Shown here: piece after piece, positions 1-64,000 of the stretch
How positions within the stretch are numbered: position 1 is the stretch's first letter
How the letters are laid out: every line of letters begins with the position of its first letter
Assembly (NCBI RefSeq): GCF_014643255.1
Contig: NZ_BMJI01000017.1
Location: 1-64,000 of the forward strand
Direction of reading: 5' to 3'
Length of the DNA: 64,000 nt
DNA from: Tersicoccus solisilvae
GTDB lineage: Bacteria; Actinomycetota; Actinomycetes; Actinomycetales; Micrococcaceae
The notes under the pieces: generated by a model
What the model was told of the DNA's origin: nothing
The model's input: only the letters and a program-made list of their open reading frames with translations
Databases searched by the model: none
Position numbers and translations under genes: made by a program

Positions 1-79
1 ACCATGGATGTCCGACGTCGACAGGCGACCCAACCCACATGTTTCTCCCGCTCCACGCGGGCCGCAAGGCCCCAGCCCG

Positions 80-98
80 CTATTGACGAGCTGGCGAG
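80..98 (+). repeat. dispersed repeat arm in gene-free left edge
   Basis: Bases 1-116 carry no gene. Within them, a 19-base sequence beginning CTATTGACGAGCTGGC is identical to the reverse complement of the left arm of the inverted repeat at 62895-62965. The preceding bases (about 39-45) contain CATGTTTC, a short string also found in the loop of that element, so this may be a diverged copy of the same unit. It lies just downstream of the enoyl-CoA hydratase stop codon, where a terminator would be expected. Function unknown. Confidence 0.6.
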
Positions 99-116
99 GG
101 GGCCAGGGGGGCGGGG

Positions 117-893
117 TCAGCGGTGGTGGAAGTCGGGCGTCCGCTTCTCGACGAAGGCGGCCATGCCCTCCTTCTGGTCCTCCGTGGCGAAGGCGGAGTG
201 GAACAGGCGGCGCTCGATCTGCACCCCGTGCGTCACGCCGGTCTCGAACGCGGTGCCGACGGCCTCCTTGGCCAGCATCGCGACGGGCTTCGACGTGGCC
301 GCGATGGTGCCGGCCGCCTCGAGGGCCTCCTCCAGCACCCGGTCGGCGGGCACGACGCGCGAGACGAGGCCGGCACGCAGCGCCTCCTCGGCGTCGATCT
401 GCCGCCCGGTGAGGATCATGTCCATCGCGAGCGCCTTCCCGACGGCGCGCGTGAGACGCTGGGTGCCGCCCATGCCGGGGAGCACCCCGAGGGAGATCTC
501 GGGCTGGCCGAAGCGGGCGGTGTCCGCGGCGATGATCAGGTCGCACATCATCGCCAGCTCGCAGCCGCCGCCGAGGGCGTAGCCGGAGACGGCGGCGACG
601 AGCGGGATGCGCAGCCGGGTCAGGTCCTCCCAGTGCCGGAACCAGTCCGCGGCGTACATGTCCATGTAGGACTGGGACGCCATCTCCTTGATGTCCGCAC
701 CGGCCGCGAAGGCGCGCTCCGAGCCGGTGATGACGACGGCGCCGATGCCGGGGTCGGCGTCGAAGGCCGTCACGGCGGCGACCAGCTCGTCCATCGTGGC
801 CTTGTTCAGGGCATTGAGCGCCTTCGGCCGGTTCAACGTGATGAGGCCGACCCGGCCCCGGGTCTCGACCAGCACGGTCGCGTCGTCGCTCAT
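117..893 (-). CDS. enoyl-CoA hydratase (valine/branched-chain catabolism)
   Basis: A 258-residue crotonase-family protein, full length for a bacterial enoyl-CoA hydratase. The CoA-binding/oxyanion segment [12 protein letters not shown] is at 61-72, and the two catalytic glutamates are visible as E112 (GGGCELAM) and E132 (GQPEISLG), with the usual 20-residue spacing. The ATG at 893 is preferred over an upstream in-frame start because it follows a GGAGGGTGAGG ribosome site and lies 4 bases after the mmsB stop. As last gene of mmsA-hydrolase-mmsB-hydratase, it probably hydrates methacrylyl-CoA to 3-hydroxyisobutyryl-CoA. Specificity is inferred from context; a general short-chain hydratase is possible. 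Confidence 0.88.
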
Positions 894-897
894 GTCC

Positions 898-1941
898 TCA
901 CCCTCCCACGGAGTCGTCGGCGGCCACAGCGTCATCTCCGGCCGGGCCATCTCCCGCAGTGCCGTCTCCGGCAGCAGCCGGCCCACCCGCGGACGCGTGC
1001 CGGATGTCGGTGATGATGCCGGAGAAGTCCCGAGTGGCGCCCTCGCCCGCGGCGTACCGCTGGTAGATGGCGGCCGCGGCAGGGCCGATCTCGGCGGCGA
1101 CGCCGGTGCTCTGCAGGGCCGCGAGGGCCAGGCCGAGGTCCTTGGCCATCAGGGCACCGGCGAACCCGGGCCGGTAGTCGCGATTGGCGGGGCTGGTCGG
1201 CACCGGTCCGGGCACGGGGCAGTTCGTCGTCACGGCCCAGCACTGCCCCGACGCCGTGGAGATGACGTCGAAGAGCGCCTGGTGGGACAGGCCGAGCTTC
1301 TCGCCGAGCACGAACGCCTCGGAGGAGACGATCATGCTCGCGCCGAGGATCATGTTGTTGCAGATCTTCGCGGCCTGGCCGGCGCCGTGGCCGCCGCAGT
1401 GCACGATCTTCCGCCCCATCACCTCCAGCAGCGGCATCAGCTGCGGCAGATCCGCCTCGTCCGCGCCGACCATGAACGTCAGGGTGCCGGCCTCGGCGCC
1501 GACGACGCCGCCGGAGACGGGGGCGTCCGCGCTGCGGTGCCCGGCGGCGAGGGCGGCGTCGGCGGCCTCGCGCGACTCCTCGACGGTGATGGTCGAGCAG
1601 TCCAGGAACAGGGTGCCCGGGTCGGCCTGGGCGAGCAGCCCGGGCTCCGCCGGACCGCCGAGGTAGGCCCGCAGCAGGTGCGCGCCGCTGGGGAACATGG
1701 TGAGGACGATCCGCGCACCCGCGGCGGCGTCGAGCGCGCTCTCGGCGGTGGGGATGCCGGCGGCGCGCGCGGCGTCGACGGCGGCGGGCACGACGTCGTA
1801 CCCGGCGACGTCGTAGCCGGCGGCCACCAGGTTGGCGGCCATGGGCAGGCCCATGTGCCCGAGGCCGAGGAAGGCGATGCGGCCGGCCTTGGCGGGCGCC
1901 GGCCCGGTCGCGGCCGACGGGGTCGGCGTCGTGTCGGTCAT
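898..1941 (-). CDS. mmsB: 3-hydroxyisobutyrate dehydrogenase
   Basis: A 347-residue member of the beta-hydroxyacid dehydrogenase family, which oxidises 3-hydroxyisobutyrate to methylmalonate semialdehyde with NAD+. The dinucleotide-binding motif [12 protein letters not shown] sits at 24-35, the substrate motif DAPVSGG at 139-145, and the catalytic lysine is K192 in [13 protein letters not shown]. The C-terminal 30 residues are a low-complexity Gly/Asp/Ala tail not normal for the family. The start codon overlaps the stop of the preceding hydrolase (ATGA), indicating translational coupling. The gene order around it is that of valine degradation. Confidence 0.9.
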
Positions 1942-3089
1942 GATGCACCCTTCGTTGCCGTCTCGTGCTGGGCGGTGCCGTCGAGCCCGTCCAGGTCCAG
2001 GTCGTGCTCCAGCGGCGCGAAACAGGCCGCCACGACGGCCGGGTCGACGGCCGCCAGGGTCGGAGGGTCCCAGTGCGGATCACGGTCCTTGTCGATGACC
2101 TGGGCTCGCACGCCCTCCGGGAAGTCGTGGCCCTGCAGCAGGCGCAGGCCCACGCGGTACTCGTTCACCAGGGCCTCCTGGAGCCGCGTCGCGCCGCGGG
2201 CCCGGCGTACGCCCTCGAGGGTCACGCACAGCGAGGTCGGCGACTTCTCCCGGATGGTCGCCGCTGCCGCCGCGGCGTCCTCGTTGCCGGCGCCGCCCAG
2301 CTCGTCCAGCCGGGCGACGATCTCCGGCACGGTCTGCCGGCCGTACGCGTCGTCGATCCACGCCGCGGCGGCGGCCAGGGCCGACGGCGGGACGTCGGCG
2401 ACGGCGAACCGGGCGACGACGTCGTCGGCGGGCTCGGTCTCGAGTGCCGCCTCGATCGCGTCCAGGTCGGCGGCGGCCACGAGGCGGTCCGCGAGGCCCA
2501 GGTGCAGCGCGTCCGCGGCGTCCAGGTGGGCGCCGGTCAGCGCCGCGTGCAGGCCCGCGCCGCCGTCGGTCCGGGAGAGCAGCCACGTGCCGCCGACGTC
2601 GGGGGCGAAGCCGATGGTCGTCTCCGGCATGCCGCTGCGGGTGCGCTCGGTGACCAGCCGGTGGCTGCCGTGCGCGGAGATCCCGATGCCGCCGCCGAGG
2701 ACCAGCCCGTCCATGAACGCGACGTACGGCTTGGGGTACGCCGCGATGATCGCGTTCAGCAGGTACTCCCGCGCCCAGAACCGCTCGCTCGCGGTGGTGT
2801 CCCGCCGGCCGTCCTGACTCGTCGAACCGGCACCGTCCGCGGTCATGTCCCGGTAGATGGCGACGATGTCGCCGCCCGCGCACAGGCCGCGCTCCCCCGC
2901 GCCGCGGACCAGGACCGTCTCGATCGCGTCGTCGTCGCGCCAGGCCGTCAGCGCCGCGAGCATCGCCTCGACCATCTCGGCCGTCAACGCGTTGACCGCA
3001 CGCGGCCGGTTCAGGGTGAGGACGCCGAGCCTGCCGCGGACCTCGGTGAGGACGGGCGGCTCGACGGGTCCGGTTGCGGAATCCGCCAC
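1938..3089 (-). CDS. 3-hydroxyisobutyryl-CoA hydrolase
   Basis: A 383-residue crotonase-fold protein, about 120 residues longer than simple hydratases, which is typical of 3-hydroxyisobutyryl-CoA hydrolases. Motifs: GERGLCAGGD at 66-75, GLVLGGGIGISAHG around 128-141, and MPETTIGFAPDVG with the family glutamate at E156. It frees 3-hydroxyisobutyrate from its CoA ester between the hydratase and mmsB steps. The start is GTG at 3089, 2 bases past the mmsA stop, with GAGGG upstream inside the mmsA end. The same frame stays open far upstream across mmsA, but that part has no homologous look. Confidence 0.87.
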   Translation of the reverse strand: MADSATGPVEPPVLTEVRGRLGVLTLNRPRAVNALTAEMVEAMLAALTAWRDDDAIETVLVRGAGERGLCAGGDIVAIYRDMTADGAGSTSQDGRRDTTASERFWAREYLLNAIIAAYPKPYVAFMDGLVLGGGIGISAHGSHRLVTERTRSGMPETTIGFAPDVGGTWLLSRTDGGAGLHAALTGAHLDAADALHLGLADRLVAAADLDAIEAALETEPADDVVARFAVADVPPSALAAAAAWIDDAYGRQTVPEIVARLDELGGAGNEDAAAAAATIREKSPTSLCVTLEGVRRARGATRLQEALVNEYRVGLRLLQGHDFPEGVRAQVIDKDRDPHWDPPTLAAVDPAVVAACFAPLEHDLDLDGLDGTAQHETATKGAS

Positions 3090-3091
3090 CG

Positions 3092-4591
<1,500 letters not shown>

Positions 4592-4668
4592 CGGAGCTCC
4601 TTCGCGTCGGGTACCGAGGGCCGTGGACCGCCGCTCGGATCCGAGCCGGATGTGATCCACGTCTCCTG

Positions 4669-4690
4669 CCGAGAATACTCGGACATCCTA
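4669..4690 (-). promoter_or_regulatory. candidate promoter and operator of the mmsA operon
   Basis: On the minus strand a -10-like TAGGAT (4685-4690) is followed by a short palindrome CCGAG-N4-CTCGG (4669-4682), which would overlap the transcription start. I see no convincing -35 box. The arrangement suits a repressor acting on the valine operon, but the regulator is not encoded next door. Confidence 0.4.
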
Positions 4691-4743
4691 GTAAATGGCC
4701 AGCGGGCGGGCCGGGGCCAGCACGGGGCCGACGTCGGGCTTGG

Positions 4744-4755
4744 TAGGTTGGATCG
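4744..4755 (+). promoter_or_regulatory. -10 box for leaderless xth transcript
   Basis: TAGGTT (TANNNT consensus) is followed by exactly 6 bases and then the GTG start at 4756, which has no ribosome-binding site. This spacing puts the transcription start on the start codon, as in leaderless actinobacterial mRNAs. Confidence 0.5.
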
Positions 4756-5559
4756 GTGAGGATCGCGACCTGGAACGTCAACTCCCTGCGTGCCCGCGCC
4801 GACCGCGTGGAGGCCTGGCTGGACCGCTCCGACGTGGATGTGCTCGCCATCCAGGAGACCAAGTGCAAGGACGAGAACTTCCCCTGGGACCTGTTCGAGC
4901 GCCTCGGCTACGACGTCGCCCACTTCGGCGTCAGCCAGTGGAACGGGGTGGCGATCGCCTCCCGCGTGGGCCTCGAGGACGTCGAGCGCACCTTCGAAGG
5001 GCAGCCCACCTTCGGCAAGGAGGAGGCGGACGCCGTGCAGGAGTCCCGGGCGATCGCGGCGACGTGCGGCGGAGTGCGGGTGTGGAGCCTGTACGTGCCC
5101 AACGGCCGCGACCGGAACGACCCGCACATGCAGTACAAGATCGACTGGCTCGGGGTGCTCAAGGACCAGGCGGCGAGCTGGCTGGCCACCGATCCCGACG
5201 CCCAGGTGGCCCTGGTCGGCGACTGGAACGTGGCCCCGCGGGACGAGGACGTGTGGGACATCGACCTGTTCGAACGCGAGCAGGCCACCCATGTCAGCGC
5301 GCCGGAGCGGGCCGCGTTCCACGCGTTCGAGGAGGCCGGGTTCGCCGACGTCGTGCGCCCGTACACGCCCGGTCCCGGCGTCTACACCTACTGGGACTAC
5401 AAGCAGCTGCGCTTCCCCCGCCGCGAGGGCATGCGGATCGACTTCGTCCTGGCCTCCCCGGCCCTGGCCGCCCGGGTCACCGGCGCCTCCATCGACCGGC
5501 AGGAACGCAAGGGCAAGGGCGCGTCGGACCACGCCCCCGTGGTGGTGGAGCTGGCCTGA
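4756..5559 (+). CDS. xth: exodeoxyribonuclease III
   Basis: A 267-residue EEP-fold nuclease that acts on abasic sites and as a 3'-5' exonuclease in base-excision repair. The N-terminus MRIATWNVNSLRAR is characteristic. The metal-binding glutamate is E34 in IQETKC. The VGDWNVAP segment carries the active-site Asp/Asn, and SDHAPV near the C-terminus carries the catalytic Asp-His pair. Length is normal for ExoIII. The GTG start lacks a ribosome site and sits 6 bases after a TAGGTT box, suggesting leaderless expression. Divergent from the mmsA operon and followed 21 bases later by an unknown gene. Confidence 0.95.
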   Translation: MRIATWNVNSLRARADRVEAWLDRSDVDVLAIQETKCKDENFPWDLFERLGYDVAHFGVSQWNGVAIASRVGLEDVERTFEGQPTFGKEEADAVQESRAIAATCGGVRVWSLYVPNGRDRNDPHMQYKIDWLGVLKDQAASWLATDPDAQVALVGDWNVAPRDEDVWDIDLFEREQATHVSAPERAAFHAFEEAGFADVVRPYTPGPGVYTYWDYKQLRFPRREGMRIDFVLASPALAARVTGASIDRQERKGKGASDHAPVVVELA

Positions 5560-5568
5560 CCGCGGGTC

Positions 5569-5580
5569 TACGCTGACGTC
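5569..5580 (+). promoter_or_regulatory. -10 box for leaderless transcript of 5581 gene
   Basis: TACGCT fits TANNNT and is followed by exactly 6 bases and the ATG at 5581. The short gap after xth contains no ribosome-binding sequence, so the downstream gene may have its own leaderless promoter. Confidence 0.42.
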
Positions 5581-6423
5581 ATGGTCGGCATCGTGGCGAT
5601 CGGCGGGACGTACGACGTCGCCGCCGGGCTGCCCTTCCAGTCGCACCTGCGGGTGTACGAGCCGTTGCACGCCTTCGAGCCGCACGGCCTGATCGGTGCG
5701 GCCGAGGATCCCTCCACCGCCGACCGGCAGGACATGCTCGCCTCCCTGGCCCGCGCCTGCGAGCCGCGCTACCAGCCGTTCCCGGTGGGCCCGGAGCACG
5801 TCCGGGCGCTCGACGTCACGGACGGCGCCGGCACCACGCACCGGTTGTTCAACCCCGGCCAGCTCGGCGTGCGCGCACTGCTGGCCGCCGAGAAGCTGAG
5901 CAACGCCGTCTCCACCGATCTGGCTGAACTGGTCGTGCCGGGGGAGGCGCTGGAGCGGCACCTCGACGACCTGCGCACCTCCGACGGGACCGACCGCCTG
6001 CACACCCGCACCGCGACCTGGGGCGTGCCCCTGGCCTGGTTCGCGTTGTTCAGCGACGAGGACCCGGTCCAGGTGTTCCGGTCGGGCGACCGGATCAAGA
6101 ACTGCCGGCTCTGCACGGCTATCGGTGAGGCTCGCGACCGGGTCCGGTTCGCGGCGAGCAGCCTGGCCGCCGTCGTTCCCGAGATGGACCTGCTCACCGA
6201 ACTGGGCGATCTCGGTGAGTGGCTCGACGGGTTCGACGACGGCGCCGCCGTGGCCCTGGACTACGGCCAGGTCGCGGAGGCCGTCTACCCCGACGACTCC
6301 CCCTCCGACCTGCGGCTGGGCATCGAGTGTCTGGCCGAGGCGGACATGACCGGGGCGGCCGCCGCGTATCGGCGCCTCGCCGGCCGCTGGCTGCCGATCA
6401 AACAGCTCGCCCGGGCCTCCTGA
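5581..6423 (+). CDS. hypothetical protein
   Basis: A 280-residue protein I cannot assign to a family with confidence. It has no signal peptide or transmembrane segment and is acidic in its C-terminal half. Its codon use and composition look like its neighbours. It begins MVGIVAIGGTYDVAAGL and contains one Cys pair (CRLC) around residue 178. It follows xth by 21 bases and ends before a perfect terminator hairpin shared with the convergent LacI gene. Translation probably begins on a leaderless mRNA. Its association with xth may be only positional. Confidence 0.65.
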   Translation: MVGIVAIGGTYDVAAGLPFQSHLRVYEPLHAFEPHGLIGAAEDPSTADRQDMLASLARACEPRYQPFPVGPEHVRALDVTDGAGTTHRLFNPGQLGVRALLAAEKLSNAVSTDLAELVVPGEALERHLDDLRTSDGTDRLHTRTATWGVPLAWFALFSDEDPVQVFRSGDRIKNCRLCTAIGEARDRVRFAASSLAAVVPEMDLLTELGDLGEWLDGFDDGAAVALDYGQVAEAVYPDDSPSDLRLGIECLAEADMTGAAAAYRRLAGRWLPIKQLARAS

Positions 6424-6449
6424 CCCTCCGCAAGGGGCGGGTCACACTC

Positions 6450-6472
6450 GGGGCCGGACATCGTCCGGCCCC
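6450..6472. terminator. bidirectional terminator hairpin
   Basis: A perfect 10-bp stem, GGGGCCGGAC / GTCCGGCCCC, with a 3-base ATC loop lies between the stops of the convergent genes at 6423 (+) and 6477 (-). There is no T-tract on either side, as is common in high-GC actinobacteria. Confidence 0.75.
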
Positions 6473-6476
6473 GGGC

Positions 6477-7637
6477 TCATGCCGGCTGCACCCGGGGCCG
6501 GGCCGTGCCCGCGCCGAGCGAGCGGGAACCGGAGGGCGCCGCGTGTGCCCCGGCACCCGTCGCACCGACGCGCCCCGCGGACGCCCGCCCGGACCGGCTC
6601 CCCCGGCCGGCGGCGGCGAGCAGGGGCGCCGGGCCGGTGCTGCGCCGGATCACCAGCTCGTGCGGCTCGGGTGCCGGCTGCGCGGTGAGATCTCCCTCGT
6701 CGCCCTCCAGCGCGGCCAGCAACAGCGTGGCCGCACGCTCGCCGGCCGCGATCGGATCCTGACGGATGGTCGTGAGGCCGAAGACCTCGGCGAACTCGTG
6801 GTCGTCGACGCCGATCACGGACAGGTCTTCCGGGACCCGCAACCCGGCCTCGGCGGCGGCCAGGAGGGCGCCGAAGGCCATCTCGTCCGACGAGGCGACG
6901 ATGCCGGTGGGCCGTTGGCGCGGGTCGGCCGCGAGCACCCGGGCCACCGCATCCTTGGACCTGTCCGCCGCGTAGTCGCCGAACACCGTGGACGCGGCAC
7001 CGACCGGCAGCCCGGCCGCGCCCATGGCGTCGCGGAATCCCGCGGCGCGGAGCCGCGGCACGGAGAAGTCGATGCCGAACGAGCCACCACCGGCCAGGTG
7101 CACGATGCGCTGGTGGCCGAGCCCGATCAGATGCTCGGTCGCGTCCCGCACCGCGGCCCGATCGTCGATGCTGACGTGCCGGCACCCGTCCACGGGGCCG
7201 CCGACGACGATCACGGGCTGCTCCAGCGCGTGCAGTGCCGCCAGCTCCTCGTCGGTCAACGCCATGCAGAGCACCACCAGCGCATCGATCCGCTTGCGCA
7301 GCATCGACCGGTGGAAGACCCGGTCGCGGTTGGTGCCCGCCCCGCCCAGGCTGTAGAGATCGAGGTCGTAGCCGCGGGAACGCAACTGCCGGTCCACGCC
7401 CTCGATCGCGCTGGCGAAGAACCAGCGGTGGACCACCGGCACGAGGACGCCGATGGCCATGTTGCGCCCGGTCGCCAAGCCGGCGGCCGAGGACGAGGCG
7501 ACGTACCCCATGGCGTCGGCGATGGCCAGGACGCGATCCCGGGTATGCGGCGAGACGCCGGAGCGGCCGCGGAGCGCGCGCGAGACGGTCGCGGTGGAGA
7601 CCCCCGCGCGCGCCGCGACCTCGTCGATGCTGGGCAT
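6477..7637 (-). CDS. LacI-family transcriptional regulator
   Basis: A 386-residue regulator. The N-terminal helix-turn-helix is textbook LacI (SIDEVAARAGVSTATVSRALRG, residues 3-24), followed by the hinge and a periplasmic-binding-protein-like sensor domain to about residue 335. The final 50 residues are a Ser/Arg/Gly-rich extension. It is the last gene of the alpha-glucoside transport operon read from 11300. A LacI-type palindrome overlaps the promoter of that operon (11391-11402), so it very probably represses the transporter and perhaps the divergent alpha-glucosidase. AAGG upstream of the ATG supports the start. Confidence 0.9.
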   Translation of the reverse strand: MPSIDEVAARAGVSTATVSRALRGRSGVSPHTRDRVLAIADAMGYVASSSAAGLATGRNMAIGVLVPVVHRWFFASAIEGVDRQLRSRGYDLDLYSLGGAGTNRDRVFHRSMLRKRIDALVVLCMALTDEELAALHALEQPVIVVGGPVDGCRHVSIDDRAAVRDATEHLIGLGHQRIVHLAGGGSFGIDFSVPRLRAAGFRDAMGAAGLPVGAASTVFGDYAADRSKDAVARVLAADPRQRPTGIVASSDEMAFGALLAAAEAGLRVPEDLSVIGVDDHEFAEVFGLTTIRQDPIAAGERAATLLLAALEGDEGDLTAQPAPEPHELVIRRSTGPAPLLAAAGRGSRSGRASAGRVGATGAGAHAAPSGSRSLGAGTARPRVQPA

Positions 7638-7685
7638 GAGACAGGACCTTCTGCGTGAGACCGAGAAAGCGGGGGCGGGACGGTG

Positions 7686-7955
7686 TCAGTACGTACGGCG
7701 CCTGGCCTCGACCCGCGGGAGCCGGCGGCGCAGCCGCCAGAGCAACACGACGACGATCGCGAGCGCGACGGCGCCGGCGAACCACGACCAGGCGAACTGG
7801 CCGGTCGTCGAGGTGTAAACGCCGATCGCGGCGACGGCGAGGACGGCGAAGGCGAGGAAACCGATCACCGCTTCCAGGTGCTCGGCGATCCGCACCCGAC
7901 GCAGCTGGTCCTCCGCGTCGAGCTCGTCCTCGTCGTCGCCGTCCTCGTACCGCAC
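7686..7955 (-). CDS. small two-helix membrane protein
   Basis: An 89-residue protein with an acidic N-terminus (DGDDEDELDAED) and two hydrophobic helices at about 31-47 and 56-73, ending in an Arg-rich tail. This predicts a small integral membrane protein with a positive cytoplasmic end. It starts with GTG 22 bases after the second permease stop and precedes the LacI gene, so it belongs to the transport operon. No function can be assigned. It could be an accessory subunit or simply a passenger. Confidence 0.6.
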   Translation of the reverse strand: MRYEDGDDEDELDAEDQLRRVRIAEHLEAVIGFLAFAVLAVAAIGVYTSTTGQFAWSWFAGAVALAIVVVLLWRLRRRLPRVEARRRTY

Positions 7956-7977
7956 GTCGTTCGGGCCGCCGTCCGGG

Positions 7978-8877
7978 TTACTTCACGCCGCCGGCCGTGA
8001 GGCCGTCGACGATCCGCCGCTGGAAGATCAGCACGAGGATGACCAGCGGGATGGTCACGATCGTGCCGGCCGCCATGACCGTGGTGTACGGCTCCTGGCG
8101 GGGGATCGCCCCGGCGAAGTAGGCGATCGCGACCGTGACGGTCCGGGTCGCCTCGTTGGAGAGCTGGCTCGCGATGAGGAACTCGTTCCAGGCCGAGATG
8201 AACGCCAGGATGGCTGTGGTGAACACCGCCGGCGCCGCGAGCGGCATGATCACCTTCCGGAACGCCTCACCCGGGGTGCACCCGTCCATCCGTGCCGCCT
8301 CCTCCAGCTCCCACGGCATCTCGCGGAAGAAGGACGTCAGCGTGTACACGGTCAGGGGCAGCACGAACGAGATGCTCGGGATGATCAGCGCCTGGTAGGT
8401 GCCGATCCACTCGATCTTGGTGAACAGCTGGAACAACGGCGTCACCAGGGCGACACCCGGGAACATCGAGGCGCCCAGGATGAAGCCGAGGATGAGGAAC
8501 TTGCCGCGGAAGTTCAGCCGGGCGAGCGCGTACGCGGCGAACACCCCGACGATCAGCGAGATCACCGTGGTCACCGTCGAGACGAGCAGGCTGTTGCCCA
8601 GCGCCAGCAGGAAGTGGTTGCCGGTGCTCTCGTCGAACGCGGCCCGGAAGTTGTCCAGGGTCACGTGGGTGGGCCAGGGCGTGTTGTCGAACGTGAAGTT
8701 CACGTCCCGGAAGGCCGTGACGACCATCCAGTAGAACGGCGCCAGGCACCAGACCAGGATGATCACCGCACTGATGTAGGTGCGGATGTTCGCCCACCGG
8801 TCGCGCCGGCTGGCGGCGTTGTTGGGGATCTCGGCCTGGGCGGCCTCTCCGGCCACGGGGCCCGCGACGGCGGTCAT
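7978..8877 (-). CDS. ABC sugar transporter permease (MalG/MsmG type)
   Basis: A 299-residue inner-membrane permease with six predicted helices. The EAA loop EEAARMDGCTPGEAFRKVIMPL that contacts the ATPase is plain, and the C-terminus GLTAGGVK is the conserved MalG-type ending. The start overlaps the stop of the first permease (ATGA). It would form the heterodimeric channel with that permease, fed by the binding protein at 10005-11300. No ATPase gene lies in the cluster, so a shared MsiK/UgpC-type ATPase elsewhere is expected. Confidence 0.92.
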   Translation of the reverse strand: MTAVAGPVAGEAAQAEIPNNAASRRDRWANIRTYISAVIILVWCLAPFYWMVVTAFRDVNFTFDNTPWPTHVTLDNFRAAFDESTGNHFLLALGNSLLVSTVTTVISLIVGVFAAYALARLNFRGKFLILGFILGASMFPGVALVTPLFQLFTKIEWIGTYQALIIPSISFVLPLTVYTLTSFFREMPWELEEAARMDGCTPGEAFRKVIMPLAAPAVFTTAILAFISAWNEFLIASQLSNEATRTVTVAIAYFAGAIPRQEPYTTVMAAGTIVTIPLVILVLIFQRRIVDGLTAGGVK

Positions 8878-9899
8878 GCTGCCACCTTCTTCCGCTTCCG
8901 GCGCTTCGGGCCCGCGCCCTCGACGACGTTGGCTCCCAGGAACTTCACGAAGATGAAGGCCACCAGGAAGATGATGAGGAACGTGATCGTCGACAGGGCG
9001 GCGGCGCTGTTGACGCCCGCCCGCATCTGCTGGATCACGAGGATGGACAGCGTCGTGGTGCCGTTCGCTCCCCCGGTCAGGATGGCCGGCAGGTCGTACA
9101 TGCGCAGCGCGTCCAGCACGCGGAACAGGATCGCCACCATCAGCGCCGGCTTCACCAGCGGCAGGGTGATCTGCACGAATCGCTGCCAGGCGGTGGTGCC
9201 GTCGACCTTCGCGGCCTCGTACACCTCGGCCGGGATCAACTGCAGGCCCGCCAGGATGAGCAGCGCCATGAACGGCGTCGTCTTCCACGTGTCCGCGATG
9301 ATGATCGCCCACCGGGCCGGCCACTCGCTGCCGGTCCACAGGATGGTCTGCCCGATCAGATGGTTGAGGATGCCGTCCGAGGCGAAGATGAAGTACCACA
9401 GCTTCGCGGTGACGGCGGTGGGGATAGCCCACGGCACGAGCACGGCGGCCCGCAGCAGGCCCCGGCCCTTGAACTTGCGGGCCATGATCGTCGCCATCCA
9501 GAAGCCGAGCACGGTCTCCAGGGTCACGGTGACGATCGTGAAGAGGAACGTGACGCCGGTGGCCGTCCAGAACTGGCCACCGATGCTGCCGTCCGGGCAG
9601 GTGAAGGCGCCGGCGCCCGCGGGGCACTGCTGCAGCAGCCACGCGGTGTAGTTGCTGAAGCCGGCGGGACCACCCTCCACGAAGAGGCCGGTCGCGGGGT
9701 CGAGGCCCTGGTCCTTCTGGAAGGACAGGGTGATCGCGCTGATGACCGGATAGAGGATGACGATCGCCAGCAGGATGAGGGTGGGGGCCAGCAGCATCGC
9801 CGCCTGGCGCCCCTGGGTCTTCTCCGCCCGCTCCTCCTCGAGCGGTTGGGGCGCCGTGCCGCCGCCGTTCAGATCGGTTTCGTTGACAGCCGTCGACAT
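8874..9899 (-). CDS. ABC sugar transporter permease (MalF/MsmF type)
   Basis: A 341-residue permease. An N-terminal cytoplasmic stretch is followed by six or more helices, a periplasmic loop after helix 1 (about residues 62-105, with a Cys pair), and the EAA loop YEAAKVDGTTAWQRFVQITLP. The C-terminus is very basic (KRRKRKK). The start is supported by AAGGAGG 4-5 bases upstream. It pairs with the downstream MalG-type protein. The binding-protein gene lies 105 bases upstream, separated by two hairpins that may set relative expression. Confidence 0.92.
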   Translation of the reverse strand: MSTAVNETDLNGGGTAPQPLEEERAEKTQGRQAAMLLAPTLILLAIVILYPVISAITLSFQKDQGLDPATGLFVEGGPAGFSNYTAWLLQQCPAGAGAFTCPDGSIGGQFWTATGVTFLFTIVTVTLETVLGFWMATIMARKFKGRGLLRAAVLVPWAIPTAVTAKLWYFIFASDGILNHLIGQTILWTGSEWPARWAIIIADTWKTTPFMALLILAGLQLIPAEVYEAAKVDGTTAWQRFVQITLPLVKPALMVAILFRVLDALRMYDLPAILTGGANGTTTLSILVIQQMRAGVNSAAALSTITFLIIFLVAFIFVKFLGANVVEGAGPKRRKRKKVAA

Positions 9900-9911
9900 G
9901 GTCCCTCCTTT

Positions 9912-9998
9912 CCTGTGCGCACAGGCCGGGCCCGCGCGCGGAGTGATGATGGGAGAAAGGGCCGGGGGCGGGACCGGTCAGCCGTGCCCGCCCCCGGC
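9912..9998 (-). promoter_or_regulatory. intercistronic stem-loops between binding protein and permease genes
   Basis: Two structures lie in the 105-base gap: a 12-bp stem GCCGGGGGCGGG / CCCGCCCCCGGC with a 14-base loop (9961-9998), directly after the binding-protein stop, and a perfect 14-bp palindrome CCTGTGCGCACAGG (9912-9925), just before the permease ribosome site. In known sugar operons such hairpins stabilise or partly terminate the mRNA so that more binding protein than permease is made. That role is inferred here. Confidence 0.6.
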
Positions 9999-10004
9999 GT
10001 CCGA

Positions 10005-11300
10005 TCACTGGGAGCCGGCGGTCGCGGCCGTCAGTGCCTTGTTCATGTCGTCCACCGCGGTGCTGACATCCTTCTCACCCTTGATCGCGGCGTAGGCGTT
10101 GTCCTGGATCGCCTTCGTCACCGCGGGGTAGAACGGGGTCACCGGGCGCGGCACGGCGTTGTCGATGGAGGTCTTCAGCACCGGCAGGTACGGCAGCTCC
10201 TTGACCACGGCGGCATCCGTGTACAGCGAGCCGAGCACCGGGGCCAGCGAGCCGTTGACGGCGAACGCCTTCTGCTGCTCCTCGCTGGTCACGAAGGTCA
10301 GGAAGTCCTTGGCCGTGGCCTTGTTCTTCGAGTAGACGCTGATCGCCGAGCTGTGCCCGCCGAGCGAGGAGGCACCGGGGCCGTCCTTGCCGGGCAGCGG
10401 CGCCATCCCGAACTTGTCCGCGACCTTCGAACCCTCACCCTTGAGCAGGTTGTAGATGTACGGCCAGTTGCGCAGGAACAGCAGGTTGCCGTTCTGGAAG
10501 GCGGCGCGCGACTGCTCCTCCTGGAACGTGATCGCCTCCTTGGGCATGTTGCCGTTCTTGTAGGCGTCGGCCAGGTTCTGCAGGCCCTTCTTCGCCTCGT
10601 CCGAGTTGACCGCGGGCTTGCCGCTGTCGTCCAGGATCTTGCCGCCGGCCGAATTGATCGCCTCGGACGCGTTGACGGTCAGGCCCTCGTACTTGGCGGC
10701 CTGGCCGGCGTAGCAGCCGATGTTGTTCTTCTTGGCGATGTCACACATCCCCATCATCTCGTCCCACGTCTTCGGCGGCGTGGGCACCAGGTCCTTGCGG
10801 TACCAGAGGATGCCGCCGTCCGAGGACTGCGGGGCGGCGTAGAGCGTGTTGTTGTAGGTCGCCGCCTTGACGGTCGACGGGATCATCTTGGACGTGTCCA
10901 GCGACATCGAGTCCTTCAGCGGCTGCAGCCAGCCCTTGGCCGCGAACTCCGCGGTCCAGACCACGTCGACGCTGACGACGTCGTAGTTGGCGTTCTTGGC
11001 CTGGAAGTTCTGCACCAGGTCGTCGTGCTGCTGGTCGGCGTTGTCCGACTGCTCCTTGAAGGTGACCTTCTCGTTCGGATGCGCCGCGTTCCACTTGGCG
11101 ATCATCGGTTTGACGACGTTGGAGTTGTCTTTGCCCTGCACGTAGGTGATGGGGCCGCGCCCCTCCATGTTGGCGGCCGCGTCGCTGTTCTGCTGCTGGC
11201 CGCCCCCGCCGGAGCTGGACCCCCCGCCCCCGCAGGCCGCCAGCGAGAGCGCCAGCGCACTCGCCATCGCCAGGGGGACGATCTTCTTCCGCATTCCCAT
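10005..11300 (-). CDS. ABC sugar-binding lipoprotein
   Basis: A 431-residue extracellular solute-binding protein of family 1. The signal peptide MGMRKKIVPLAMASALALS ends in the lipobox LAAC, giving a lipid-anchored Cys followed by a Gly/Ser linker. The mature part has the usual features (VPTPPKTWDEMM, ITFQEEQSRAAFQNGNL, GGHSSAISVYSKN). The ATG at 11300 follows GAGGAGAA. Longer in-frame starts upstream would bury the signal peptide. First gene of the transport operon and divergent from an alpha-glucosidase, so the substrate is probably maltose, trehalose or other alpha-glucosides. Confidence 0.92.
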   Translation of the reverse strand: MGMRKKIVPLAMASALALSLAACGGGGSSSGGGGQQQNSDAAANMEGRGPITYVQGKDNSNVVKPMIAKWNAAHPNEKVTFKEQSDNADQQHDDLVQNFQAKNANYDVVSVDVVWTAEFAAKGWLQPLKDSMSLDTSKMIPSTVKAATYNNTLYAAPQSSDGGILWYRKDLVPTPPKTWDEMMGMCDIAKKNNIGCYAGQAAKYEGLTVNASEAINSAGGKILDDSGKPAVNSDEAKKGLQNLADAYKNGNMPKEAITFQEEQSRAAFQNGNLLFLRNWPYIYNLLKGEGSKVADKFGMAPLPGKDGPGASSLGGHSSAISVYSKNKATAKDFLTFVTSEEQQKAFAVNGSLAPVLGSLYTDAAVVKELPYLPVLKTSIDNAVPRPVTPFYPAVTKAIQDNAYAAIKGEKDVSTAVDDMNKALTAATAGSQ

Positions 11301-11364
11301 GCCGGTTCTCCTCGTTGAGACGTGCCACGAACGGACAGGCCCGGAGCCTCCCGTGACCTGCGTC

Positions 11365-11402
11365 ATAGTAGTAATGCGGCGACGCCCTTCGCAAGCGCTT
11401 AC
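11365..11402 (-). promoter_or_regulatory. promoter and LacI operator of alpha-glucoside operon
   Basis: On the minus strand, TTGCGA (11389-11394) and TACTAT (11365-11370) are separated by 18 bases. The -35 box overlaps a LacI-family operator GCAAGCGCTTAC (11391-11402) with the classic central CG and AAGCGCTT core. A LacI protein bound there would block the promoter. The operator also lies about 105 bases before the divergent glucosidase gene. Confidence 0.68.
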
Positions 11403-11507
11403 GCCCATGAGAGAGTGGGTGGCGCCGAATCGTTATCGGCCGTCCCGCGACCGGTCCCCCGACGGAGACACCTCCGACCGGGCCCGCCACCCCCTGGAGA
11501 GGAACCC

Positions 11508-13196
11508 GTGACCCTCGAACCCGCCCCGGCCGACACCCGGACCACCCCCTGGTGGGCCGACGCCGTCATCTATCAGGTGTACCCCCGGTCCTTCGCCGAC
11601 GCGGACGGGGACGGCATGGGCGACCTGCCCGGCATCACGGCCCGGCTGGACCACCTGGCCTCGCTCGGCGTCGACGCGCTGTGGCTCTCCCCCTTCTACC
11701 TCTCACCGCAGCACGACGCGGGCTACGACGTCGCCGACTACCGGGAGGTGGATCCCCGGTTCGGCACGCTCGCCGACTTCGACGCCCTCCGCGAGAAGGC
11801 GGACTCCCTGGGCATCCGTACCGTCGTGGACCTGGTGCCCAACCACACCTCGAACGAGCACGTGTGGTTCCAGCAGGCCCTCGCCGCGGCCCCGGGTTCG
11901 CCCGAGCGTGACCGCTACGTCTTCCGCGACGGCCGCGGGCCCGACGGGTCGGAGCCGCCCAACAACTGGACCTCGGTGTTCGGTGGACCCGGCTGGACCC
12001 GGGTGCCGGACGGCCAGTGGTACCTGCACCTGTTCGACGTGACCCAGCCGGACCTGAACTGGCACAACCCCGAGGTCGTCGCCGAGTTCGACGACGTGCT
12101 CCGGTTCTGGCTGGACCGCGGAGTCGCCGGCTTCCGGGTGGACGTGGCGCACGGCCTGGTCAAGCACCCGGACCTGCCGGACTGGGACGGCCACACCGCC
12201 ATGGTCGAGGGCACCACCCGGGCCGAGGGCGCCGACCCCGTCGAGGAGCACGTGCCCGCGCCGATGTTCGACCAGGACGGCGTGCACGAGATCTACCGGC
12301 ACTGGAACGACATCCTCGCCGAGTACGACGGCGACCGCATGATGGTCGCCGAGGCGTGGGTCGAACCGGCGCCGCGACTGGCGAAGTACGTCCGCCCCGA
12401 CGAGATGCAGCAGGCGTTCAACTTCGAGTTCCTGATCGAGGGCTGGGATGCCGCCGGCATGGCCCGGGCCGTCGACAGCGTGATGAGCGCCAACGAGGCG
12501 GTCGGCGCCCCCACCACGTGGGTGCTGTCCAACCACGACGTCGTCCGCCACGCCAGCCGCTTCGGCCTGACCGATCCCACCGGCCGCTCGGCCGGCATCG
12601 GCCCCGCCGACGAGCAGCCCGACGCGGGGATCGGCCTGCGGCGTGCCCGCGCCGCGACCCTGGCCATGCTGGCGCTGCCCGGCTCCGCCTACCTGTACCA
12701 GGGCGAGGAGCTGGGGCTGCCGGAGGCGACCGAGCTGCCCGCCGAGGTCCGTGAGGATCCCACGTTCGTGCGCAGCGGCGGGGCCGATGTCGGGCGCGAC
12801 GGCTGCCGTGTCCCGCTGCCCTGGGAGGCGGCCGCACCGGCCTACGGCTTCTCCCCCACCGGGGCGAGCTGGCTGCCGCAACCGGCCGCGTTCGCCGAGC
12901 ACGCGGTCGACGTCCAGGACGGTGTCCCCGGCTCCACGCTCGAGCTCTACCGGCAGCTGATCGCCCTGCGACGGGAGCTGCGGCTCGGCACCGGCACGAT
13001 GGCGTGGGCCGACGTGCACGCGCCGGGCGAGGGCATCCTCGCGTTCACGACCGAGGGAGTGCTCGTGGTGCTCAACGCCTCGGACCGCGCCTTCGAGCTG
13101 CCGACCGGCGCCGAGCTGCTGTTGGCGAGCGTCCCGGACGCCGTCGACGGCGGCGCCCTGGCTCCCGACACGGCGGCCTGGCTGCGCCTGGCCTGA
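11508..13196 (+). CDS. alpha-glucosidase (GH13, oligo-1,6-glucosidase type)
   Basis: A 562-residue cytoplasmic glycoside hydrolase. GH13 landmarks appear in order: WWADAVIYQVYPRSF, DLVPNHTS, the nucleophile region GFRVDVAHGL, the acid/base MVAEAW and the transition-state aspartate SNHDVVRH. It would split alpha-glucosides imported by the divergent ABC system. The GTG at 11508 has GGAGAGG close upstream and begins just before the conserved TPWWADAVIYQVYP, so the longer upstream frame is not used. Control by the LacI operator at 11391 is likely. A trehalulose or maltose preference cannot be decided from sequence. Confidence 0.92.
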   Translation: MTLEPAPADTRTTPWWADAVIYQVYPRSFADADGDGMGDLPGITARLDHLASLGVDALWLSPFYLSPQHDAGYDVADYREVDPRFGTLADFDALREKADSLGIRTVVDLVPNHTSNEHVWFQQALAAAPGSPERDRYVFRDGRGPDGSEPPNNWTSVFGGPGWTRVPDGQWYLHLFDVTQPDLNWHNPEVVAEFDDVLRFWLDRGVAGFRVDVAHGLVKHPDLPDWDGHTAMVEGTTRAEGADPVEEHVPAPMFDQDGVHEIYRHWNDILAEYDGDRMMVAEAWVEPAPRLAKYVRPDEMQQAFNFEFLIEGWDAAGMARAVDSVMSANEAVGAPTTWVLSNHDVVRHASRFGLTDPTGRSAGIGPADEQPDAGIGLRRARAATLAMLALPGSAYLYQGEELGLPEATELPAEVREDPTFVRSGGADVGRDGCRVPLPWEAAAPAYGFSPTGASWLPQPAAFAEHAVDVQDGVPGSTLELYRQLIALRRELRLGTGTMAWADVHAPGEGILAFTTEGVLVVLNASDRAFELPTGAELLLASVPDAVDGGALAPDTAAWLRLA

Positions 13197-13205
13197 GGCC
13201 TCGTC

Positions 13206-13249
13206 ACGACGAACGGCCGGCGCCCTCGCGGGTGCCGGCCGTTCGTCGT
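13206..13249. terminator. strong bidirectional terminator hairpin
   Basis: A 20-bp stem with one G-U pair and a TCGC tetraloop, whose outer arms are ACGACGAACGGCC and GGCCGTTCGTCGT. It starts 9 bases after the glucosidase stop and lies ahead of the convergent Asp23-type gene end. Confidence 0.85.
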
Positions 13250-13346
13250 TGCCGCTCGATGAAGGGTGGGTCCCCGTCCGGCGGTCTCGACCGATCCGGT
13301 CCCCGGACACGCCGCCGGGCAGGAGCAGCCGCAGCCGCTGCGGGGT

Positions 13347-13790
13347 TCAGACGAGGTCGGGGCGTTCCGCCCGGGCGAGGTGGCGGTCCGGCACGTGCAC
13401 GTCGGCGATCTCGACGTTGACCTCGGTGACCTGCAGGCCGACGAGCCGCTCGACGTCGTGGTGCACCGCGGCGCGCACCAGCTCCGCCGTCTCCCGCAGC
13501 GGCTCGCCGAACTCGGCGACGAGCACGATGTCGACCGCGATCTGCCGGCTGCCCAGCTCGACCCGGACCCCGCTGCGGGTGTCGTCGGCGCCGACCGCCT
13601 CGCGGATCGCGCCGATCGCCCGGGGCGTTCCGGCGCCCAGGGTGTGCACCCCGGGGACACGGCGGGCGGCGAGTGCGGCGATCCGCGCCGCGGCCGCGTC
13701 GGCGATCTGCGTCGTGCCGGCCATGTCCTCGTCGTGGCGGTCCCGGTGCGGAACGGCCGGCGCGGTCGCGCGGCTCTCGAGCGAGGTCAC
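13347..13790 (-). CDS. Asp23/Gls24 family envelope stress protein
   Basis: A 147-residue protein of the alkaline-shock Asp23/Gls24 (DUF322) family. The core VPGVHTLG, VRVELGSRQIAVDIVLVAEFG and LRETAELVRAAVHHDVERLVGLQVTEVNVEIADVHV is clear. Family members are membrane-associated envelope stress proteins of unknown biochemical role. The GTG at 13790 is chosen because a near-perfect GGAGGAGAACC precedes it. A TANNNT box (TACGCT, minus strand, 13829-13834) would start transcription about 30 bases upstream. It sits directly after a divergent-paired TetR gene on the same strand, with a gap of 86 bases. Confidence 0.85.
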   Translation of the reverse strand: MTSLESRATAPAVPHRDRHDEDMAGTTQIADAAAARIAALAARRVPGVHTLGAGTPRAIGAIREAVGADDTRSGVRVELGSRQIAVDIVLVAEFGEPLRETAELVRAAVHHDVERLVGLQVTEVNVEIADVHVPDRHLARAERPDLV

Positions 13791-13876
13791 GGTTCTCCTC
13801 CGGTTCGGTGCGGATGTCGGCTGGCCCCAGCGTATCGACCGGGCGGCGGAAGCGAGACCGGCACCCACCCGATCCG

Positions 13877-14482
13877 TCAGTCGGCCGGGCTCCGCAGTCC
13901 CGCCAGGAGCAGGCGCACCATGCGGGCCTCGCGGCCGGACGCACGCGACGCCGGGCCGCCTCCGTGGCAGAGGTTCGCGACGGCGGCGAGGAAATCCTCG
14001 GCGTCGACGTGCCGGGTGATGTCCCCGGCGTCCAGCGCGGCGGCGAGCAGCCGCTCGAGAGTGGGCACGAGGCGCGTCGCGAAGGCCGCGGCGAGGGGCT
14101 CGTACGCCGTGTCCCCCGAGTGCAGGGCGGCGGCGAGGCCCTGCTTGGTCGCGACGAATCCGGTGAAGCGCATGACCCACGCGTCGAGCGCCTCGCCCGG
14201 GGCCAGTGCGGTCTCCATCTCCTCCGCCGCGTCGACGCACGCGTCGAGCTCGCGCCGGAACACCGCCGAGATGAGGTCGGACCGCAGCGGGAAGTGCCGG
14301 TAGAGGGTCCCGACGCCGACACCCGCGCGTTCGGCGATCGCGCGCACCGGCGCGGTGACGCCCGCCTCCGCGAACACCGCCGTCGCCGCCTCGACGAGGG
14401 CATCGGCGTTCCCCCGGGCATCGGCGCGCATGCGGCGACGCTCGACCGCGCCGTCGTCGGTGGTGCGCGAGACCGCGGGCAT
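13877..14482 (-). CDS. TetR-family regulator
   Basis: A 201-residue repressor. The N-terminal helix-turn-helix is ALVEAATAVFAEAGVTAPVRAIAERAGVGVGTLYRHFPLRSDL, followed by an all-helical ligand domain. The ATG at 14482 follows AGGGAGG with 6-base spacing. An upstream GTG would run through the operator. It is divergent from an aldo-keto reductase, and two identical half-site palindromes (GGAAC-N3-GTTCC) lie in the shared promoter region. It therefore probably represses itself and the reductase. Confidence 0.88.
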   Translation of the reverse strand: MPAVSRTTDDGAVERRRMRADARGNADALVEAATAVFAEAGVTAPVRAIAERAGVGVGTLYRHFPLRSDLISAVFRRELDACVDAAEEMETALAPGEALDAWVMRFTGFVATKQGLAAALHSGDTAYEPLAAAFATRLVPTLERLLAAALDAGDITRHVDAEDFLAAVANLCHGGGPASRASGREARMVRLLLAGLRSPAD

Positions 14483-14493
14483 CGGAGCCTCCC

Positions 14494-14550
14494 TTGTGCC
14501 GGAACGTTGTTCCACCTACAGTAGCGAACACCGAAGCGGAACATCGTTCC
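14494..14550. promoter_or_regulatory. divergent promoter with twin TetR operators
   Basis: Two palindromes of the form GGAAC-N3-GTTCC lie at 14501-14513 and 14538-14550, centres 37 bases apart. For the reductase, TTGTGC (14494-14499) and TACAGT (14517-14522) are spaced 17 bases, with the first operator between them. For the regulator, TACTGT on the minus strand (14518-14523) lies between the two operators. Occupancy of both would shut both promoters. Confidence 0.68.
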
Positions 14551-14639
14551 GAATCCTGGTCGCCGTCAGCGACGGTCACCAGCAGGCCGCACGACACCCC
14601 CCACGACATCCCGCACGACCCCACCACCAGGAGCAGACC

Positions 14640-15665
14640 ATGCAGTACCGCACCCTCGGCCGCACCGGCATCAAGGTCACGCCCTACGCCCTCGGCGCGA
14701 TGATGCTCGGCTCGCTCGGCAATCCGGACCGCGACCAGGGCGTCGCCATCGTGCGGCGGGCCCTCGACGCCGGCATCAACGTCGTCGACACCGCCGATCG
14801 CTACGGCGATTCCGAAGAGGTCGTCGGCATCGCCCTGAAGGGACGCCGCGACGAGGTCGTCCTCGCCACCAAGTTCTGGGGGCCCGTGGACGACGACGTC
14901 AACCACCGCGGTGCGTCGCGACGCTGGATCATGCAGGCCGTGGAACGATCACTGCGCCGCCTGCAGACCGACCACATCGACCTGTACCAGCTGCACCGCC
15001 CGGATCCCGACACGGACATCGACGAGACCCTCTCCGCGCTGACCGACCTCGTCCGGCAGGGCAAGGTCCACGCCATCGGCTCGTCGTCGATGCGCGGGTC
15101 GGAGATCGTCGAGGCGCAGGGGGTGTCCGAGCGCCGCGGTTTCGAGCGGTTCCGCACCGAGCAGCCGAACTACTCGATCCTCGACCGGGAGATCGAGCGG
15201 GAGATCCTGCCGGTCACCCAGCGCTACGGCATGGGCACCCTCGTCTACAGCCCCCTCGCGGGCGGGACACTGACCGGGCGGTACCGCGCCGGGCAGGCGA
15301 ACGACAACTTCCGTTCGACCCGCACCGGCATGCGCCACTTCCGGGACGAGCGCCGGCTCGCCGCCGTGGAGGAGCTCGTGACCCTCGCCGATGACCTCGG
15401 CGTGGCGCTGACGCACCTGGCCATGGCGTTCGCGATCGCCCATCCCGGCGTCACCTCCGCCATCGCCGGGCCGCGCACGATGGAGCAACTGGACGACACC
15501 CTGGCCGGGATGGACCTCGCACTCTCGGACGAGGTGCTCGATCGCATCGACCGGATCGTGCCCCCCGGCGAGAGCATCGGCGCCATGGACATGGTCTACC
15601 GGGGACCCGAGGTCGCCGACGCCACCCGGCGTCGGCGGCCCGCCGAGCAGCGATCGGCAGGCTGA
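14640..15665 (+). CDS. aldo/keto reductase
   Basis: A 341-residue NADPH-dependent aldo/keto reductase of the YhdN/Tas-like group. The catalytic tetrad is recognisable: Asp and Tyr in VVDTADRYGDSEE, Lys in VVLATKFWG and His in LYQLHRPDPD. The cofactor motif GPRTMEQLDD lies near the C-terminus. The ATG at 14640 follows AGGAG at 8 bases. The divergent TetR gene and operators point to induction by a small electrophile or carbonyl compound; the substrate is unknown. Confidence 0.9.
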   Translation: MQYRTLGRTGIKVTPYALGAMMLGSLGNPDRDQGVAIVRRALDAGINVVDTADRYGDSEEVVGIALKGRRDEVVLATKFWGPVDDDVNHRGASRRWIMQAVERSLRRLQTDHIDLYQLHRPDPDTDIDETLSALTDLVRQGKVHAIGSSSMRGSEIVEAQGVSERRGFERFRTEQPNYSILDREIEREILPVTQRYGMGTLVYSPLAGGTLTGRYRAGQANDNFRSTRTGMRHFRDERRLAAVEELVTLADDLGVALTHLAMAFAIAHPGVTSAIAGPRTMEQLDDTLAGMDLALSDEVLDRIDRIVPPGESIGAMDMVYRGPEVADATRRRRPAEQRSAG

Positions 15666-15759
15666 CCCGGCCCTCGATCCCGAGTCGCCACCGGCCGCAG
15701 GGAACACCGCCCGGACACCGCCGGCCCGGTCGCGGCGACGGCGGGGCCGTCGAACCGGC

Positions 15760-16968
15760 TCAGGCCACGTCGGCCTGCCACAGGTCCGGGCCGAACACCT
15801 CGTACTGGATGTCCGCGGCCGGGACGCCCCGCTCGAGCAGGGCACTGCGGAGCGCCTGCATGAACGGCAGCGGCCCGCAGAGGTAGTAGACGGCCCCGTC
15901 GGGCAGGTCCACGTCGTCCACGGACATGAAGCCCGCGTGCACGGATGCGGCCGCGAGGGTGCTCTCGGGGCCGTCCTCGTACCAGAGGTGCAGGCTGGCG
16001 TTCGGCAGGGCGGCGACGTCGCGGTCCACCTGGCTGCGCAGGGCGAACGACTGCTCCCGCGCGTCGGCGTGCAGCACCGTGATCGGCAGTCCCGAGTGCG
16101 CCTTCACCAGGTGGGAGAGCATGCCCGCCATCGGGGTGATGCCCACGCCCGCACTGGCGAAGACCACCGGACGGCCCGAGTCGTCGAGCACGACGTCGCC
16201 GTACGGCAGGGACAGCGTGAGCCGATCACCCACCGCCACGTCGTCGTGCAGCAGGGTGGAGACCTCCCCGGCGGGCTTGCCACCGCCGGTCACCCGCTTG
16301 ACCGAGAACTGCCGGTGCTCCCCGTCGTCGGCGGCGGTGAGGCTGTACTGCCGTGGCTGGTGCACCCCGTCCGGCATCAGCGCCTTGACGGTGACGTACT
16401 GCCCCGGCAGGGACGCCTTGACCAGCCGGTCGTCGACCCGCTTGACGATGAAGGTGACGACGTCGTCGGTCTCCTGGATCCGCTGCTCGACCTCCCACTC
16501 GCGCCAGACGGTGCTCGGCCGGACCCCGCGGGCACTGTAGAGGCCACGCTCCTGATTGATCAGGACGTTCGCCATCAGCCAGTACACCTCGTCCCACGCC
16601 GCTGCCACCTCGGGGGTGACGGCATCGCCGAGGACGTCGACGATCGCCCACATCAGGTTGTCGTGCACGATCTGGTACTGATCCGGCGAGATGCCCAGCG
16701 ACGTGTGCTTGTGCGCGATCCGGTTGAGCAGGTGGTCGGGCAGCTCGCCCGGCCGGTTGACGAGGAAGGACGCGAAGGCCGCCACCGAACCCGCGAGGGC
16801 CTGCTGCTGCGCCCCTTCGGCCTGGTTGCCGCGGTTGAAGATCCCGTCGAGCAGTTCCGGATGGTTCTCGAACATGTGGCGGTAGAAGCGCGAGGCGATC
16901 TCGACGATGTTCTCACCGACCACGGGCAGGGTGGCTTCGATGACGGGGCGTGCGTGGTCCGACAGCAT
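15760..16968 (-). CDS. hmp: nitric oxide dioxygenase (flavohemoglobin)
   Basis: A 402-residue flavohemoglobin that converts NO plus O2 to nitrate. Residues 1-140 are the globin domain, with Tyr29 in the distal pocket (RFYRHMF) and proximal His88 in AHKHTSLG. The FAD domain has RQYSLTAAD, and the NAD domain has VVFASAGVGITPM and YLCGPLPFM. It ends in YEVFGPDLW, the usual C-terminus. GAGGAG precedes the ATG. It is downstream of nsrR on the same strand, with a large NsrR-type palindrome in the 65-base gap. Confidence 0.95.
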   Translation of the reverse strand: MLSDHARPVIEATLPVVGENIVEIASRFYRHMFENHPELLDGIFNRGNQAEGAQQQALAGSVAAFASFLVNRPGELPDHLLNRIAHKHTSLGISPDQYQIVHDNLMWAIVDVLGDAVTPEVAAAWDEVYWLMANVLINQERGLYSARGVRPSTVWREWEVEQRIQETDDVVTFIVKRVDDRLVKASLPGQYVTVKALMPDGVHQPRQYSLTAADDGEHRQFSVKRVTGGGKPAGEVSTLLHDDVAVGDRLTLSLPYGDVVLDDSGRPVVFASAGVGITPMAGMLSHLVKAHSGLPITVLHADAREQSFALRSQVDRDVAALPNASLHLWYEDGPESTLAAASVHAGFMSVDDVDLPDGAVYYLCGPLPFMQALRSALLERGVPAADIQYEVFGPDLWQADVA

Positions 16969-16992
16969 GGAGGCTCCTCGGTCGCGGGTTCA

Positions 16993-17027
16993 GCGGATAA
17001 CTTGCATCATAGATACAAGTTATCCGC
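16993..17027 (-). promoter_or_regulatory. NsrR operator upstream of hmp
   Basis: A 35-bp palindrome with 16-bp arms and one mismatched pair, centred at 17010. The outer arms GCGGATAACTTG / CAAGTTATCCGC are perfect, and the inner part reads ATC-ATA-GAT. A TATGAT box lies inside it on the minus strand. Position between nsrR and hmp and the long AT-containing dyad match NsrR sites. NO sensing by NsrR would release hmp transcription. Confidence 0.75.
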
Positions 17028-17033
17028 CGACTC

Positions 17034-17480
17034 TCATCCGACGGGCGAGCCGGGATCGATCTCGAGCAGCAGGCCCGACGTCGGCGGCGCGAACAGATCG
17101 GCGATCCTGACGCCGTCGAGGGACCGGAGGAACTCCTCCTGCGCCCGCCGCAGCGCGGTGCGCAGGTTGCAGGCCTGCCGGAGCGGGCAGGGCGCGGCGG
17201 GGTTGTCGCAGTCGATCGGGTCCGGCCGCGGCTCGAGGCGCCGCATCAGCCATCCCACGGTCACCTCCGCCGCGGCATCCGTCAGGCGCAGTCCTCCCCC
17301 GCGCCCGCGGCTGGTGTTGACGAGACCGAGCTCGCGCAGCCGGACGACGGCCTTGGTCACGTGGGTGTACGGGACGTGGATGGCCTGCGCGAGATCGCGG
17401 CTGGTCATCCCCGTCTCCCCGGCGAGACCCAGGCGCATCATCGACCGCAGGCAGACGTCACTGAAACCCGAGATGCGCAC
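17034..17480 (-). CDS. nsrR: NO-sensing Rrf2-family repressor
   Basis: A 148-residue Rrf2 protein. The N-terminus MRISGFSDVCLRSMMRL and the winged helix with recognition segment VPYTHVTKAVVRLRELGLV are typical. Three cysteines for an iron-sulphur cluster are arranged CDNPAAPCPLRQAC, as in NsrR. The GTG at 17480 has GGAGG 7 bases upstream; a GTG two codons earlier overlaps that site. It precedes hmp, and a large palindrome lies between them, so it is the probable hmp repressor. Confidence 0.88.
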   Translation of the reverse strand: MRISGFSDVCLRSMMRLGLAGETGMTSRDLAQAIHVPYTHVTKAVVRLRELGLVNTSRGRGGGLRLTDAAAEVTVGWLMRRLEPRPDPIDCDNPAAPCPLRQACNLRTALRRAQEEFLRSLDGVRIADLFAPPTSGLLLEIDPGSPVG

Positions 17481-17548
17481 GCTCACCCTCCTCGCGACGG
17501 GTGCCTGCGGCCAGCGTCCCGAGCGGCACCGAGGGCCCGGAGACGACG

Positions 17549-17576
17549 GAAGCCCCCGGACGATTCCGGGGGCTTC
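17549..17576 (-). terminator. terminator after tRNA-Phe
   Basis: A perfect 12-bp stem GAAGCCCCCGGA / TCCGGGGGCTTC with a 4-base loop begins 8 bases after the CCA end of tRNA-Phe on the minus strand. It would end the tRNA transcript. Confidence 0.8.
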
Positions 17577-17583
17577 TCGACGA

Positions 17584-17659
17584 TGGTGGCTCCGACCGGC
17601 GTCGATCCGGTGACCTTTCGATTTTCAGTCGAACGCTCTACCAACTGAGCTACAGAGCC
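17584..17659 (-). tRNA. tRNA-Phe (GAA)
   Basis: A 76-base cloverleaf on the minus strand. Acceptor stem GGCTCTG pairs with CGGAGCC (one G-U), and the D-arm GCTC...GAGC and anticodon loop CTGAAAA with GAA are visible. The T-arm is ACCGG/CCGGT. The discriminator A is followed by an encoded CCA (17584-17586). Last of three tRNA genes on this strand. Confidence 0.93.
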
Positions 17660-17740
17660 CGGCCACGCCGCGGCGAACCGCGGACGATATGCCGCGACGG
17701 CCCCGACCCAGCGATTCCTCACTGACCGACGCCGCCTGAG

Positions 17741-17814
17741 CGACCCTGACGGGACTTGAACCCGCGACCTCCGCCGTGACAGGGCGGCGCGCTAACCAAC
17801 TGCGCTACAGGGCC
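17741..17814 (-). tRNA. tRNA-Asp (GTC)
   Basis: A 74-base gene on the minus strand. The acceptor stem GGCCCTG pairs with CAGGGTC, the anticodon in CCTGTCACG is GTC, and the T-loop is GTTCAAG. The discriminator is G, as expected for tRNA-Asp. CCA is not encoded, unlike in the two flanking tRNA genes. A TAGGAT box (17843-17848, minus strand) may give it its own promoter. Confidence 0.93.
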
Positions 17815-17862
17815 TTGGTGTACCCACCGAGGCAGAACCATCATCCTACCCCAGCCGGTGGG

Positions 17863-17885
17863 CACGGAGATCCACCGGATCTCCG

Positions 17886-17887
<2 letters not shown>
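17863..17887 (-). terminator. hairpin abutting tRNA-Glu
   Basis: A perfect 11-bp stem CACGGAGATCC / GGATCTCCGTG with a 3-base loop. Its upstream arm overlaps the last two bases of the encoded CCA of tRNA-Glu, so hairpin and mature 3' end compete for the same bases. Probably a terminator or a processing signal. Confidence 0.6.
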
Positions 17888-17961
<74 letters not shown>

Positions 17962-18122
17962 CCGGGCACGGCACGGATCCTGCGCGAGGAGGAACTCCCC
18001 GTCGGCGAGGCATCCCGTTGTGGACCTCCATCAGCATAGGGGACGGCGCCCGTTCCGCCAAAACGGACCGGCCAGCGGGCTCGACGCGGCACCCGTCGCC
18101 CGGGGGCGAGAATGGACCGGTG

Positions 18123-18476
18123 ATGGAGCTGTCCGAGGAGGACTTCGATCTGGCCGTGCGGATGGCCTTGCGGGACATTCCGGACGACCTGCGCGCCGCG
18201 ATGTCCAACGTCGCCGTGTTCGTCGCCGAGGAGCCCGAGGACACGGAGGACGCCGGACTGCTCGGCCTCTACGAGGGCACGCCGCTGACCGAGCGGGACA
18301 GCTGGTGGGATGCGGGCTCACTTCCGGACCGCATCACGATCTACCGTCGACCGATCCTGGCGCTGGCGGGCACGCCCGACGACGTCGTGGCCGAGATCCG
18401 CACGACGGTGGTGCACGAGGTCGCGCATCATTTCGGTATCGACGACGACCGGCTCGAGGAACTCGGCTGGGGCTGA
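18123..18476 (+). CDS. metallopeptidase family protein (zincin, DUF1025 type)
   Basis: A 117-residue protein with the zinc-binding signature VHEVAHHFGI at about 98-107 (HExxHxxG) and the family segments GLYEGTPLTER and PDRITIYRRPI. Members are small single-domain zincins of unknown substrate, common in actinobacteria. An in-frame GTG at 18120 lies 6 bases after GAGAAT, so a leaderless start three bases earlier is possible. No operon partner. Confidence 0.85.
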   Translation: MELSEEDFDLAVRMALRDIPDDLRAAMSNVAVFVAEEPEDTEDAGLLGLYEGTPLTERDSWWDAGSLPDRITIYRRPILALAGTPDDVVAEIRTTVVHEVAHHFGIDDDRLEELGWG

Positions 18477-18536
18477 GACGACGATCTCCCGGCAATCGCG
18501 CGACACGCCGCCTGACCTGCCCGGCAAATGACACGC

Positions 18537-18596
18537 ATGTTGTTTATGTTATTGATGGGGAAACTGTTGCCAAAGTGATATCTGAGTTCCTATTGT
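18537..18596 (+). promoter_or_regulatory. AT-rich promoter region of NlpC/P60 gene
   Basis: An AT-rich patch in otherwise about 70% GC DNA. TTGCCA (18567-18572) and TATTGT (18591-18596) are spaced 18 bases. Upstream are two direct ATGTT repeats 9 bases apart (18537, 18546), which may bind a response regulator; MtrA-type control of such hydrolases is known in actinobacteria, but the motif match here is only suggestive. Confidence 0.55.
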
Positions 18597-18602
18597 CGTT
18601 GC

Positions 18603-18728
18603 TGGTGTCAGCCACCAGGACGTCCAGGAGCGCGTGAGCGCTCCGGGGGAGGTCGTGGTCCGAGGACCGTCACGACCCCCGGGTTCCTCGTCGGCCGATG
18701 CCCCGTCGTCACCGGCATCGAGGACCCC
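18603..18728 (+). promoter_or_regulatory. structured 5' leader of NlpC/P60 gene
   Basis: About 125 bases lie between the predicted transcription start and the ATG. They include a hairpin GCTGGTG...CACCAG near the 5' end, GGAGCGCGTGAGCGCTCC, and a long stem containing GGTCGTG / CACGACC flanked by G-rich and C-rich runs. This leader is unusually long for the window. It does not show the conserved sequences of the c-di-AMP (ydaO) riboswitch found before related genes elsewhere. Confidence 0.4.
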
Positions 18729-20366
18729 ATGATCACTGCACCCCGTCGCACCGCCACGCTGGCGCGCGCCGTCGCCGGCGCCGCCGCGGGCCTGCTGCTG
18801 CTCACGGCCGGGATCGCCCCGGCGTCCGCCGTCCCGGCGCCTCGACCGTCCGACGATGCGGCCACGGCCACCCCCGCCACCGACGACCTCCCCAGTGCCG
18901 CGGACATCGCCCGGGCGAAGGGGGACGAGGTCGCCACCGCGGTTCAGGTGCGTCGCATCGAGGGACGGCTCGACGTCGCCCGGGCCGACGCGGCGACGGC
19001 TCTGGTGACGGCGTTGCAGGCCGCGGATCGGTACACGACCGCCCTGCAGGTCAGCCAGGAGCGCCAGCGTGCGGCGGATGCCGCCACGGCCGCTGCCGAC
19101 GACGCCGCCGGCTCCCTCCGCTCCGCCCGCACGGACGCCGGGCGTCTCGCCAGCACCATGTACCGCACCGCCGGGATCAGCCCGACCGGCGCCGGCCTGC
19201 TGGCCGGGCGGGGCACCGTCGCCGATCTGGAGAAGGCCGCGACCGCCGCCGTGCTCGCCGAGCGCCGCACGCGGACCATCGAGACCGCGACCCGTGCCGC
19301 TCGCTCGGCCGCCTCCCTGCGGGCGACTGCCGACGACGCTCGCCGCGCGGCCGCGGATGCCTCCGCGGCAGCCGACGCCGCACGAACCGGAGCGCAGTCC
19401 GCCGCGGACTCCCAACAGGCCCAGGCCACCGAGCAGGCTCGCCAGCGCACGGTCCTGATCGTCCAACTGGCGCAGCTGCGCAACACCACCGTCGACCTCG
19501 AGCGGACGCGCGTGGCCGGGCTCGAGCGGGCGCGGCAGCAGGCGGCGCTGGCGGCCGCCCTGGCCGCTTCGCGCGCGCAGGCACCCCCGACGCCGCCGGC
19601 GTCACCGGTGCCCACGCCGGCCCCCACCGCACCCTCACCGACCCCGTCCCCGTCGGCTGTCGTCCCGGCCGTCATCGGGTCGGCACCACCCGCCACGACG
19701 CGGACCACCACGACACCTGCCGACCGGCCGACGGAGCAGCCGACCGCGCGGCCGACGCCGGAGCCCGCGGTGGTGCCGGCGCCCGCGCCGACCAGGGCTC
19801 CCGCACCTGCACCTGCACCTGCACCTGCACCTGCACCCACCAGAACGCCCGCTCCGGAACCGGTGGCGCCCGCTCCGGCACCCGCACCCGCACCTGCACC
19901 TGCACCTGCACCCGAGCCGGTGGCCCCCGCTCCGGCTCCGGCTCCTCAGCCCGATCCGGAGCCCGCGCCGGATCCCGCGCCCGCGCCCGGAGCGTCGGCG
20001 GACACGACCCGCATCATGGTCGAGTACGCGCTCTCGAAGGTGGGGGGCACGTACGTGTGGGGCGGCAACGGGCCGGTCGGGTTCGACTGCTCCGGGCTGG
20101 TCCAGCAGGCGTTCCGCGCCGCCGGCGTCGACGTCCCCCGCGGCGGCACCGACCAGTTCTGGGCCGCACCGACTCGGGTCCCGCTCGCCCAGGCCCGCTA
20201 CGGTGACCTGCTGGTGTTCGGCAGCGGACCGGGTTTCTACCACATCGCCATCTACCTGGGGAACAACAAGGTCGTGCACGCGCTCAACCCGACCGAGGGG
20301 ATCATGGTCAACGACCTGAGCCAGCTGGCGGGCATGGTGCCCTACGGCTACGCCGCCCGGTACTGA
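18729..20366 (+). CDS. secreted NlpC/P60 peptidoglycan hydrolase
   Basis: A 545-residue exported protein. A Sec signal peptide covers about 1-34 (RRT...LLLLTAGIAPASA). Residues 55-290 are Ala/Arg/Asp-rich and likely coiled coil. Residues 290-430 form a Pro/Ala-rich linker with runs of AP encoded by hexanucleotide repeats. Residues 430-545 are the NlpC/P60 domain with catalytic Cys454 (GFDCSGLV), His505 (FYHIAIYLG) and His517 (VVHALNP). By family it cleaves D-Glu-diaminopimelate or lysine bonds of stem peptides, in the manner of RipA/CwlO, for cell separation. The coiled coil may hold it inactive or bind FtsEX. Confidence 0.92.
   Translation: MITAPRRTATLARAVAGAAAGLLLLTAGIAPASAVPAPRPSDDAATATPATDDLPSAADIARAKGDEVATAVQVRRIEGRLDVARADAATALVTALQAADRYTTALQVSQERQRAADAATAAADDAAGSLRSARTDAGRLASTMYRTAGISPTGAGLLAGRGTVADLEKAATAAVLAERRTRTIETATRAARSAASLRATADDARRAAADASAAADAARTGAQSAADSQQAQATEQARQRTVLIVQLAQLRNTTVDLERTRVAGLERARQQAALAAALAASRAQAPPTPPASPVPTPAPTAPSPTPSPSAVVPAVIGSAPPATTRTTTTPADRPTEQPTARPTPEPAVVPAPAPTRAPAPAPAPAPAPAPTRTPAPEPVAPAPAPAPAPAPAPAPEPVAPAPAPAPQPDPEPAPDPAPAPGASADTTRIMVEYALSKVGGTYVWGGNGPVGFDCSGLVQQAFRAAGVDVPRGGTDQFWAAPTRVPLAQARYGDLLVFGSGPGFYHIAIYLGNNKVVHALNPTEGIMVNDLSQLAGMVPYGYAARY
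19803..19912 (+). repeat. in-frame CACCTG hexanucleotide repeats
   Basis: Two blocks of tandem GCACCT units (about 19803-19837 and 19879-19912) encode the Ala-Pro linker of the NlpC/P60 protein. Because the unit is 6 bases, slippage changes linker length without frameshift. Confidence 0.8.
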
Positions 20367-20421
20367 CGCTCCCCACCGGAGACACCGCACCACCCACCCC
20401 GCGATCGGCTCGCCGACGGTC

Positions 20422-20467
20422 TTGCCGTTCGTTGAACAGGTGTTTAGCATGCTGAACATGCGTTCAA
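20422..20467 (+). promoter_or_regulatory. promoter and autoregulatory TetR dyad
   Basis: TTGCCG (20422-20427) and TAGCAT (20445-20450) are spaced 17 bases, and the ATG at 20458 follows after 7 bases, so the mRNA is probably leaderless. A 36-bp imperfect palindrome centred at 20449.5 covers the -10 box and start codon: outer arms TTGAAC (20432) and GTTCAA (20462), core AGCATGCT, intermediate TGTT/AACA. Repressor binding would block initiation. Confidence 0.7.
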
Positions 20468-21258
20468 TGCACGCGGCCGCCGGTGCCGACGACGACCTCA
20501 CCACCCGGGCGAGGATCCGCGACGCCGCCGTCACCCGGTTCGCCCGCGACGGGTTCCACCGCACGACCGTGCGGGCGATCGCCGGCGACGCCGGCGTCAG
20601 TGCCGCCCTGCTCATCCACCACTTCGGCAGCAAGGAAGGGCTCCGGCAGGCGTGCGACGAGCACGTCCTCGGCTGGTTCGTCGGTCAGGCCCGCGCCGAG
20701 GCCACCACCGAGGGCCTGCGCACCGTGCTGGCCCAGTTCCAGGCCGATCCCGACCGGTACCGGCTGCCGATGGACTACATGGCCCGCGCGATCATGGAGG
20801 GGACGGCGACGGGGGCCCAGTTCGTCGACACCATGATCGACGAGACCGAACGGTACGTGGTGGCCGGCATCGCGGACGGCTCCGTCCAGGACGTGGCCGA
20901 TCCCCGGGCGATGGCCGTGTACATCGCCGCCGGCAGCCTCGGCCTGCTGCTCGCGCCCGCCCACCTGGCCCGCAGCCTCGGCGTCGACCCCGACGGACCC
21001 GACCTGCTGCGACGGATCAGCATGCCGGCCCTTCAGCTCTACACGACGGGTTTCTACACCGACGACACCGTGCTGCGACTGGCCCAGGAATCGGCCGCCG
21101 CGACGGCCGACCCCGCCGACGTCACCGACGCCGGGCCGCCCGGACGACCCTCGCGGGTGGACGGCCGCGGCGGCACGCGCGTGTCCCCGGCTGCCGCCCC
21201 GCCCCAGGGGCGCACCCGTCCCGGTGCGCCGGCGACGACCTCAGGAGAGCAACGATGA
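20458..21258 (+). CDS. TetR-family regulator of ABC exporter
   Basis: A 266-residue TetR protein. Helix-turn-helix: RIRDAAVTRFARDGFHRTTVRAIAGDAGVSAALLIHHFGSKEGL (about 19-62). The remainder is helical with a Pro/Arg-rich C-terminal tail that reads into the next gene. The ATG at 20458 fits a leaderless start 7 bases after TAGCAT. An upstream TTG would lie within the promoter. Its stop overlaps the start of the ATPase gene (ATGA), so regulator and exporter are one operon, with a dyad at the promoter for self-control. Confidence 0.88.
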   Translation: MRSMHAAAGADDDLTTRARIRDAAVTRFARDGFHRTTVRAIAGDAGVSAALLIHHFGSKEGLRQACDEHVLGWFVGQARAEATTEGLRTVLAQFQADPDRYRLPMDYMARAIMEGTATGAQFVDTMIDETERYVVAGIADGSVQDVADPRAMAVYIAAGSLGLLLAPAHLARSLGVDPDGPDLLRRISMPALQLYTTGFYTDDTVLRLAQESAAATADPADVTDAGPPGRPSRVDGRGGTRVSPAAAPPQGRTRPGAPATTSGEQR

Positions 21259-22421
21259 ACGGCAAGCATGCCGCCCCCGACCCGACGGGCGCGGCGCAGA
21301 CCATCCGTGCGGACGGAGCCGGACCCGTCTCCGCCATCGCACACCCGACGACCGCCGTCACCCAGGCGGCCACCGGCACCGGACCGGCCTCGGGCGCGGT
21401 CGGTGGCGACGCCATCGAGGCGGTCGGCCTGACCAAGCGGTTCGGCCGCCACGACGCCCTGCGGCAGGTCGACTTCGCCGTGCCGCGCGGAAGCGTGTAC
21501 GGACTGATCGGACCGAACGGCGCCGGCAAGACGACGACGATGCGGATCCTGCTCGACATCATCCGGCCCACCTCCGGGCGGACGAGCCTCGCCGGCACGG
21601 ACAGCCGCACCGGCGGGCCGGCGCTGCGCCGACGCGTCGGGTACCTCCCCGGCGAGCTGATCCTGCAGGGCCGGATCAGCGGGCGCCGCCTGCTCTCGCA
21701 CTACGCCGCGGTCTCCGGGCCGGTCCCGCGCGGTCGGATCGCGGACCTCGCCGACCGCCTGCGGCTGGACCTGGACCGTCCGGTGCGCAAGCTCTCGAAG
21801 GGCAACAAGCAGAAGCTCGGCCTGATCCAGGCGTTCATGCACGACCCGGAGGTGCTGGTCCTCGACGAGCCGACCAGCGGCCTCGACCCGCTGATCCAGC
21901 GGGAGTTCCTCGCCATGGTCCGGCAGGCCCGGGACGAGGGGCGCACCGTCCTGCTCTCCTCCCACGTGATCAGCGAGATCCAGGAAGCGGCCGACGCCGT
22001 CGTCATCCTGCGGGACGGGGTCGTCGTCGAGGTCGCCGGTGTCGAGCACCTGCGCCGCTCGGCGGTGCGCCGGGTGCGGCTGCAGGTGCGGGACGGCGAC
22101 GGGCGGGCGCTGGACGATGCGCTCGCGGATGCCGGCCTGACGTCCGTCGTGCTGCACCCCCGGGACGGCGTGGTCGACGTCGAGGCGGAGGCGGGCGGTC
22201 CGGTGCAGCCGCTGCTGCACGCGCTGGCCGGACTGCCCGTGACGGACCTGGTGCTCGAGGAGCCGGACCTGCAGGACGCGGTGCTGCGGCTCTACGGGCC
22301 TGATCAACACGGGCCCGAACAGCGCGGCTCGGACCACCGGGGCCCGGACCTGCTCGACCCGTCGCCGTCCAGCACGGTGCGGCCGGCGACCGAGCACGAG
22401 ACGACGGAGGCGGGACGATGA
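21255..22421 (+). CDS. ABC exporter ATP-binding protein
   Basis: A 388-residue ATPase. About 50 N-terminal residues are low-complexity. Then come the Walker A GPNGAGKTT, the signature KLSKGNKQKLGL, Walker B VLVLDEPTSGLDP and the H-loop LLSSH. A C-terminal regulatory-like domain of about 100 residues and a His/Pro/Asp-rich tail follow. AGGAG precedes the ATG. The stop overlaps the permease start (ATGA). It powers the ABC-2 permease encoded next. DrrA-like drug/lipid export is the likely class; the substrate is unknown. Confidence 0.9.
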   Translation: MNGKHAAPDPTGAAQTIRADGAGPVSAIAHPTTAVTQAATGTGPASGAVGGDAIEAVGLTKRFGRHDALRQVDFAVPRGSVYGLIGPNGAGKTTTMRILLDIIRPTSGRTSLAGTDSRTGGPALRRRVGYLPGELILQGRISGRRLLSHYAAVSGPVPRGRIADLADRLRLDLDRPVRKLSKGNKQKLGLIQAFMHDPEVLVLDEPTSGLDPLIQREFLAMVRQARDEGRTVLLSSHVISEIQEAADAVVILRDGVVVEVAGVEHLRRSAVRRVRLQVRDGDGRALDDALADAGLTSVVLHPRDGVVDVEAEAGGPVQPLLHALAGLPVTDLVLEEPDLQDAVLRLYGPDQHGPEQRGSDHRGPDLLDPSPSSTVRPATEHETTEAGR

Positions 22422-23260
22422 GCACGGGAGAACTGAGCCGGGCGGACGCCCGCGGGAGCGGCCGTCAGGTGCTGCCGCTGTTCGTGGTGGCCCTGGAGAG
22501 CAGCTGGCGCTCGGTCGCCGGCTGGTGCGTCGGGCTGGTCGCGGCGCTGTGCCTCTACCTCCCGCTGTATCCGTCGATCGGCGGCGGTCAGCAGATGCAG
22601 CAGCTGATCTCGTCGCTGCCGAAGGAGCTGGTCCGCACCCTGAACTACGACCAGATCGGCTCCGGGCCCGGTTACGCGCAGTCCACCTTCTTCGGGCTGA
22701 TGGGCTTCGTGCTGACGACGATCGCCGTGATCGCGTGGGGTGCCGCGGCGGTCGGCGGTGACGAGGAGTCCGGTCAACTGGAACTCACGCTCGCCCACGG
22801 CGTGACCCGCCCGCAGGTGGTGCTCGAGCGCTTCGCCGCCCTGGTGGTGCGGATCGCCGTGCTGGTGCTGGTGGTGTTCGTGACCGTGCTCGTCCTCAAC
22901 GGGCCGTCACAGCTCGGCCTGGACGTCGGCCACCTCGCGGGGACCTGCCTCGAGTTCGGCCTGCTGGCCCTGCTGACCGGCACGACGGCGCTGGTCGCGG
23001 GCGCGGTCACCGGACGACGCGTGTGGGGCATCGGCGCGGGCACCGCCGTCGCGGTCCTGGGGTACGTGTTCAACGCCCTGGGCAACCAGTCGGAGGACCT
23101 GCAGGGTCTGCACGCGTTCTCGCCGTACCACGCGGTGTACGGGCAGAATCCGCTGGCCAACGGCGCCGACGGCGCAGTGGTGCTGGCCCTGGTGGTGGCG
23201 TGCGCCCTGCTCGTCGGGCTGGCCGTGGCCGTGTTCAGCCGCCGGGACGTCGGGCGTTGA
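22418..23260 (+). CDS. ABC-2 type exporter permease
   Basis: A 280-residue membrane protein with about six helices. The first large loop (residues 50-80) is external, followed by an acidic DEESGQLELTLAHGVTR loop that is characteristic of ABC-2 permeases and contacts the ATPase. It forms the channel of the TetR-controlled exporter. The operon ends here before a convergent universal stress protein gene. Confidence 0.87.
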   Translation: MSTGELSRADARGSGRQVLPLFVVALESSWRSVAGWCVGLVAALCLYLPLYPSIGGGQQMQQLISSLPKELVRTLNYDQIGSGPGYAQSTFFGLMGFVLTTIAVIAWGAAAVGGDEESGQLELTLAHGVTRPQVVLERFAALVVRIAVLVLVVFVTVLVLNGPSQLGLDVGHLAGTCLEFGLLALLTGTTALVAGAVTGRRVWGIGAGTAVAVLGYVFNALGNQSEDLQGLHAFSPYHAVYGQNPLANGADGAVVLALVVACALLVGLAVAVFSRRDVGR

Positions 23261-23273
23261 GGCCCGCCGGATC

Positions 23274-23298
23274 GACCGGACGGTGACACCCGCCGGTC
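23274..23298. terminator. imperfect hairpin between convergent genes
   Basis: GACCGGACGGTG and CACCCGCCGGTC form a 12-base stem with two mismatches, overlapping the stop of the minus-strand stress protein gene. Likely a weak shared terminator. Confidence 0.4.
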
Positions 23299-24268
23299 AG
23301 GCCATCGGACCGTAGGACGGGCGGTCCGCCAGGCGGGGGTCGTCCCGGTCCGGAACGACCATCACCGGGCCACGGGCGTGCGCCTGCACCCCACGGCTGG
23401 TCGAGCCCAGCAGCATGCCGGCGAACCCGCCGCGGCCGCGGGTGCCCAGCACCACGAGCGTCGCCGAGGCGGACGCCTCCACGACGACGTCCACGGGGAC
23501 GCCGTCGAGGATCTCGAAGGAGATGTCCAGGTCCGGGAAGTGGTGGGCGAGCCAGCGGGTGCCGGCCTCCATCTGCTCGTGCACGTCCTGTCGCATGCCG
23601 TCCCGGTCCAGCGGGGCCGGCACCCAGGCCATCGAGGCGGTGATCGGCGGCAGCGCGCACAGCAGCCGCAGCGGCAGCCCCGCGCGCTGCGCCTCCTCCG
23701 CGGCGACGATGACGGCCATCCGGGCGTGCTCGGATCCGTCGACGGCGGAGACGATGACGTCCTCCACCCGCTGCGCCCGCTTCCCGGCGGGCGGGACGGT
23801 GACGATCGGGCAGTGGGCGTGGGCCGGCAGGGCACCGCTGGTCGAACCGAGCAGGCGGCCGACGAAGCCGCCGCGCCCGCGGGAGCCGACGACGACGAGC
23901 TGCGCCCGGTCCGACCAGGAGAGCAGCACTCCGGCCGCGTCGCCGGACTCGACCACGGGGTGCACCTCGATCCCGTCGGTGTCCGCTCCCTGGAGGGCGG
24001 AGTCGAGCACGGCCGCGGCGCCGTCGCGGATGATGGTGTCGTCGATGGTGGCGTACCCGCCGTCCATCCCGGAGGCGGCGAAGATCGGCACGCTGTAGGC
24101 GGTCACCGCGACCAGGGGCGCCCGTCTGCTCCGCGCCTCCCCGACGGCCCACGCCAGGGCGGCGAGGCTGTGGTCGGATCCGTCGATGCCGACGACGACC
24201 GGCAGGGGGTCGGAGGGGTCGAGCCCGGGCGTGGGCTCGGGGGTACCGGTTCGGGGCTGGTCGGTCAT
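23297..24268 (-). CDS. tandem universal stress protein
   Basis: A 323-residue protein with two UspA domains. Each ends in the ATP-binding signature: GSRGRGGFVGRLLGSTS and GTRGRGGFAGMLLGSTS. Each starts with a strand carrying an Asp (VVGIDGSDHS, VSAVDGSEHA). The ATG at 24268 follows GAGG; a longer frame upstream is unlikely. Tandem Usp proteins of this type bind ATP and respond to hypoxia or dormancy in actinobacteria. Divergent from the permease at 24450. Confidence 0.9.
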   Translation of the reverse strand: MTDQPRTGTPEPTPGLDPSDPLPVVVGIDGSDHSLAALAWAVGEARSRRAPLVAVTAYSVPIFAASGMDGGYATIDDTIIRDGAAAVLDSALQGADTDGIEVHPVVESGDAAGVLLSWSDRAQLVVVGSRGRGGFVGRLLGSTSGALPAHAHCPIVTVPPAGKRAQRVEDVIVSAVDGSEHARMAVIVAAEEAQRAGLPLRLLCALPPITASMAWVPAPLDRDGMRQDVHEQMEAGTRWLAHHFPDLDISFEILDGVPVDVVVEASASATLVVLGTRGRGGFAGMLLGSTSRGVQAHARGPVMVVPDRDDPRLADRPSYGPMA

Positions 24269-24449
24269 GGCATCCTCGCTCTCCGTGATCCGCTCGACCG
24301 CCCGCTCGACGGTCGTGCTCCTGGTCCGAGGGTACCGTCGCTCCACCGCGCCGTGAGGTGTTCGTCACGCTCGTCCGGCAGGACCGATCTCCGCCGTGAT
24401 CGAACGGTTACGATTCATGAGCACTCGGCACGGGCGGAGGACCACCAGC

Positions 24450-25955
24450 ATGAGCGGACATTCACCGGCACCGGCCGGCAGCGGAACCGGCGCGGGCACC
24501 GGTACGACGGTGCGGCCCCGCGGCCGCTTCGACCGGTTCTTCCACATCACCGAGCGCGGCTCGACCGTCTCCCGCGAGGTCCGCGGCGGGCTGGCCACCT
24601 TCTTCGCGATGAGCTACATCGTCGTGCTGAACCCGCTGATCCTCGCCGGCCCGGACTCGGCCGGCACCATGCTCGGCATTCCCCGGGTCGCGGCGGTCAC
24701 CGCCCTCGTGGCCGGCATCATGACGCTGCTGATGGGGCTGTGGGCCCGGTACCCGTTCGCCATCGCGACGGGCCTGGGCGTCAACGCGCTGGTCTCCATC
24801 ACCGTCGCCACCCACCCTGGCATGACCTGGCCGGACATGATGGGCCTCGTCGTCCTGGCCGGCCTGGCGATGCTCATCCTCGTCGCCACCGGGTTCCGGG
24901 AGGCGGTGTTCCGGGCGGTGCCCGAGGGCCTGAAGACGGCGATCGTCGTCGGTATCGGCCTGTTCATCGCCCTGATCGGGCTGGTCAACGCCGGGTTCGT
25001 GCGGCGTGTCCCGGACGCCGCGGGCACCACCGTCCCGGTCGGGCTCGGCTTCGACGGCAAGCTCGTCGGCTGGCCGACCCTGGTGTTCCTCTTCGGCCTG
25101 GCGCTGACCATCGCCCTGGTGGTGCGCAAGGTGCGCGGCGCGATCCTGATCGGCATCATCGCGGCCACGGTGCTGGCCAACATCCTCGAGGCCGTGTTCC
25201 ACATCGGGCCGACGTTCCTCGGCCCGGACACCCCACCGAACCAGCAGGGCTGGTCCCTGGTGGTCCCGTCAATGCCCGCGTGGTCCGCTCCGGATCTGAG
25301 CCTGATCGGCAACGTCAGCCTCTTCGGCTCGTTCGCGCACCTGGGCGGCGTCTCGGCCCTGCTGCTGGCCTTCGTCATCCTGCTCAGCATCTTCTTCGAC
25401 GCGATGGGCACCATGGTGGGTCTGGGCAACGAGGCAGGCCTGACCGACGAGCGCGGCAACCTGCCGCGGGTGAACCGGGTGCTGATGGTCGACGCGCTCG
25501 GTGCGGTGGCCGGTGGCGGCGCCTCGGTCTCGTCCAACCAGATCTTCGTCGAGTCGGGCGCCGGCATCGGCGAGGGCGCCCGCACCGGGTTCGCCAACGT
25601 CGTCACCGGGGTGCTGTTCCTGCTCGCCATGTTCCTGACGCCGCTGATCTACCTGGTGCCGTTCGAGGCGGTGGCCCCGGCCCTCGTCGTCGTCGGCTTC
25701 ATGATGGCCTCCCAGGTGGGGCGGATCGACTGGACGGACGTCGGGATCGCGCTGCCCGCGTTCCTCACCTTCGCCCTGATGCCGTTCACCTACTCCATCG
25801 CCAACGGCCTGGGCGCCGGTTTCGTCACCTACACGCTGATCCGGCTGGTGCAGGGCCGCGGCCGGGACGTGCACCCGCTGATGTACGTGGTGGCCGGGGC
25901 GTTCGTCCTGTTCTTCGCCGTCGGCGCGATCCAGCAGGTGGCCGGCATCTCCTGA
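24450..25955 (+). CDS. NCS2-family purine permease (AzgA type)
   Basis: A 501-residue transporter with 12-14 helices of the adenine/guanine/hypoxanthine permease subfamily. Marks are ERGSTVSREVRGGLATFFAMSYIVVLNP, the GLGVNALVSI motif and FFDAMGTMVGLGNEAGL. It imports purine bases with protons. The ATG at 24450 has GGAGG 9 bases upstream. An earlier GTG and ATG lie around a TACGAT box and are less likely. Followed by a perfect terminator. Confidence 0.9.
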   Translation: MSGHSPAPAGSGTGAGTGTTVRPRGRFDRFFHITERGSTVSREVRGGLATFFAMSYIVVLNPLILAGPDSAGTMLGIPRVAAVTALVAGIMTLLMGLWARYPFAIATGLGVNALVSITVATHPGMTWPDMMGLVVLAGLAMLILVATGFREAVFRAVPEGLKTAIVVGIGLFIALIGLVNAGFVRRVPDAAGTTVPVGLGFDGKLVGWPTLVFLFGLALTIALVVRKVRGAILIGIIAATVLANILEAVFHIGPTFLGPDTPPNQQGWSLVVPSMPAWSAPDLSLIGNVSLFGSFAHLGGVSALLLAFVILLSIFFDAMGTMVGLGNEAGLTDERGNLPRVNRVLMVDALGAVAGGGASVSSNQIFVESGAGIGEGARTGFANVVTGVLFLLAMFLTPLIYLVPFEAVAPALVVVGFMMASQVGRIDWTDVGIALPAFLTFALMPFTYSIANGLGAGFVTYTLIRLVQGRGRDVHPLMYVVAGAFVLFFAVGAIQQVAGIS

Positions 25956-25976
25956 CGAGGCACGGCCCACGCGCGG

Positions 25977-26010
25977 CAGGTCCCGGTTCCCCGCGGGGAA
26001 CCGGGACCTG
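25977..26010. terminator. perfect 34-bp palindromic terminator
   Basis: Two 17-base arms, starting CAGGTCCCGGTTCCCC and ending GGGGAACCGGGACCTG, form an uninterrupted palindrome between the convergent permease and scoB genes. It would act in both directions. Confidence 0.85.
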
Positions 26011-26030
26011 TCGCGTTCGGCGAGCTGGTT

Positions 26031-26660
26031 TCAGTCGGTGACGGGGGCGCCCGTCCGCTGCCGGATCTGCTCCGCCGTGACGTCCGGGGCCAGCTCGACC
26101 AGCGCCAGCCCGTCGTCGGTGACGTCGAGCACTCCGAGGTCGGTGATGATCCGGTTGACGACCTTCGCGCCGGTCAGCGGCAGGTCGCACTCCGTCAGGA
26201 TCTTCGGGGAGCCGTCCTTGGCGCAGTGGTCCATCAGCACGATCCGGTGCTTGGCGCCGTGCACCAGGTCCATGGCGCCGCCCATGCCCTTGACCATCTT
26301 GCCGGGGATCATCCAGTTCGCCAGGTCACCGGTGGCGGAGACCTGCATGCCGCCGAGGATGGCGACGTCGATCTTGCCGCCGCGGATCATGCCGAAGCTG
26401 ACCGCCGAGTCGAAGAACGAGGCGCCCGGCAGGGTCGTCACGGTCTCCTTGCCGGCGTTGATCAGGTCGGGGTCGACGGCGTCCTCGGTGGGGTAGGGCC
26501 CGACGCCGAGGATGCCGTTCTCGGACTGGAACATGATGAACCGGCCCTCGGGGATGTAGTTCGGCACCAGCGTCGGCAGCCCGATGCCGAGGTTGACGAA
26601 CGCGCCGTCGGGCAGCTCCTCCGCCGCGCGGGCCGCCATCTGCTCGCGAGTCCAGGCCAT
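26031..26660 (-). CDS. scoB: 3-oxoacid CoA-transferase subunit B
   Basis: A 209-residue beta subunit. The active-site glutamate that forms the enzyme-CoA thioester is E47 in QSENGILG, and the GxG loop GMGGAMDLV is present. With subunit A it transfers CoA from succinyl-CoA to acetoacetate. It starts one base after the scoA stop. Last gene of the operon. Confidence 0.93.
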
Positions 26661-26661
26661 C

Positions 26662-27494
26662 TCAGTTCCCTCCTTCGCGCGCGTCCGTGTCCGCGGCAGT
26701 CACCGTGCGCTTCTCGATCGGCTTGGCGATGTCGGTGCCGACCGGCAGGATCCGGTGCACGTAGACGCCCGGCAGGTGGATCTCGTCGGGGTCCAGCTCA
26801 CCCGGCCCGACGACCTCCTCGGCCTGGACGATGCACACCTTCCCCGCCATCGCCGCCAGCGGGTTGAAGTTCCGGGCCGCCTTGTTGAACACGAGGTTGC
26901 CGTAGACGTCCGCCTTCAGCGCGTGCACGAGGGCGAAGTCCGCGACGATCGCCTCCTCGAGCACGAACTCCGTGGTGTTGCCGCCGTGGTCGAACTCGCG
27001 CACCTCCTTCGTCGGCGAGGCGACGGCGATGCCGCCGTCGGCGTCGTACTTGCGGGGCAGCCCGCCCTCGGCGATCTGCGTGCCGACGCCGGCCTGGGTG
27101 AAGAACGCCGCGATGCCGGAGCCGCCGGCGCGCAGTTTCTCCGCCAGCGTGCCCTGCGGCATCAGCTCGACCTCGAGCTCGCCGGAGAGGAACTGACGGG
27201 CGAACTCCTTGTTCTCGCCCACGTAGGAGGAGAACATCTTGCGGATCCGGCCGGCCATCAGCAGCACGCCGAGTCCCGCTTCGTCGACGCCGCAGTTGTT
27301 GGACGCGATGGCCAGGTCGGTGGCTCCGGAGGCGAGCACTCCGTCGATGAGCACCTGCGGCACGCCGCAGAGGCCGAAGCCGCCGACGGCGAGGAGGGCG
27401 CCGTCGCCGATGCCCGCGACGGCCTCCTCCACCGTGCCGACCACCTTGCTGCCGGGTCGCTGGGTGAGCGACTCCTCACTCGTGCTGGTCTGGC

Positions 27495-27498
<4 letters not shown>
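26662..27498 (-). CDS. scoA: 3-oxoacid CoA-transferase subunit A
   Basis: A 278-residue alpha subunit with the CoA-binding GGFGLCGVP segment and [15 protein letters not shown]. Length is slightly above the usual 235-250 because of an N-terminal extension. The GTG at 27498 is preferred: GGAG lies 7 bases before it and it overlaps the previous stop (GTGA). An ATG four codons upstream has no ribosome site. Works with scoB to activate acetoacetate made by the upstream dehydrogenase. Confidence 0.92.
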
Positions 27499-28288
<790 letters not shown>

Positions 28289-28292
<4 letters not shown>

Positions 28293-29671
28293 ACGGTTCC
28301 CTTCTCGGCCAGCAGGCGCTCCCGGTCCTCGTCGTCGACGTCGTGCAGGGAGATGCCCCGCGTCTCCTTGATCCACGCGACGGCGGCGAGGGTGATGACG
28401 CAGGCGATCGCGAGATAGATCGCGATCGGCACCGAGGAGTGGAAGTCCTTGAGCAGCCACGCGCCGATGGTCGGCGCCAGCGAACCGGCGATCAGCGACG
28501 TCACCTGGTAGCCCAGCGAGACGCCGGAGTAGCGCATCCGGGTCGGGAACATCTCGGCCATGATGGCCGGCTGGCCGGCGTACATCAGGCCGTGGAACAG
28601 CAGGCCGATCACGATGGCGGCGAGGATGACGAAGGTGCTGCGGGTGTCGAACATGGGGAAGGCGAAGAACCCCCAGGTGGCCGAGAGGACGGCACCGACG
28701 GCGTACACCGGGCGCCGACCCACGCGGTCGGTCAGCCCGCCCCACACCGGCACGGTGATGAAGTGGATGGCGTGGGCGATGAACATCAGCCCGAGGATCT
28801 CGGCGGTGTTGACCTTCAGCTGCGTCAGGTAGAAGAGGGAGAACGTGACCACCAGGTAGTACATGATGTTCTCGGCCAGCCGCAGGCCCATGGCACCGAA
28901 CACGCCCTTGGGGTAGCGGCGGAACACCTCGGCGACGCCGTAGGACTGGGCCTTCGACTCCTCGACCTCGCTCTGGACCTCCTGGAAGATCGGGGCGTCC
29001 GTGATCCGAGTGCGGATGTAGTAGCCGATGACGACGATGACGGCCGAGAGCCAGAACGCGATCCGCCAGCCCCAGCCGAGGAACTGGGCGCTGGTGAGCG
29101 TGGACGAGAGGATCCACAGCACGAGGGTGGCGAGCAGGTTGCCACCGGGCACGGCGGCCTGCGGCCACGCGGCCCAGAAGCCGCGGCGCCGGTTGGGCGC
29201 GTGCTCGGCGACCAGCAGGACGGCGCCACCCCACTCGCCGCCGACGGCGAAGCCCTGCAGGAAGCGCAGCACGACCAGCAGCACGGGCGCGGCGTAGCCG
29301 ATCACCGAGAAGTCGGGCAGGCAGCCCATCAGGAAGGTCGAGACGCCGACCAGGATGATGGAGAGCTGGAGCAGGTGCTTGCGCCCGAACTTGTCCCCGA
29401 AGTGGCCGAAGACGATGCCGCCGAGCGGCCGGGCGATGAAGCCCACCGCGTAGGTGAGCATGATCTGGATGAAGCCGTCGATCTCGCTGGTGCCCTGGGG
29501 GAAGAAGGTCTTGTTGAAGACGAGGGCGGCGGCCGAGGCATAGAGGAAGAACTCGTACCACTCCACGACGGTGCCCGCCATCGAGGCGGCGACGACGCGC
29601 CGGAGGTCCCGCCGGTCCGGGTTGGGGTCGCGCCGGGCGGACGCATCCGCCAGGTTGCTCTGGGTGCTCAT
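28289..29671 (-). CDS. MFS transporter, metabolite:H+ symporter (MHS) family
   Basis: A 460-residue carrier with 12 predicted helices. The MHS signature GTVVEWYEFFLYASAAALVF is in helix 1, and the GHFGDKFGRK loop lies between helices 2 and 3. It likely imports 3-hydroxybutyrate or acetoacetate, judged from the operon. The ATG at 29671 follows CAGGAG. First gene of the operon, divergent from a LysR gene. Confidence 0.88.
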
Positions 29672-29745
29672 GTGTACTCCTGTCGACATCGCCATCGACG
29701 CCGGTGCGAGGGTGGCCCGGGCCGGGTTCTCCGGAGGGGGCGGCC

Positions 29746-29780
29746 GGTGTGATCCACACCACCGACTGACCAGCAGTGTA
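29746..29780 (-). promoter_or_regulatory. promoter and palindrome for the 3-hydroxybutyrate operon
   Basis: On the minus strand TACACT (29775-29780) is a -10 candidate, with a weak TTGCCC 19 bases upstream. Just downstream is a perfect palindrome GGTGTG-ATC-CACACC (29746-29760). Its position near the transcription start suggests operator function. Confidence 0.48.
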
Positions 29781-29824
29781 GGGAGACGACCGGGGCGCGG
29801 GGCAATGACCAGCCGGGCACAGAG

Positions 29825-29844
29825 GATCTGCAAGAATGCAGATC
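29825..29844 (+). promoter_or_regulatory. LysR autoregulatory operator
   Basis: GATCTGC-AAGAAT-GCAGATC is a perfect 7-bp-arm palindrome ending on the base before the ATG at 29845. Its AAGAAT centre lies 7 bases from the ATG and could itself be the -10 box of a leaderless transcript, so the regulator would cover its own promoter and start codon. A further GCAGAT half-site occurs at about 29881. Confidence 0.65.
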
Positions 29845-30759
29845 ATGACCGCCGTCGCCGGACCCACGCCTCTCCCGATTGCAGATGACCTGCTCGTCTT
29901 CCTTGCCGTCGCCCGGTCCGGGACGTACGTCACCGCCGCCGACGACCTGGGCATGAACCACACGACGGTGTCCCGTCGGGTGGCGGCACTGGAGCGACGG
30001 CTCGGCGGCCGGCTGCTCGCGCGTTCGCCCTCGGGGTGGGAGCTGACCGAGCTGGGCCGGTCCGCGCTGGCGGAGGCCGAACAGGTCGAGGCCGCCGTCG
30101 CCCGGCTGCGCGGCACCCGCGAGGCGCCGGCGCTGAGCGCGGTGATCCGGATCAGTGCGACGGACGGCTTCAGCGCCCTCGTCGTCCCGCCCGCGGTCAC
30201 CCGGCTGCGTCGACGGCACCCCGGCATCTCCCTCGAGGTGGTCACCACCACGCGCCGCGCCCTGCAGCACCGGACCGGCCTGGACCTGGAGGTCGTGGTG
30301 GGCAAGCCGGAGGTGCGCCGGGCGGAGGCGCTGTGGCTCGCCGACTACCGGCTCGGCCTCTACGCGTCCCGGGCCTGGCTGGCGGAGCACGGGACACCGG
30401 AGACGGTCGCGGAGCTGACGGGCGCCCCGCTGGTCTACTTCATCGACTCGATGCTCAGCGTGGACCCCCTGGACGCCGCCCCGCGGATCCTGCCGGCCAT
30501 GCGGGACGCGCTGACGTCGACCAACGTGTTCGTGCACGTGGAGGCGACCCGTGGCGGTGCCGGGTTGGGGCTGCTGCCGTGCTTCATCGCCGACCGGCAC
30601 GACGACCTGGTCCGGCTGTTCCCGGCCGAGGTCTCCGAGACGCTCGGGTACTGGCTGGTCAGCCGCCGGGAGGCGCTGCGGCAGCCGGCCGTCGCGGCCT
30701 TCGTGACCGAACTCCGCGCGCAGGTGGACCGGATGCGGGACGTGCTGCTGGCGCAGTGA
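29845..30759 (+). CDS. LysR-family regulator
   Basis: A 304-residue regulator with an N-terminal winged helix (LLVFLAVARSGTYVTAADDLGMNHTTVSRRVAALERRLGGRLLAR) and a substrate-binding domain to the end. An ATG three codons upstream would lie inside the operator, so the ATG at 29845 is chosen. Divergent from the 3-hydroxybutyrate operon, which it probably activates in response to the substrate. Convergent with the alcohol dehydrogenase. Confidence 0.9.
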   Translation: MTAVAGPTPLPIADDLLVFLAVARSGTYVTAADDLGMNHTTVSRRVAALERRLGGRLLARSPSGWELTELGRSALAEAEQVEAAVARLRGTREAPALSAVIRISATDGFSALVVPPAVTRLRRRHPGISLEVVTTTRRALQHRTGLDLEVVVGKPEVRRAEALWLADYRLGLYASRAWLAEHGTPETVAELTGAPLVYFIDSMLSVDPLDAAPRILPAMRDALTSTNVFVHVEATRGGAGLGLLPCFIADRHDDLVRLFPAEVSETLGYWLVSRREALRQPAVAAFVTELRAQVDRMRDVLLAQ

Positions 30760-30802
30760 CGGCGCGGTCGGCCGGCCGGGGACGCCGTCGAGCCGGTCGC
30801 GG

Positions 30803-31759
30803 TCAGTCGTACATGGCGATGAAGCGGCCGATCACGCCGCCGGCGCGGAGCTTGTCGATCGCGTCGGGGATGTCCGCCTGGGTGATGTGGTTCATCGGCG
30901 GGGTCAGCTGACCCGACCGCATCAACTCGTAGATGCCGGCGAGGTCGTCCTTCGTCCCGGACTTCGACCCCTTGATGGTGAGCTGGTTGATGATGATCGG
31001 GTAGGTGTTGATGGTCGACTCGAGCCGGCCCATGCCGACCTGGACGAGCGTGCCGTACTCTGCGAGCGCCTCGATGGCCGCCGACGTCGTCGTGCCGAAC
31101 CCGGCGTAGTCGACGATCAGTTCGAGGCCTTCGTCCTTGAAGGCGTCGATCGACTCGGCCACGTCCACCAGACCGATCTCGTCCTTCAGCTCGCGGGTCT
31201 TCGGATTGACCTCGGCACCGTAGACCTTCGCGCCGGACAGCGCCGCGGACCGGGCACCGATGTAGCCGAGGCCGCCGAGGCCGATGACGCCGACCTTCAT
31301 CCCCTCCGTCGCCCCGCCGACCGCCATGATGGCGTGGTAGGCGGTCAGCCCGGCGTCGGTGGCCATCGCCCCGAGGTCGAACGGCACCTCGTCGGGCAGC
31401 GCGACCAGGTTGTCGTCGGTGGCGCGCAGCTTCGGGGCGAAGCCGCCGTCCCACTTGCCGTAGCCGAGGGCGTCGCCGTCGGACATCACCGGCGCGAGGC
31501 CGACGCGGTCGCCGACCGTCCAGTGGTCCATGCCCTCGCCGACCTCGCTGATGACACCGGCGGACTCGTGCCCCATGGTGCGGGGCAGGCCGTGCTGGAA
31601 GAGGGCCATCCACCCCGGGTCGTCCAGGGTGGTCACGTCCGAGTGGCAGACGCCGGAGGCCTTGACGTCGACGACCACCTCCCCGGGGCCGGCGTGCGGC
31701 TCCTCGACCTCGTTCAGTTCCAGCGGCTTCCCGGTTCCGGTGAACTGCCATGCCTTCAT
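30803..31759 (-). CDS. zinc-type alcohol dehydrogenase lacking the structural zinc site
   Basis: A 318-residue medium-chain dehydrogenase. Catalytic-zinc ligands appear as Cys38 (SGVCHSD) and His63-Glu64 (GHESAG), with Asp (MATDAGLTAYHA) replacing the usual third Cys. The Rossmann motif is GLGGLGYIGARSA. The four-cysteine structural zinc lobe is absent (Cys38 is the only Cys), and the region is shortened to DGDALGYGKWDGGFAP. It probably oxidises or reduces a small alcohol/aldehyde; substrate unknown. A TAGGCT box at 31829-31834 (minus strand) is a possible -10, with a GTCCGGC/GCCGGAC hairpin in the leader. Confidence 0.87.
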   Translation of the reverse strand: MKAWQFTGTGKPLELNEVEEPHAGPGEVVVDVKASGVCHSDVTTLDDPGWMALFQHGLPRTMGHESAGVISEVGEGMDHWTVGDRVGLAPVMSDGDALGYGKWDGGFAPKLRATDDNLVALPDEVPFDLGAMATDAGLTAYHAIMAVGGATEGMKVGVIGLGGLGYIGARSAALSGAKVYGAEVNPKTRELKDEIGLVDVAESIDAFKDEGLELIVDYAGFGTTTSAAIEALAEYGTLVQVGMGRLESTINTYPIIINQLTIKGSKSGTKDDLAGIYELMRSGQLTPPMNHITQADIPDAIDKLRAGGVIGRFIAMYD

Positions 31760-31868
31760 CCCTGCACCCTCATCTCTGTCGAGTCTGGGTCTTCAGCGCG
31801 TCCGGCGTCGGTGCCGGACCGCCCTTCCAGCCTAGGGATGTGGTGGGATCTGTCGAGCGGGCCGGGAA

Positions 31869-32726
31869 TCAGTCGACGCGCGGGCGGGAGCCGGCCGCGA
31901 AGCGGCGCACCTGGGCGTCGTCCCACACCTGGGCCGGCACGGCATCGGTCAGCAGCGTCCGCCGCAGCGCCGGGGACGGCTCGAGCGGGGCGTGCGAGCC
32001 GGCGAGGATGATGTTGCCCCAGCGGCGGCCCTTGAACATCGGCGGGTCCGCGATGGCCACGGTGTGCTCGAAGACGGCGGCGATGGTCGCGGCCTCCCCA
32101 CGGGCGAGCGCGAGGTCCGGGCGGTCCCCGCAGTTGGCGACATAGACGCCGCCCGCAGCGAGCAGCGCGTCGACCGCCCGGGTGAACTCGAGCGTCGTCA
32201 ACGGTTCGGGGGTCACGGCCCCGGCGAACACGTCCCGGATGACGACGTCGCGCGTGCCCGGGGTCAGCGATTCGGTGACGGCGCGGGCCTCCCCCACCCG
32301 CAGCCGGAGCATCGGGGCGCGCGGCAGGTCGAACCGGTCGCGGACCAGGGCGGCGAGCGCGGCGTCGATCTCGACGACGACCTGCCGACTGGCCGGGTAG
32401 ACGGCGTTCGCCCAGCGGGCCAGCGAGCAGCCGGCCCCGCCCAGGTGCAGCAGGCGCAGGGGGGCTGATCCGTCGGTGAACCGGTCCCGCAGCAGCGCGG
32501 CGATCCACCGCATGTACTCGAAGTCCAGCTCGGCCGGCTCGCCCGGCACCCAGTGGGAGGAGAGGACGCCGTTGACGAGCAGCTGCCAGGCGCCGTCCCG
32601 GTAGGGGTCGGGCACCAGTTCGGCGGTGCCGGTGTCGATCGGGTAGACGCCGGCGACCGGTCCGACGTCGTCCGCGGCGATCTTCGTCGACGCCTCGGCG
32701 TCGCGGCGCCCGCGACGGCGGGCCAT
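31869..32726 (-). CDS. spermidine synthase-like methyltransferase-fold protein
   Basis: A 285-residue protein with the SAM-dependent-fold nucleotide motif LLHLGGAGCSLARW followed by VVEIDAALAALVRDRF, and VVIRDVFAGAVTPEPLTTLEF in the place of the spermidine synthase active-site region. Actinobacteria carry many such spermidine-synthase homologues without membrane helices; most are not proven polyamine enzymes. It follows the small thiamine-binding-type gene by 45 bases on the same strand. Confidence 0.72.
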   Translation of the reverse strand: MARRRGRRDAEASTKIAADDVGPVAGVYPIDTGTAELVPDPYRDGAWQLLVNGVLSSHWVPGEPAELDFEYMRWIAALLRDRFTDGSAPLRLLHLGGAGCSLARWANAVYPASRQVVVEIDAALAALVRDRFDLPRAPMLRLRVGEARAVTESLTPGTRDVVIRDVFAGAVTPEPLTTLEFTRAVDALLAAGGVYVANCGDRPDLALARGEAATIAAVFEHTVAIADPPMFKGRRWGNIILAGSHAPLEPSPALRRTLLTDAVPAQVWDDAQVRRFAAGSRPRVD

Positions 32727-32771
32727 CAGCGGGAGGCCGTCATCGCGTCGTCGGGCGGCGGGCCGCTCGGC

Positions 32772-33110
32772 TCACGCCGGCGACCCGTCCGCCAGCAGCC
32801 CCTCGACCCGCTCCACCTTGCCGGTGAGCTCCCCGGTGTGACCGGGCCGGATGTCGGCCTTGAGCACGAGGGAGACCCGGCTGCCGTAGCGGCCCACGGC
32901 CTCGGTGGCGCGCTTGACGACGTCCATCACCTCGTCCCACTCCCCCTCGATCTCGGTGAACATCGAGCTGGTGTGGTTCGGCAGCCCGGACTCGCGGACG
33001 ATCCGGACGGCCTCGGCGACGGCGGTGTGCACGGACGCGTCGCCCTCACCGGCACGCAGTGCGGGATCGGACGGGGTGCCGGCGGGGGACACGGAGAAGG
33101 CGACGATCAT
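32772..33110 (-). CDS. thiamine-binding/MTH1187 family protein
   Basis: A 112-residue protein of the DUF77/MTH1187-YkoF group: it starts MIVAFSVSPAG, contains PNHTSSMFTEIEGEWDEVMDVVKRA and ends KADIRPGHTGELTGKVERVEGLL. Members are ferredoxin-fold tetramers that bind thiamine or related metabolites. The ATG at 33110 lies 7 bases after CACACT with no ribosome site, so it may be leaderless. Divergent from pta. Confidence 0.8.
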   Translation of the reverse strand: MIVAFSVSPAGTPSDPALRAGEGDASVHTAVAEAVRIVRESGLPNHTSSMFTEIEGEWDEVMDVVKRATEAVGRYGSRVSLVLKADIRPGHTGELTGKVERVEGLLADGSPA

Positions 33111-33205
33111 GCGTCCCAGTGTGTCACCGGTGGCCACCCCTCGCCCGCCCGGCCCGGGCCGCGGCATCGGCTGCAACAATGGGGGCAATCGAGCGAAGGA
33201 GCACC

Positions 33206-35305
33206 ATGGCACGCGGGATCTATGTCAGCGCCATGACGCAGGGCGCCGGCCTCAACCTCGTCTCCCTCGGTCTGGCGGACTCGCTGTACAAGCGGGCCGA
33301 CCGGATCGGGTTCTTCCGGCCGATCACCCCGGCCGCGAGCCCGGCGGAGGACTCGATGGTGGCGCTGATGCGCTCCTCCTTCGGGCTGACGGAGGCCACC
33401 GCCCGCGCCGGGATGACGGCGAAGGACGCCCGCGCCCTGCTGATCGCCGGGGAGCGGGACGAGATCGACGCCCGCTCGGTCGCCCTGTTCGGGGAGATCG
33501 CCCGGGAGTGCGACATCGTCCTGGTCGAGGGCACCAACCTCTCCGGGCAGGACGCGGCCGTCGAGTTCGACCTGAACGGCCGGCTCGCCAACAACCTCGG
33601 CTGCCACGTCGTCGGCGTCGTCTCCGGCCGGGGGCGCACGGTCGAGGAGACCGCCGACGCCGTCGACGTCGCGCGGCGCAGCCTGCAGTCCGAGAACGTG
33701 TCCGTCCTCGCGATGCTGGTCAACCGCGTGGACGCGGACGACGTGGACGCCGTGATGGCGACCGTGCGCCCCGGCAGCACCCGGCGCCCCGTCTATGTGA
33801 TCCCGGAGATCCCCTCGCTCGGGCTGCCGTCCGTGGTCGAGATGGAGCGGGCGCTCAAGCTGGAGCGCGTCACCGGCCCGGAGGGTCCCACCCGCGACAT
33901 CAGTGGTGTCAAGGTCGCGTCCATGGAGGGCGGCAACTTCCTCAGCGTGCTCGACGACGGCAACCTCGTCATCGTCTCCGGGGATCGGTCCGACGCCATC
34001 CTCGCCGCGACCGCGTCGGCGATGACGCCGCAGTTCCCCGTGCCCTCGGCCATGGTCCTGACCAATGGGCTGACGCCGAACCCGCTGGTCACGCGCCTGC
34101 TCACCCACGCCGCGTTCCCCGTCTTCCTCTCCACCGCGGACACCTTCACGACCACCCGGCAGGTGGTGCAGGTGCAGGGCGACCTGGCCACCGGGCAGCC
34201 GCGCAAGATCGCGGCCGCGCTCGGGGCGTGGCACCGGCAGGTCGACGGCTCCGAGCTGCTCGCCCGCCTCGACCTGCCCCGGCCGGAGAAGATGACGCCC
34301 CTGCGGTTCCTGCACGGCCTGATCGAACGGGCCCGCTCGCAGCGCCGCCACATCGTGCTGCCCGAAGGCACCGACCCGCGCATCCTGCACGCCGCGGAGA
34401 TCCTGCACCGCCGCGACGTGTGCGACCTGACGCTGCTCGGCCCCGAGCAGGACGTGCGCGACGTCGCCGCCCGGGAGGGCGTGGACCTGACCGGGCTGAC
34501 CGTCATCGACCCCGCCACGAGCGAGCTGCGGGAGCGGTTCGCGGAGGAATACGCGCGGCTGCGCGCCCACAAGGGCGTCGACCTCGCCCGGGCGCGGGAG
34601 GTGATGCTGGACGGCTCGTACTTCGGCACCATGATGGTCCAGCTCGGCGAGGTGGACGGCATGGTCTCCGGCGCCGCGCACACGACGGCGAACACCATCC
34701 GGCCGGCCCTCGAGTTCGTCAAGACGCGGCCGGACGTGCGGATCGTCTCCAGCGTGTTCTTCATGCTGCTGGCCGACCGGGTGCTCGTGTACGGGGACTG
34801 CGCGGTCAACCCGGAACCGGACGAGGAGCAGCTCGCCGACATCGCCCTGGCCTCGGCGCAGACCGCCGCCCAGTTCGGCGTCGACCCCAAGGTCGCGATG
34901 CTCTCCTACTCGACCGGCGGCTCGGGCGCGGGCGGCGCCGTCGATGCTGTGCGGCGTGCCACCGAGCTGGTGCGGGAACAGCGGCCGGATCTGGCCGTCG
35001 AGGGACCGATCCAGTACGACGCCGCGGTCAACGCCTCCGTCGCCGCCTCGAAACTGCCGGGCTCCACGGTGGCGGGCCAGGCCACCGTCTTCATCTTCCC
35101 GGACCTGAACACCGGCAACAACACCTACAAGGCGGTGCAGCAGTCCTCCGGAGCGGTCGCCGTCGGGCCCGTGCTGCAGGGGCTGCGCAAGCCGGTCAAC
35201 GACCTCTCCCGCGGCTGCACGGTGGAGGACATCGTCAACACCGTGGCGATCACCGCCATCCAGGGCCAGACCGACACCCGGACCGCAACCTCCCCCACCG
35301 ACTGA
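33206..35305 (+). CDS. pta: phosphate acetyltransferase (long form)
   Basis: A 699-residue three-domain Pta. An N-terminal P-loop-like/DRTGG region covers about 1-370, including ISGVKVASMEGGNFLSVLDDG. The catalytic PTA_PTB domain covers 375-695, including LPEGTDPRILHAAEIL, SGAAHTTANTIRPAL, FPDLNTGNNTYKAVQ and GLRKPVNDLSRG. It interconverts acetyl-CoA and acetyl phosphate. The ATG at 33206 is set by AAGGAG 4 bases upstream; the frame is open earlier but has only Arg-rich shadow sequence. It forms the pta-ackA operon. Confidence 0.95.
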   Translation: MARGIYVSAMTQGAGLNLVSLGLADSLYKRADRIGFFRPITPAASPAEDSMVALMRSSFGLTEATARAGMTAKDARALLIAGERDEIDARSVALFGEIARECDIVLVEGTNLSGQDAAVEFDLNGRLANNLGCHVVGVVSGRGRTVEETADAVDVARRSLQSENVSVLAMLVNRVDADDVDAVMATVRPGSTRRPVYVIPEIPSLGLPSVVEMERALKLERVTGPEGPTRDISGVKVASMEGGNFLSVLDDGNLVIVSGDRSDAILAATASAMTPQFPVPSAMVLTNGLTPNPLVTRLLTHAAFPVFLSTADTFTTTRQVVQVQGDLATGQPRKIAAALGAWHRQVDGSELLARLDLPRPEKMTPLRFLHGLIERARSQRRHIVLPEGTDPRILHAAEILHRRDVCDLTLLGPEQDVRDVAAREGVDLTGLTVIDPATSELRERFAEEYARLRAHKGVDLARAREVMLDGSYFGTMMVQLGEVDGMVSGAAHTTANTIRPALEFVKTRPDVRIVSSVFFMLLADRVLVYGDCAVNPEPDEEQLADIALASAQTAAQFGVDPKVAMLSYSTGGSGAGGAVDAVRRATELVREQRPDLAVEGPIQYDAAVNASVAASKLPGSTVAGQATVFIFPDLNTGNNTYKAVQQSSGAVAVGPVLQGLRKPVNDLSRGCTVEDIVNTVAITAIQGQTDTRTATSPTD

Positions 35306-35318
35306 TCGAGAGGCCACC

Positions 35319-36464
35319 ATGCTCGTGCTCGTGCTGAACTCCGGCTCGTCCTCCGTCAAGTACCAGGTGCGGCAGGTCCCCGACGCCGGGGACGACGGCG
35401 GCGGCGAGGTCGTCACCTCGGGCCTGATCGAGCGGATCGGCGAGGCGGAGGTGCCCGACCACCAGCACGCCCTCGACCTGCTCACCGACCGGCTCGATGA
35501 CGAGCTGGGCGGCCGGGCCCTGGACGCCGTCGGGCACCGGGTGGTGCACGGCGGGGAGCGGTTCTCCGGGCCGGTGCGGATCACCAACGAGATCACGCGC
35601 GAGATCGAGCGGCTCTCCCCGCTCGCCCCGCTGCACAACCCCGCCGCGGTGCTCGGGATCCGCGCCATCACCCACTCGCTGCCGGACCTGCCGCAGGTCG
35701 CCGTCTTCGACACCGCGTTCCACCGCACCCTGCCCGAGCACGCGTGGCGGTACGCGCTGCCGGACTCCCTCTATGCGGAGCACGGGGTGCGCCGGTACGG
35801 GTTCCACGGCACCAGCCACGACCTGGTCACCGGTGCCGCTGCGGCCTTCCTCGGCGTCGACCGGGGCTCCTTCGCCGCGGTGATCGCGCACCTGGGCAAC
35901 GGCGCGTCGGTGACCGCCATCAGGGACGGCGTCAGCGTCGACACGTCGATGGGCTACACGCCGCTGGAGGGACTCGTGATGGGCACCCGGTCCGGCGACG
36001 TCGACCCGTCCGTCATCACCCAGCTGATCGTGCGCGGCAAGTACACCGCGGAGGAGATGGACCGGCTGCTGAACAAGGAGTCCGGCTTGAAGGGGCTCTC
36101 CGGGAAGGCGGACATGCGGGCCGTGGACGAGGCCGCGCGCGACGGCGACCGGAACGCGGAGCTGGCCCTGGACGTCGCGAGCTACCGGCTGGCCAAGTAC
36201 ATCGGGGCGTACCACGTGGCGGTCGGCGGCGCCCGGGCCATCGTGTTCACCGCCGGCATCGGGGAGAACGCGGCCGGCTTCCGGGCCCGTGTGGTCGGGC
36301 GTCTCGGGGCGCTGGGGGTGACGCTGGACGCGGACGCCAACGACGCCCGGGCGAAGGACGCCCGACGGATCAGCGGGCAGGACTCGGCCATCCCGGTGCT
36401 GGTGGTCCCGACCGATGAGGAGCGAGCCATCGCGGAGGCGACGGCGGCGCTGGTCACCGGCTAG
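35319..36464 (+). CDS. ackA: acetate kinase
   Basis: A 381-residue acetokinase. The N-terminal NSGSSSVKY motif, HRVVHGGERF, FHRTLPEHAWRYALP, RRYGFHGTSHDLV, HLGNGASVTAI and FTAGIGENAAGFR are all present. It starts 14 bases after pta with a GAGAGG site. With Pta it yields ATP and acetate or, in reverse, activates acetate. It ends 11 bases before the convergent GH15 gene. Confidence 0.96.
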   Translation: MLVLVLNSGSSSVKYQVRQVPDAGDDGGGEVVTSGLIERIGEAEVPDHQHALDLLTDRLDDELGGRALDAVGHRVVHGGERFSGPVRITNEITREIERLSPLAPLHNPAAVLGIRAITHSLPDLPQVAVFDTAFHRTLPEHAWRYALPDSLYAEHGVRRYGFHGTSHDLVTGAAAAFLGVDRGSFAAVIAHLGNGASVTAIRDGVSVDTSMGYTPLEGLVMGTRSGDVDPSVITQLIVRGKYTAEEMDRLLNKESGLKGLSGKADMRAVDEAARDGDRNAELALDVASYRLAKYIGAYHVAVGGARAIVFTAGIGENAAGFRARVVGRLGALGVTLDADANDARAKDARRISGQDSAIPVLVVPTDEERAIAEATAALVTG

Positions 36465-36475
36465 GCGTACCTCGG

Positions 36476-38347
36476 TCAGGACGCGTGGCCGGAGACGGAC
36501 CGCGGCCAGCGGTGCTGACCGTCCCGGCCGCGGTTCGGGTCGTACCCGCCGAGTGCGTCCGACGCCCGGATCAGGGCGAGGTGCGAGAAGGCCTGCGGGA
36601 AGTTGCCCACCATCCGGCCGGTCTCCGGGTCGAACTCCTCGGAGAAGAGCAGCAGGTCGTTGGCGCACGCGGTGACGGCGTCCATCAGGGCGACGGCCTC
36701 CCGGTTCCGGCCGGTCATCGCCAGCTGCTCCACCAACCAGAACGAGCAGGCCAGGAACGGGTGCTCCCCCGGGGTCAGCCCGTCGTCGGCGTGCTCGGTG
36801 CGGTAGCGCAGCACGAGGCCACCCGGACCGCGCAGCTCACGTTCGATCCGCGCCACGGTGCCGAGCATCCGCGGGTCGTCGTACGCGATGAACCCCACCT
36901 GCGGCAGCTGCAGCAGCGAGGCGTCCACCTCGGTGCCGTCGTAGGTCTGCACGAACGCGTTCGTGGCCGCGTCGAACCCGCGGGCCAGGATCTCGTCCCG
37001 CAGCCGGTCGCGGATCCCCGTCCAGCGAGCGGCGGGCCCCGGCATGCCGTGCTCGTGGACGGCGCGCACCCCCTGGTCGAAGGCGGCCCACATCATCACC
37101 CGCGAGTGGGTGAACCAGTGCCCGTCGCCGCGCATCTCCCACAGCCCCTGGTCCTTGCGGTCCAGGTTGCGCTCGGCGAAGCGGAGCAGCTCGCGCTGCA
37201 GGGACCAGGAGAACTCGTCCTCGGCCACGCCGACGCCACGCAGCTTGCCGAGGGCCACCATGACCTCGCCGACGACATCGGCCTGGTACTGGTCGACGGC
37301 GCCGTTGCCGATGCGTACGGGGGTCGACCCGGCGTACCCGGTCAGGTGGGGCAGCTCCCGCTCCTCGAGGTCGCGTTCCCCGGCGACGCCGTAGACGATC
37401 TGCAGGTCCTCGATGTCCCCGGCGACGGCGCGCAGCAGCCAGTTCCGCCACTGCAGGGCCTCCTGCGCGTACCCGTGGTCGAGCATCGACTCCAGGGTCA
37501 GCGCGGCGTCGCGCAGCCAGCAGAACCGGTAGTCCCAGTTGCGCTCGCCGCCGAGGGACTCGGGCAGGGAGGTGGTCGCCGCGGCCACGATCCCGCCGGT
37601 GGCCTCGTGGGTGAGCGCCCGCAGCACCAGCAGCGATCGGCGGACCCAGGCGTCATGCGCTCCCGTGTTCGTCGCGCGTTCCGTCCAGTGCTCCCAGTAG
37701 CCGATCGTGTGGGCCAGCGCGGCATCGACGTCGAGGCGCTCCGGCACCGGCAGGTGGGAGCGGAACCAGGTCAACACCAGGTCGACCCGCTCGTCGGCGT
37801 CGCCGGTGTCGTCCGCCGTGACCCGGACGGTGCCGCGGTGGCGCCGGTCCGAGCCGGTCGGCAGGTCCGGCTGACGCAGGGCCACCGCCTCGGGGCCGCC
37901 GATGGCCACCAGGGCGGGTGTGCCGTCCGGGCCGGCCACGCGGCGCACCCACGGCACCGTGCGGCCGTACCCGAACCGGATCACGAGGTCCTCGGTGAAC
38001 TCGACCGTCCCGGTCAGCGCCTCGACCCGGCGGACGACGTCGGCGGCCGGCCGGCCGCCCGCGTCCTGCCCGATGGGCATGAACTCGGTGACCCGCGCCG
38101 TCCCGGTCGTCGTCGCCCAGACCGTTTCGAGCACGAACGTGCCCGGCAGGTAACGGCGTTCGCGGACCGTGCCGTCGACCGCGCGCAGCGACCAGCGGCT
38201 GCGGTGGGGATCGCCGAGCAGGGCGGAGAAGAACGACGGTGAGTCGAACCGGGGAAAGGCGAGCCAGTCGATGCTGCCGTGCCGGGAGACGAGCAGGCCC
38301 GCGTGCAGGTCCGAGAGGAACGCGTAGTCGCGGATGGGGGTGGGCAC
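36476..38347 (-). CDS. GH15 family glucanase/trehalase-type enzyme
   Basis: A 623-residue GH15 protein without a signal peptide. The N-terminal domain has IRDYAFLSDLHAGLLVSRHGSIDWLAFPRFDSPS. The (alpha/alpha)6 catalytic barrel includes GGERNWDYRFCWLRDAALTL, the acid glutamate region QGLWEMRGDGHWFTHSRVMMW and the base region LFSEEFDPETGRMVGNFPQAFSHLALI. Actinobacterial members of this layout include trehalases as well as glucoamylase-like enzymes, so substrate stays open. The GTG start has only a weak GAGG. It precedes no obvious operon partner except the phosphodiesterase upstream (4 bases away). Confidence 0.88.
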   Translation of the reverse strand: MPTPIRDYAFLSDLHAGLLVSRHGSIDWLAFPRFDSPSFFSALLGDPHRSRWSLRAVDGTVRERRYLPGTFVLETVWATTTGTARVTEFMPIGQDAGGRPAADVVRRVEALTGTVEFTEDLVIRFGYGRTVPWVRRVAGPDGTPALVAIGGPEAVALRQPDLPTGSDRRHRGTVRVTADDTGDADERVDLVLTWFRSHLPVPERLDVDAALAHTIGYWEHWTERATNTGAHDAWVRRSLLVLRALTHEATGGIVAAATTSLPESLGGERNWDYRFCWLRDAALTLESMLDHGYAQEALQWRNWLLRAVAGDIEDLQIVYGVAGERDLEERELPHLTGYAGSTPVRIGNGAVDQYQADVVGEVMVALGKLRGVGVAEDEFSWSLQRELLRFAERNLDRKDQGLWEMRGDGHWFTHSRVMMWAAFDQGVRAVHEHGMPGPAARWTGIRDRLRDEILARGFDAATNAFVQTYDGTEVDASLLQLPQVGFIAYDDPRMLGTVARIERELRGPGGLVLRYRTEHADDGLTPGEHPFLACSFWLVEQLAMTGRNREAVALMDAVTACANDLLLFSEEFDPETGRMVGNFPQAFSHLALIRASDALGGYDPNRGRDGQHRWPRSVSGHAS

Positions 38348-38351
38348 GCGT

Positions 38352-39317
38352 TCAGCCTCGCGGCGCGGCGGCGGAGTCGGTGGGGCCGGTGGGCGCGGTG
38401 CGGAGCCAGGCCAACAGCTCGGCCGGCCGGTTGGTGGTCAGCTCCTGCACCCCGAGGTCGAGGCAGGCGCGGGCGTCGTCGGCGTCGTCGACGGTCCACA
38501 CGCGCAGCACCGCACCGGAGCCGACCCACCGCTCGATCCGGCGGGGGTGGCGCCGCACGTAGGCCACCCCGGGCCCCACCAGTCCGACGCGCTGGTTGTT
38601 GATCACGACGTTCGCCTCGGAGAACAGGCGCCGCAGGTACCGGGTGACGATCGCGCGCATCACCGGGCCGAGCAGCTCCTTGGTCCGCAGGTCGTGGATG
38701 GACACCTCGTCGATGAGCTGGCACACGTGATCGCTGTTCACCGTGGCCAGCAGGTAGTTGACCGCCTCCGCGGAGAAGCTCATGAAGGAGACGGCGATGT
38801 TGGCCAGGCGGCAGGTCTCCGGGTCCAGGCCCCGCCGCATCAGCGCGGTGAGCACCGTCTCCTCCAGGCCGCGCCCCGCGGCGCTCGGGTGTTTGAGCTC
38901 GATCGCCAGGCCGACGGGCCGGCCGTGCGCCAGCAGCAGGTCGATCAGCTCGTCGAGGGTGAGCAACTGCTCCGAGCGGGCGCCGAACCGAGTGGGGATG
39001 GCGGCTCCCTTCCAGGAACTCACGTCGAGCCGGCGCATGGCGGCCAGCGTGACGTCGGCGACGTCGCCGGTGCCGTCGGACGTCCGGTCCAGCGTGTCGT
39101 CGTGCCACAGCACCGGGTGGCCGTCGCGGGTCAGGTGCACGTCGCACTCGACGCCGTCGGCGCCGTCCTCCAGCGCCTGCAGATAGGCGGCGCGGGTGTG
39201 CTCGGCCCAGCGGGCGCTGGCGCCGCGATGGGCGTACACCGCGGGGCGCGCCACGGCCGGCGTCGTCGTCGGATCGGTCGACGGGCTGCTCGTCGGGTCG
39301 GTCAGCGGCTCCCTCAC
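38352..39317 (-). CDS. glycerophosphodiester phosphodiesterase
   Basis: A 321-residue GDPD-family enzyme: AHRGASARWAEHTRAAY holds the catalytic His-Arg, DGVECDVHLTRDGHPVLWHD the metal ligands and catalytic His, and AIELKHPS the Glu-Lys pair. No signal peptide, so cytoplasmic. The GTG at 39317 lies 7 bases after TAGAGT (39325-39330, minus strand) and lacks a ribosome site, which supports a leaderless start and argues against the longer Arg-rich upstream frame. The GH15 gene follows within 5 bases. Confidence 0.9.
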   Translation of the reverse strand: MREPLTDPTSSPSTDPTTTPAVARPAVYAHRGASARWAEHTRAAYLQALEDGADGVECDVHLTRDGHPVLWHDDTLDRTSDGTGDVADVTLAAMRRLDVSSWKGAAIPTRFGARSEQLLTLDELIDLLLAHGRPVGLAIELKHPSAAGRGLEETVLTALMRRGLDPETCRLANIAVSFMSFSAEAVNYLLATVNSDHVCQLIDEVSIHDLRTKELLGPVMRAIVTRYLRRLFSEANVVINNQRVGLVGPGVAYVRRHPRRIERWVGSGAVLRVWTVDDADDARACLDLGVQELTTNRPAELLAWLRTAPTGPTDSAAAPRG

Positions 39318-39370
39318 GGTGCCGACTCTAGCGGCCCCACCCGGGCGCGAACCGGAGGCCGGGGTTCCCG

Positions 39371-40261
39371 TCAGCCGACGATCTCGCGGCTGACGACCCG
39401 GCGCCGGCCCACCAGCAGGCCGAGCAGCACCATGACGACCCCGAGGCCGAGGTGCAGCCAGTTGTCCGCATCGTTGACGGGCACGATGTTCAGGGCCGTG
39501 TCGTGGCCGAAGAGCAGGCCGAGCAGCCACAGCGCCAGGTAGATGATGCCGCCGCCGATGAGGAACGTCCGGGCGGCGCCCGCGGTGCGCGACATCAGCA
39601 GGCCGACGACGCCGAACGCCAGGTGGATGACGTTGTGCAGGACCGACACCTGGAAGATGCCGAGCAGCAGGGCGCCCGAATCGTGGCCGGCGAGCGTCAG
39701 GCGGTCGACGCCGGTGGTGACGCCGGGGACGAAGCCGAGGATGCCGACGACGAGGAAGACGAGGGCGACGACGGCGGCGGCGGTGCGGGCGATGCCGCGG
39801 CTGGCGCGGGTGCGCTCCTTGACGATCCGCTCCGTGGTTCCCGTGCGGCGCCGGTTCTCGTCCACCTCGCGGTCGCGATCACGGCCGCCGCTCCGGTCTT
39901 CGTCGGCGGCGTCACGGTCGCGGATGCGTGCGGCGCTGCCGATGTCGGCACGCGGGTTCCCGCCGCGATCTTCGTTGCGGTCACCCCGGCTCCACTCATC
40001 GTTCCGGTCACGGGAACGCGGTCCCGGGCCGGCAGCGGTGGCGCTGCCCGCGCTGTCCCGGCGGTCCGTGCCGCCGTGGCGGCCGGTCGTGTCGTCATCG
40101 AACCGGCCCTCGAGGTTCTGGCGATCCGTGAATTGACTGTCCGTGTACTGGCCCGTGTCCTGGCCGTCGGCCTGCCGGCCGCCGGCGGGGGCCGGGTCGA
40201 TCCGGCGCGGGTCGTCGGCCCCGTCGCCGCGCTCGGGCGGGCGATTGACGCTGCTGCTCAT
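39371..40261 (-). CDS. DUF4383 membrane protein with charged N-terminal extension
   Basis: A 296-residue protein. Residues 1-155 are hydrophilic and low complexity (Arg/Asp/Gly rich), probably disordered. Residues 158-290 are a four-helix DUF4383 domain (LVFLVVGILGFVPGVTTGVD, LLGIFQVSVLHNVIHLAFGVVGLL, DADNWLHLGLGVVMVLLGLLVG). Function unknown. The start follows GGAGGAGACGACC. A TAGCAT box at 40391-40396 (minus strand) is a candidate promoter. A paralogue lies next to it at 40505. Confidence 0.82.
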   Translation of the reverse strand: MSSSVNRPPERGDGADDPRRIDPAPAGGRQADGQDTGQYTDSQFTDRQNLEGRFDDDTTGRHGGTDRRDSAGSATAAGPGPRSRDRNDEWSRGDRNEDRGGNPRADIGSAARIRDRDAADEDRSGGRDRDREVDENRRRTGTTERIVKERTRASRGIARTAAAVVALVFLVVGILGFVPGVTTGVDRLTLAGHDSGALLLGIFQVSVLHNVIHLAFGVVGLLMSRTAGAARTFLIGGGIIYLALWLLGLLFGHDTALNIVPVNDADNWLHLGLGVVMVLLGLLVGRRRVVSREIVG

Positions 40262-40446
40262 GGTCGTCTCCTCCGTCGGACCGCACCGTCGTCGGTGTGG
40301 TCGGTGATCGATGGTCAGGTCGATGGCGAACGGAACGGGTGGAACCTGGTGCTGCGCTCACCGGCCGCCGGGGCCGTCGGTGTGGGCACGATGCTACTCG
40401 TCACGTGGTCTCCACCGTCAGCACGCCCGGGTTGACCCGCCGCAGA

Positions 40447-40489
40447 CACCACCGGCCGGATGACGACGTGCGTCACCCGGCCGGTGGTG
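40447..40489 (-). terminator. terminator hairpin after second DUF4383 gene
   Basis: A perfect 13-bp stem CACCACCGGCCGG / CCGGCCGGTGGTG continues, after one mismatch, into TGACG / CGTCA around a 5-base loop. It is 15 bases past the stop of the gene at 40505. Confidence 0.8.
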
Positions 40490-40504
40490 GTGGCTCGCTG
40501 GTGG

Positions 40505-40954
40505 TCAGACGGTGCGGCGCGTGGCGACCCGTCGTCCCAGCAGCAGTCCGAGGGCGAGCATGCCGACGCCGAGGACGAAGTGCAGCCAGTTGTCCGCGGT
40601 GTTCAGCGGGACGAAGTTGGCCGCCGACTCCTGACCGATGAACAGGCCGTAGAGCCAGAGCACGAGGTAGATCACTCCGCCGCCGACGAGGAAGTTCTTG
40701 GCCCCGGCGTCACTGCGGGACAGCGCGATCCCGGCGACACCGAACAGCAGATGCACGATGTTGTGCAGGATGGACACCTGGAACAGCCCGAGCAGCATGG
40801 CCTCCGAGTGGTGGCCGCCGAACATCAGGGCGCCGTAGTTGGTGGTGAGACCCGGGATGAAGCCGAGGATGCCGACGAGCAGGAAGACGGCGCCGACGAG
40901 CAGCGCGACGGTCTGCACGGGCGCCCGGCCGGTGCGAGTGTGAGTGGTGGTCAT
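40505..40954 (-). CDS. DUF4383 membrane protein
   Basis: A 149-residue four-helix membrane protein, consisting almost only of the DUF4383 domain: LLVGAVFLLVGILGFIPGLTTNY, LLGLFQVSILHNIVHLLFGVAGI, FVPLNTADNWLHFVLGVGMLALGLLLGRR. Clearly homologous to the C-terminal half of the 39371 protein, so the two are a tandem duplication that diverged by gain of a charged extension. GGAGGAGGGG precedes the ATG. CTGACA and TACCGA spaced 17 bases on the minus strand (41009-41037) form a possible promoter. Confidence 0.85.
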   Translation of the reverse strand: MTTTHTRTGRAPVQTVALLVGAVFLLVGILGFIPGLTTNYGALMFGGHHSEAMLLGLFQVSILHNIVHLLFGVAGIALSRSDAGAKNFLVGGGVIYLVLWLYGLFIGQESAANFVPLNTADNWLHFVLGVGMLALGLLLGRRVATRRTV

Positions 40955-41123
40955 GGCCCCTCCTCCGATGACGGATGGGCAGCGGTCGCTGCCCGTTCAC
41001 CGAGGTATTCGGTATGCCCACCCTAGCGGATTGTCAGCACACTGATTGTTTCGATTCCGCGACGGTTTCCCGGCTCGGCTCGATGGACAGGCGGCGCTCG
41101 GCTGGGCGCGCGAAGATGGGGGC

Positions 41124-42434
41124 ATGACGACGACGAGCAACGCCCCGACCGCGACCGAGCCGGCAGCACCGCCGTCCGGTGATGACGCCGTCCGGGCGGC
41201 CGCGCTGCGCCGGATGAAGACCCTGGCGACCGCGCTGCTCGTCGGCCTCGCCGTCGTCTTCGTCGTCGCCTTCGCCCTGCAGGGCCGCTACCCCTGGCTG
41301 CAGTACGTGCGGGCCGCGGCCGAGGGCGGCATGGTCGGCGCGCTGGCCGACTGGTTCGCCGTCACCGCGTTGTTCAAACGGCCGGTGGGCCTGCCGATCC
41401 CCCACACGGCGATCATCCCGCGGCGCAAGGACGCGATCGGGGCCTCCCTCGGCGATTTCGTCGAGTCGAACTTCCTGTCCGAGCCGGTGGTGCGGGGCAA
41501 GCTCGCCGAGGCGCAGGTCTCCCGTCGGGCCGGCCGATGGCTCGTCACCCCCGGCGAGGACGGCCGCACCGGCGCGCAGACCGTCACGGCGGAGGGCGCC
41601 GTCATCATCCGTGGTGCCCTGACGCTGCTCAAGGACGACGACGTCGCCGGCATGATCGAGAGCATGGTCCGCCGGCACGTCATCGACCCGCCGTGGGGTC
41701 CGCCGCTGGGCCGGGTGGCGCACGAGCTGTTCGTCGACGGGCACCACCGGCCGGTGGTCGACATGCTGGTCGACCGGGCCGAGCAGTGGCTCGACGGCAA
41801 CCAGGGCACCGTCATCGACCTCGTCACGGAGCGGTCCCCCTCGTGGGTGCCCTCGATGCTCGACGGCGTCGTCGGTTACAAGGTGCACAGCGAGGTGCTC
41901 AAGTTCGTCCGGGCCGTGCAGGCCGACCCGCAGCACAAGGTGCGCCGCTCCATCGACGACTACCTGCTGCGCCTCGCGGACGACATGCAGCACGATCCGG
42001 CGATGATGGCTCGCGTCGACCGGATCAAGGAGAGCACCTTCGACGATCCGCGGGTCCGCGGCTTCGCGGCCACGGCCTGGGAGCAGGCCAAGGCCGCTCT
42101 GCTGACCGCGGTCTCCGATCCGGACAGCGACCTCTCGCGGCGTTTCACCGGTCTGGTGACGGAGTTCGGTCAGCGGCTGTGCGACGACGACGAGCTCACG
42201 GCCAAGGTCGACGGGTGGCTCGGCGACACCGCGGCCTATCTGGTGAATCGATACCGGCACGAGGCGGCGTCCATCATCACCGACACCGTGCAGCGCTGGG
42301 ACGGCGAGGAGACCTCCGCGAAGATCGAACTGCAGGTCGGCAAGGACCTCCAGTTCATCCGGATCAACGGCACCGTGGTCGGCTCGCTCGCGGGCCTGGT
42401 GATCTTCGCCGTCGCTCACGCCGTCTTCGGATAG
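41124..42434 (+). CDS. DUF445 family membrane protein
   Basis: A 436-residue protein with a helix at about 37-54, the family motif AAAEGGMVGALADWFAVTALFKRPVGLPIPHTAIIPRRKD, a long hydrophilic, mostly helical middle, and a C-terminal helix (LAGLVIFAVAHAVFG). DUF445 (YheB/YjiN-like) proteins are anchored in the membrane at both ends and have no settled function. The ATG at 41124 is 6 bases after GAAGAT and has no ribosome site, so it is perhaps leaderless. Confidence 0.85.
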   Translation: MTTTSNAPTATEPAAPPSGDDAVRAAALRRMKTLATALLVGLAVVFVVAFALQGRYPWLQYVRAAAEGGMVGALADWFAVTALFKRPVGLPIPHTAIIPRRKDAIGASLGDFVESNFLSEPVVRGKLAEAQVSRRAGRWLVTPGEDGRTGAQTVTAEGAVIIRGALTLLKDDDVAGMIESMVRRHVIDPPWGPPLGRVAHELFVDGHHRPVVDMLVDRAEQWLDGNQGTVIDLVTERSPSWVPSMLDGVVGYKVHSEVLKFVRAVQADPQHKVRRSIDDYLLRLADDMQHDPAMMARVDRIKESTFDDPRVRGFAATAWEQAKAALLTAVSDPDSDLSRRFTGLVTEFGQRLCDDDELTAKVDGWLGDTAAYLVNRYRHEAASIITDTVQRWDGEETSAKIELQVGKDLQFIRINGTVVGSLAGLVIFAVAHAVFG

Positions 42435-42460
42435 GGCTCCGCGGCGTTCCGACCCGCCGC

Positions 42461-42564
42461 GAGTCAGCCGGTTTCGCCGAACCCCATGCTCAGAGAGCCC
42501 CGCTTTCGGGCGGGAACCGCTGACTCAGCGACAGAGGTCGGGCGGGAACCGCTGACTCAGCGAC
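42461..42564. repeat. inverted/direct repeat between convergent genes
   Basis: Two 26-base identical units starting GGGCGGGAACCGCTGACTC lie at about 42507-42532 and 42539-42564, 32 bases apart; the second enters the end of the SDR gene. An imperfect inverted copy (GAGTCAGCCGGTTTCGCC) is at 42461-42478. The left copy can pair with either direct unit, giving alternative hairpins. Probably the terminator of DUF445 and the SDR gene that has partly duplicated. Confidence 0.7.
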
Positions 42565-43312
42565 CGACGCGGCCGGCCGCGGCCATCAGCCGATCCGGCA
42601 GGAGGCGACCGGCGGAGACCAGCGCGCGGTACCGCTTCGACGGCACGACGACGGCTCGCCCGGCGAACGCCGCAGCCAGTCCCTCGCGCACGACGCGCGG
42701 CGCCTCCAGCCAGGCGACGCCGGGAATGTTCCGGGTGTCCAGCTCCATCCGCCGGTGGAACTCGGTGCGTACGAGCCCGGGACACACCGCGGTCACGACG
42801 ACGCCGCGGGGCCGGTACTTCACGTTGGCCCACCGGCTGAAGCTGATCAGCCACGCCTTGGCCGCGCCGTAGGTGCCGCGCGGAATGAAGCCGGCCACGG
42901 AGGCGACGTTGACGATGTGGCCGCCGCCGCGCGCGGCCAGCGCCGGGATGGCGGTGTGGCTGAGCGCCAGGGGCACCTCGACGAGCAGGTGCAGTAGTCG
43001 CTGCTCGTCCGCCAGCGGCGTGTCGACGAAGTCGGTGAGGATGCCGTACCCGGCGTTGTTGACCAGCACGGTGACGGGGTTCTCGGCCTGCTCGAGGCGC
43101 TCTCGCACCGCGGCCAGACCGTCGTCGGTGACCAGGTCGGCGGGCAGCACCTCGGTTCGCACGCCGTGCTCCCGCTGCAGCTCCGCGGCCAGGGCGCTGA
43201 GTCGCTCCCGGTCGCGGGCCACCAGAACGACGTCGTGCCCGGCCGCGGCGAGCTGCCGCGCGAACTCCGCCCCGAGCCCGGCGGACGCGCCCGTGACGAG
43301 CGCCGTGGTCAC
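42557..43312 (-). CDS. short-chain dehydrogenase/reductase
   Basis: A 251-residue SDR with TGASAGLGAEFARQL (cofactor site), NNAGYG, the catalytic Ser in NVASVAGF and Tyr-x3-Lys in TYGAAKAWL. The C-terminal region KRYRALVSAGRLLPDRLM is like that of the YqjQ/DltE-type or acyl-chain reductase SDRs. The GTG at 43312 overlaps the stop of the upstream gene (GTGA). Its last codons lie within a 26-base direct repeat. Substrate unknown. Confidence 0.85.
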   Translation of the reverse strand: MTTALVTGASAGLGAEFARQLAAAGHDVVLVARDRERLSALAAELQREHGVRTEVLPADLVTDDGLAAVRERLEQAENPVTVLVNNAGYGILTDFVDTPLADEQRLLHLLVEVPLALSHTAIPALAARGGGHIVNVASVAGFIPRGTYGAAKAWLISFSRWANVKYRPRGVVVTAVCPGLVRTEFHRRMELDTRNIPGVAWLEAPRVVREGLAAAFAGRAVVVPSKRYRALVSAGRLLPDRLMAAAGRVGR

Positions 43313-44190
43313 CGGTCGGTACCCGCGTCCCCGGCCGAGCCGGACGACGAAGCCGACGCGTCGTCCGTGCCGGCCGACGGCGTCGACGCGGGGGACGGAG
43401 CGGTATCCGACGGCTTCGAGGAGAGTTCGATCCGCTGCAGGTCGGTGACGAGCTCCCCGGGCAGGGTGTCCGGCACCTCGCCGAAGGCGTCCGCGGTGGC
43501 CTTGACCACCGCGCGCCCCATGGCGAGGTTGGCGCCGCCGCCGATCACGGCGCCCACGCCGAACGGCAGGGCGCGGCCGAGGACCGCCCCGCCGCTGCGC
43601 AGCAGGTAGCGCTTGATGAAGCGGCGCCGGATGCTCGCCATGATGGTCTTCGACAGCGTGGTGGAGCTGCCGCCGCCCAGGGCCAGACCCCAGCGGGTCG
43701 TGGGTCCGCCGCCGCGACCGGCCGCCTGCGCGGCGAAGGACTGCATCAGCTGGCTGCCCTCCTCGCCGAGCATGATCGCCATGACCATGGCCTTGGTCTT
43801 CTCGGGGTCCTTCGCGTGCACGCCGTGCAACTCGGCGATCGACTGCGCGTAGAACGCGCTCGCCTCGAGGAACGCGCCGGTGGCGACGGCTGACAGGCCG
43901 AGCGAGGCGACGGTGCCGATGCCGGGCACGACGGCGGTCGCCCCGATCCCGCCGCCGCCGACGGTCACCGCCGCCAGGTAGTCGCGCTGCAGCAGCTTCG
44001 CCAGCTTCTTCGCGGTGGCGTCCGGGTGCTTCTTGCGCAGTCGCTTGAGGTTGGCCAGCACGAGGGGGCGGTTGACGTCGAGGGTGCGATTGAGCACACG
44101 GGTCAGCCCCGGCTTCGGGTTGCCCTCGTCGTCGAAGGCCGCCTTCGTCACGAACTTCACTGCCGGATTGGCCGGTCGTTCCGATGCCAT
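43309..44190 (-). CDS. hypothetical glycine-rich membrane-associated protein (EcsC-like?)
   Basis: A 293-residue protein. Residues 15-60 are basic (RLRKKHPDATAKKLAKLLQRDY). Then come Gly-rich hydrophobic stretches AAVTVGGGGIGATAVVPGIGTVASLGLSAVATGAFLEASAF (about 74-115) and ALPFGVGAVIGGGANLAMGRAVV, and finally a Ser/Asp-rich disordered tail. The pattern resembles EcsC/DUF697-like proteins, but I cannot assign it firmly. AGGAGGAATC precedes the ATG at 44190. Translationally coupled to the downstream SDR. Confidence 0.68.
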   Translation of the reverse strand: MASERPANPAVKFVTKAAFDDEGNPKPGLTRVLNRTLDVNRPLVLANLKRLRKKHPDATAKKLAKLLQRDYLAAVTVGGGGIGATAVVPGIGTVASLGLSAVATGAFLEASAFYAQSIAELHGVHAKDPEKTKAMVMAIMLGEEGSQLMQSFAAQAAGRGGGPTTRWGLALGGGSSTTLSKTIMASIRRRFIKRYLLRSGGAVLGRALPFGVGAVIGGGANLAMGRAVVKATADAFGEVPDTLPGELVTDLQRIELSSKPSDTAPSPASTPSAGTDDASASSSGSAGDAGTDR

Positions 44191-44224
44191 GATTCCTCCT
44201 GGTCGCGGACGTGGATCTGCCCCC

Positions 44225-44244
44225 ACTGTACTCAGCGGGCTGAG
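44225..44244 (-). promoter_or_regulatory. candidate promoter/operator for the 43309 gene
   Basis: On the minus strand TACAGT (44225-44230) is a TANNNT box, and directly upstream is the palindrome CTCAGC-GG-GCTGAG (44231-44244). The rest of the 201-base gap (44191-44391) shows nothing else that I can interpret. Confidence 0.4.
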
Positions 44245-44391
44245 CATCGACGGGCGCACCGATGCGCCGAACGCGAACGCCCCGGACGCGGCAACGACGG
44301 GCCTTCCGCGGGCGTGTGCCGCGCGAGAGACCCGTCGAACCGTGGGCCGGGCCGCCCGTGTGGGGGCGGCACGGAGTGAGGGAGCCGTCGA

Positions 44392-45774
44392 TCAGACGGC
44401 GACCTTGTGGCTGAGCGCGGCCGGGGTCTCCTCGGTCGCTCCACCGCCGACGACGCGGGCGGCGCCGGGACGGTTGTCGTCGCCGACCGCCGCGATCCGC
44501 TCGATGGCCTCGCTCGGTCCCGCGGCCGGGTCCAGCGCGTCGGTCGCCTCGACGGAGTAGGCCCAGTCGGTGAAGCGGTACACGTCGGCACCGGCGCCGG
44601 CGAACAGCATGTCGCGCAGCAGCTTCTCCACCGGCCGGCTGACGTGCCAGGACTCTCCCCACACCCGGGCGGTGCGCTGCACGCGGGCCGTCCGGGGCGC
44701 GCGCACGGCGTTGTACCGGGCGAGCGCGCCGTCCCACGCCGCGTTGTCGGCGGTGTCGCCGGCGAACACGGAGTCGGCGGTGATGCGCTCCAGCACTCGC
44801 GCGTCCTCCAGCGCCTGGCAGGCACCCTGGGCGAGGTACTGGAGCATCGGGTGGGCCGAGTCGCCCAGCAGGGCGGTGCGGCCGTCGACCCAGGTGGGGA
44901 TCGGCGCCCGGTCGAACATCGGCCAGCTGCGCACGCGCCACAGGTTGGCCAGGGCGGCCTTCACCTCGGGCACGCAGTCCCGGTAGGCCTCCTCCAGTTC
45001 GTCCTCGCTGCCCCAGATCTCCTCTCCCCGCAGGAACGCCGGGGACTGGAACACCGCGACGGTGTTGAACATCTCGCCCTTGCGCAGCGGGTACTGGACC
45101 AGGTGGCACTGCGGGCCGAGCCAGACGACGACGTCCTCCATGTCGGACTGGTACGTGACCTCGGAGACCGGCAGCGCGCCACGGTAGGCGACGTAGCCGG
45201 AGGGGATGGGCTTGTCGTCCGCGATCTGTGCGCGCAGCTTCGAGTGCAGGCCGTCCGCGGCGACGACGACGTCGGCCTCGAAGGTGCGCCCGTCCCGCGC
45301 CGTGGCGGTGGCCCGGGACCCGGCGGTCTCCGTCCCCGTCACCTCGACGTCGTTGAGCAGGGTCACGCCGGCCTCGGCGGCCGCGTCCAGGATGATCCGG
45401 TGCAGGTCGGTGCGGTGCACGACGACGTACGGGGCGTCGTAGCGCTTCGCGAACTCGTCCCGCACGTTCTGGCGCAGCAGCTCGGCGCCGGTGGTCGCGT
45501 CCCGGAACACGATGTGCTTCGGCTGGACTCCGACCTCCAGGACCGCGTCCAGCAGGCCCCAGTCGCGCAGCACGCGGGTCGCGTTCGGGGCCATCTGCAG
45601 GCCCGCGCCGACCTCCCCGAACTCGGGGGCGTGCTCGACGAGCGTGACGTCCGCGCCGTTCCGCTTCATCGCCAGGGCGGCGGCGAGTCCGCCGATGCCG
45701 CCGCCGACGACCAGGACCTCGCTCGCCCTGTCCGTGCCGGTCGTGTCGTTCGTGTTCGCGTCGTTGGTGCTCAC
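44392..45774 (-). CDS. genH: 3-hydroxybenzoate 6-hydroxylase
   Basis: A 460-residue FAD monooxygenase of the aromatic hydroxylase class. GGGIGGLAAA binds FAD at 24-33, VVAADGLHS is the DG motif and LLGDSAHPMLQYLAQGACQALEDA is the GD motif. In gentisate clusters this protein turns 3-hydroxybenzoate into gentisate with NADH and O2. A salicylate-type hydroxylase is the alternative from sequence, but the neighbouring gentisate genes decide. The GTG at 45774 overlaps the carrier stop. The frame remains open far upstream, with no meaning there. Confidence 0.86.
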   Translation of the reverse strand: MSTNDANTNDTTGTDRASEVLVVGGGIGGLAAALAMKRNGADVTLVEHAPEFGEVGAGLQMAPNATRVLRDWGLLDAVLEVGVQPKHIVFRDATTGAELLRQNVRDEFAKRYDAPYVVVHRTDLHRIILDAAAEAGVTLLNDVEVTGTETAGSRATATARDGRTFEADVVVAADGLHSKLRAQIADDKPIPSGYVAYRGALPVSEVTYQSDMEDVVVWLGPQCHLVQYPLRKGEMFNTVAVFQSPAFLRGEEIWGSEDELEEAYRDCVPEVKAALANLWRVRSWPMFDRAPIPTWVDGRTALLGDSAHPMLQYLAQGACQALEDARVLERITADSVFAGDTADNAAWDGALARYNAVRAPRTARVQRTARVWGESWHVSRPVEKLLRDMLFAGAGADVYRFTDWAYSVEATDALDPAAGPSEAIERIAAVGDDNRPGAARVVGGGATEETPAALSHKVAV

Positions 45775-47069
45775 GTGACCTCCAGTGCGTGGTTCTCGTT
45801 GATGGCGACCGGGTGGCGGCGAACCCCCAGCAGCAGGGCGGCCGCGACCAGGGCCGCGACGCCGAAGACGATGAAGTTGACGGCCGGGTCCAGCCCCTTG
45901 GTGGCCAGCAGCAGACCCGAGATCTGCGGGGCGAGGACCGCCCCGATCCGGCCGACGCCGAGCGCCCAGCCCAGCGCGGTGCCGCGCAACCGGTCGGGGT
46001 AGCGGCTGGCGATCGCGGCGATGATCAGGCACTGCGTTCCGTGCGTGCCGACACCGGCGAGGACCAGCAGCAGGTAGACGACGCCGGTGGCGGACGGGTG
46101 GGTGATCAGCAGGACCAGCGACACGCCGGCCAGGACGGCGGCGACGATGCCGGTGGGGACGGCGCCGAAGCGGTCCCCCGCCCACGCCGTGAGTAGCGAG
46201 CCGGCGACCGCGCCCAGGTTCAGGGCGAGCGTGAAGGTCAGCGCCGGGCCCAGGTCGAACCCGGTGGAGGCCATGATCTTCGGCAGCTGGGTGCCCAGGC
46301 CGTACCAGGCGAACAGGGTGAACAGCGTGGCGATCGCGAAGAGGACGCTCATGCCCAGGTAGGGCGGACGGAGCAGGTGCCCGAAGCCGGGCTTCTCGAT
46401 CTCGGCCGCACCGTCGGCCGCACCGCGGCCCGTGGAGGCCAGCGTCTCGGGCAGGACGGCGAATCCGACCGGGACGAGCACGACGAGGGCGAGGACGGCG
46501 ACGAGGAACATCGACGGCCAGCCCAGGGTCGGGATCAGCGCCAGACCGCTGAGGGCGGCGATGCTGCCGCCGATCGGCACGCCGGACATCATGAGCGTGG
46601 CCATCATCGAGCGCCAGCGCGCCGGGATCAGCTCGGCGGCCAGGGCGTTGGCGGTCGGCACCAGGCCGCCGAGCCCGATGCCGGCGAGCAGCCGCAGGGC
46701 GCCGAAGACCGGCGCATTCGGGGCGAAGGCGCACAGCACGGTGAACAGGGAGAAGACGATGGCGCAGCCGAGGATGGTGCGCTTGCGCCCCCAGGTGTCG
46801 GACATGCGGCCGGCGAACACGGCGCCGATCATCATGCCGACGAAGGCGAGAGAGCCGATCGTGCCGGCGGAGGCGGCGTTCAGCCCCCAGCCGGTCCTGG
46901 CGATCAGCTCGTTCTGCACGGTGCCGTAGACGATCAGGTCGTACCCGTCGAACACGACGAGCAGCCAGCAGATGATCACCGCGACCAGGGACCGCCGGCC
47001 GAAGGTGCGCGGCGCCGGAGCGTGCGACACCGTCGTCGACGCGGGAGTGGTGTGGGACATGTCCTCCAT
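45771..47069 (-). CDS. genK: MFS aromatic acid:H+ symporter (gentisate/3-hydroxybenzoate uptake)
   Basis: A carrier of about 432 residues with 12 helices, of the AAHS family: FDGYDLIVYGTVQNEL in helix 1 holds the conserved Asp residues, and GRMSDTWGRKRTILG is the loop 2-3 motif. The start is uncertain: ATG at 47069, ATG at 47060 or GTG at 47081 are all possible, and none has a well-spaced ribosome site. It faces genR with a gap of only about 40 bases, so both promoters overlap the GenR palindrome. It likely imports 3-hydroxybenzoate and/or gentisate. Confidence 0.85.
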   Translation of the reverse strand: MEDMSHTTPASTTVSHAPAPRTFGRRSLVAVIICWLLVVFDGYDLIVYGTVQNELIARTGWGLNAASAGTIGSLAFVGMMIGAVFAGRMSDTWGRKRTILGCAIVFSLFTVLCAFAPNAPVFGALRLLAGIGLGGLVPTANALAAELIPARWRSMMATLMMSGVPIGGSIAALSGLALIPTLGWPSMFLVAVLALVVLVPVGFAVLPETLASTGRGAADGAAEIEKPGFGHLLRPPYLGMSVLFAIATLFTLFAWYGLGTQLPKIMASTGFDLGPALTFTLALNLGAVAGSLLTAWAGDRFGAVPTGIVAAVLAGVSLVLLITHPSATGVVYLLLVLAGVGTHGTQCLIIAAIASRYPDRLRGTALGWALGVGRIGAVLAPQISGLLLATKGLDPAVNFIVFGVAALVAAALLLGVRRHPVAINENHALEVT

Positions 47070-47097
47070 GGTGCGCGTCACACCGACGAGAGCGGGA

Positions 47098-47118
47098 TAA
47101 CATTCTGCTGTGCAGAAT
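47098..47118 (+). promoter_or_regulatory. GenR operator over genR start, leaderless promoter
   Basis: TAACAT (47098-47103), 6 bases, then the genR GTG at 47110: a leaderless layout. A perfect palindrome ATTCTGC-TGT-GCAGAAT (47102-47118) covers the -10 end and the start codon. Read as ATTCT-N7-AGAAT, it is close to the ATTCC-N7-GGAAT site that I recall for C. glutamicum GenR. It would also control the divergent genKH. Confidence 0.7.
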
Positions 47119-47907
47119 TCCCCGTTGCAGGTTCGCCCCGCCTACGCGCTGACGTCGGTGGACAACACGCTGCGGATGCTGCAGCTGCTGCGGGACAACG
47201 GCCGGCTGCGGCTCAAGGACGCCGCCGAGGAGCTGCAGATCGCCCCGTCGACGGCGCACCGGCTGATGGCGATGCTGGTGTACCGCGGGTTCGCCGTGCA
47301 GGACGAATCGCGCCAGTACCTGCCCGGGCCGTCCATGGGGGCTGGGCCGGTGACCGGCAACTGGAACCGTCGGCTGCGCGTCCTGTGCACGCCGCAGATG
47401 GAGGCGCTGTGCGCCGACACCGGGGAGACGGTCAACCTCAGCGTGCGCAGCGGCACGAAGTCCCGATTCCTGTTCACCGTGGAGTCCGGCAACGTGCTGC
47501 GTGTGGGCGACAGGCGCGGCGCCGTGCTGCCGGCACACCTGACGTCCGGGGGGAAGGTGCTGCTGGCCGAGCTCGACGACGCCACCGTCCGACGGCTGTT
47601 CACCTCGCCCGGCGCCGAGACGAGCGGCGACGCCCTGGACGAACCGGCGCTGGCGGACCTGGTGCGCGAGCTGGCGACGATCCGGGAGAAGGGCTTCGCC
47701 GCCAACGTCGAGGCGACCGAGCCGGGGGTGAGCGCCCTCGGCGTGCCGGTGCGCGGACCCGGCGGACGCGCCGTCGCCTCCCTGCACCTCTCGGCCCCCA
47801 GCTCCCGGTTCGAGCGGCTGCTGGAGCGGCCGGTGCTCGGGATCCTCTTCGAGCGGCGCCGGCTCATGGAGGAGGACCTGGCCGACCTCGGCGAGCCGGA
47901 CGCGTGA
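47110..47907 (+). CDS. genR: IclR-family regulator of gentisate genes
   Basis: A 265-residue IclR protein. The winged helix is TLRMLQLLRDNGRLRLKDAAEELQIAPSTAHRLMAMLVYRGF (about 20-61), and the effector domain includes ETVNLSVRSG, LPAHLTSGGKVLLA and VSALGVPVRGPGGRAVASLHLSAP. The GTG lies inside its own operator and 6 bases after TAACAT. Placed between genKH and genDFM as in Corynebacterium glutamicum, where the orthologue responds to 3-hydroxybenzoate and gentisate. Confidence 0.9.
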   Translation: MQNSPLQVRPAYALTSVDNTLRMLQLLRDNGRLRLKDAAEELQIAPSTAHRLMAMLVYRGFAVQDESRQYLPGPSMGAGPVTGNWNRRLRVLCTPQMEALCADTGETVNLSVRSGTKSRFLFTVESGNVLRVGDRRGAVLPAHLTSGGKVLLAELDDATVRRLFTSPGAETSGDALDEPALADLVRELATIREKGFAANVEATEPGVSALGVPVRGPGGRAVASLHLSAPSSRFERLLERPVLGILFERRRLMEEDLADLGEPDA

Positions 47908-47914
47908 CGGCCGA

Positions 47915-47964
47915 GTTCCACATAGCAGAATGGTTTTCCCCCTCGCCGTCGGTGTGCCTAGAGT
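47915..47964 (+). promoter_or_regulatory. genDFM promoter with second GenR site
   Basis: GTTCC-N7-AGAAT (47915-47931) shares 11 of 17 positions with the palindrome at genR, keeps the same spacing, and ends near the -35 region. TTTCCC (47936-47941 area) and TAGAGT (47959-47964) are spaced about 17 bases. The position upstream of the -35 region would suit activation. The leader to genD is about 130 bases and otherwise unremarkable. Confidence 0.55.
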
Positions 47965-48100
47965 CGAGAGGACTCGGGTGACCCGCGCCACAGCGACGTG
48001 GCCGAGGGCCGACACCGTCGGCCGGTCATCGCCCCGAGCTCTCGCTGCATCGAGCCCTACGCAGCCCGGCAGCCGCTGCCCCAGCCACCAGGAGGTCACG

Positions 48101-49231
48101 ATGTCCGTCTTCGACGAGGCCACGACGCACGAGAGTGCCCACAACGCCATGGTCGCCACCGAGCCGACGCCCGAGGAGGCCGCCGAGCTCGAGGCGATGT
48201 ACGCCACCATGGCCAAAGAGAACATGATCCCGCTGTGGACCCAGATCGACGAGCTGATGCCCATGGTGCCCAGCCCGTCCGCCGTCCCCCACGTGTGGCG
48301 CTGGAACACCCTGCTGCCGCTCGCCGAGCGTGCGGGCGACCTCGTGCCCGTGGGCCGCGGCGGTGAGCGGCGCGCCATCGCGCTGGCCAACCCGGGTCTG
48401 AAGGGTCTGCCCTACGCGACGCCGACCCTCTGGGCCGCCATCCAGTACCTGGGCGGCCACGAGGTGGCCCCGGAGCACCGCCACTCCCAGAACGCGTTCC
48501 GCTTCGTCGTCGAGGGCGAGGGTGTGTGGACCGTCGTCAACGGCGACCCGGTGCGCATGTCCCGCGGCGACTTCCTGCTCACCCCGGGCTGGAACTTCCA
48601 CGGCCACCACAACGAGACCGACCAGCCGATGGCCTGGATCGACGGCCTGGACATCCCGTTCGTGCACGGCATGGACGCCGGCTTCTTCGAGTTCGGCACC
48701 GAGCGCGTCACCGACGAGGCCACCCCGGACATCTCCCGCTCGGAGCGGCTGTGGGCCAACCCCGGTCTGCGTCCGCTCTCGGGCCTGCAGAACACCACGA
48801 ACTCCCCCATCGGCGCGTACCGGTGGGTGCACACGGACCGGGCACTGACCGAACAGCTCGCCCTCGAGGACGAGGGCCACCCGGCCACCGTCGGCCAGGG
48901 CCACGCGGCCGTCCGCTTCGTCAACCCGACCACGGGCGGGGACGTCATGCCGACGATCCGCGCCGAGTTCCACCGGCTGCGCGCGGGCGTGCAGACCCGC
49001 ACCGTCCGCGAGGTGGGCTCCTCCGTCTACCAGGTCTTCGAGGGCACCGGCGCGTTCGTGCTCGACGGGCAGACCCACCGGGTGGAGAAGGGTGACATGA
49101 TCGTCGTCCCGTCGTGGGCCGCGTGGTCCATCCAGGCGGAGAGCCAGTTCGACCTCTTCGCGTTCGGCGACGCCCCCATCTACGAGCGCCTCGCCTTCAA
49201 CCGCACCTACATCGAAGGAGACAGCAAGTGA
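48101..49231 (+). CDS. genD: gentisate 1,2-dioxygenase
   Basis: A 376-residue bicupin that opens the gentisate ring to maleylpyruvate using Fe(II). The N-terminal cupin carries the iron ligands APEHRHSQNAFRFVVEGEG and, later, GWNFHGHHNETDQP. The second cupin (about 280-360) has VYQVFEGTGAFVLDGQTHRVEKGDMIVVPSW. The ATG at 48101 has AGGAGG upstream; the longer frame reads into the promoter. First gene of genDFM. Confidence 0.95.
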   Translation: MSVFDEATTHESAHNAMVATEPTPEEAAELEAMYATMAKENMIPLWTQIDELMPMVPSPSAVPHVWRWNTLLPLAERAGDLVPVGRGGERRAIALANPGLKGLPYATPTLWAAIQYLGGHEVAPEHRHSQNAFRFVVEGEGVWTVVNGDPVRMSRGDFLLTPGWNFHGHHNETDQPMAWIDGLDIPFVHGMDAGFFEFGTERVTDEATPDISRSERLWANPGLRPLSGLQNTTNSPIGAYRWVHTDRALTEQLALEDEGHPATVGQGHAAVRFVNPTTGGDVMPTIRAEFHRLRAGVQTRTVREVGSSVYQVFEGTGAFVLDGQTHRVEKGDMIVVPSWAAWSIQAESQFDLFAFGDAPIYERLAFNRTYIEGDSK

Positions 49232-50070
49232 AGCTCGCGACCCTGCGCACCTCGTCCGGAACCATTGCCGTCCGGCAGGACGGGGACGTGTTCGTCGAGA
49301 TCGACGGGTACGCCGACCTCGGGAAGCTGTTCGCCCAGGAGGGCTGGGAGCAGATCGCCGCGGCGGCCCAGGGCGCCCAGCACTCGGTCGAGGGTGCCGA
49401 TCTGGCCGCCGTCGTCCCGGCACCGTCCAAGGTGCTGTGCGTGGGCCTGAACTACGCCTCCCACATCACCGAGATGGGCCGCGACCTGCCGGAGTACCCG
49501 ACCCTGTTCGCGAAGTTCGCCGAGACGCTGACCGGCCCGTACGACGACGTCGAGCTGCCCGAGGCGGACCCGGCGATCGACTGGGAGGCCGAGCTGACCG
49601 TCGTCATCGGCAAGAAGGCGCGCCGGGTCTCCGAGGCCGAGGCCGGCGAGTACATCGCCGGGTACACCGTGGCCAACGACATCTCGATGCGCTCCTACCA
49701 GTTCCGCACCAAGGAGTGGCTGCAGGGCAAGATGTGGGAGGCCTCCACGCCGGTCGGCCCCGTCGTCGTCACCCCCGACGAGCTGGCGACGGACGCGGCA
49801 ATCACCACCGAGGTCGACGGCCAGCAGATGCAGGTCGGCTCGATCGGCGACCTCGTGCACGGGCCCGAGTTCCTCGTCTCGTACATCTCCGAGATCATCA
49901 CCCTCAACCCGGGCGACCTGATCCTCACGGGCACCACCGGCGGCGTCGGCCGCGCCCGCACCCCCGAGGTGTACATCACCGACGGCCAGACCGTGAAGAC
50001 CGGCATCGAGGGCATCGGCGAGCTCGTCAACGTCGCCCGCGCGCAGGTGCCCGCCACCGCGGGGGCCTGA
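49228..50070 (+). CDS. genF: fumarylpyruvate hydrolase
   Basis: A 280-residue FAH-superfamily enzyme. LCVGLNYASHITEMG begins the catalytic domain, the metal-binding acids lie in DWEAELTVVIGKKAR, and ANDISMRSYQ, KMWEASTPVGP, VSYISEIITLNPGDLILTGTTGGVG follow. It splits fumarylpyruvate into fumarate and pyruvate. GTG at 49228 overlaps the genD stop (GTGA), with AAGGAG 8 bases before it. Confidence 0.93.
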   Translation: MKLATLRTSSGTIAVRQDGDVFVEIDGYADLGKLFAQEGWEQIAAAAQGAQHSVEGADLAAVVPAPSKVLCVGLNYASHITEMGRDLPEYPTLFAKFAETLTGPYDDVELPEADPAIDWEAELTVVIGKKARRVSEAEAGEYIAGYTVANDISMRSYQFRTKEWLQGKMWEASTPVGPVVVTPDELATDAAITTEVDGQQMQVGSIGDLVHGPEFLVSYISEIITLNPGDLILTGTTGGVGRARTPEVYITDGQTVKTGIEGIGELVNVARAQVPATAGA

Positions 50071-50072
50071 GC

Positions 50073-50828
50073 ATGGTCGCCCGGCACGACCTGGTCACGG
50101 ACGAGAAGGTCCGCGGCGAGCTGCTGACCGCGCGACGGGGCACGGCGTTCTTCGCCCGCAAGCTCGGGGAGCTCTCGTACGCGGACATGGACGAGCCGTC
50201 CCTGCTGCCGGGCTGGAACCGGCGCAAGCTCATCGCCCACGTCGGCTACAACGCCCGGGCGATCTCCCGGCTGGTGGAGTGGGCGGCGACCGGGGTGGAG
50301 ACCCCGATGTACCCGGACAGGGAGTACCGGAACCGGGAGATCGACTTCGGGGCCACCCTGCAGCCGATCGCCCTGCTCAACCTGTTCGACCACTCCGCGG
50401 TGCACCTGTCCGTCGAGTGGCGCGACCTGCCGGCCGCGAAGTGGTCCGCGCAGGTCCGCACCGCCCAGGGCCGCACGGTGCCCGTCTCGGAGACCGTGTG
50501 GATGCGCACCCGTGAGGTGTGGCTGCACGCGATCGACCTGGACAACGGTGCCCGGTTCACCGATGTGCCGGACGACGTGCTGCGTCGCCTGCTCACCGAC
50601 ATCACCGGGGTGTGGGCCAAGCGCGGCGACGCGTACGTGCTGACGGTGACCGGCGGCCCGCACGACGGCGAGCGCGTCGGTGCGACCGACGACGGCGCGG
50701 CCGCCGAGGTCGGCGGCTCGCTGCCGGACCTGGTGCGCTGGGCCTCCGGCCGCGTCCCCGCCGGCGAGTCGTCCGGCGTGACGCTCGCGGACGGCTCGGC
50801 CGCCGCGCCGGCGCCCGCCTGGATCTAG
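50073..50828 (+). CDS. genM: mycothiol-dependent maleylpyruvate isomerase
   Basis: A 251-residue DinB-fold enzyme. The N-terminal four-helix domain has LLPGWNRRKLIAHVGYNARA with a metal-ligand His, NLFDHSAVHLSVEWRDL, and ETVWMRTREVWLHAIDLDNGARF with further His ligands; the C-terminal MDMPI domain follows. It isomerises maleylpyruvate to fumarylpyruvate using mycothiol, which implies a mycothiol-producing host. It starts 2 bases after genF. It completes the pathway to central metabolism. Confidence 0.92.
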   Translation: MVARHDLVTDEKVRGELLTARRGTAFFARKLGELSYADMDEPSLLPGWNRRKLIAHVGYNARAISRLVEWAATGVETPMYPDREYRNREIDFGATLQPIALLNLFDHSAVHLSVEWRDLPAAKWSAQVRTAQGRTVPVSETVWMRTREVWLHAIDLDNGARFTDVPDDVLRRLLTDITGVWAKRGDAYVLTVTGGPHDGERVGATDDGAAAEVGGSLPDLVRWASGRVPAGESSGVTLADGSAAAPAPAWI

Positions 50829-50885
50829 TTCCCGCTCACCGCTCGACGGCCGTCCGGTTCGTTCCGGGCGGCCGTCGCCGTCTCC

Positions 50886-50988
50886 GGCGGTGCAATGGCT
50901 ACAGCGAGTGGTACGGAAGGGGCCCGTGTGACGATTGCCTGCACACTCGCGTCACAGCAGCACCACTCGCGGTAGCCGTTGCACCGTC
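50886..50988. repeat. 103-bp imperfect palindromic element
   Basis: Arms at 50886-50912 and 50962-50988 are 27 bases each with three non-Watson-Crick positions. The left arm contains GGTGCAATGGCTACAGCG and the right arm CGGTAGCCGTTGCACC. A second inner inverted repeat TGTGACG / CGTCACA (50927-50933, 50950-50956) lies off centre in the loop. It fills the gap between genM (+) and the convergent esterase stop at 50989. Too large and too imperfect for a plain terminator; a REP-like or MITE-like unit, or a structured RNA, are possible. Confidence 0.75.
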
Positions 50989-51627
50989 TCACCCCGCGTC
51001 GAGCACGTGCTCCCGGAGGAACAGGTCGGTCTCGATCATCATGGCCGGGGTGATGACGTGCCGGACGCCGTCGAACTCGCGCCGGGTCAGCGCGGTGTTC
51101 TCCTCCAACCACTCCTGGGTGTACCGCAGCGCGCCGGGGTGGATCACCCGGTCGCCGGTGCCGCGCTGCCACAGATAGGGCGTCCGTGTCGGCAGCGGCT
51201 CGGTGACGGCGAGCAGGTCGACCTCGGGGACGAACCCGCCGATGCCGATCACGCAGCGGAATCGCCCGGGCCGCAGTCGCAGCAGCATCGTCGCCATCGC
51301 CATCCCCTGGGAGAACCCGAACAGGCTGACACTGGCGAAGGGCCCGGTCGCGAGCACGCCGTCCAGCCAGGCGAGCACGCCGGAGGCCGCGGTGATCACC
51401 TGCCCCTGGTCGGTGCGCAGGCCGGGGTCCAGCAGGTACCAGCCGACGTCGCCGCCCACGTCCAGGCTGCCGCGCGGCGCGGCGGCGGTGACGCCGGCCG
51501 GCAGGGTGGCGAACAGGGACTCCATCCGCTCCTCCCCGGTGCCGTAGCCGTGCAGCATCACCAGCAGATGGGTGCCGGCGCGTTCGTTCTCCGGCCGGGA
51601 GAAGGCGCCCGGCATCGTCGACGTCAT
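50989..51627 (-). CDS. phospholipase/carboxylesterase family hydrolase
   Basis: A 212-residue alpha/beta hydrolase of the YpfH/carboxylesterase type. HLLVMLHGYGTGEE holds the oxyanion loop, LFGFSQGMAMA the nucleophile Ser, GTGDRVIH the Asp and GVRHVITP the His. The ATG at 51627 is 6 bases after GATACT (51634-51639, minus strand), without a ribosome site, suggesting a leaderless mRNA. Substrate unknown, probably a short-chain ester. Its stop touches the large palindrome at 50886-50988. Confidence 0.85.
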   Translation of the reverse strand: MTSTMPGAFSRPENERAGTHLLVMLHGYGTGEERMESLFATLPAGVTAAAPRGSLDVGGDVGWYLLDPGLRTDQGQVITAASGVLAWLDGVLATGPFASVSLFGFSQGMAMATMLLRLRPGRFRCVIGIGGFVPEVDLLAVTEPLPTRTPYLWQRGTGDRVIHPGALRYTQEWLEENTALTRREFDGVRHVITPAMMIETDLFLREHVLDAG

Positions 51628-51688
51628 GCCGCCAGTATCGCCGGAGCCGCCGGGAGTCACCGGATCGAGCGAGCGGCGACGCCCCCGA

Positions 51689-52876
51689 TCAGGGGATCAG
51701 CCGGTCCGCCCGGTAGCGGGCGAACAGGTCTGCGAAGGCCTGTTCGGTGCGTCGGTAGCCGGTGAAGCCGGCCGCCCGGCTCTTGCCCATGTCGGTCACG
51801 ACCTCCAGGTCGCGGCCGAGGTCGGCGTCCGTGTGCCACCACGACGCCAGCCGGGAGATGTCGGGCTCGACCAGCCCGTGCTTCGCCGCGATCGCGGGCC
51901 ACTCGGACTCGTACGCGGCCATCTGCTGCTCGAGCGGCCGGGGTTCGCCCGCGAAGCCGACGACCCGGTCCGCCGGCACCTCGAGGTGAGCGGCCAGCCG
52001 CGGCCACATCCACCGCCACCGGAACACGTCCCCGTTGACGATGTTGAACGGCTCGTCCGCCCCGGCCGGATCGGTCGAGGCCCAGATCATCTGCTCGGCG
52101 AGGACACCGGCGTCCGTCATGTCCGTGAGGCCGTTCCACTGGGTCTCGCTCCCCGGGAACACGAACGGCAGGCCCAGTTCCTTCGCGAGCGTCGCCTGGA
52201 CCGCGAGCGTCAGCCCGATGTTCATGGCATTGCCGACGGCGTGGCCGATGACGGTGTGGGAGCGGTGCACGGACCAGGTGAAGCCCTGCCGCCCGGCCGC
52301 GGCGACCAGCTCGTCCTCCTGCGCGTAGTAGAAGTTCGGGGTCGGCTGCCGGGGCTCCTCCTCGTGGAACGGCGTGTCCGGCATGGTCCCTTCGCCGTAG
52401 GCCTCGAACGGACCCAGGTAGTGCTTGAGCCCGGTCACGAGGGCGGCGTGCTGCACCGGGGCGTGCGCGAGGGCGGCGAGCAGGTCGCGGACCATGCCGC
52501 CGTTGACGGCGATGTTCTCGGCCTCGGTGGGCATCCGCTGCCAGGCCGTGAAGAAGACATGGGTCGGCGCCTCGGCAGCGAGCGCGGCCCGCAGGCTGTC
52601 CGGGTCCCGCAGGTCGGCGGCGATGCCCCGCACGCCCGGACTGGTGGCCGGCCGCCGGGAGAGGGCCAGGACCTCCCAGCCGTCCGCGGTCAGCTGCTCC
52701 ACGAGGGCGGAGCCGGTGATGCCGCTGGCACCGACGACGAGGGCCGTCCGCCGTCCGGGGCCGGTGCTGGTTCGGTCGGGGCTGGTCGGGTCGGGGCTGG
52801 TCGGGTCGGTACCGGTTCGGTCGGGGCTGGTGGGGTCGGTGCTGGTGGGGTCGGGGCTCGCGTTCGTCGGATTCAC
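51689..52876 (-). CDS. PRISE-type NAD(P)-dependent reductase
   Basis: A 395-residue extended SDR. After a 40-residue Pro/Asp/Thr/Ser repeat tail, the Rossmann motif is VVGASGITGSALVEQL. TGLKHYLGPFEAYGEG supplies the catalytic Lys and NFYYAQED the Tyr; this Lys/Tyr arrangement, replacing the usual SDR YxxxK, marks progesterone 5-beta-reductase/iridoid synthase-like enzymes (PRISE), which reduce activated C=C bonds of enones. SHTVIGHAVGNAMNIGLTLAVQ follows. GTG at 52876 has AAGG immediately upstream with poor spacing. Substrate unknown. Confidence 0.8.
   Translation of the reverse strand: MNPTNASPDPTSTDPTSPDRTGTDPTSPDPTSPDRTSTGPGRRTALVVGASGITGSALVEQLTADGWEVLALSRRPATSPGVRGIAADLRDPDSLRAALAAEAPTHVFFTAWQRMPTEAENIAVNGGMVRDLLAALAHAPVQHAALVTGLKHYLGPFEAYGEGTMPDTPFHEEEPRQPTPNFYYAQEDELVAAAGRQGFTWSVHRSHTVIGHAVGNAMNIGLTLAVQATLAKELGLPFVFPGSETQWNGLTDMTDAGVLAEQMIWASTDPAGADEPFNIVNGDVFRWRWMWPRLAAHLEVPADRVVGFAGEPRPLEQQMAAYESEWPAIAAKHGLVEPDISRLASWWHTDADLGRDLEVVTDMGKSRAAGFTGYRRTEQAFADLFARYRADRLIP
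52762..52860 (-). repeat. tandem repeat coding a Pro/Asp/Thr/Ser N-terminal tail
   Basis: About 100 bases made of variants of a GGTCGGGGCTGGT-type unit encode PDPTS/TDPTSPDRT repeats at the N-terminus of the PRISE protein. The repeats are slightly diverged. They look like recent expansion at the 5' end of the gene. Confidence 0.75.
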
Positions 52877-52886
52877 CCTTCGTACA

Positions 52887-52927
52887 GGCCGCGGGCCGGA
52901 CAGGAAATTCCTGCCCGGCCCGCGGTC
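52887..52927 (-). terminator. terminator of the gntP operon
   Basis: A 20-base stem with two mismatches (inner part CAGGAA / TTCCTG, outer part CCGCGGGCCGG / CCGGCCCGCGG) and a single-base centre, about 20 bases past the GntP stop and immediately before the downstream reductase gene. Confidence 0.75.
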
Positions 52928-52949
52928 GGCGTTGATCGGCGCGAACCGG

Positions 52950-54341
52950 TCACACGACGAGGAACAGCAGGCCCGCCGCGGCGAACCCGACCACCGAGAG
53001 CACCGTCTCCAGCACGGTCCACGTCTTCAGGGTGTCCTTGACCGACATGTTGAAGTACTTCGCGATGATCCAGAACCCACCGTCGTTGACGTGGCTGGCG
53101 ATGATCGAGCCCGACGAGATCGCGATGACGATCAGCGCCAGCTCGGGCTGGGAGAACCCGGCCGAGGCGACCGACGGCGCGAGGATGCCGCCCGTGGTCA
53201 CGATGGCGACGGTGGCCGAGCCCTGGGCGATCCGCAGCCCGCAGGAGATGACGTACGCGGAGAGGATGAGCGGCAGGCCGGCCGTGGCGAGGCTGTCCGC
53301 CACCGCCTTGCCGACGCCGGTCGCGGCCAGGACCGCCCCGAAGAAGGCGCCCGCGCCGACGACGAGGATGATCATGCCGATCGGCCGGAGTGCGTTGGAC
53401 GTCAGCTCGGCGAGATCGGAGGCGGCCATGCCCCGGCGGGTGCCGAGCAGCCACATCGCCAGCAGCACCGCGACGGTCAGGGCGATCGCCGGGTTGCCGA
53501 AGAAGATGAGGATGTCGCGGCCGAGGCCGGCCGGCACGAAGACGTTGCCGAAGGTGCCGCCGAGGATGAGGATCATCGGAAGGCCGATCGCCAGCAGCAC
53601 GGTGCCCAGCGCGGGCTCCCGGCCGGTGGCCCCCGTCTCCTCGTCGACGACCATGTCCTCGGGGACGGTGGTGTGCACCCGCTTGCCGATCCAGGTGCCC
53701 CAGAGGATGCCGGAGACGAACCAGGCGGGGATACCGCAGGCCAGACCCATGATGATCAGCCAGCCGAGCTCGACGCCGAACAGCCCGGCGGCGGCCACCG
53801 GTCCGGGGTGCGGGGGCAGGAACGCGTGGGTCACGGACAGGCCGGCGAGCAGCGGCAGCGCGTAGAGCGCGAGGGACCGGCCGCCGCGGCGGGCGGCGAC
53901 GTAGACCAGCGGGGCGAGCACGAAGATGCCGATGTCGAAGAACACCGGGATGCCGAGCACGAAGCCGGTGATGCCCATGGCCAGCGGGGTGCCCTTCTCC
54001 CCGAAGATGCGCACCAGCCGGTCCAGCAGCACCTTGGCGCCGCCGGAGCGTTCGAGGATCGCGCCGAGCACCGTGCCGAGGCCGATGATGAGCGTGATGT
54101 GGCCGAGGATGCCGGCGAAGCCCTTCTCGATCAGGGCGTCGCTGCTCTTGGTGGGGGTGCCGACGAGCTGTTCGATGCTCACCCCGCCGGCCAGGGCCAC
54201 GAGGACGCCGGTGCCGACCAGGGCGATGAACGGCTCGACCTTGACCTTGATGATGAGGAACAGCAGCAGGGCGATCCCGGCCGCGGCCAGCAGCAGCAGG
54301 CCGGCGGTGTCGTGGTGGAGCCAGGTGATGAACGCGTCCAT
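52950..54341 (-). CDS. GntP-family sugar-acid permease
   Basis: A 463-residue carrier with 12-14 helices of the gluconate:H+ symporter family. Marks are GFAGILGHITLIIGLGTVLGAILERSGGA, GIPVFFDIGIFVLAPLVY, THAFLPPHPGPVAAA and SHVNDGGFWIIAKYFNMSVKDTLKTWTVLET. Known substrates of the family are gluconate, idonate and other polyol acids. Here it ends an operon for deacylation, deamination and KDPG cleavage, so an aldonic or amino-aldonic acid is likely. The ATG at 54341 shares one base with the aldolase stop (TGATG), with GAGGAG upstream. Confidence 0.93.
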   Translation of the reverse strand: MDAFITWLHHDTAGLLLLAAAGIALLLFLIIKVKVEPFIALVGTGVLVALAGGVSIEQLVGTPTKSSDALIEKGFAGILGHITLIIGLGTVLGAILERSGGAKVLLDRLVRIFGEKGTPLAMGITGFVLGIPVFFDIGIFVLAPLVYVAARRGGRSLALYALPLLAGLSVTHAFLPPHPGPVAAAGLFGVELGWLIIMGLACGIPAWFVSGILWGTWIGKRVHTTVPEDMVVDEETGATGREPALGTVLLAIGLPMILILGGTFGNVFVPAGLGRDILIFFGNPAIALTVAVLLAMWLLGTRRGMAASDLAELTSNALRPIGMIILVVGAGAFFGAVLAATGVGKAVADSLATAGLPLILSAYVISCGLRIAQGSATVAIVTTGGILAPSVASAGFSQPELALIVIAISSGSIIASHVNDGGFWIIAKYFNMSVKDTLKTWTVLETVLSVVGFAAAGLLFLVV

Positions 54342-55021
54342 CAGTTCTCCTCGTCGGTGGCGGGGGTGGTCAGGGCGGTGGTGAACTCGCGGGCGCGAGC
54401 GGTGATGTCCGTCCAGGCGGCGGCCTCGACCGCGGCCGGTGGCACGACGGAGGTGCCGCTGCACACGGCGAAGGCGCCGGCGTCGAGCCAGCCGCGCGCG
54501 TTGCCCGCGTCGACCCCGCCCGAGGGCAGCAGCCGGGCTTCCGGGAAGGGACCGTGCAGGTCCTTGAGGTGACCGGGTCCGAGCGTGCGGGCCGGGAAGA
54601 TCTTGACGATCTCGGACCCGAGGTCCAGGGACCGGGCGACCTCGGTGGGGGTCATCGCCCCGAGGCTGACGGGGATGCCGGCCTCGACGGCGACGGCGGC
54701 CACCTCCGGGCGGATGCCGGGGGTGACGAGGAACCGGGCTCCCGCCTCGACGGCGGCCCGCGCCTGCTCGGCGGTCAGCACGGTGCCGGCGCCGACGAGC
54801 GCGCCGTGCGCGGCCGCGGCGTCGGCGGCCACTCGCAGGTGCCTCAGCACGTCCGGGGTGGTGAAGGTCAGTTCGAGGATGCGGATGCCGCCGGCGGCGA
54901 GCGCGGCGAGCAGGTCCGCCGCATCGGGGATCCGGTTCGCGCGGACGACGGCGAGGGTGCGGTCCGCCGCGAGCAGGCCGGTGAGGCCGCCCGGGTCCGG
55001 GGTCTGGGGTTGATCAGTCAT
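54341..55021 (-). CDS. 2-keto-3-deoxy-6-phosphogluconate aldolase
   Basis: A 226-residue class I aldolase. The general-base glutamate is E50 (RILELTFTTP), the Schiff-base lysine K140 (SEIVKIFPAR), and the phosphate loop is LLPSGGVDAGN. It splits KDPG into pyruvate and glyceraldehyde 3-phosphate. It starts inside the deacylase gene (8-base overlap) and is followed directly by gntP. The kinase across the divergent promoter would supply its substrate. Confidence 0.92.
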   Translation of the reverse strand: MTDQPQTPDPGGLTGLLAADRTLAVVRANRIPDAADLLAALAAGGIRILELTFTTPDVLRHLRVAADAAAAHGALVGAGTVLTAEQARAAVEAGARFLVTPGIRPEVAAVAVEAGIPVSLGAMTPTEVARSLDLGSEIVKIFPARTLGPGHLKDLHGPFPEARLLPSGGVDAGNARGWLDAGAFAVCSGTSVVPPAAVEAAAWTDITARAREFTTALTTPATDEEN

Positions 55022-56681
55022 CGCGGGGTGCGGTTCCTCTCGGGGTGCGGCGCAGCGCGCGGCCGGCGCGGGCGCCCGTGGGTCGGCCGTCGTCGACGGC
55101 GGCGACGCCGTTGACCAGCACGTGGTGGATGCCCGCGGCCGGCTGGCGCGGGTCGTCGAAGGTGGCGCGGTCGGCCACGGTGTCGGGGTCGAAGATGACC
55201 AGGTCCGCGGCCCAGCCGGCGCGGACCAGGCCGCGGCGGTCCAGCCGCAACCGTGCCGCGGGCCGGCCCGTGAGGTGGTGGACCGTCTCCTCCAGGCCCA
55301 TCAGGCCGAGGTCCCGGCTGTAGTGACCGAGGTAGCGCGGGAAGGTGCCCCAGGCCCGCGGGTGCGGCTTGGCCCCGACGAGGATGCCGTCGCTGCCGCC
55401 GGTGTGGGCGCGGTGGACCATGATGGCCCGCACGTTCTCCTCGTGGCCGACGTGCTGGAGGATGCCGGTGCCGCATCGGTCCCGGGTCAGGATGTCCGCG
55501 AACACGGCGAACGGCTCCCGCCCCTCGTCGGCGGCGATCGCCGCGACGGTCCGGCCGACGTAGGGTTCCAGGTCGGCGTGCCGGACGCCGCTGATCTCGA
55601 TGGTGTCCCACTCCGCGGTGACGCCGTGGCAGCCGTCCGAGCCGGTCACCTCGAGATCCTGCCGGATCCGGTCCCGGGCAGCCGGGTCGGCCAGCCGCAC
55701 CAGGGTGGACTCGACCCCACCGGCGGAGGACCAGCTCGGCAGCACCGCCGAGAGCGTCGTCGCCCCCGGTAGGTACGGGTAGGTGTCCAGGGTGATGTCG
55801 GCACCGGCGTCGAGCGCGGCGTCGATCAGGGCAAGCAGGTCGGGCGCGCGACCGGCGTTCTCCGCGAAGTTCATCGTCGCGTGGGCCAGGTGCAGGGCGC
55901 AGCCGGTGTCCCGGCTCAGCCCGATCATCTCGGCGTACGCCTCGAGCGCCCCCTTGCCGTACGAGCGGTGGTGCGGCACGTAAAAACCGCCGAGCGCAGC
56001 GACCGTGCGGCAGAGCGCACCGAGTTCCGCGGTGCTCGCGTACATGCCCGGTGTGTACGTCAGGCCGGAGGAGAGGCCGACGGCGCCCTCGAGCATTCCG
56101 GTGCGCACGACGTCCTGCATCCGGGCCAGCTGCTCGGCAGTGGGGTCGCCCGCGTCGAAGCCCATGACGAGGGCCCGGACGGTGCCCTGCGGCACGAGGT
56201 AGGCGGCGTTCGTGGCGATCCGGCCGCCGTCCGCGTCGGGCCGGTCGAGGCGGTCCAGGTACTCGCGGACGCTGCGCCAGGACCAGTCGAAGCCGTCCGG
56301 GTCGTCGTTCCAGCCGGCGATCTTCTCGCGCACCCCGGCCAGGGTGGCGTCGTCGACGGGCGCGTAGGAGAGGCCGTCCTGGCCGAGCAGCTCGGTGGTC
56401 ACGCCCTGGGTCAGCTTCGCCTCGTGCCGGGGTGTGGCCAGCAGCTGCAGGTCCGAGTGGGCGTGCATGTCGATGAAGCCGGGGCTGAGCACGAGCCCGT
56501 CGGCGTCGATGGTCCGGTCCGCGGCGGTGCCGGCCAGCTCCCCGGGCGCGGCCACGGCGGCGATGCGGGTGCCCTCGATCGCCACGTCGGCGTGGCGCCG
56601 GGGCGCACCCGACCCGTCGACGACGGTGGCGCCGGTGATCACCGTGGTCCGGGCGGTCACCGGCACGTCGGGGGCCGCCAT
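55014..56681 (-). CDS. N-acyl-D-amino acid deacylase family amidohydrolase
   Basis: A 555-residue metal-dependent amidohydrolase with D-aminoacylase architecture. The metal motif FIDMHAHSD has His73 and His75, followed by ELLGQDGLSYAP, LVPQGTVRALVMG and LSSGLTYTPGMYAS. It is slightly longer than typical 480-530 residue enzymes. The ATG at 56681 overlaps the upstream stop by one base (TGATG). Family members remove acyl groups from N-acyl-D-amino acids. In this operon, N-acetyl-D-glucosaminate, itself a D-configured N-acetylated 2-amino acid, is a plausible substrate. This is inference. Confidence 0.87.
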   Translation of the reverse strand: MAAPDVPVTARTTVITGATVVDGSGAPRRHADVAIEGTRIAAVAAPGELAGTAADRTIDADGLVLSPGFIDMHAHSDLQLLATPRHEAKLTQGVTTELLGQDGLSYAPVDDATLAGVREKIAGWNDDPDGFDWSWRSVREYLDRLDRPDADGGRIATNAAYLVPQGTVRALVMGFDAGDPTAEQLARMQDVVRTGMLEGAVGLSSGLTYTPGMYASTAELGALCRTVAALGGFYVPHHRSYGKGALEAYAEMIGLSRDTGCALHLAHATMNFAENAGRAPDLLALIDAALDAGADITLDTYPYLPGATTLSAVLPSWSSAGGVESTLVRLADPAARDRIRQDLEVTGSDGCHGVTAEWDTIEISGVRHADLEPYVGRTVAAIAADEGREPFAVFADILTRDRCGTGILQHVGHEENVRAIMVHRAHTGGSDGILVGAKPHPRAWGTFPRYLGHYSRDLGLMGLEETVHHLTGRPAARLRLDRRGLVRAGWAADLVIFDPDTVADRATFDDPRQPAAGIHHVLVNGVAAVDDGRPTGARAGRALRRTPRGTAPRDD

Positions 56682-58066
56682 CAGAAGAAGGTCCGCACCG
56701 TGTCGACCACGACGGCGTCCTCGGGCCGGTCCGCGTCGTCGATCACCGGCACGAGCGTCCACTTGTCCATGGCGGTGCAGGGATGGGAGAGCCCGAGCCG
56801 GACGACGTCACCGGGCCGCAGCTCGATGCCGTCCGTCGTGTCGGGGTCGGTCACCAGGTAGCAGTGCTGGTCGTTGACGGCCGTGATCCGGGCGCCGGTG
56901 AGCGGGCGCATGGGGGCGCCGAGTTCCGGGCCGATCAGCTGCGGAACGGGCAGCCCCTCGTCGACCGGCAGGTCCCGCTTGCCGGCGTCGAGGATCGCCA
57001 GGCCGGGCTCGGGGGCGGAGACCACGCGGGCCCACACGTGCATCGCGGACCGGAAGGCGTCCTCCCCGTCCGGGTCGTGCCGCGCAGGGCCCTGGCGCGA
57101 GAACGGGGAGATGCCGCGGTAGAAGCCGTCGTCGTGGATGACGTAGGCACCGGAGCGGAGGACGACGTCGACGCGGGGCCCGGCGGCGCCGCCCGAGCTG
57201 CCGCGCCCGGTCGCGCACGGGCCGAGAATCCCGACGACGTCGTCGAAGTAGGCGCTGCCGCCGGCGGTGACGAGCGCGTCCCCGGGGTAGGCGCCCTCGG
57301 CGAGCAGGCGCTCGTGCAGGGACCGGAGCGCGGTCAGGTACTGCCGGACCGCGGCGAGTCCCGCGTCGTCGGCGGTGTGCGCGAGGGAACCCTCGTAGCC
57401 GCCGACGCCGGCGAGGCGGCCGTGGCGGCTGGCCCCGACGGCGCGGGCGACCTCCAGGGCCGCCTCGACGCTGCGGGCACCCGTGCGGCCGCCCGCTCCC
57501 CCGAGCTCGACGATCAGCTCGAGCTCGACGTCGGCGCCGTCGTTCGCGATACCGGCGGCGCCCAGCACGGCGTCGATCCGCTCGACGGTGCGCACGTCGT
57601 CCACCCAGGAGACGATGCGGGCGCCGGAGGCCACCTCGCCGGCCACCCAGCGGATCGCCTGCGGGTCCGTCAGGCTGTTGGCGAGCATGAGCGTCTGCAC
57701 GCCGACGTGCCGGCCGACGCGCAGCTGCGCCGGATTGGCGAGCGTGATGCCCCAGGCACCCCGATCGAGCTGGGCGCGCCAGAGCGCCGGGGCCATCGTG
57801 GTCTTGCCGTGCGGGGCGAGCAGCACGCCCCGGTCGCGGCACCAGCCGGCGAGGAGGTCGAGGTTGTGGGTGAGGGCCCCGGAGTCCAGGGTGAGGAGCG
57901 GGGTCTGCAGGTCGGCGAGCGCGCTGCCGCCGGAGGCGAAGGCCTCGGCGGTCAGCCCGTGCCGGGAGGCCGGCACCGCCTGGTGCCGCCAGTCCAGCAC
58001 CTCGGTGCGCAGGCCGTCCACGGCCGCGGCGTCGATGGCCGGACGGGTGCCGGATGCGTCTGCCAT
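56681..58066 (-). CDS. PLP-dependent D-threonine aldolase/D-serine dehydratase-fold enzyme (candidate D-glucosaminate dehydratase)
   Basis: A 461-residue fold-type III PLP enzyme. The Schiff-base lysine is K88 (LLAPHGKTTMAP) and the metal site of the D-serine dehydratase/D-threonine aldolase group is His428-x-Cys430 (GLSHPCTAMDKW). PQLIGPELGAPMRPL... belongs to the beta domain. Some enzymes of this group act on D-glucosaminate, removing water and ammonia to give 2-keto-3-deoxygluconate. That reading links the deacylase, kinase and aldolase nearby. Alternatives are a D-threonine aldolase or a D-amino acid deaminase. Strong AGGGGGGA site before the ATG. First gene of its operon. Confidence 0.8.
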   Translation of the reverse strand: MADASGTRPAIDAAAVDGLRTEVLDWRHQAVPASRHGLTAEAFASGGSALADLQTPLLTLDSGALTHNLDLLAGWCRDRGVLLAPHGKTTMAPALWRAQLDRGAWGITLANPAQLRVGRHVGVQTLMLANSLTDPQAIRWVAGEVASGARIVSWVDDVRTVERIDAVLGAAGIANDGADVELELIVELGGAGGRTGARSVEAALEVARAVGASRHGRLAGVGGYEGSLAHTADDAGLAAVRQYLTALRSLHERLLAEGAYPGDALVTAGGSAYFDDVVGILGPCATGRGSSGGAAGPRVDVVLRSGAYVIHDDGFYRGISPFSRQGPARHDPDGEDAFRSAMHVWARVVSAPEPGLAILDAGKRDLPVDEGLPVPQLIGPELGAPMRPLTGARITAVNDQHCYLVTDPDTTDGIELRPGDVVRLGLSHPCTAMDKWTLVPVIDDADRPEDAVVVDTVRTFF

Positions 58067-58103
58067 GGTCCCCCCTCTTGTCGTCGACGGTGATGCGATT
58101 GCA

Positions 58104-58148
58104 CATAGCGCAACGCTCGTTGCGTATGGAGTGTGACTTGTCTAGCAT
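58104..58148 (+). promoter_or_regulatory. divergent promoter with IclR-type palindrome
   Basis: A perfect palindrome CGCAACG-CT-CGTTGCG (58109-58124), flanked by CATA and TATG, lies in the 143-base divergent gap. TTGCGT (58120-58125) and TAGCAT (58143-58148) are spaced 17 bases and drive the kinase gene; the -35 box lies within the palindrome. The IclR regulator encoded at 59283 is the obvious ligand. I find no clear -10 for the opposite operon. Confidence 0.65.
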
Positions 58149-58209
58149 CGTCGTGTGACGGGCGTCAACACGGATGCCCGCCCCGTCGACTCCAGGAGCG
58201 CTCCCGCCC

Positions 58210-59286
58210 ATGCCCACCGCCGTCTGCCTGGGCGAGACCATGGCCGTGCTCACCCCCGGATCCGGCCGCACGCTCAGCGACGCCGACGAGCTGCGGATCG
58301 GCGTCGGGGGCGCCGAGTCCAACGTGGCACTCGGCCTCGCCGCCCTCGGCGTGGACGCCCACTGGGTGAGCCGCGTCGGCCGCGACGGCTTCGGCGACCG
58401 GATCCTGCGCCACCTCGCCGGCCAGGGCGTCGGCGTGGGCGCCGTCGGCATCGATGACGAGCGCCCCACCGGGCTGTACGTCAAAGTCCCCAGTGCCGAT
58501 CCCGAGCGGACGCCCGGCCGGGTGCTCTACTACCGCCGCGGCTCGGCCGCCGCCGCCCTGGGCCCGGACCTGCTGGACGACCCGGCCGTCGCGGACCTGC
58601 TCGACCGGGCCGACCTGATCCACCTCAGCGGCATCACGGCCGCCCTCTCCGACGACTGCCGCGCGCTCGTCGAGCGCCTGCTGGGCCGGCCCCGGGACAC
58701 CCCGCGGGGCCGCCAGCGGATCAGCTTCGACGTCAACTGGCGGCCGGCCCTGTGGACCGGCCGCCACCCCGAGGTGCTGCGCGCCCTGGCCGACCGCGCC
58801 GACGTCGTCCTCGTGGGCGCCGACGAGGCGGAAGCCGCCTTCGGCACCACCACCGAGGCCGGCCTGCGCCGACTGCTGCCGTCCCCCGAGGTCGTCGTCG
58901 TCAAGGACGGTGCCGTGCGGGCCAGCGCGCTCGCCCGCGACGGGTCCGGCACCCGGGTGCCCGCCCTCACCGTGGCGACGGTCGAGCCCGTCGGCGCCGG
59001 GGACGCTTTCGCCGCCGGCTACCTCGGCGGCCTGCTGCTGGGCCGCCCCGAGCACGAGCGGCTGCGGGCCGGCCATGTGGCGGCCGCCGCAACCCTGACC
59101 GTGCGCGCCGACCGCGGCGTCCTCCCGGAGAAGGGTGTCCGGGACCGGCTGCTCGGCTGCTCGGACGAGGACTGGTCCCGCACGGCCGCCACCGCCGACG
59201 GCTTCGCCGTCGACGGGGTGCCCGTCCGAACGAACCCGGCCGCGGACGACCACCCGCACGCGGTCGAGCCCCGGGTCCGGTCATGA
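58210..59286 (+). CDS. PfkB-family sugar kinase (2-keto-3-deoxygluconate kinase type)
   Basis: A 358-residue ribokinase-fold enzyme. The N-terminal CLGETMAVLTP and GGAESNVALGLAALG and the C-terminal VEPVGAGDAFAAGYLGG with catalytic Asp265 are typical of KDG/fructo-kinases. With KDPG aldolase across the promoter, phosphorylation of 2-keto-3-deoxygluconate is the likely reaction. The ATG at 58210 begins at the conserved strand; CAGGAG lies 12 bases upstream, rather far, and an ATG at 58174 is an alternative. Overlaps the IclR gene (ATGA). Confidence 0.87.
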   Translation: MPTAVCLGETMAVLTPGSGRTLSDADELRIGVGGAESNVALGLAALGVDAHWVSRVGRDGFGDRILRHLAGQGVGVGAVGIDDERPTGLYVKVPSADPERTPGRVLYYRRGSAAAALGPDLLDDPAVADLLDRADLIHLSGITAALSDDCRALVERLLGRPRDTPRGRQRISFDVNWRPALWTGRHPEVLRALADRADVVLVGADEAEAAFGTTTEAGLRRLLPSPEVVVVKDGAVRASALARDGSGTRVPALTVATVEPVGAGDAFAAGYLGGLLLGRPEHERLRAGHVAAAATLTVRADRGVLPEKGVRDRLLGCSDEDWSRTAATADGFAVDGVPVRTNPAADDHPHAVEPRVRS

Positions 59287-60077
59287 GCCAGAGCCTGCTG
59301 CGTGCCCTCGACCTGCTGGAGCGGCTCGCCGACGGCCCCGCCGGCCTCGACGAGCTGGCCGCCGCCGCATCGGTGCACAAGACGACCGTGATGCGCCTGC
59401 TGCACGCCATGGAGGAGCGCCGCTTCGTCGTCCGCGACGAGACGCAGCGCTACCGGCTGGGCGCCAAGCTGTTCGAGCTCTCCGCCCTGGCCCTGGAACA
59501 GCGCGAGGTGATCAGCATCGCCCGCCCCCACCTGGCGGCCTTCAACCAGCGCACCGGCCACACCGTGCACCTGGCCGCCCTGGAGGGTGATGAGGTCGTC
59601 TACATCGACAAGCTCGAGTCACGCCACCCGGTCCGGATGTACTCGCGCGTCGGACTGACCGCGGCCCTGCACGCGGCCGCCGTCGCCAAGGTGCTGCTGG
59701 CCGACCTGCCGCCGGTCCGCCGCCGCGCCGTCGCGGCCGGCCTCGACTACGTCGCCCTGACCGAGCACACCATCACGACGCCGGACGGCCTGCTCACCGA
59801 GCTCGAGACGGTGGCCCGGCAGGGGTGGGCGCTCGACGGCTCCGAGCACGAGGCGTTCGTGCACTGCATCGCCGCGCCCATCCACGACGCGCGCGGCCGG
59901 GTGATCGCCGCCGCCTCGTGCTCCGTGCCGGTCGTCCTGCTCGATCGGCCGGGCCTGCTCGGGCTCGTCCCGGACCTGATCGCCACCACCGACGCCGTGT
60001 CCGCCGACCTCGGCTGGACGCGGCCGAACGCCATCGCTCCGACGCCCCCCACCCGCAACGAGAGGACCCCCTCATGA
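59283..60077 (+). CDS. IclR-family regulator
   Basis: A 264-residue IclR protein. The winged helix is ALDLLERLADGPAGLDELAAAASVHKTTVMRLLHAMEERRFV (about 7-48). The effector domain has GHTVHLAALEGDEVVYIDKLES, VGLTAALHAAAVAKVLLA and HCIAAPIHDARGRVIAAASCSVP. Overlaps kinase and RidA genes at both ends, so the three are one operon. It probably binds the palindrome at 58109-58124 and controls both divergent operons, with a sugar-acid intermediate as effector. Confidence 0.9.
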   Translation: MSQSLLRALDLLERLADGPAGLDELAAAASVHKTTVMRLLHAMEERRFVVRDETQRYRLGAKLFELSALALEQREVISIARPHLAAFNQRTGHTVHLAALEGDEVVYIDKLESRHPVRMYSRVGLTAALHAAAVAKVLLADLPPVRRRAVAAGLDYVALTEHTITTPDGLLTELETVARQGWALDGSEHEAFVHCIAAPIHDARGRVIAAASCSVPVVLLDRPGLLGLVPDLIATTDAVSADLGWTRPNAIAPTPPTRNERTPS

Positions 60078-60490
60078 CCGCGTCACCGACCGCCAAGACC
60101 GTCATCACGACCGACGGCGCCCCCGCGCCCGCGCACACCTTCTCCCAGGGGGTGGCGAAGGGCGGCCTCCTGCAGATCTCCGGCCAGGGCCCCATGGACC
60201 CCGCCACCAACGAGTACATCGCCGCCGGCGACGTCAAGGCCCAGACCGCCCGGACGCTGGCAAACGTCAAGGCCATCCTCGAGGCGGGCGGCTCCTCGGT
60301 GGAGGACGTGCTGATGTTCCGCGTCTACCTGACGAAGCGCGAGGACTTCGCGGCGATGAACGAGGCGTACGGCGAGTTCGTCGAGGCGAACGTGCCGAGC
60401 GGCGCGCTGCCGTCCCGCACCACCGTCTTCGTCGACCTGCCGCACGAGGTCATGCTGGTCGAGATCGACGCCCTCGCCGTCACCGGCTGA
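60074..60490 (+). CDS. RidA family deaminase
   Basis: A 138-residue YjgF/YER057c/UK114 protein. The imine-binding arginine is R115 in PSGALPSRTTVFVDLP. RidA proteins hydrolyse reactive enamine/imine intermediates released by PLP dehydratases, preventing damage. Co-transcription with this cluster suggests that it serves the 56681-58066 PLP enzyme, whose elimination would make such an intermediate. ATG overlaps the IclR stop (ATGA), GAGAGG upstream. Confidence 0.9.
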   Translation: MTASPTAKTVITTDGAPAPAHTFSQGVAKGGLLQISGQGPMDPATNEYIAAGDVKAQTARTLANVKAILEAGGSSVEDVLMFRVYLTKREDFAAMNEAYGEFVEANVPSGALPSRTTVFVDLPHEVMLVEIDALAVTG

Positions 60491-60628
60491 GGCCGCCACC
60501 GCGCCGTGCCCGAGGACCGGGGACGGGCCGGGCAGTGATATGAAAGATCGATGACGCGACCACGCGAGGACACCGCCGGTCGACGCAGCGCACGCGACCA
60601 CCCGATCGACACGATGGAGGAGCCACGC

Positions 60629-62884
60629 ATGTCCGCTCCCGAGCCCGCCCCCGAGACCACCTCGCTCCCCCTGGTCGACGTGCCGCCGCCGACGGCGGAG
60701 GACGTCGAGCCGACGGACGTCAACTACGACGAGGCGTTCTACCCCGCGCGGCCGCGGCAGGTGCGTCCCCGGGCGCGGCGCAACCAGCAGTACGGCGACG
60801 CGAAGCCGCCGTTCGACCCGGTGGGCACCAACCCGGCGTACGTCGAGTGGCTGCGCGGTCAATCGATGCTCGGCGACGCGAAGACCCTCTCCCGGCAGCT
60901 CTCCGGGCAGGCCAGCATGTGGCAGAACCCGTATGCGCGGCCGAATCCGCGCAAGGCCGTCAACAGCGCATCCGTGTGGTTCACCGCCTACCCCATCTCG
61001 CTGATCACCCGGCCGGGCCAGTCGTTCCTCGCCGCACTGGGCAGCCCCAAGCTGTGGGAGGCCTTCGAGCAGATCGGCATCCAGGCGGTCCACACGGGAC
61101 CCGTCAAGCGCGCGGGCGGGCTCGACGGCTGGGAGTACACGCCGAGCGTCGACGGTCACTTCGACCGGATGAGCATGGCCATCGACCCCCTGTTCGGCAC
61201 GGAGGACGAGTTCCGGTCCATGTGCGAGGTCGCCAAGGACCACGGCGGCACCATCATCGACGACATCGTGCCCGGCCACACCGGCAAGGGCGCCGACTTC
61301 CGCCTCGCCGAGATGAACTACCGCGACTACCCGGGGCTCTACCACATGGTCGACATCCCGGAGTCGGACTGGCACCTGCTGCCCGACGTGCCCCCCGGCC
61401 AGGACTCGGTGAACCTCGACGCCGCGGCGGAGCGCGCCCTGCAGGAGGCGGGCTACATCATCGGCGAGCTGCAGCGGGTCATCTTCTACGAGCCGGGCGT
61501 CAAGGAGACCAACTGGAGCGTGACCCGCCCGGTGATCGACACCACCGGCCAGGTGCGCCGCTGGGTGTACCTGCACTACTTCAAGGACGGCCAGCCCTCG
61601 CTGAACTGGCTGGACCCCACGTTCTCCGGGATGCGCCTGGTGATGGGCGACGCCCTGCACTCGCTGCTCGACCTGGGCACCGGAGCGCTCCGGCTGGACG
61701 CCAATGGCTTCCTCGGCGTCGAGAAGGGCGTCGAGGAGGCGGCGGGCTGGTCCGAGGGCCACCCCCTCTCCGAGGCGGCCAATCAGCTGATCGGGTCCAT
61801 GGTGCGCAAGGTCGGCGGGTTCACGTTCCAGGAGCTGAACCTGAGCATCGACGACATCCATTCGACCTCGTCCATCGGCCCCGACCTGTCCTACGACTTC
61901 GTCACCCGGCCGGGCTACCACCATGCACTCGTCACCGGGGACACCGAGTTCCTCCGGCTCACCCTGCGGCAGGCCCAGGAGATCGGCGTCGACCAGGCCA
62001 GCCTCGTGCACGCCCTGCAGAACCACGACGAGCTCACCTACGAACTGGTCCACTTCGTCACCCGGCACAAGGACGAGGTCTTCGAGCTCGGCGGCCGCTC
62101 CCTGACCGGCGCCGAGCTGGCCGAGCAGGTGCAGTCCACGCTGCGGGAGAGGATCACCGGCGAGGCGGCGCCGTACAACCTGGTGTTCACCACCAACGGG
62201 ATCGCCTGCACCACGACCAGCGTGATCACCGCGGCCCTCGGGATTCGCGACCTGGACACGATCACGGACGACGACGTCGACCGGATCCGCGACGCCCACC
62301 TGCTGCTGGCGATGTACAACGCCCTGCAGCCGGGCGTCTTCGCGCTGTCCGGCTGGGACCTACGCGGCGTGCTGCCCCTGGAACACGAGCAGGTGAAGTC
62401 CCTGATCGCGCAGGGCGACACCCGGTGGATCAACCGGGGCGCCCACGATCTGGCCGGGTCGATGTCCCAGACGAGGATGTCGGGGTCGGGCCTGCCCCGT
62501 GCCCGCAGCCTCTACGCGTCGCTGCCAGACCAGCTGGCGGACGAGAGCTCGTTCGCGATGCGCCTGTCGCGGATTCTGCAGATCCGCGACCGGCACGGCA
62601 TCGCGGCCGGCACCTTGCTGGACGTCCCGGACGTCTCCCACCCCGGGCTGCTCGTCATGGTGCAGCGCACGGCCACGGAGACCCTGGCCGTGACGGTCCT
62701 CAACTTCTCGGCCGACGAGGTGGACGGCACGATCCGCTCGGAGCACCTGCCCGACGGCGCCCGCGTCACCGACGCCTTCTCCGGGGAGGCGGTCGGCCGC
62801 ATCGACGGCGCGCACGAGCTGCCGATGCACCTGGGTGCGCACCGGGGCACGACGCTGCTGGTCCGGGAGGCGCCCGACGCCTGA
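60629..62884 (+). CDS. large GH13-type alpha-glucosyl hydrolase/transferase
   Basis: A 751-residue GH13 enzyme of unusual form. Residues 1-90 are hydrophilic. The barrel includes [20 protein letters not shown], a nucleophile region [16 protein letters not shown], the acid [12 protein letters not shown] and the third aspartate [16 protein letters not shown]. The C-terminal beta domain (about 640-745) follows. [10 protein letters not shown] and the RW(I)NRG... end are reminiscent of trehalose synthase-like GH13 proteins, but the substrate cannot be fixed. The ATG at 60629 follows GGAGG with 8-base spacing. It stands alone between rid and metB. Confidence 0.8.
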
Positions 62885-62894
62885 CCTCCCTCTC

Positions 62895-62965
62895 GCCAGC
62901 TCGTCAATAGATGTTCCATCCGGGCCCTCGGGGACCATGTTTCGTGCATCTATTGACGAGCTGGC
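62895..62965. repeat. inverted repeat with 19-bp perfect arms
   Basis: GCCAGCTCGTCAATAGATG (62895-62913) and its exact reverse complement (62947-62965) flank a 33-base loop containing CATGTTTC. The arms extend outward by CTCTC/GAGAG after a 2-base offset. It lies between the convergent GH13 and metB genes and could terminate both. The same arm recurs at 80-98, so it is a dispersed sequence rather than a simple hairpin. Confidence 0.8.
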
Positions 62966-62979
62966 ACGAGAGTGAGGGG

Positions 62980-64000
62980 CTAGCCGATCGCGGCGAAGGC
63001 GCCCTCGAGGTCGGCGATCAGGTCGTCGGCGTCCTCCAGTCCCACGGAGAGGCGCAGCAGGTCCTCGGGGACGGCGAGCTCGGTGCCCTTGACGGACGCG
63101 TGGGTCATCTCCGCTGGGTAGCAGATCAGGCTCTCCACGCCGCCGAGGGACTCGGCGAGCGCGAACAGCTCGGTGTGCCGCACCAGGTCCAGCGCCGCCT
63201 GCGGGCCGCCGGCCAGGCGCATCGAGACCATGCCGCCGAATCGGGACATCTGCCGGCCCGCGAGCTCGTGCCCCGGGTGGTCCGGCAGCCCCGGGTAGAA
63301 CACCTGGGAGACGGCCGGGTTGCCGGCCAGCGCCTCGGCCACCCGCTGCGCGTTCGCGGAGTGGCGTTCCATCCGCACGTCGAGGGTCTTCAGCGACCGG
63401 GAGGTCAGCCAGGCGTCCATCGGGGAGTTGATCGCCCCGACCGCGAACTGCAGGAACGCGATGCCCTCGGCCAGCTCGGCGTCGTCGCCGACCACCAGCG
63501 CCCCGCCGACGACGTCGGAGTGGCCCCCGATGTACTTCGTGGTGGAGTGCACGACGACGTCCGCGCCCAGGGACAGCGGCTGCTGCAGTGCCGGGGTGGC
63601 GAACGTGTTGTCGGCGACGACGACGGCGCCGGCCTCGTGCCCGATCGCCGCCAGCGCCGCGATGTCCGAGACGGTCATCAGCGGGTTGGACGGGGTCTCG
63701 ACCCAGAGCATCCTCGTGGTCGGCCGGATCGCGGCGCGCACCGCGTCCAGGTCGGCGACGTCCACGGTGGACAGCTCGATGCCCCAGGGTGCCCAGATCC
63801 GGTTCATCAGCCGGTGCGAGCCGCCGTACACGTCGTTGCCCATCAGCAGGTGATCCCCGGGCTTGAGCACCGCGCGGACCAGGGCGTCCTCCGCGGCGAG
63901 CCCGGAGCCGAAGGTGAAGGCCCGGCGCCCGCCCTCGAGGCTGGCGAGCTGGGTCTGCAGTCCGTCCCGGCTGGGGTTGCCGGAGCGGGAGTACTCGTAC
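62980..64000 (-). CDS. metB: cystathionine gamma-synthase (5' end outside window)
   Basis: At least 339 residues of a Cys/Met-metabolism PLP enzyme. YEYSRSGNPSRDGLQTQLASLEGG at the window edge is the conserved N-terminal PLP-phosphate region. Then come DVYGGSHRL, ETPSNPLM, VVADNTFATP, the PLP lysine in VVHSTTKYIGGHSD and the C-terminal RLSVGLEDADDLIADLEGAF. It joins O-acyl-homoserine and cysteine to cystathionine, although gamma-lyase and O-acetylhomoserine sulfhydrylase relatives look similar. The gene continues past base 64000; an internal ATG at 63870 is not the true start. Confidence 0.9.
   Translation of the reverse strand, partial: YEYSRSGNPSRDGLQTQLASLEGGRRAFTFGSGLAAEDALVRAVLKPGDHLLMGNDVYGGSHRLMNRIWAPWGIELSTVDVADLDAVRAAIRPTTRMLWVETPSNPLMTVSDIAALAAIGHEAGAVVVADNTFATPALQQPLSLGADVVVHSTTKYIGGHSDVVGGALVVGDDAELAEGIAFLQFAVGAINSPMDAWLTSRSLKTLDVRMERHSANAQRVAEALAGNPAVSQVFYPGLPDHPGHELAGRQMSRFGGMVSMRLAGGPQAALDLVRHTELFALAESLGGVESLICYPAEMTHASVKGTELAVPEDLLRLSVGLEDADDLIADLEGAFAAIG

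Follow-up and report, generated by a model that had tools for sequence, protein, structure and literature searches.

A palindrome between two convergent genes

The window analysed here is a stretch of 64,000 nucleotides of Tersicoccus solisilvae and forms part of contig 17 of a 3.34-Mb draft genome in 116 contigs. Near its right end, a gene whose product has the catalytic domain of alpha-amylases (PF00128; 60551-62884, plus strand) converges with a gene for a Cys/Met metabolism PLP-dependent enzyme, which extends past the end of the window (62980-63999, minus strand; PF01053 assigned from the portion 62980-63870). Between their stop codons lies the one intact palindrome of the window (62895-62965), which starts 10 nt after the first stop and ends 14 nt before the second. 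An alignment of 83 copies defines its left arm, GCCAGCTCGTCAATAGATG (62895-62913), and the right arm is CATCTATTGACGAGCTGGC (62947-62965), both read on the plus strand; the 33-nt centre between them (62914-62946) is variable and mosaic when centres are compared across copies. The earlier note had described an inverted pair around a 33-base loop, and this description is borne out. The left arm contains the hexamer AATAGA (62906-62911) and the right arm its mirror image, TCTATT (62949-62954), again on the plus strand; in other copies this is the insertion site of an IS481-family element, and at the window copy both sites are empty. The predicted RNA fold of 62880-62985 reaches -57.5 kcal/mol (z -6.8), and none of 200 shuffles was equally stable.

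At the left edge of the window, the earlier note had counted a third occurrence of the same 19 bases. Nineteen bases are common to the inverted pair alone (62895-62913 with 62947-62965), whereas the left-edge copy shares only 16 (80-95) and differs from the pair in the preceding CAT and in the next base. Exact matches to the 16-mer are found at 62895-62910 on the minus strand and at 62950-62965 and 80-95 on the plus strand, and with up to three mismatches there are four matches in the window against 0.34 expected, a number that none of 100 shuffles reached. Nor is the left-edge copy a free-standing arm, as it had been read. It is a right-arm remnant (80-95, plus strand) without a left partner, belonging to a second palindrome that is interrupted by a mobile element, element C, the end of which occupies positions 1-79. 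Other copies of this end, 100% and 99% identical, also end at palindrome arms, at the end of contig C33 and at the start of contig C8, and in all three places the element end consists of GC-rich, hairpin-like sequence. An open reading frame at 117-986 on the minus strand, which we take to be enoyl-CoA hydratase-like, has its stop 21 nt from the interrupted palindrome. The word CATGTTTC, noted before as common to the loop and the left edge, does have exactly two occurrences in the window (38-45 and 62936-62943), but we reject it as a shared motif: the left occurrence lies inside the end of element C, which is repeated at two other contig ends, and the sharing is therefore read as chance.

Family size and host range

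A count of further copies in the genome had been proposed by the earlier note, with the alternative outcome that there would be none. Such copies are abundant. When up to two mismatches are tolerated, the genome of the window contains 132 matches to the 16-base arm, compared to 2 for a reversed-pattern control, and 44 arm pairs are exact when C or G is allowed at one variable position, so the proposal of a dispersed repeat family was correct. Lone arms stand at contig ends, the places at which draft assemblies are interrupted by repeats. One might still think of chance recurrence or an assembly artefact, as the draft has 116 contigs and has such lone arms, but the excess of matches over the control refutes this, and the same loci carry the palindrome in a separately assembled genome, that of Tersicoccus sp. 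Bi-70. The probability of this explanation is practically nil, in line with the original view that chance recurrence was unlikely.

Intact copies were searched within preset spacing limits of 64-77 bp, in sequence taken around the matches listed. We read 56 of the intact copies in the genome of the window and 24 in Bi-70 (G002), and every one of them (56/56 and 24/24) measures 70 or 71 bp. C precedes the arm in 49/56 copies and G follows it in 46/56, which brings the true arm length to about 20 bp. A covariance model (R1) was made from 83 copies, namely 56 from the genome of the window, 24 from Bi-70 and 3 from a third Tersicoccus genome of 3.2 Mb (G001). At E<=0.1 it gave at least 134, 111 and 22 strand matches in these genomes, respectively; as nearly every listed copy was matched on both strands, this corresponds to roughly at least 67, 55 and 11 copies. 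Judged by these matches, the family occurs more sparsely in G001 than in the other two genomes.

Tersicoccus is known as a genus from spacecraft clean rooms. The exact arm is present in 3 of the 395 genomes of the bacterial family that were searched, all three Tersicoccus, and absent from the other 392, and a scan of named genomes with an arm-plus-centre pattern returned only Tersicoccus sp. Bi-70, with three stretches. Under stricter filters and at E<=0.001, R1 found 4 of 118 relatives, which were the three Tersicoccus genomes and one weak match in another Micrococcaceae genus (G093), at a single place (E 1.3e-4). This place (L211:1440-1620; C1 near 1277365) holds a palindrome, GGGTCGTCAA...TTGACGACCC, that shares a TCGTCAA core and adjoins a local repeat of ACGACCCAACGTCAGCGAACCGCAGTTCTT. 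Because no dispersed family was seen across the 400 kb of G093 inspected, it is a single look-alike or a distant relative. We rejected the presence of the family in other genera; as far as sequence comparison goes, and within the genomes searched, the palindrome family is restricted to Tersicoccus. Rfam yielded nothing beyond weak look-alikes of microRNA hairpins and one intron model, all far below gathering scores. The possibility that G001 has a different palindrome family was also rejected, as the top 45 words in 12-mer counts over 400 kb of that genome did not point to any further dominant palindrome of a dispersed kind. Relics of the present family do occur in those 400 kb (CGCCAGCTCGTC, 9 occurrences against 0.96 expected), and other frequent words include parS-like and DnaA-box-like ones.

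Placement at gene ends and conservation of the arms

Neighbouring strands were called from codon usage (114/117 correct on its own training segments) for 55 of the 56 copies, C24_16673 being left out because of a short flank. The neighbours are convergent at 28 copies, in tandem at 25 and divergent at 2. For long-ORF neighbours in the window the corresponding numbers are 9, 12 and 9 (n=30); the deficit of divergent pairs is clear (Fisher p 0.001) and the excess of convergent pairs reaches only p 0.07. Facing stop codons lie at 0-40 nt in 66 of 81 cases, with a median of 17 nt over the 76 non-negative distances (the 5 negative distances, where the frame call runs past the arm, were excluded from the median). 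These results agree with the earlier observation that the arms stand beside gene 3' ends.

Seventeen alignment columns are invariant in all 83 copies. Pairing of the arms (89.8%, against 88.4% in shuffles) and the covariation score (0.096, against 0.075) were each not reached in any of 500 shuffles, for a helix that included four centre pairs. Only one arm position, the outer C/G, has two common states; the arms agree there in 45/56 copies (binomial p 7e-5), which could partly be inherited rather than selected. At the other arm positions departures are mostly uncompensated, so the constraint looks as much one of sequence as one of structure. An extended stem in the flanks was rejected: comparing the cis flanks of the 56 copies with shuffled partners, 81/100 shuffles were at least as good by energy and 277/300 by ungapped pairs. 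The apparent flank complementarity of the window copy is for this reason attributed to composition, C-rich on the left and G-rich on the right.

Conservation of the arm letters beyond pairing needs, as in the invariant columns and the uncompensated departures, would also suit a binding site for a sequence-specific protein involved in the nucleoid, supercoiling or processing, with the hairpin being secondary. Supercoils are said to collect between convergent genes (PMC1525189), which would fit as well. The constant size of 70-71 bp and the inverted order can, however, also be explained by an RNA hairpin, and no candidate binding protein was identified. We consider such a protein site quite unlikely.

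The earlier note also spoke of terminators. The placement is indeed terminator-like and the hairpin is strong, as in intrinsic (rho-independent) terminators, but no T-run follows it, and a scan of the window copy for intrinsic terminators gave 0 sites. Transcription from either side would allow the arms of about 20 bp to form a strong hairpin, and this hairpin may end the mRNA or protect its 3' end, as a two-way terminator without a T-run or as a 3'-end stabilizer. Retention of the copies at gene ends would follow from such a role. Placement and fold together make a two-way 3'-end hairpin the most likely function of the palindrome itself.

Insertion of mobile elements into the arms

The arm is used as an insertion site by mobile elements. 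The best characterized of these, element A, is known from a full copy of 1115 bp in Bi-70 (C11:541708-542822), which lies at a GCTAGC site outside any palindrome. It has a transposase of the IS481 type (NF033577, 345 bits with a cut-off of 224), TGT...ACA ends and a 6-bp duplication (GCTAGC at the full copy), and its terminal sequences, TGTGATGTCCAGGG, are unlike the arm. When the three genomes were searched for these ends with at most one mismatch, the genome of the window yielded 9 places, 8 of which are genuine ends. All 8 abut the arm hexamer, at TCTATT/AATAGA or TCTATC/GATAGA and not at an NCTAGN target; the ninth place (C7:13170) and two places in G001 were judged by their flanks not to be IS ends. 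Paired by end type and duplication across contig gaps, the 8 junctions probably represent 4 insertions, one of which carries the rare variant TCTATC/GATAGA on both sides. Bi-70 has three junctions of element A in palindromes (C14 end, C18 end and C14 start). The C18/C14 insertion has TCTATT flanks on both sides of the contig gap, and its empty state is present in the genome of the window as the uninterrupted palindrome C22_43481.

In four of the five arm-inserted 3' ends that were read, the transposase frame stops inside the arm. On contig C9, with AATAGA in the arm, the frame closes as ...HHK-TAG, and on C5, C21 and Bi-70 C14, with TCTATTGA in the arm, it closes as ...HHIY-TGA; on C26, which has TCTATC, there is no immediate transposase stop. 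For this IS481-family element the details are visible: insertion takes place at the arm's TCTATT/AATAGA hexamer and duplicates 6 bp, and the missing stop codon is usually provided by the arm in either orientation, as AA-TAG-A or TCTAT-TGA. This gives a visible reason for the choice made by one element, whose transposase gene is completed by the target. TCTATT is found 99 times in arms and 6 times elsewhere in element-rich stretches that total about 264 kb (overlaps included), and in the window both occurrences are inside the palindrome and none is elsewhere. Because the hexamer is so rare outside the arms, hexamer specificity alone may explain the preference of element A for palindromes.

Three further elements were seen at arms. 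In the genome of the window, element B is at arms in 2/2 places, at about CAAT^AGATG, and element C in 3/3 places, at about CAT^CTATTG; as each can be read at one end only, their exact boundaries are uncertain. Element D was sighted at an arm once. As far as they can be read in the draft contigs, the ends of all four elements, A to D, are unlike the palindrome arms, and their junctions are slightly offset from one another within the arm. One small sequence is here a natural case of a landing site for several different mobile elements. DNA comparison of elements B and C with plasmids gave no match, nor did protein and domain searches with the 26-aa end of element B. Matches in other genera, where inspected (2/2 for C and 3/4 for B), fall within ordinary genes or next to them and were taken as chance. 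The end of element D (L080:1530-1628) shares 47 bp at 87% with a plasmid of Microbacterium sp. YJN-G (NZ_CP060403.1, 51723-51769), in which the match has two places, beside hypothetical genes. Behind the arm that adjoins element B at the C22 end (L068 near 3650-3690), GGTCGCCA units form a short tandem and resemble repeated outer-arm pieces.

Lone arms at contig ends stand beside mobile-element ends, and one could take the arms for terminal repeats that belong to the adjoining insertion sequences, or for solo relics left by them. The IS481 element, however, has its own, different terminal repeats and duplicates 6 bp of arm sequence, locus C22_43481 is uninterrupted in one species and interrupted at the same place in the other, and the ends of four different elements join the arm at slightly different points. 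These observations largely refute the relic explanation, which we regard as highly improbable.

Relation to known repeats and insertion sequences

REP sequences (the GTAG and CGTC super-families) and REP dimers are dispersed, extragenic and palindromic, lie mostly downstream of genes, have heterogeneous loops and are targets of several IS types (PMC3733652, PMC1525189). The Tersicoccus palindromes resemble them in their many dispersed copies, their extragenic position behind genes and their use as targets by IS elements. The anatomy is different: the unit is 70-71 bp with an arm of 19-20 bp, compared to 20-40 bp plus an unpaired tag in the REP sequences of those accounts, and the CGTC found here lies within the paired arm (pairing with GACG in the 83 copies) and not in an unpaired GTAG/CGTC tag. 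The Y1/RAYT transposase was found in none of the three draft Tersicoccus genomes searched, although the same sources also mention CGTC REPs without a dedicated transposase (PMC3733652, PMC1525189), and in our searches the palindromes belong to one genus of Actinomycetota. This is a REP-like system without REP anatomy or a detected RAYT in the Actinomycetota. The palindromes serve IS elements as REPs do, offering common landing sites beside genes where an insertion is presumably harmless. We put a probability of roughly 0.6 on the overall reading that these are Tersicoccus-restricted extragenic palindromes which probably act as two-way 3'-end hairpins and which are used as IS insertion sites.

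Correia, RUP, BOX and ERIC-type repeats are likewise short, dispersed and intergenic with hairpin potential, but have other sequences and occur in other taxa.

Some IS types, of the IS3, IS110, IS4, IS256 and IS5 families, have all their copies at the same point of a palindrome (PMC1525189), and element A is similar to these REP-targeting elements in its fixed insertion point within a dispersed palindrome. IS481 has 0 occurrences in the main text of that paper, in which Tobes and Pareja treat REP-targeting IS elements (PMC1525189). IS481-family elements with an NCTAGN target include ISLxc2 of Leifsonia xyli and TnRErm46/ISRe46 of Rhodococcus equi, in which the target provides the stop codon of the transposase (PMC2516522, PMC6794481). 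Element A shares with them the 6-bp duplication and the target-supplied stop, and the ends of ISLxc2 (TGTGTTTCTCAGGGACGTTGGT, 1105 bp) and of the Tersicoccus element (TGTGATGTCCAGGGACGTTG, 1115 bp) are similar. It differs in that 8/8 junctions in the genome of the window are on CTAT in the arm and not on CTAG, and in that it receives two kinds of stop, TAG and TGA, from the two orientations. In the literature outside subscription papers, we found no paper joining Tersicoccus with palindromes and, among the matches listed, no description of palindromic insertion sites for IS481.

Locus history and mosaic centres

As the earlier note had suggested, presence in a sister species was examined, and palindromes are found at the same loci in Bi-70. 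Intact pairs exist at 11 common loci, with the window copy among them (L135:9982-10052), in Bi-70 stretches that were selected around Bi-70 copies and thus over-sample sharing. Sixteen loci of the genome of the window are comparable in Bi-70; the palindrome is missing there at two of them (C10_36087 and C3_193744), the counterpart of C1_34376 is degenerate and that of C13_28015 is a remnant. Arms at the 11 common loci are 92% identical and the adjacent 20-nt flanks 66%; between different loci, the values are 94% and 58%. Since arms are no more alike at shared loci than at different ones, the arm evolves family-wide, by constraint or by copying, and not locus by locus. Loci common to two species make this a tractable system for studying the upkeep and diversification of palindromes.

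The earlier note further suggested mobile cassettes, and the palindromes could be MITE-like elements spread by a transposase that recognizes the arms. That two species carry dozens of nearly identical arms, that copy number differs between species and that two loci lack a palindrome in Bi-70 would all fit, and palindromes have indeed been gained and lost between species. Around the 56 copies, however, direct repeats of 3-9 bases are not above those of shuffled partners (0 at offset 0 and one case each at offsets 1 and 2), 11 intact copies occupy the same loci in the Bi-70 stretches picked around copies of that genome, and the centres are non-identical, unlike those of a recent burst. No transposon end bearing the arms was found, the IS481 ends being different. 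Y1/RAYT (PF01797) is in 0/3 Tersicoccus genomes, with the control positive in 5/14 reference genomes, although in searches of draft genomes for this or another partner an autonomous element on small contigs could escape. The suggestion of mobile cassettes is unsupported, and we regard spreading of this kind as possible but unlikely.

The centres vary among copies and are made of recurring half types (TTCCATCC, TCGACGCA, TCGCATCC, CTCCATCC and others). Between the left and the right half, agreement of the inner 8-mers is seen in 1/56 copies (1.3 expected), of the first three centre bases in 16/56 (12.2 expected; 264/2000 shuffles as high) and of positions 4-8 in 2/56 (5.6 expected). As this agreement is not above chance, the halves combine freely. 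One half, TCGACGCAAGCGGTTGCG, which recurs in several copies such as L041, L044 and L132, resembles what we take to be LacI-type operator palindromes, which may be chance. At the 11 common loci, the similarity of centres in the better orientation exceeded all 20000 permutations; the same orientation was reached by 1/20000 and the inverted one by 194/20000. Centres at C22_41276, C22_50285 and C26_5979 match better inverted, each above its 10 non-orthologous comparisons, those at C10_37871, C16_66869 and C26_24485 match better directly, and the remaining five pairs show no clear preference. Plain identity gives a weaker picture, with averages of 0.71 for the same and 0.72 for the inverted orientation. 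Comparison of the centres suggests that they likely flip between species, and only likely because they are partly self-complementary.

These centres leave room for a bolder interpretation, in which the palindromes are invertible and shuffle their halves independently of RAYT, with exchanged or flipped centres between constant arms, and in which the arms are a docking code for several unrelated elements. Selection or arm-to-arm copying would hold the arms constant across species, and the IS481-type element would have moved its target from CTAG to the CTAT of the arm, taking its stop codon from there. We consider this interpretation unlikely. Missing copies speak against the 3'-end hairpin that we prefer. 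Among 8 distinct comparable loci of G001, taken from 400 kb and partly selected around G001 matches, 2 have kept the palindrome, 2 have a short remnant and 4 have none; with the 2 of 16 in Bi-70, these absences indicate that neighbouring genes can do without it. At the locus of C23_42307, the gene end in G001 carries a different inverted repeat, GGTCAATTGA...TCAATTGACC (L209).
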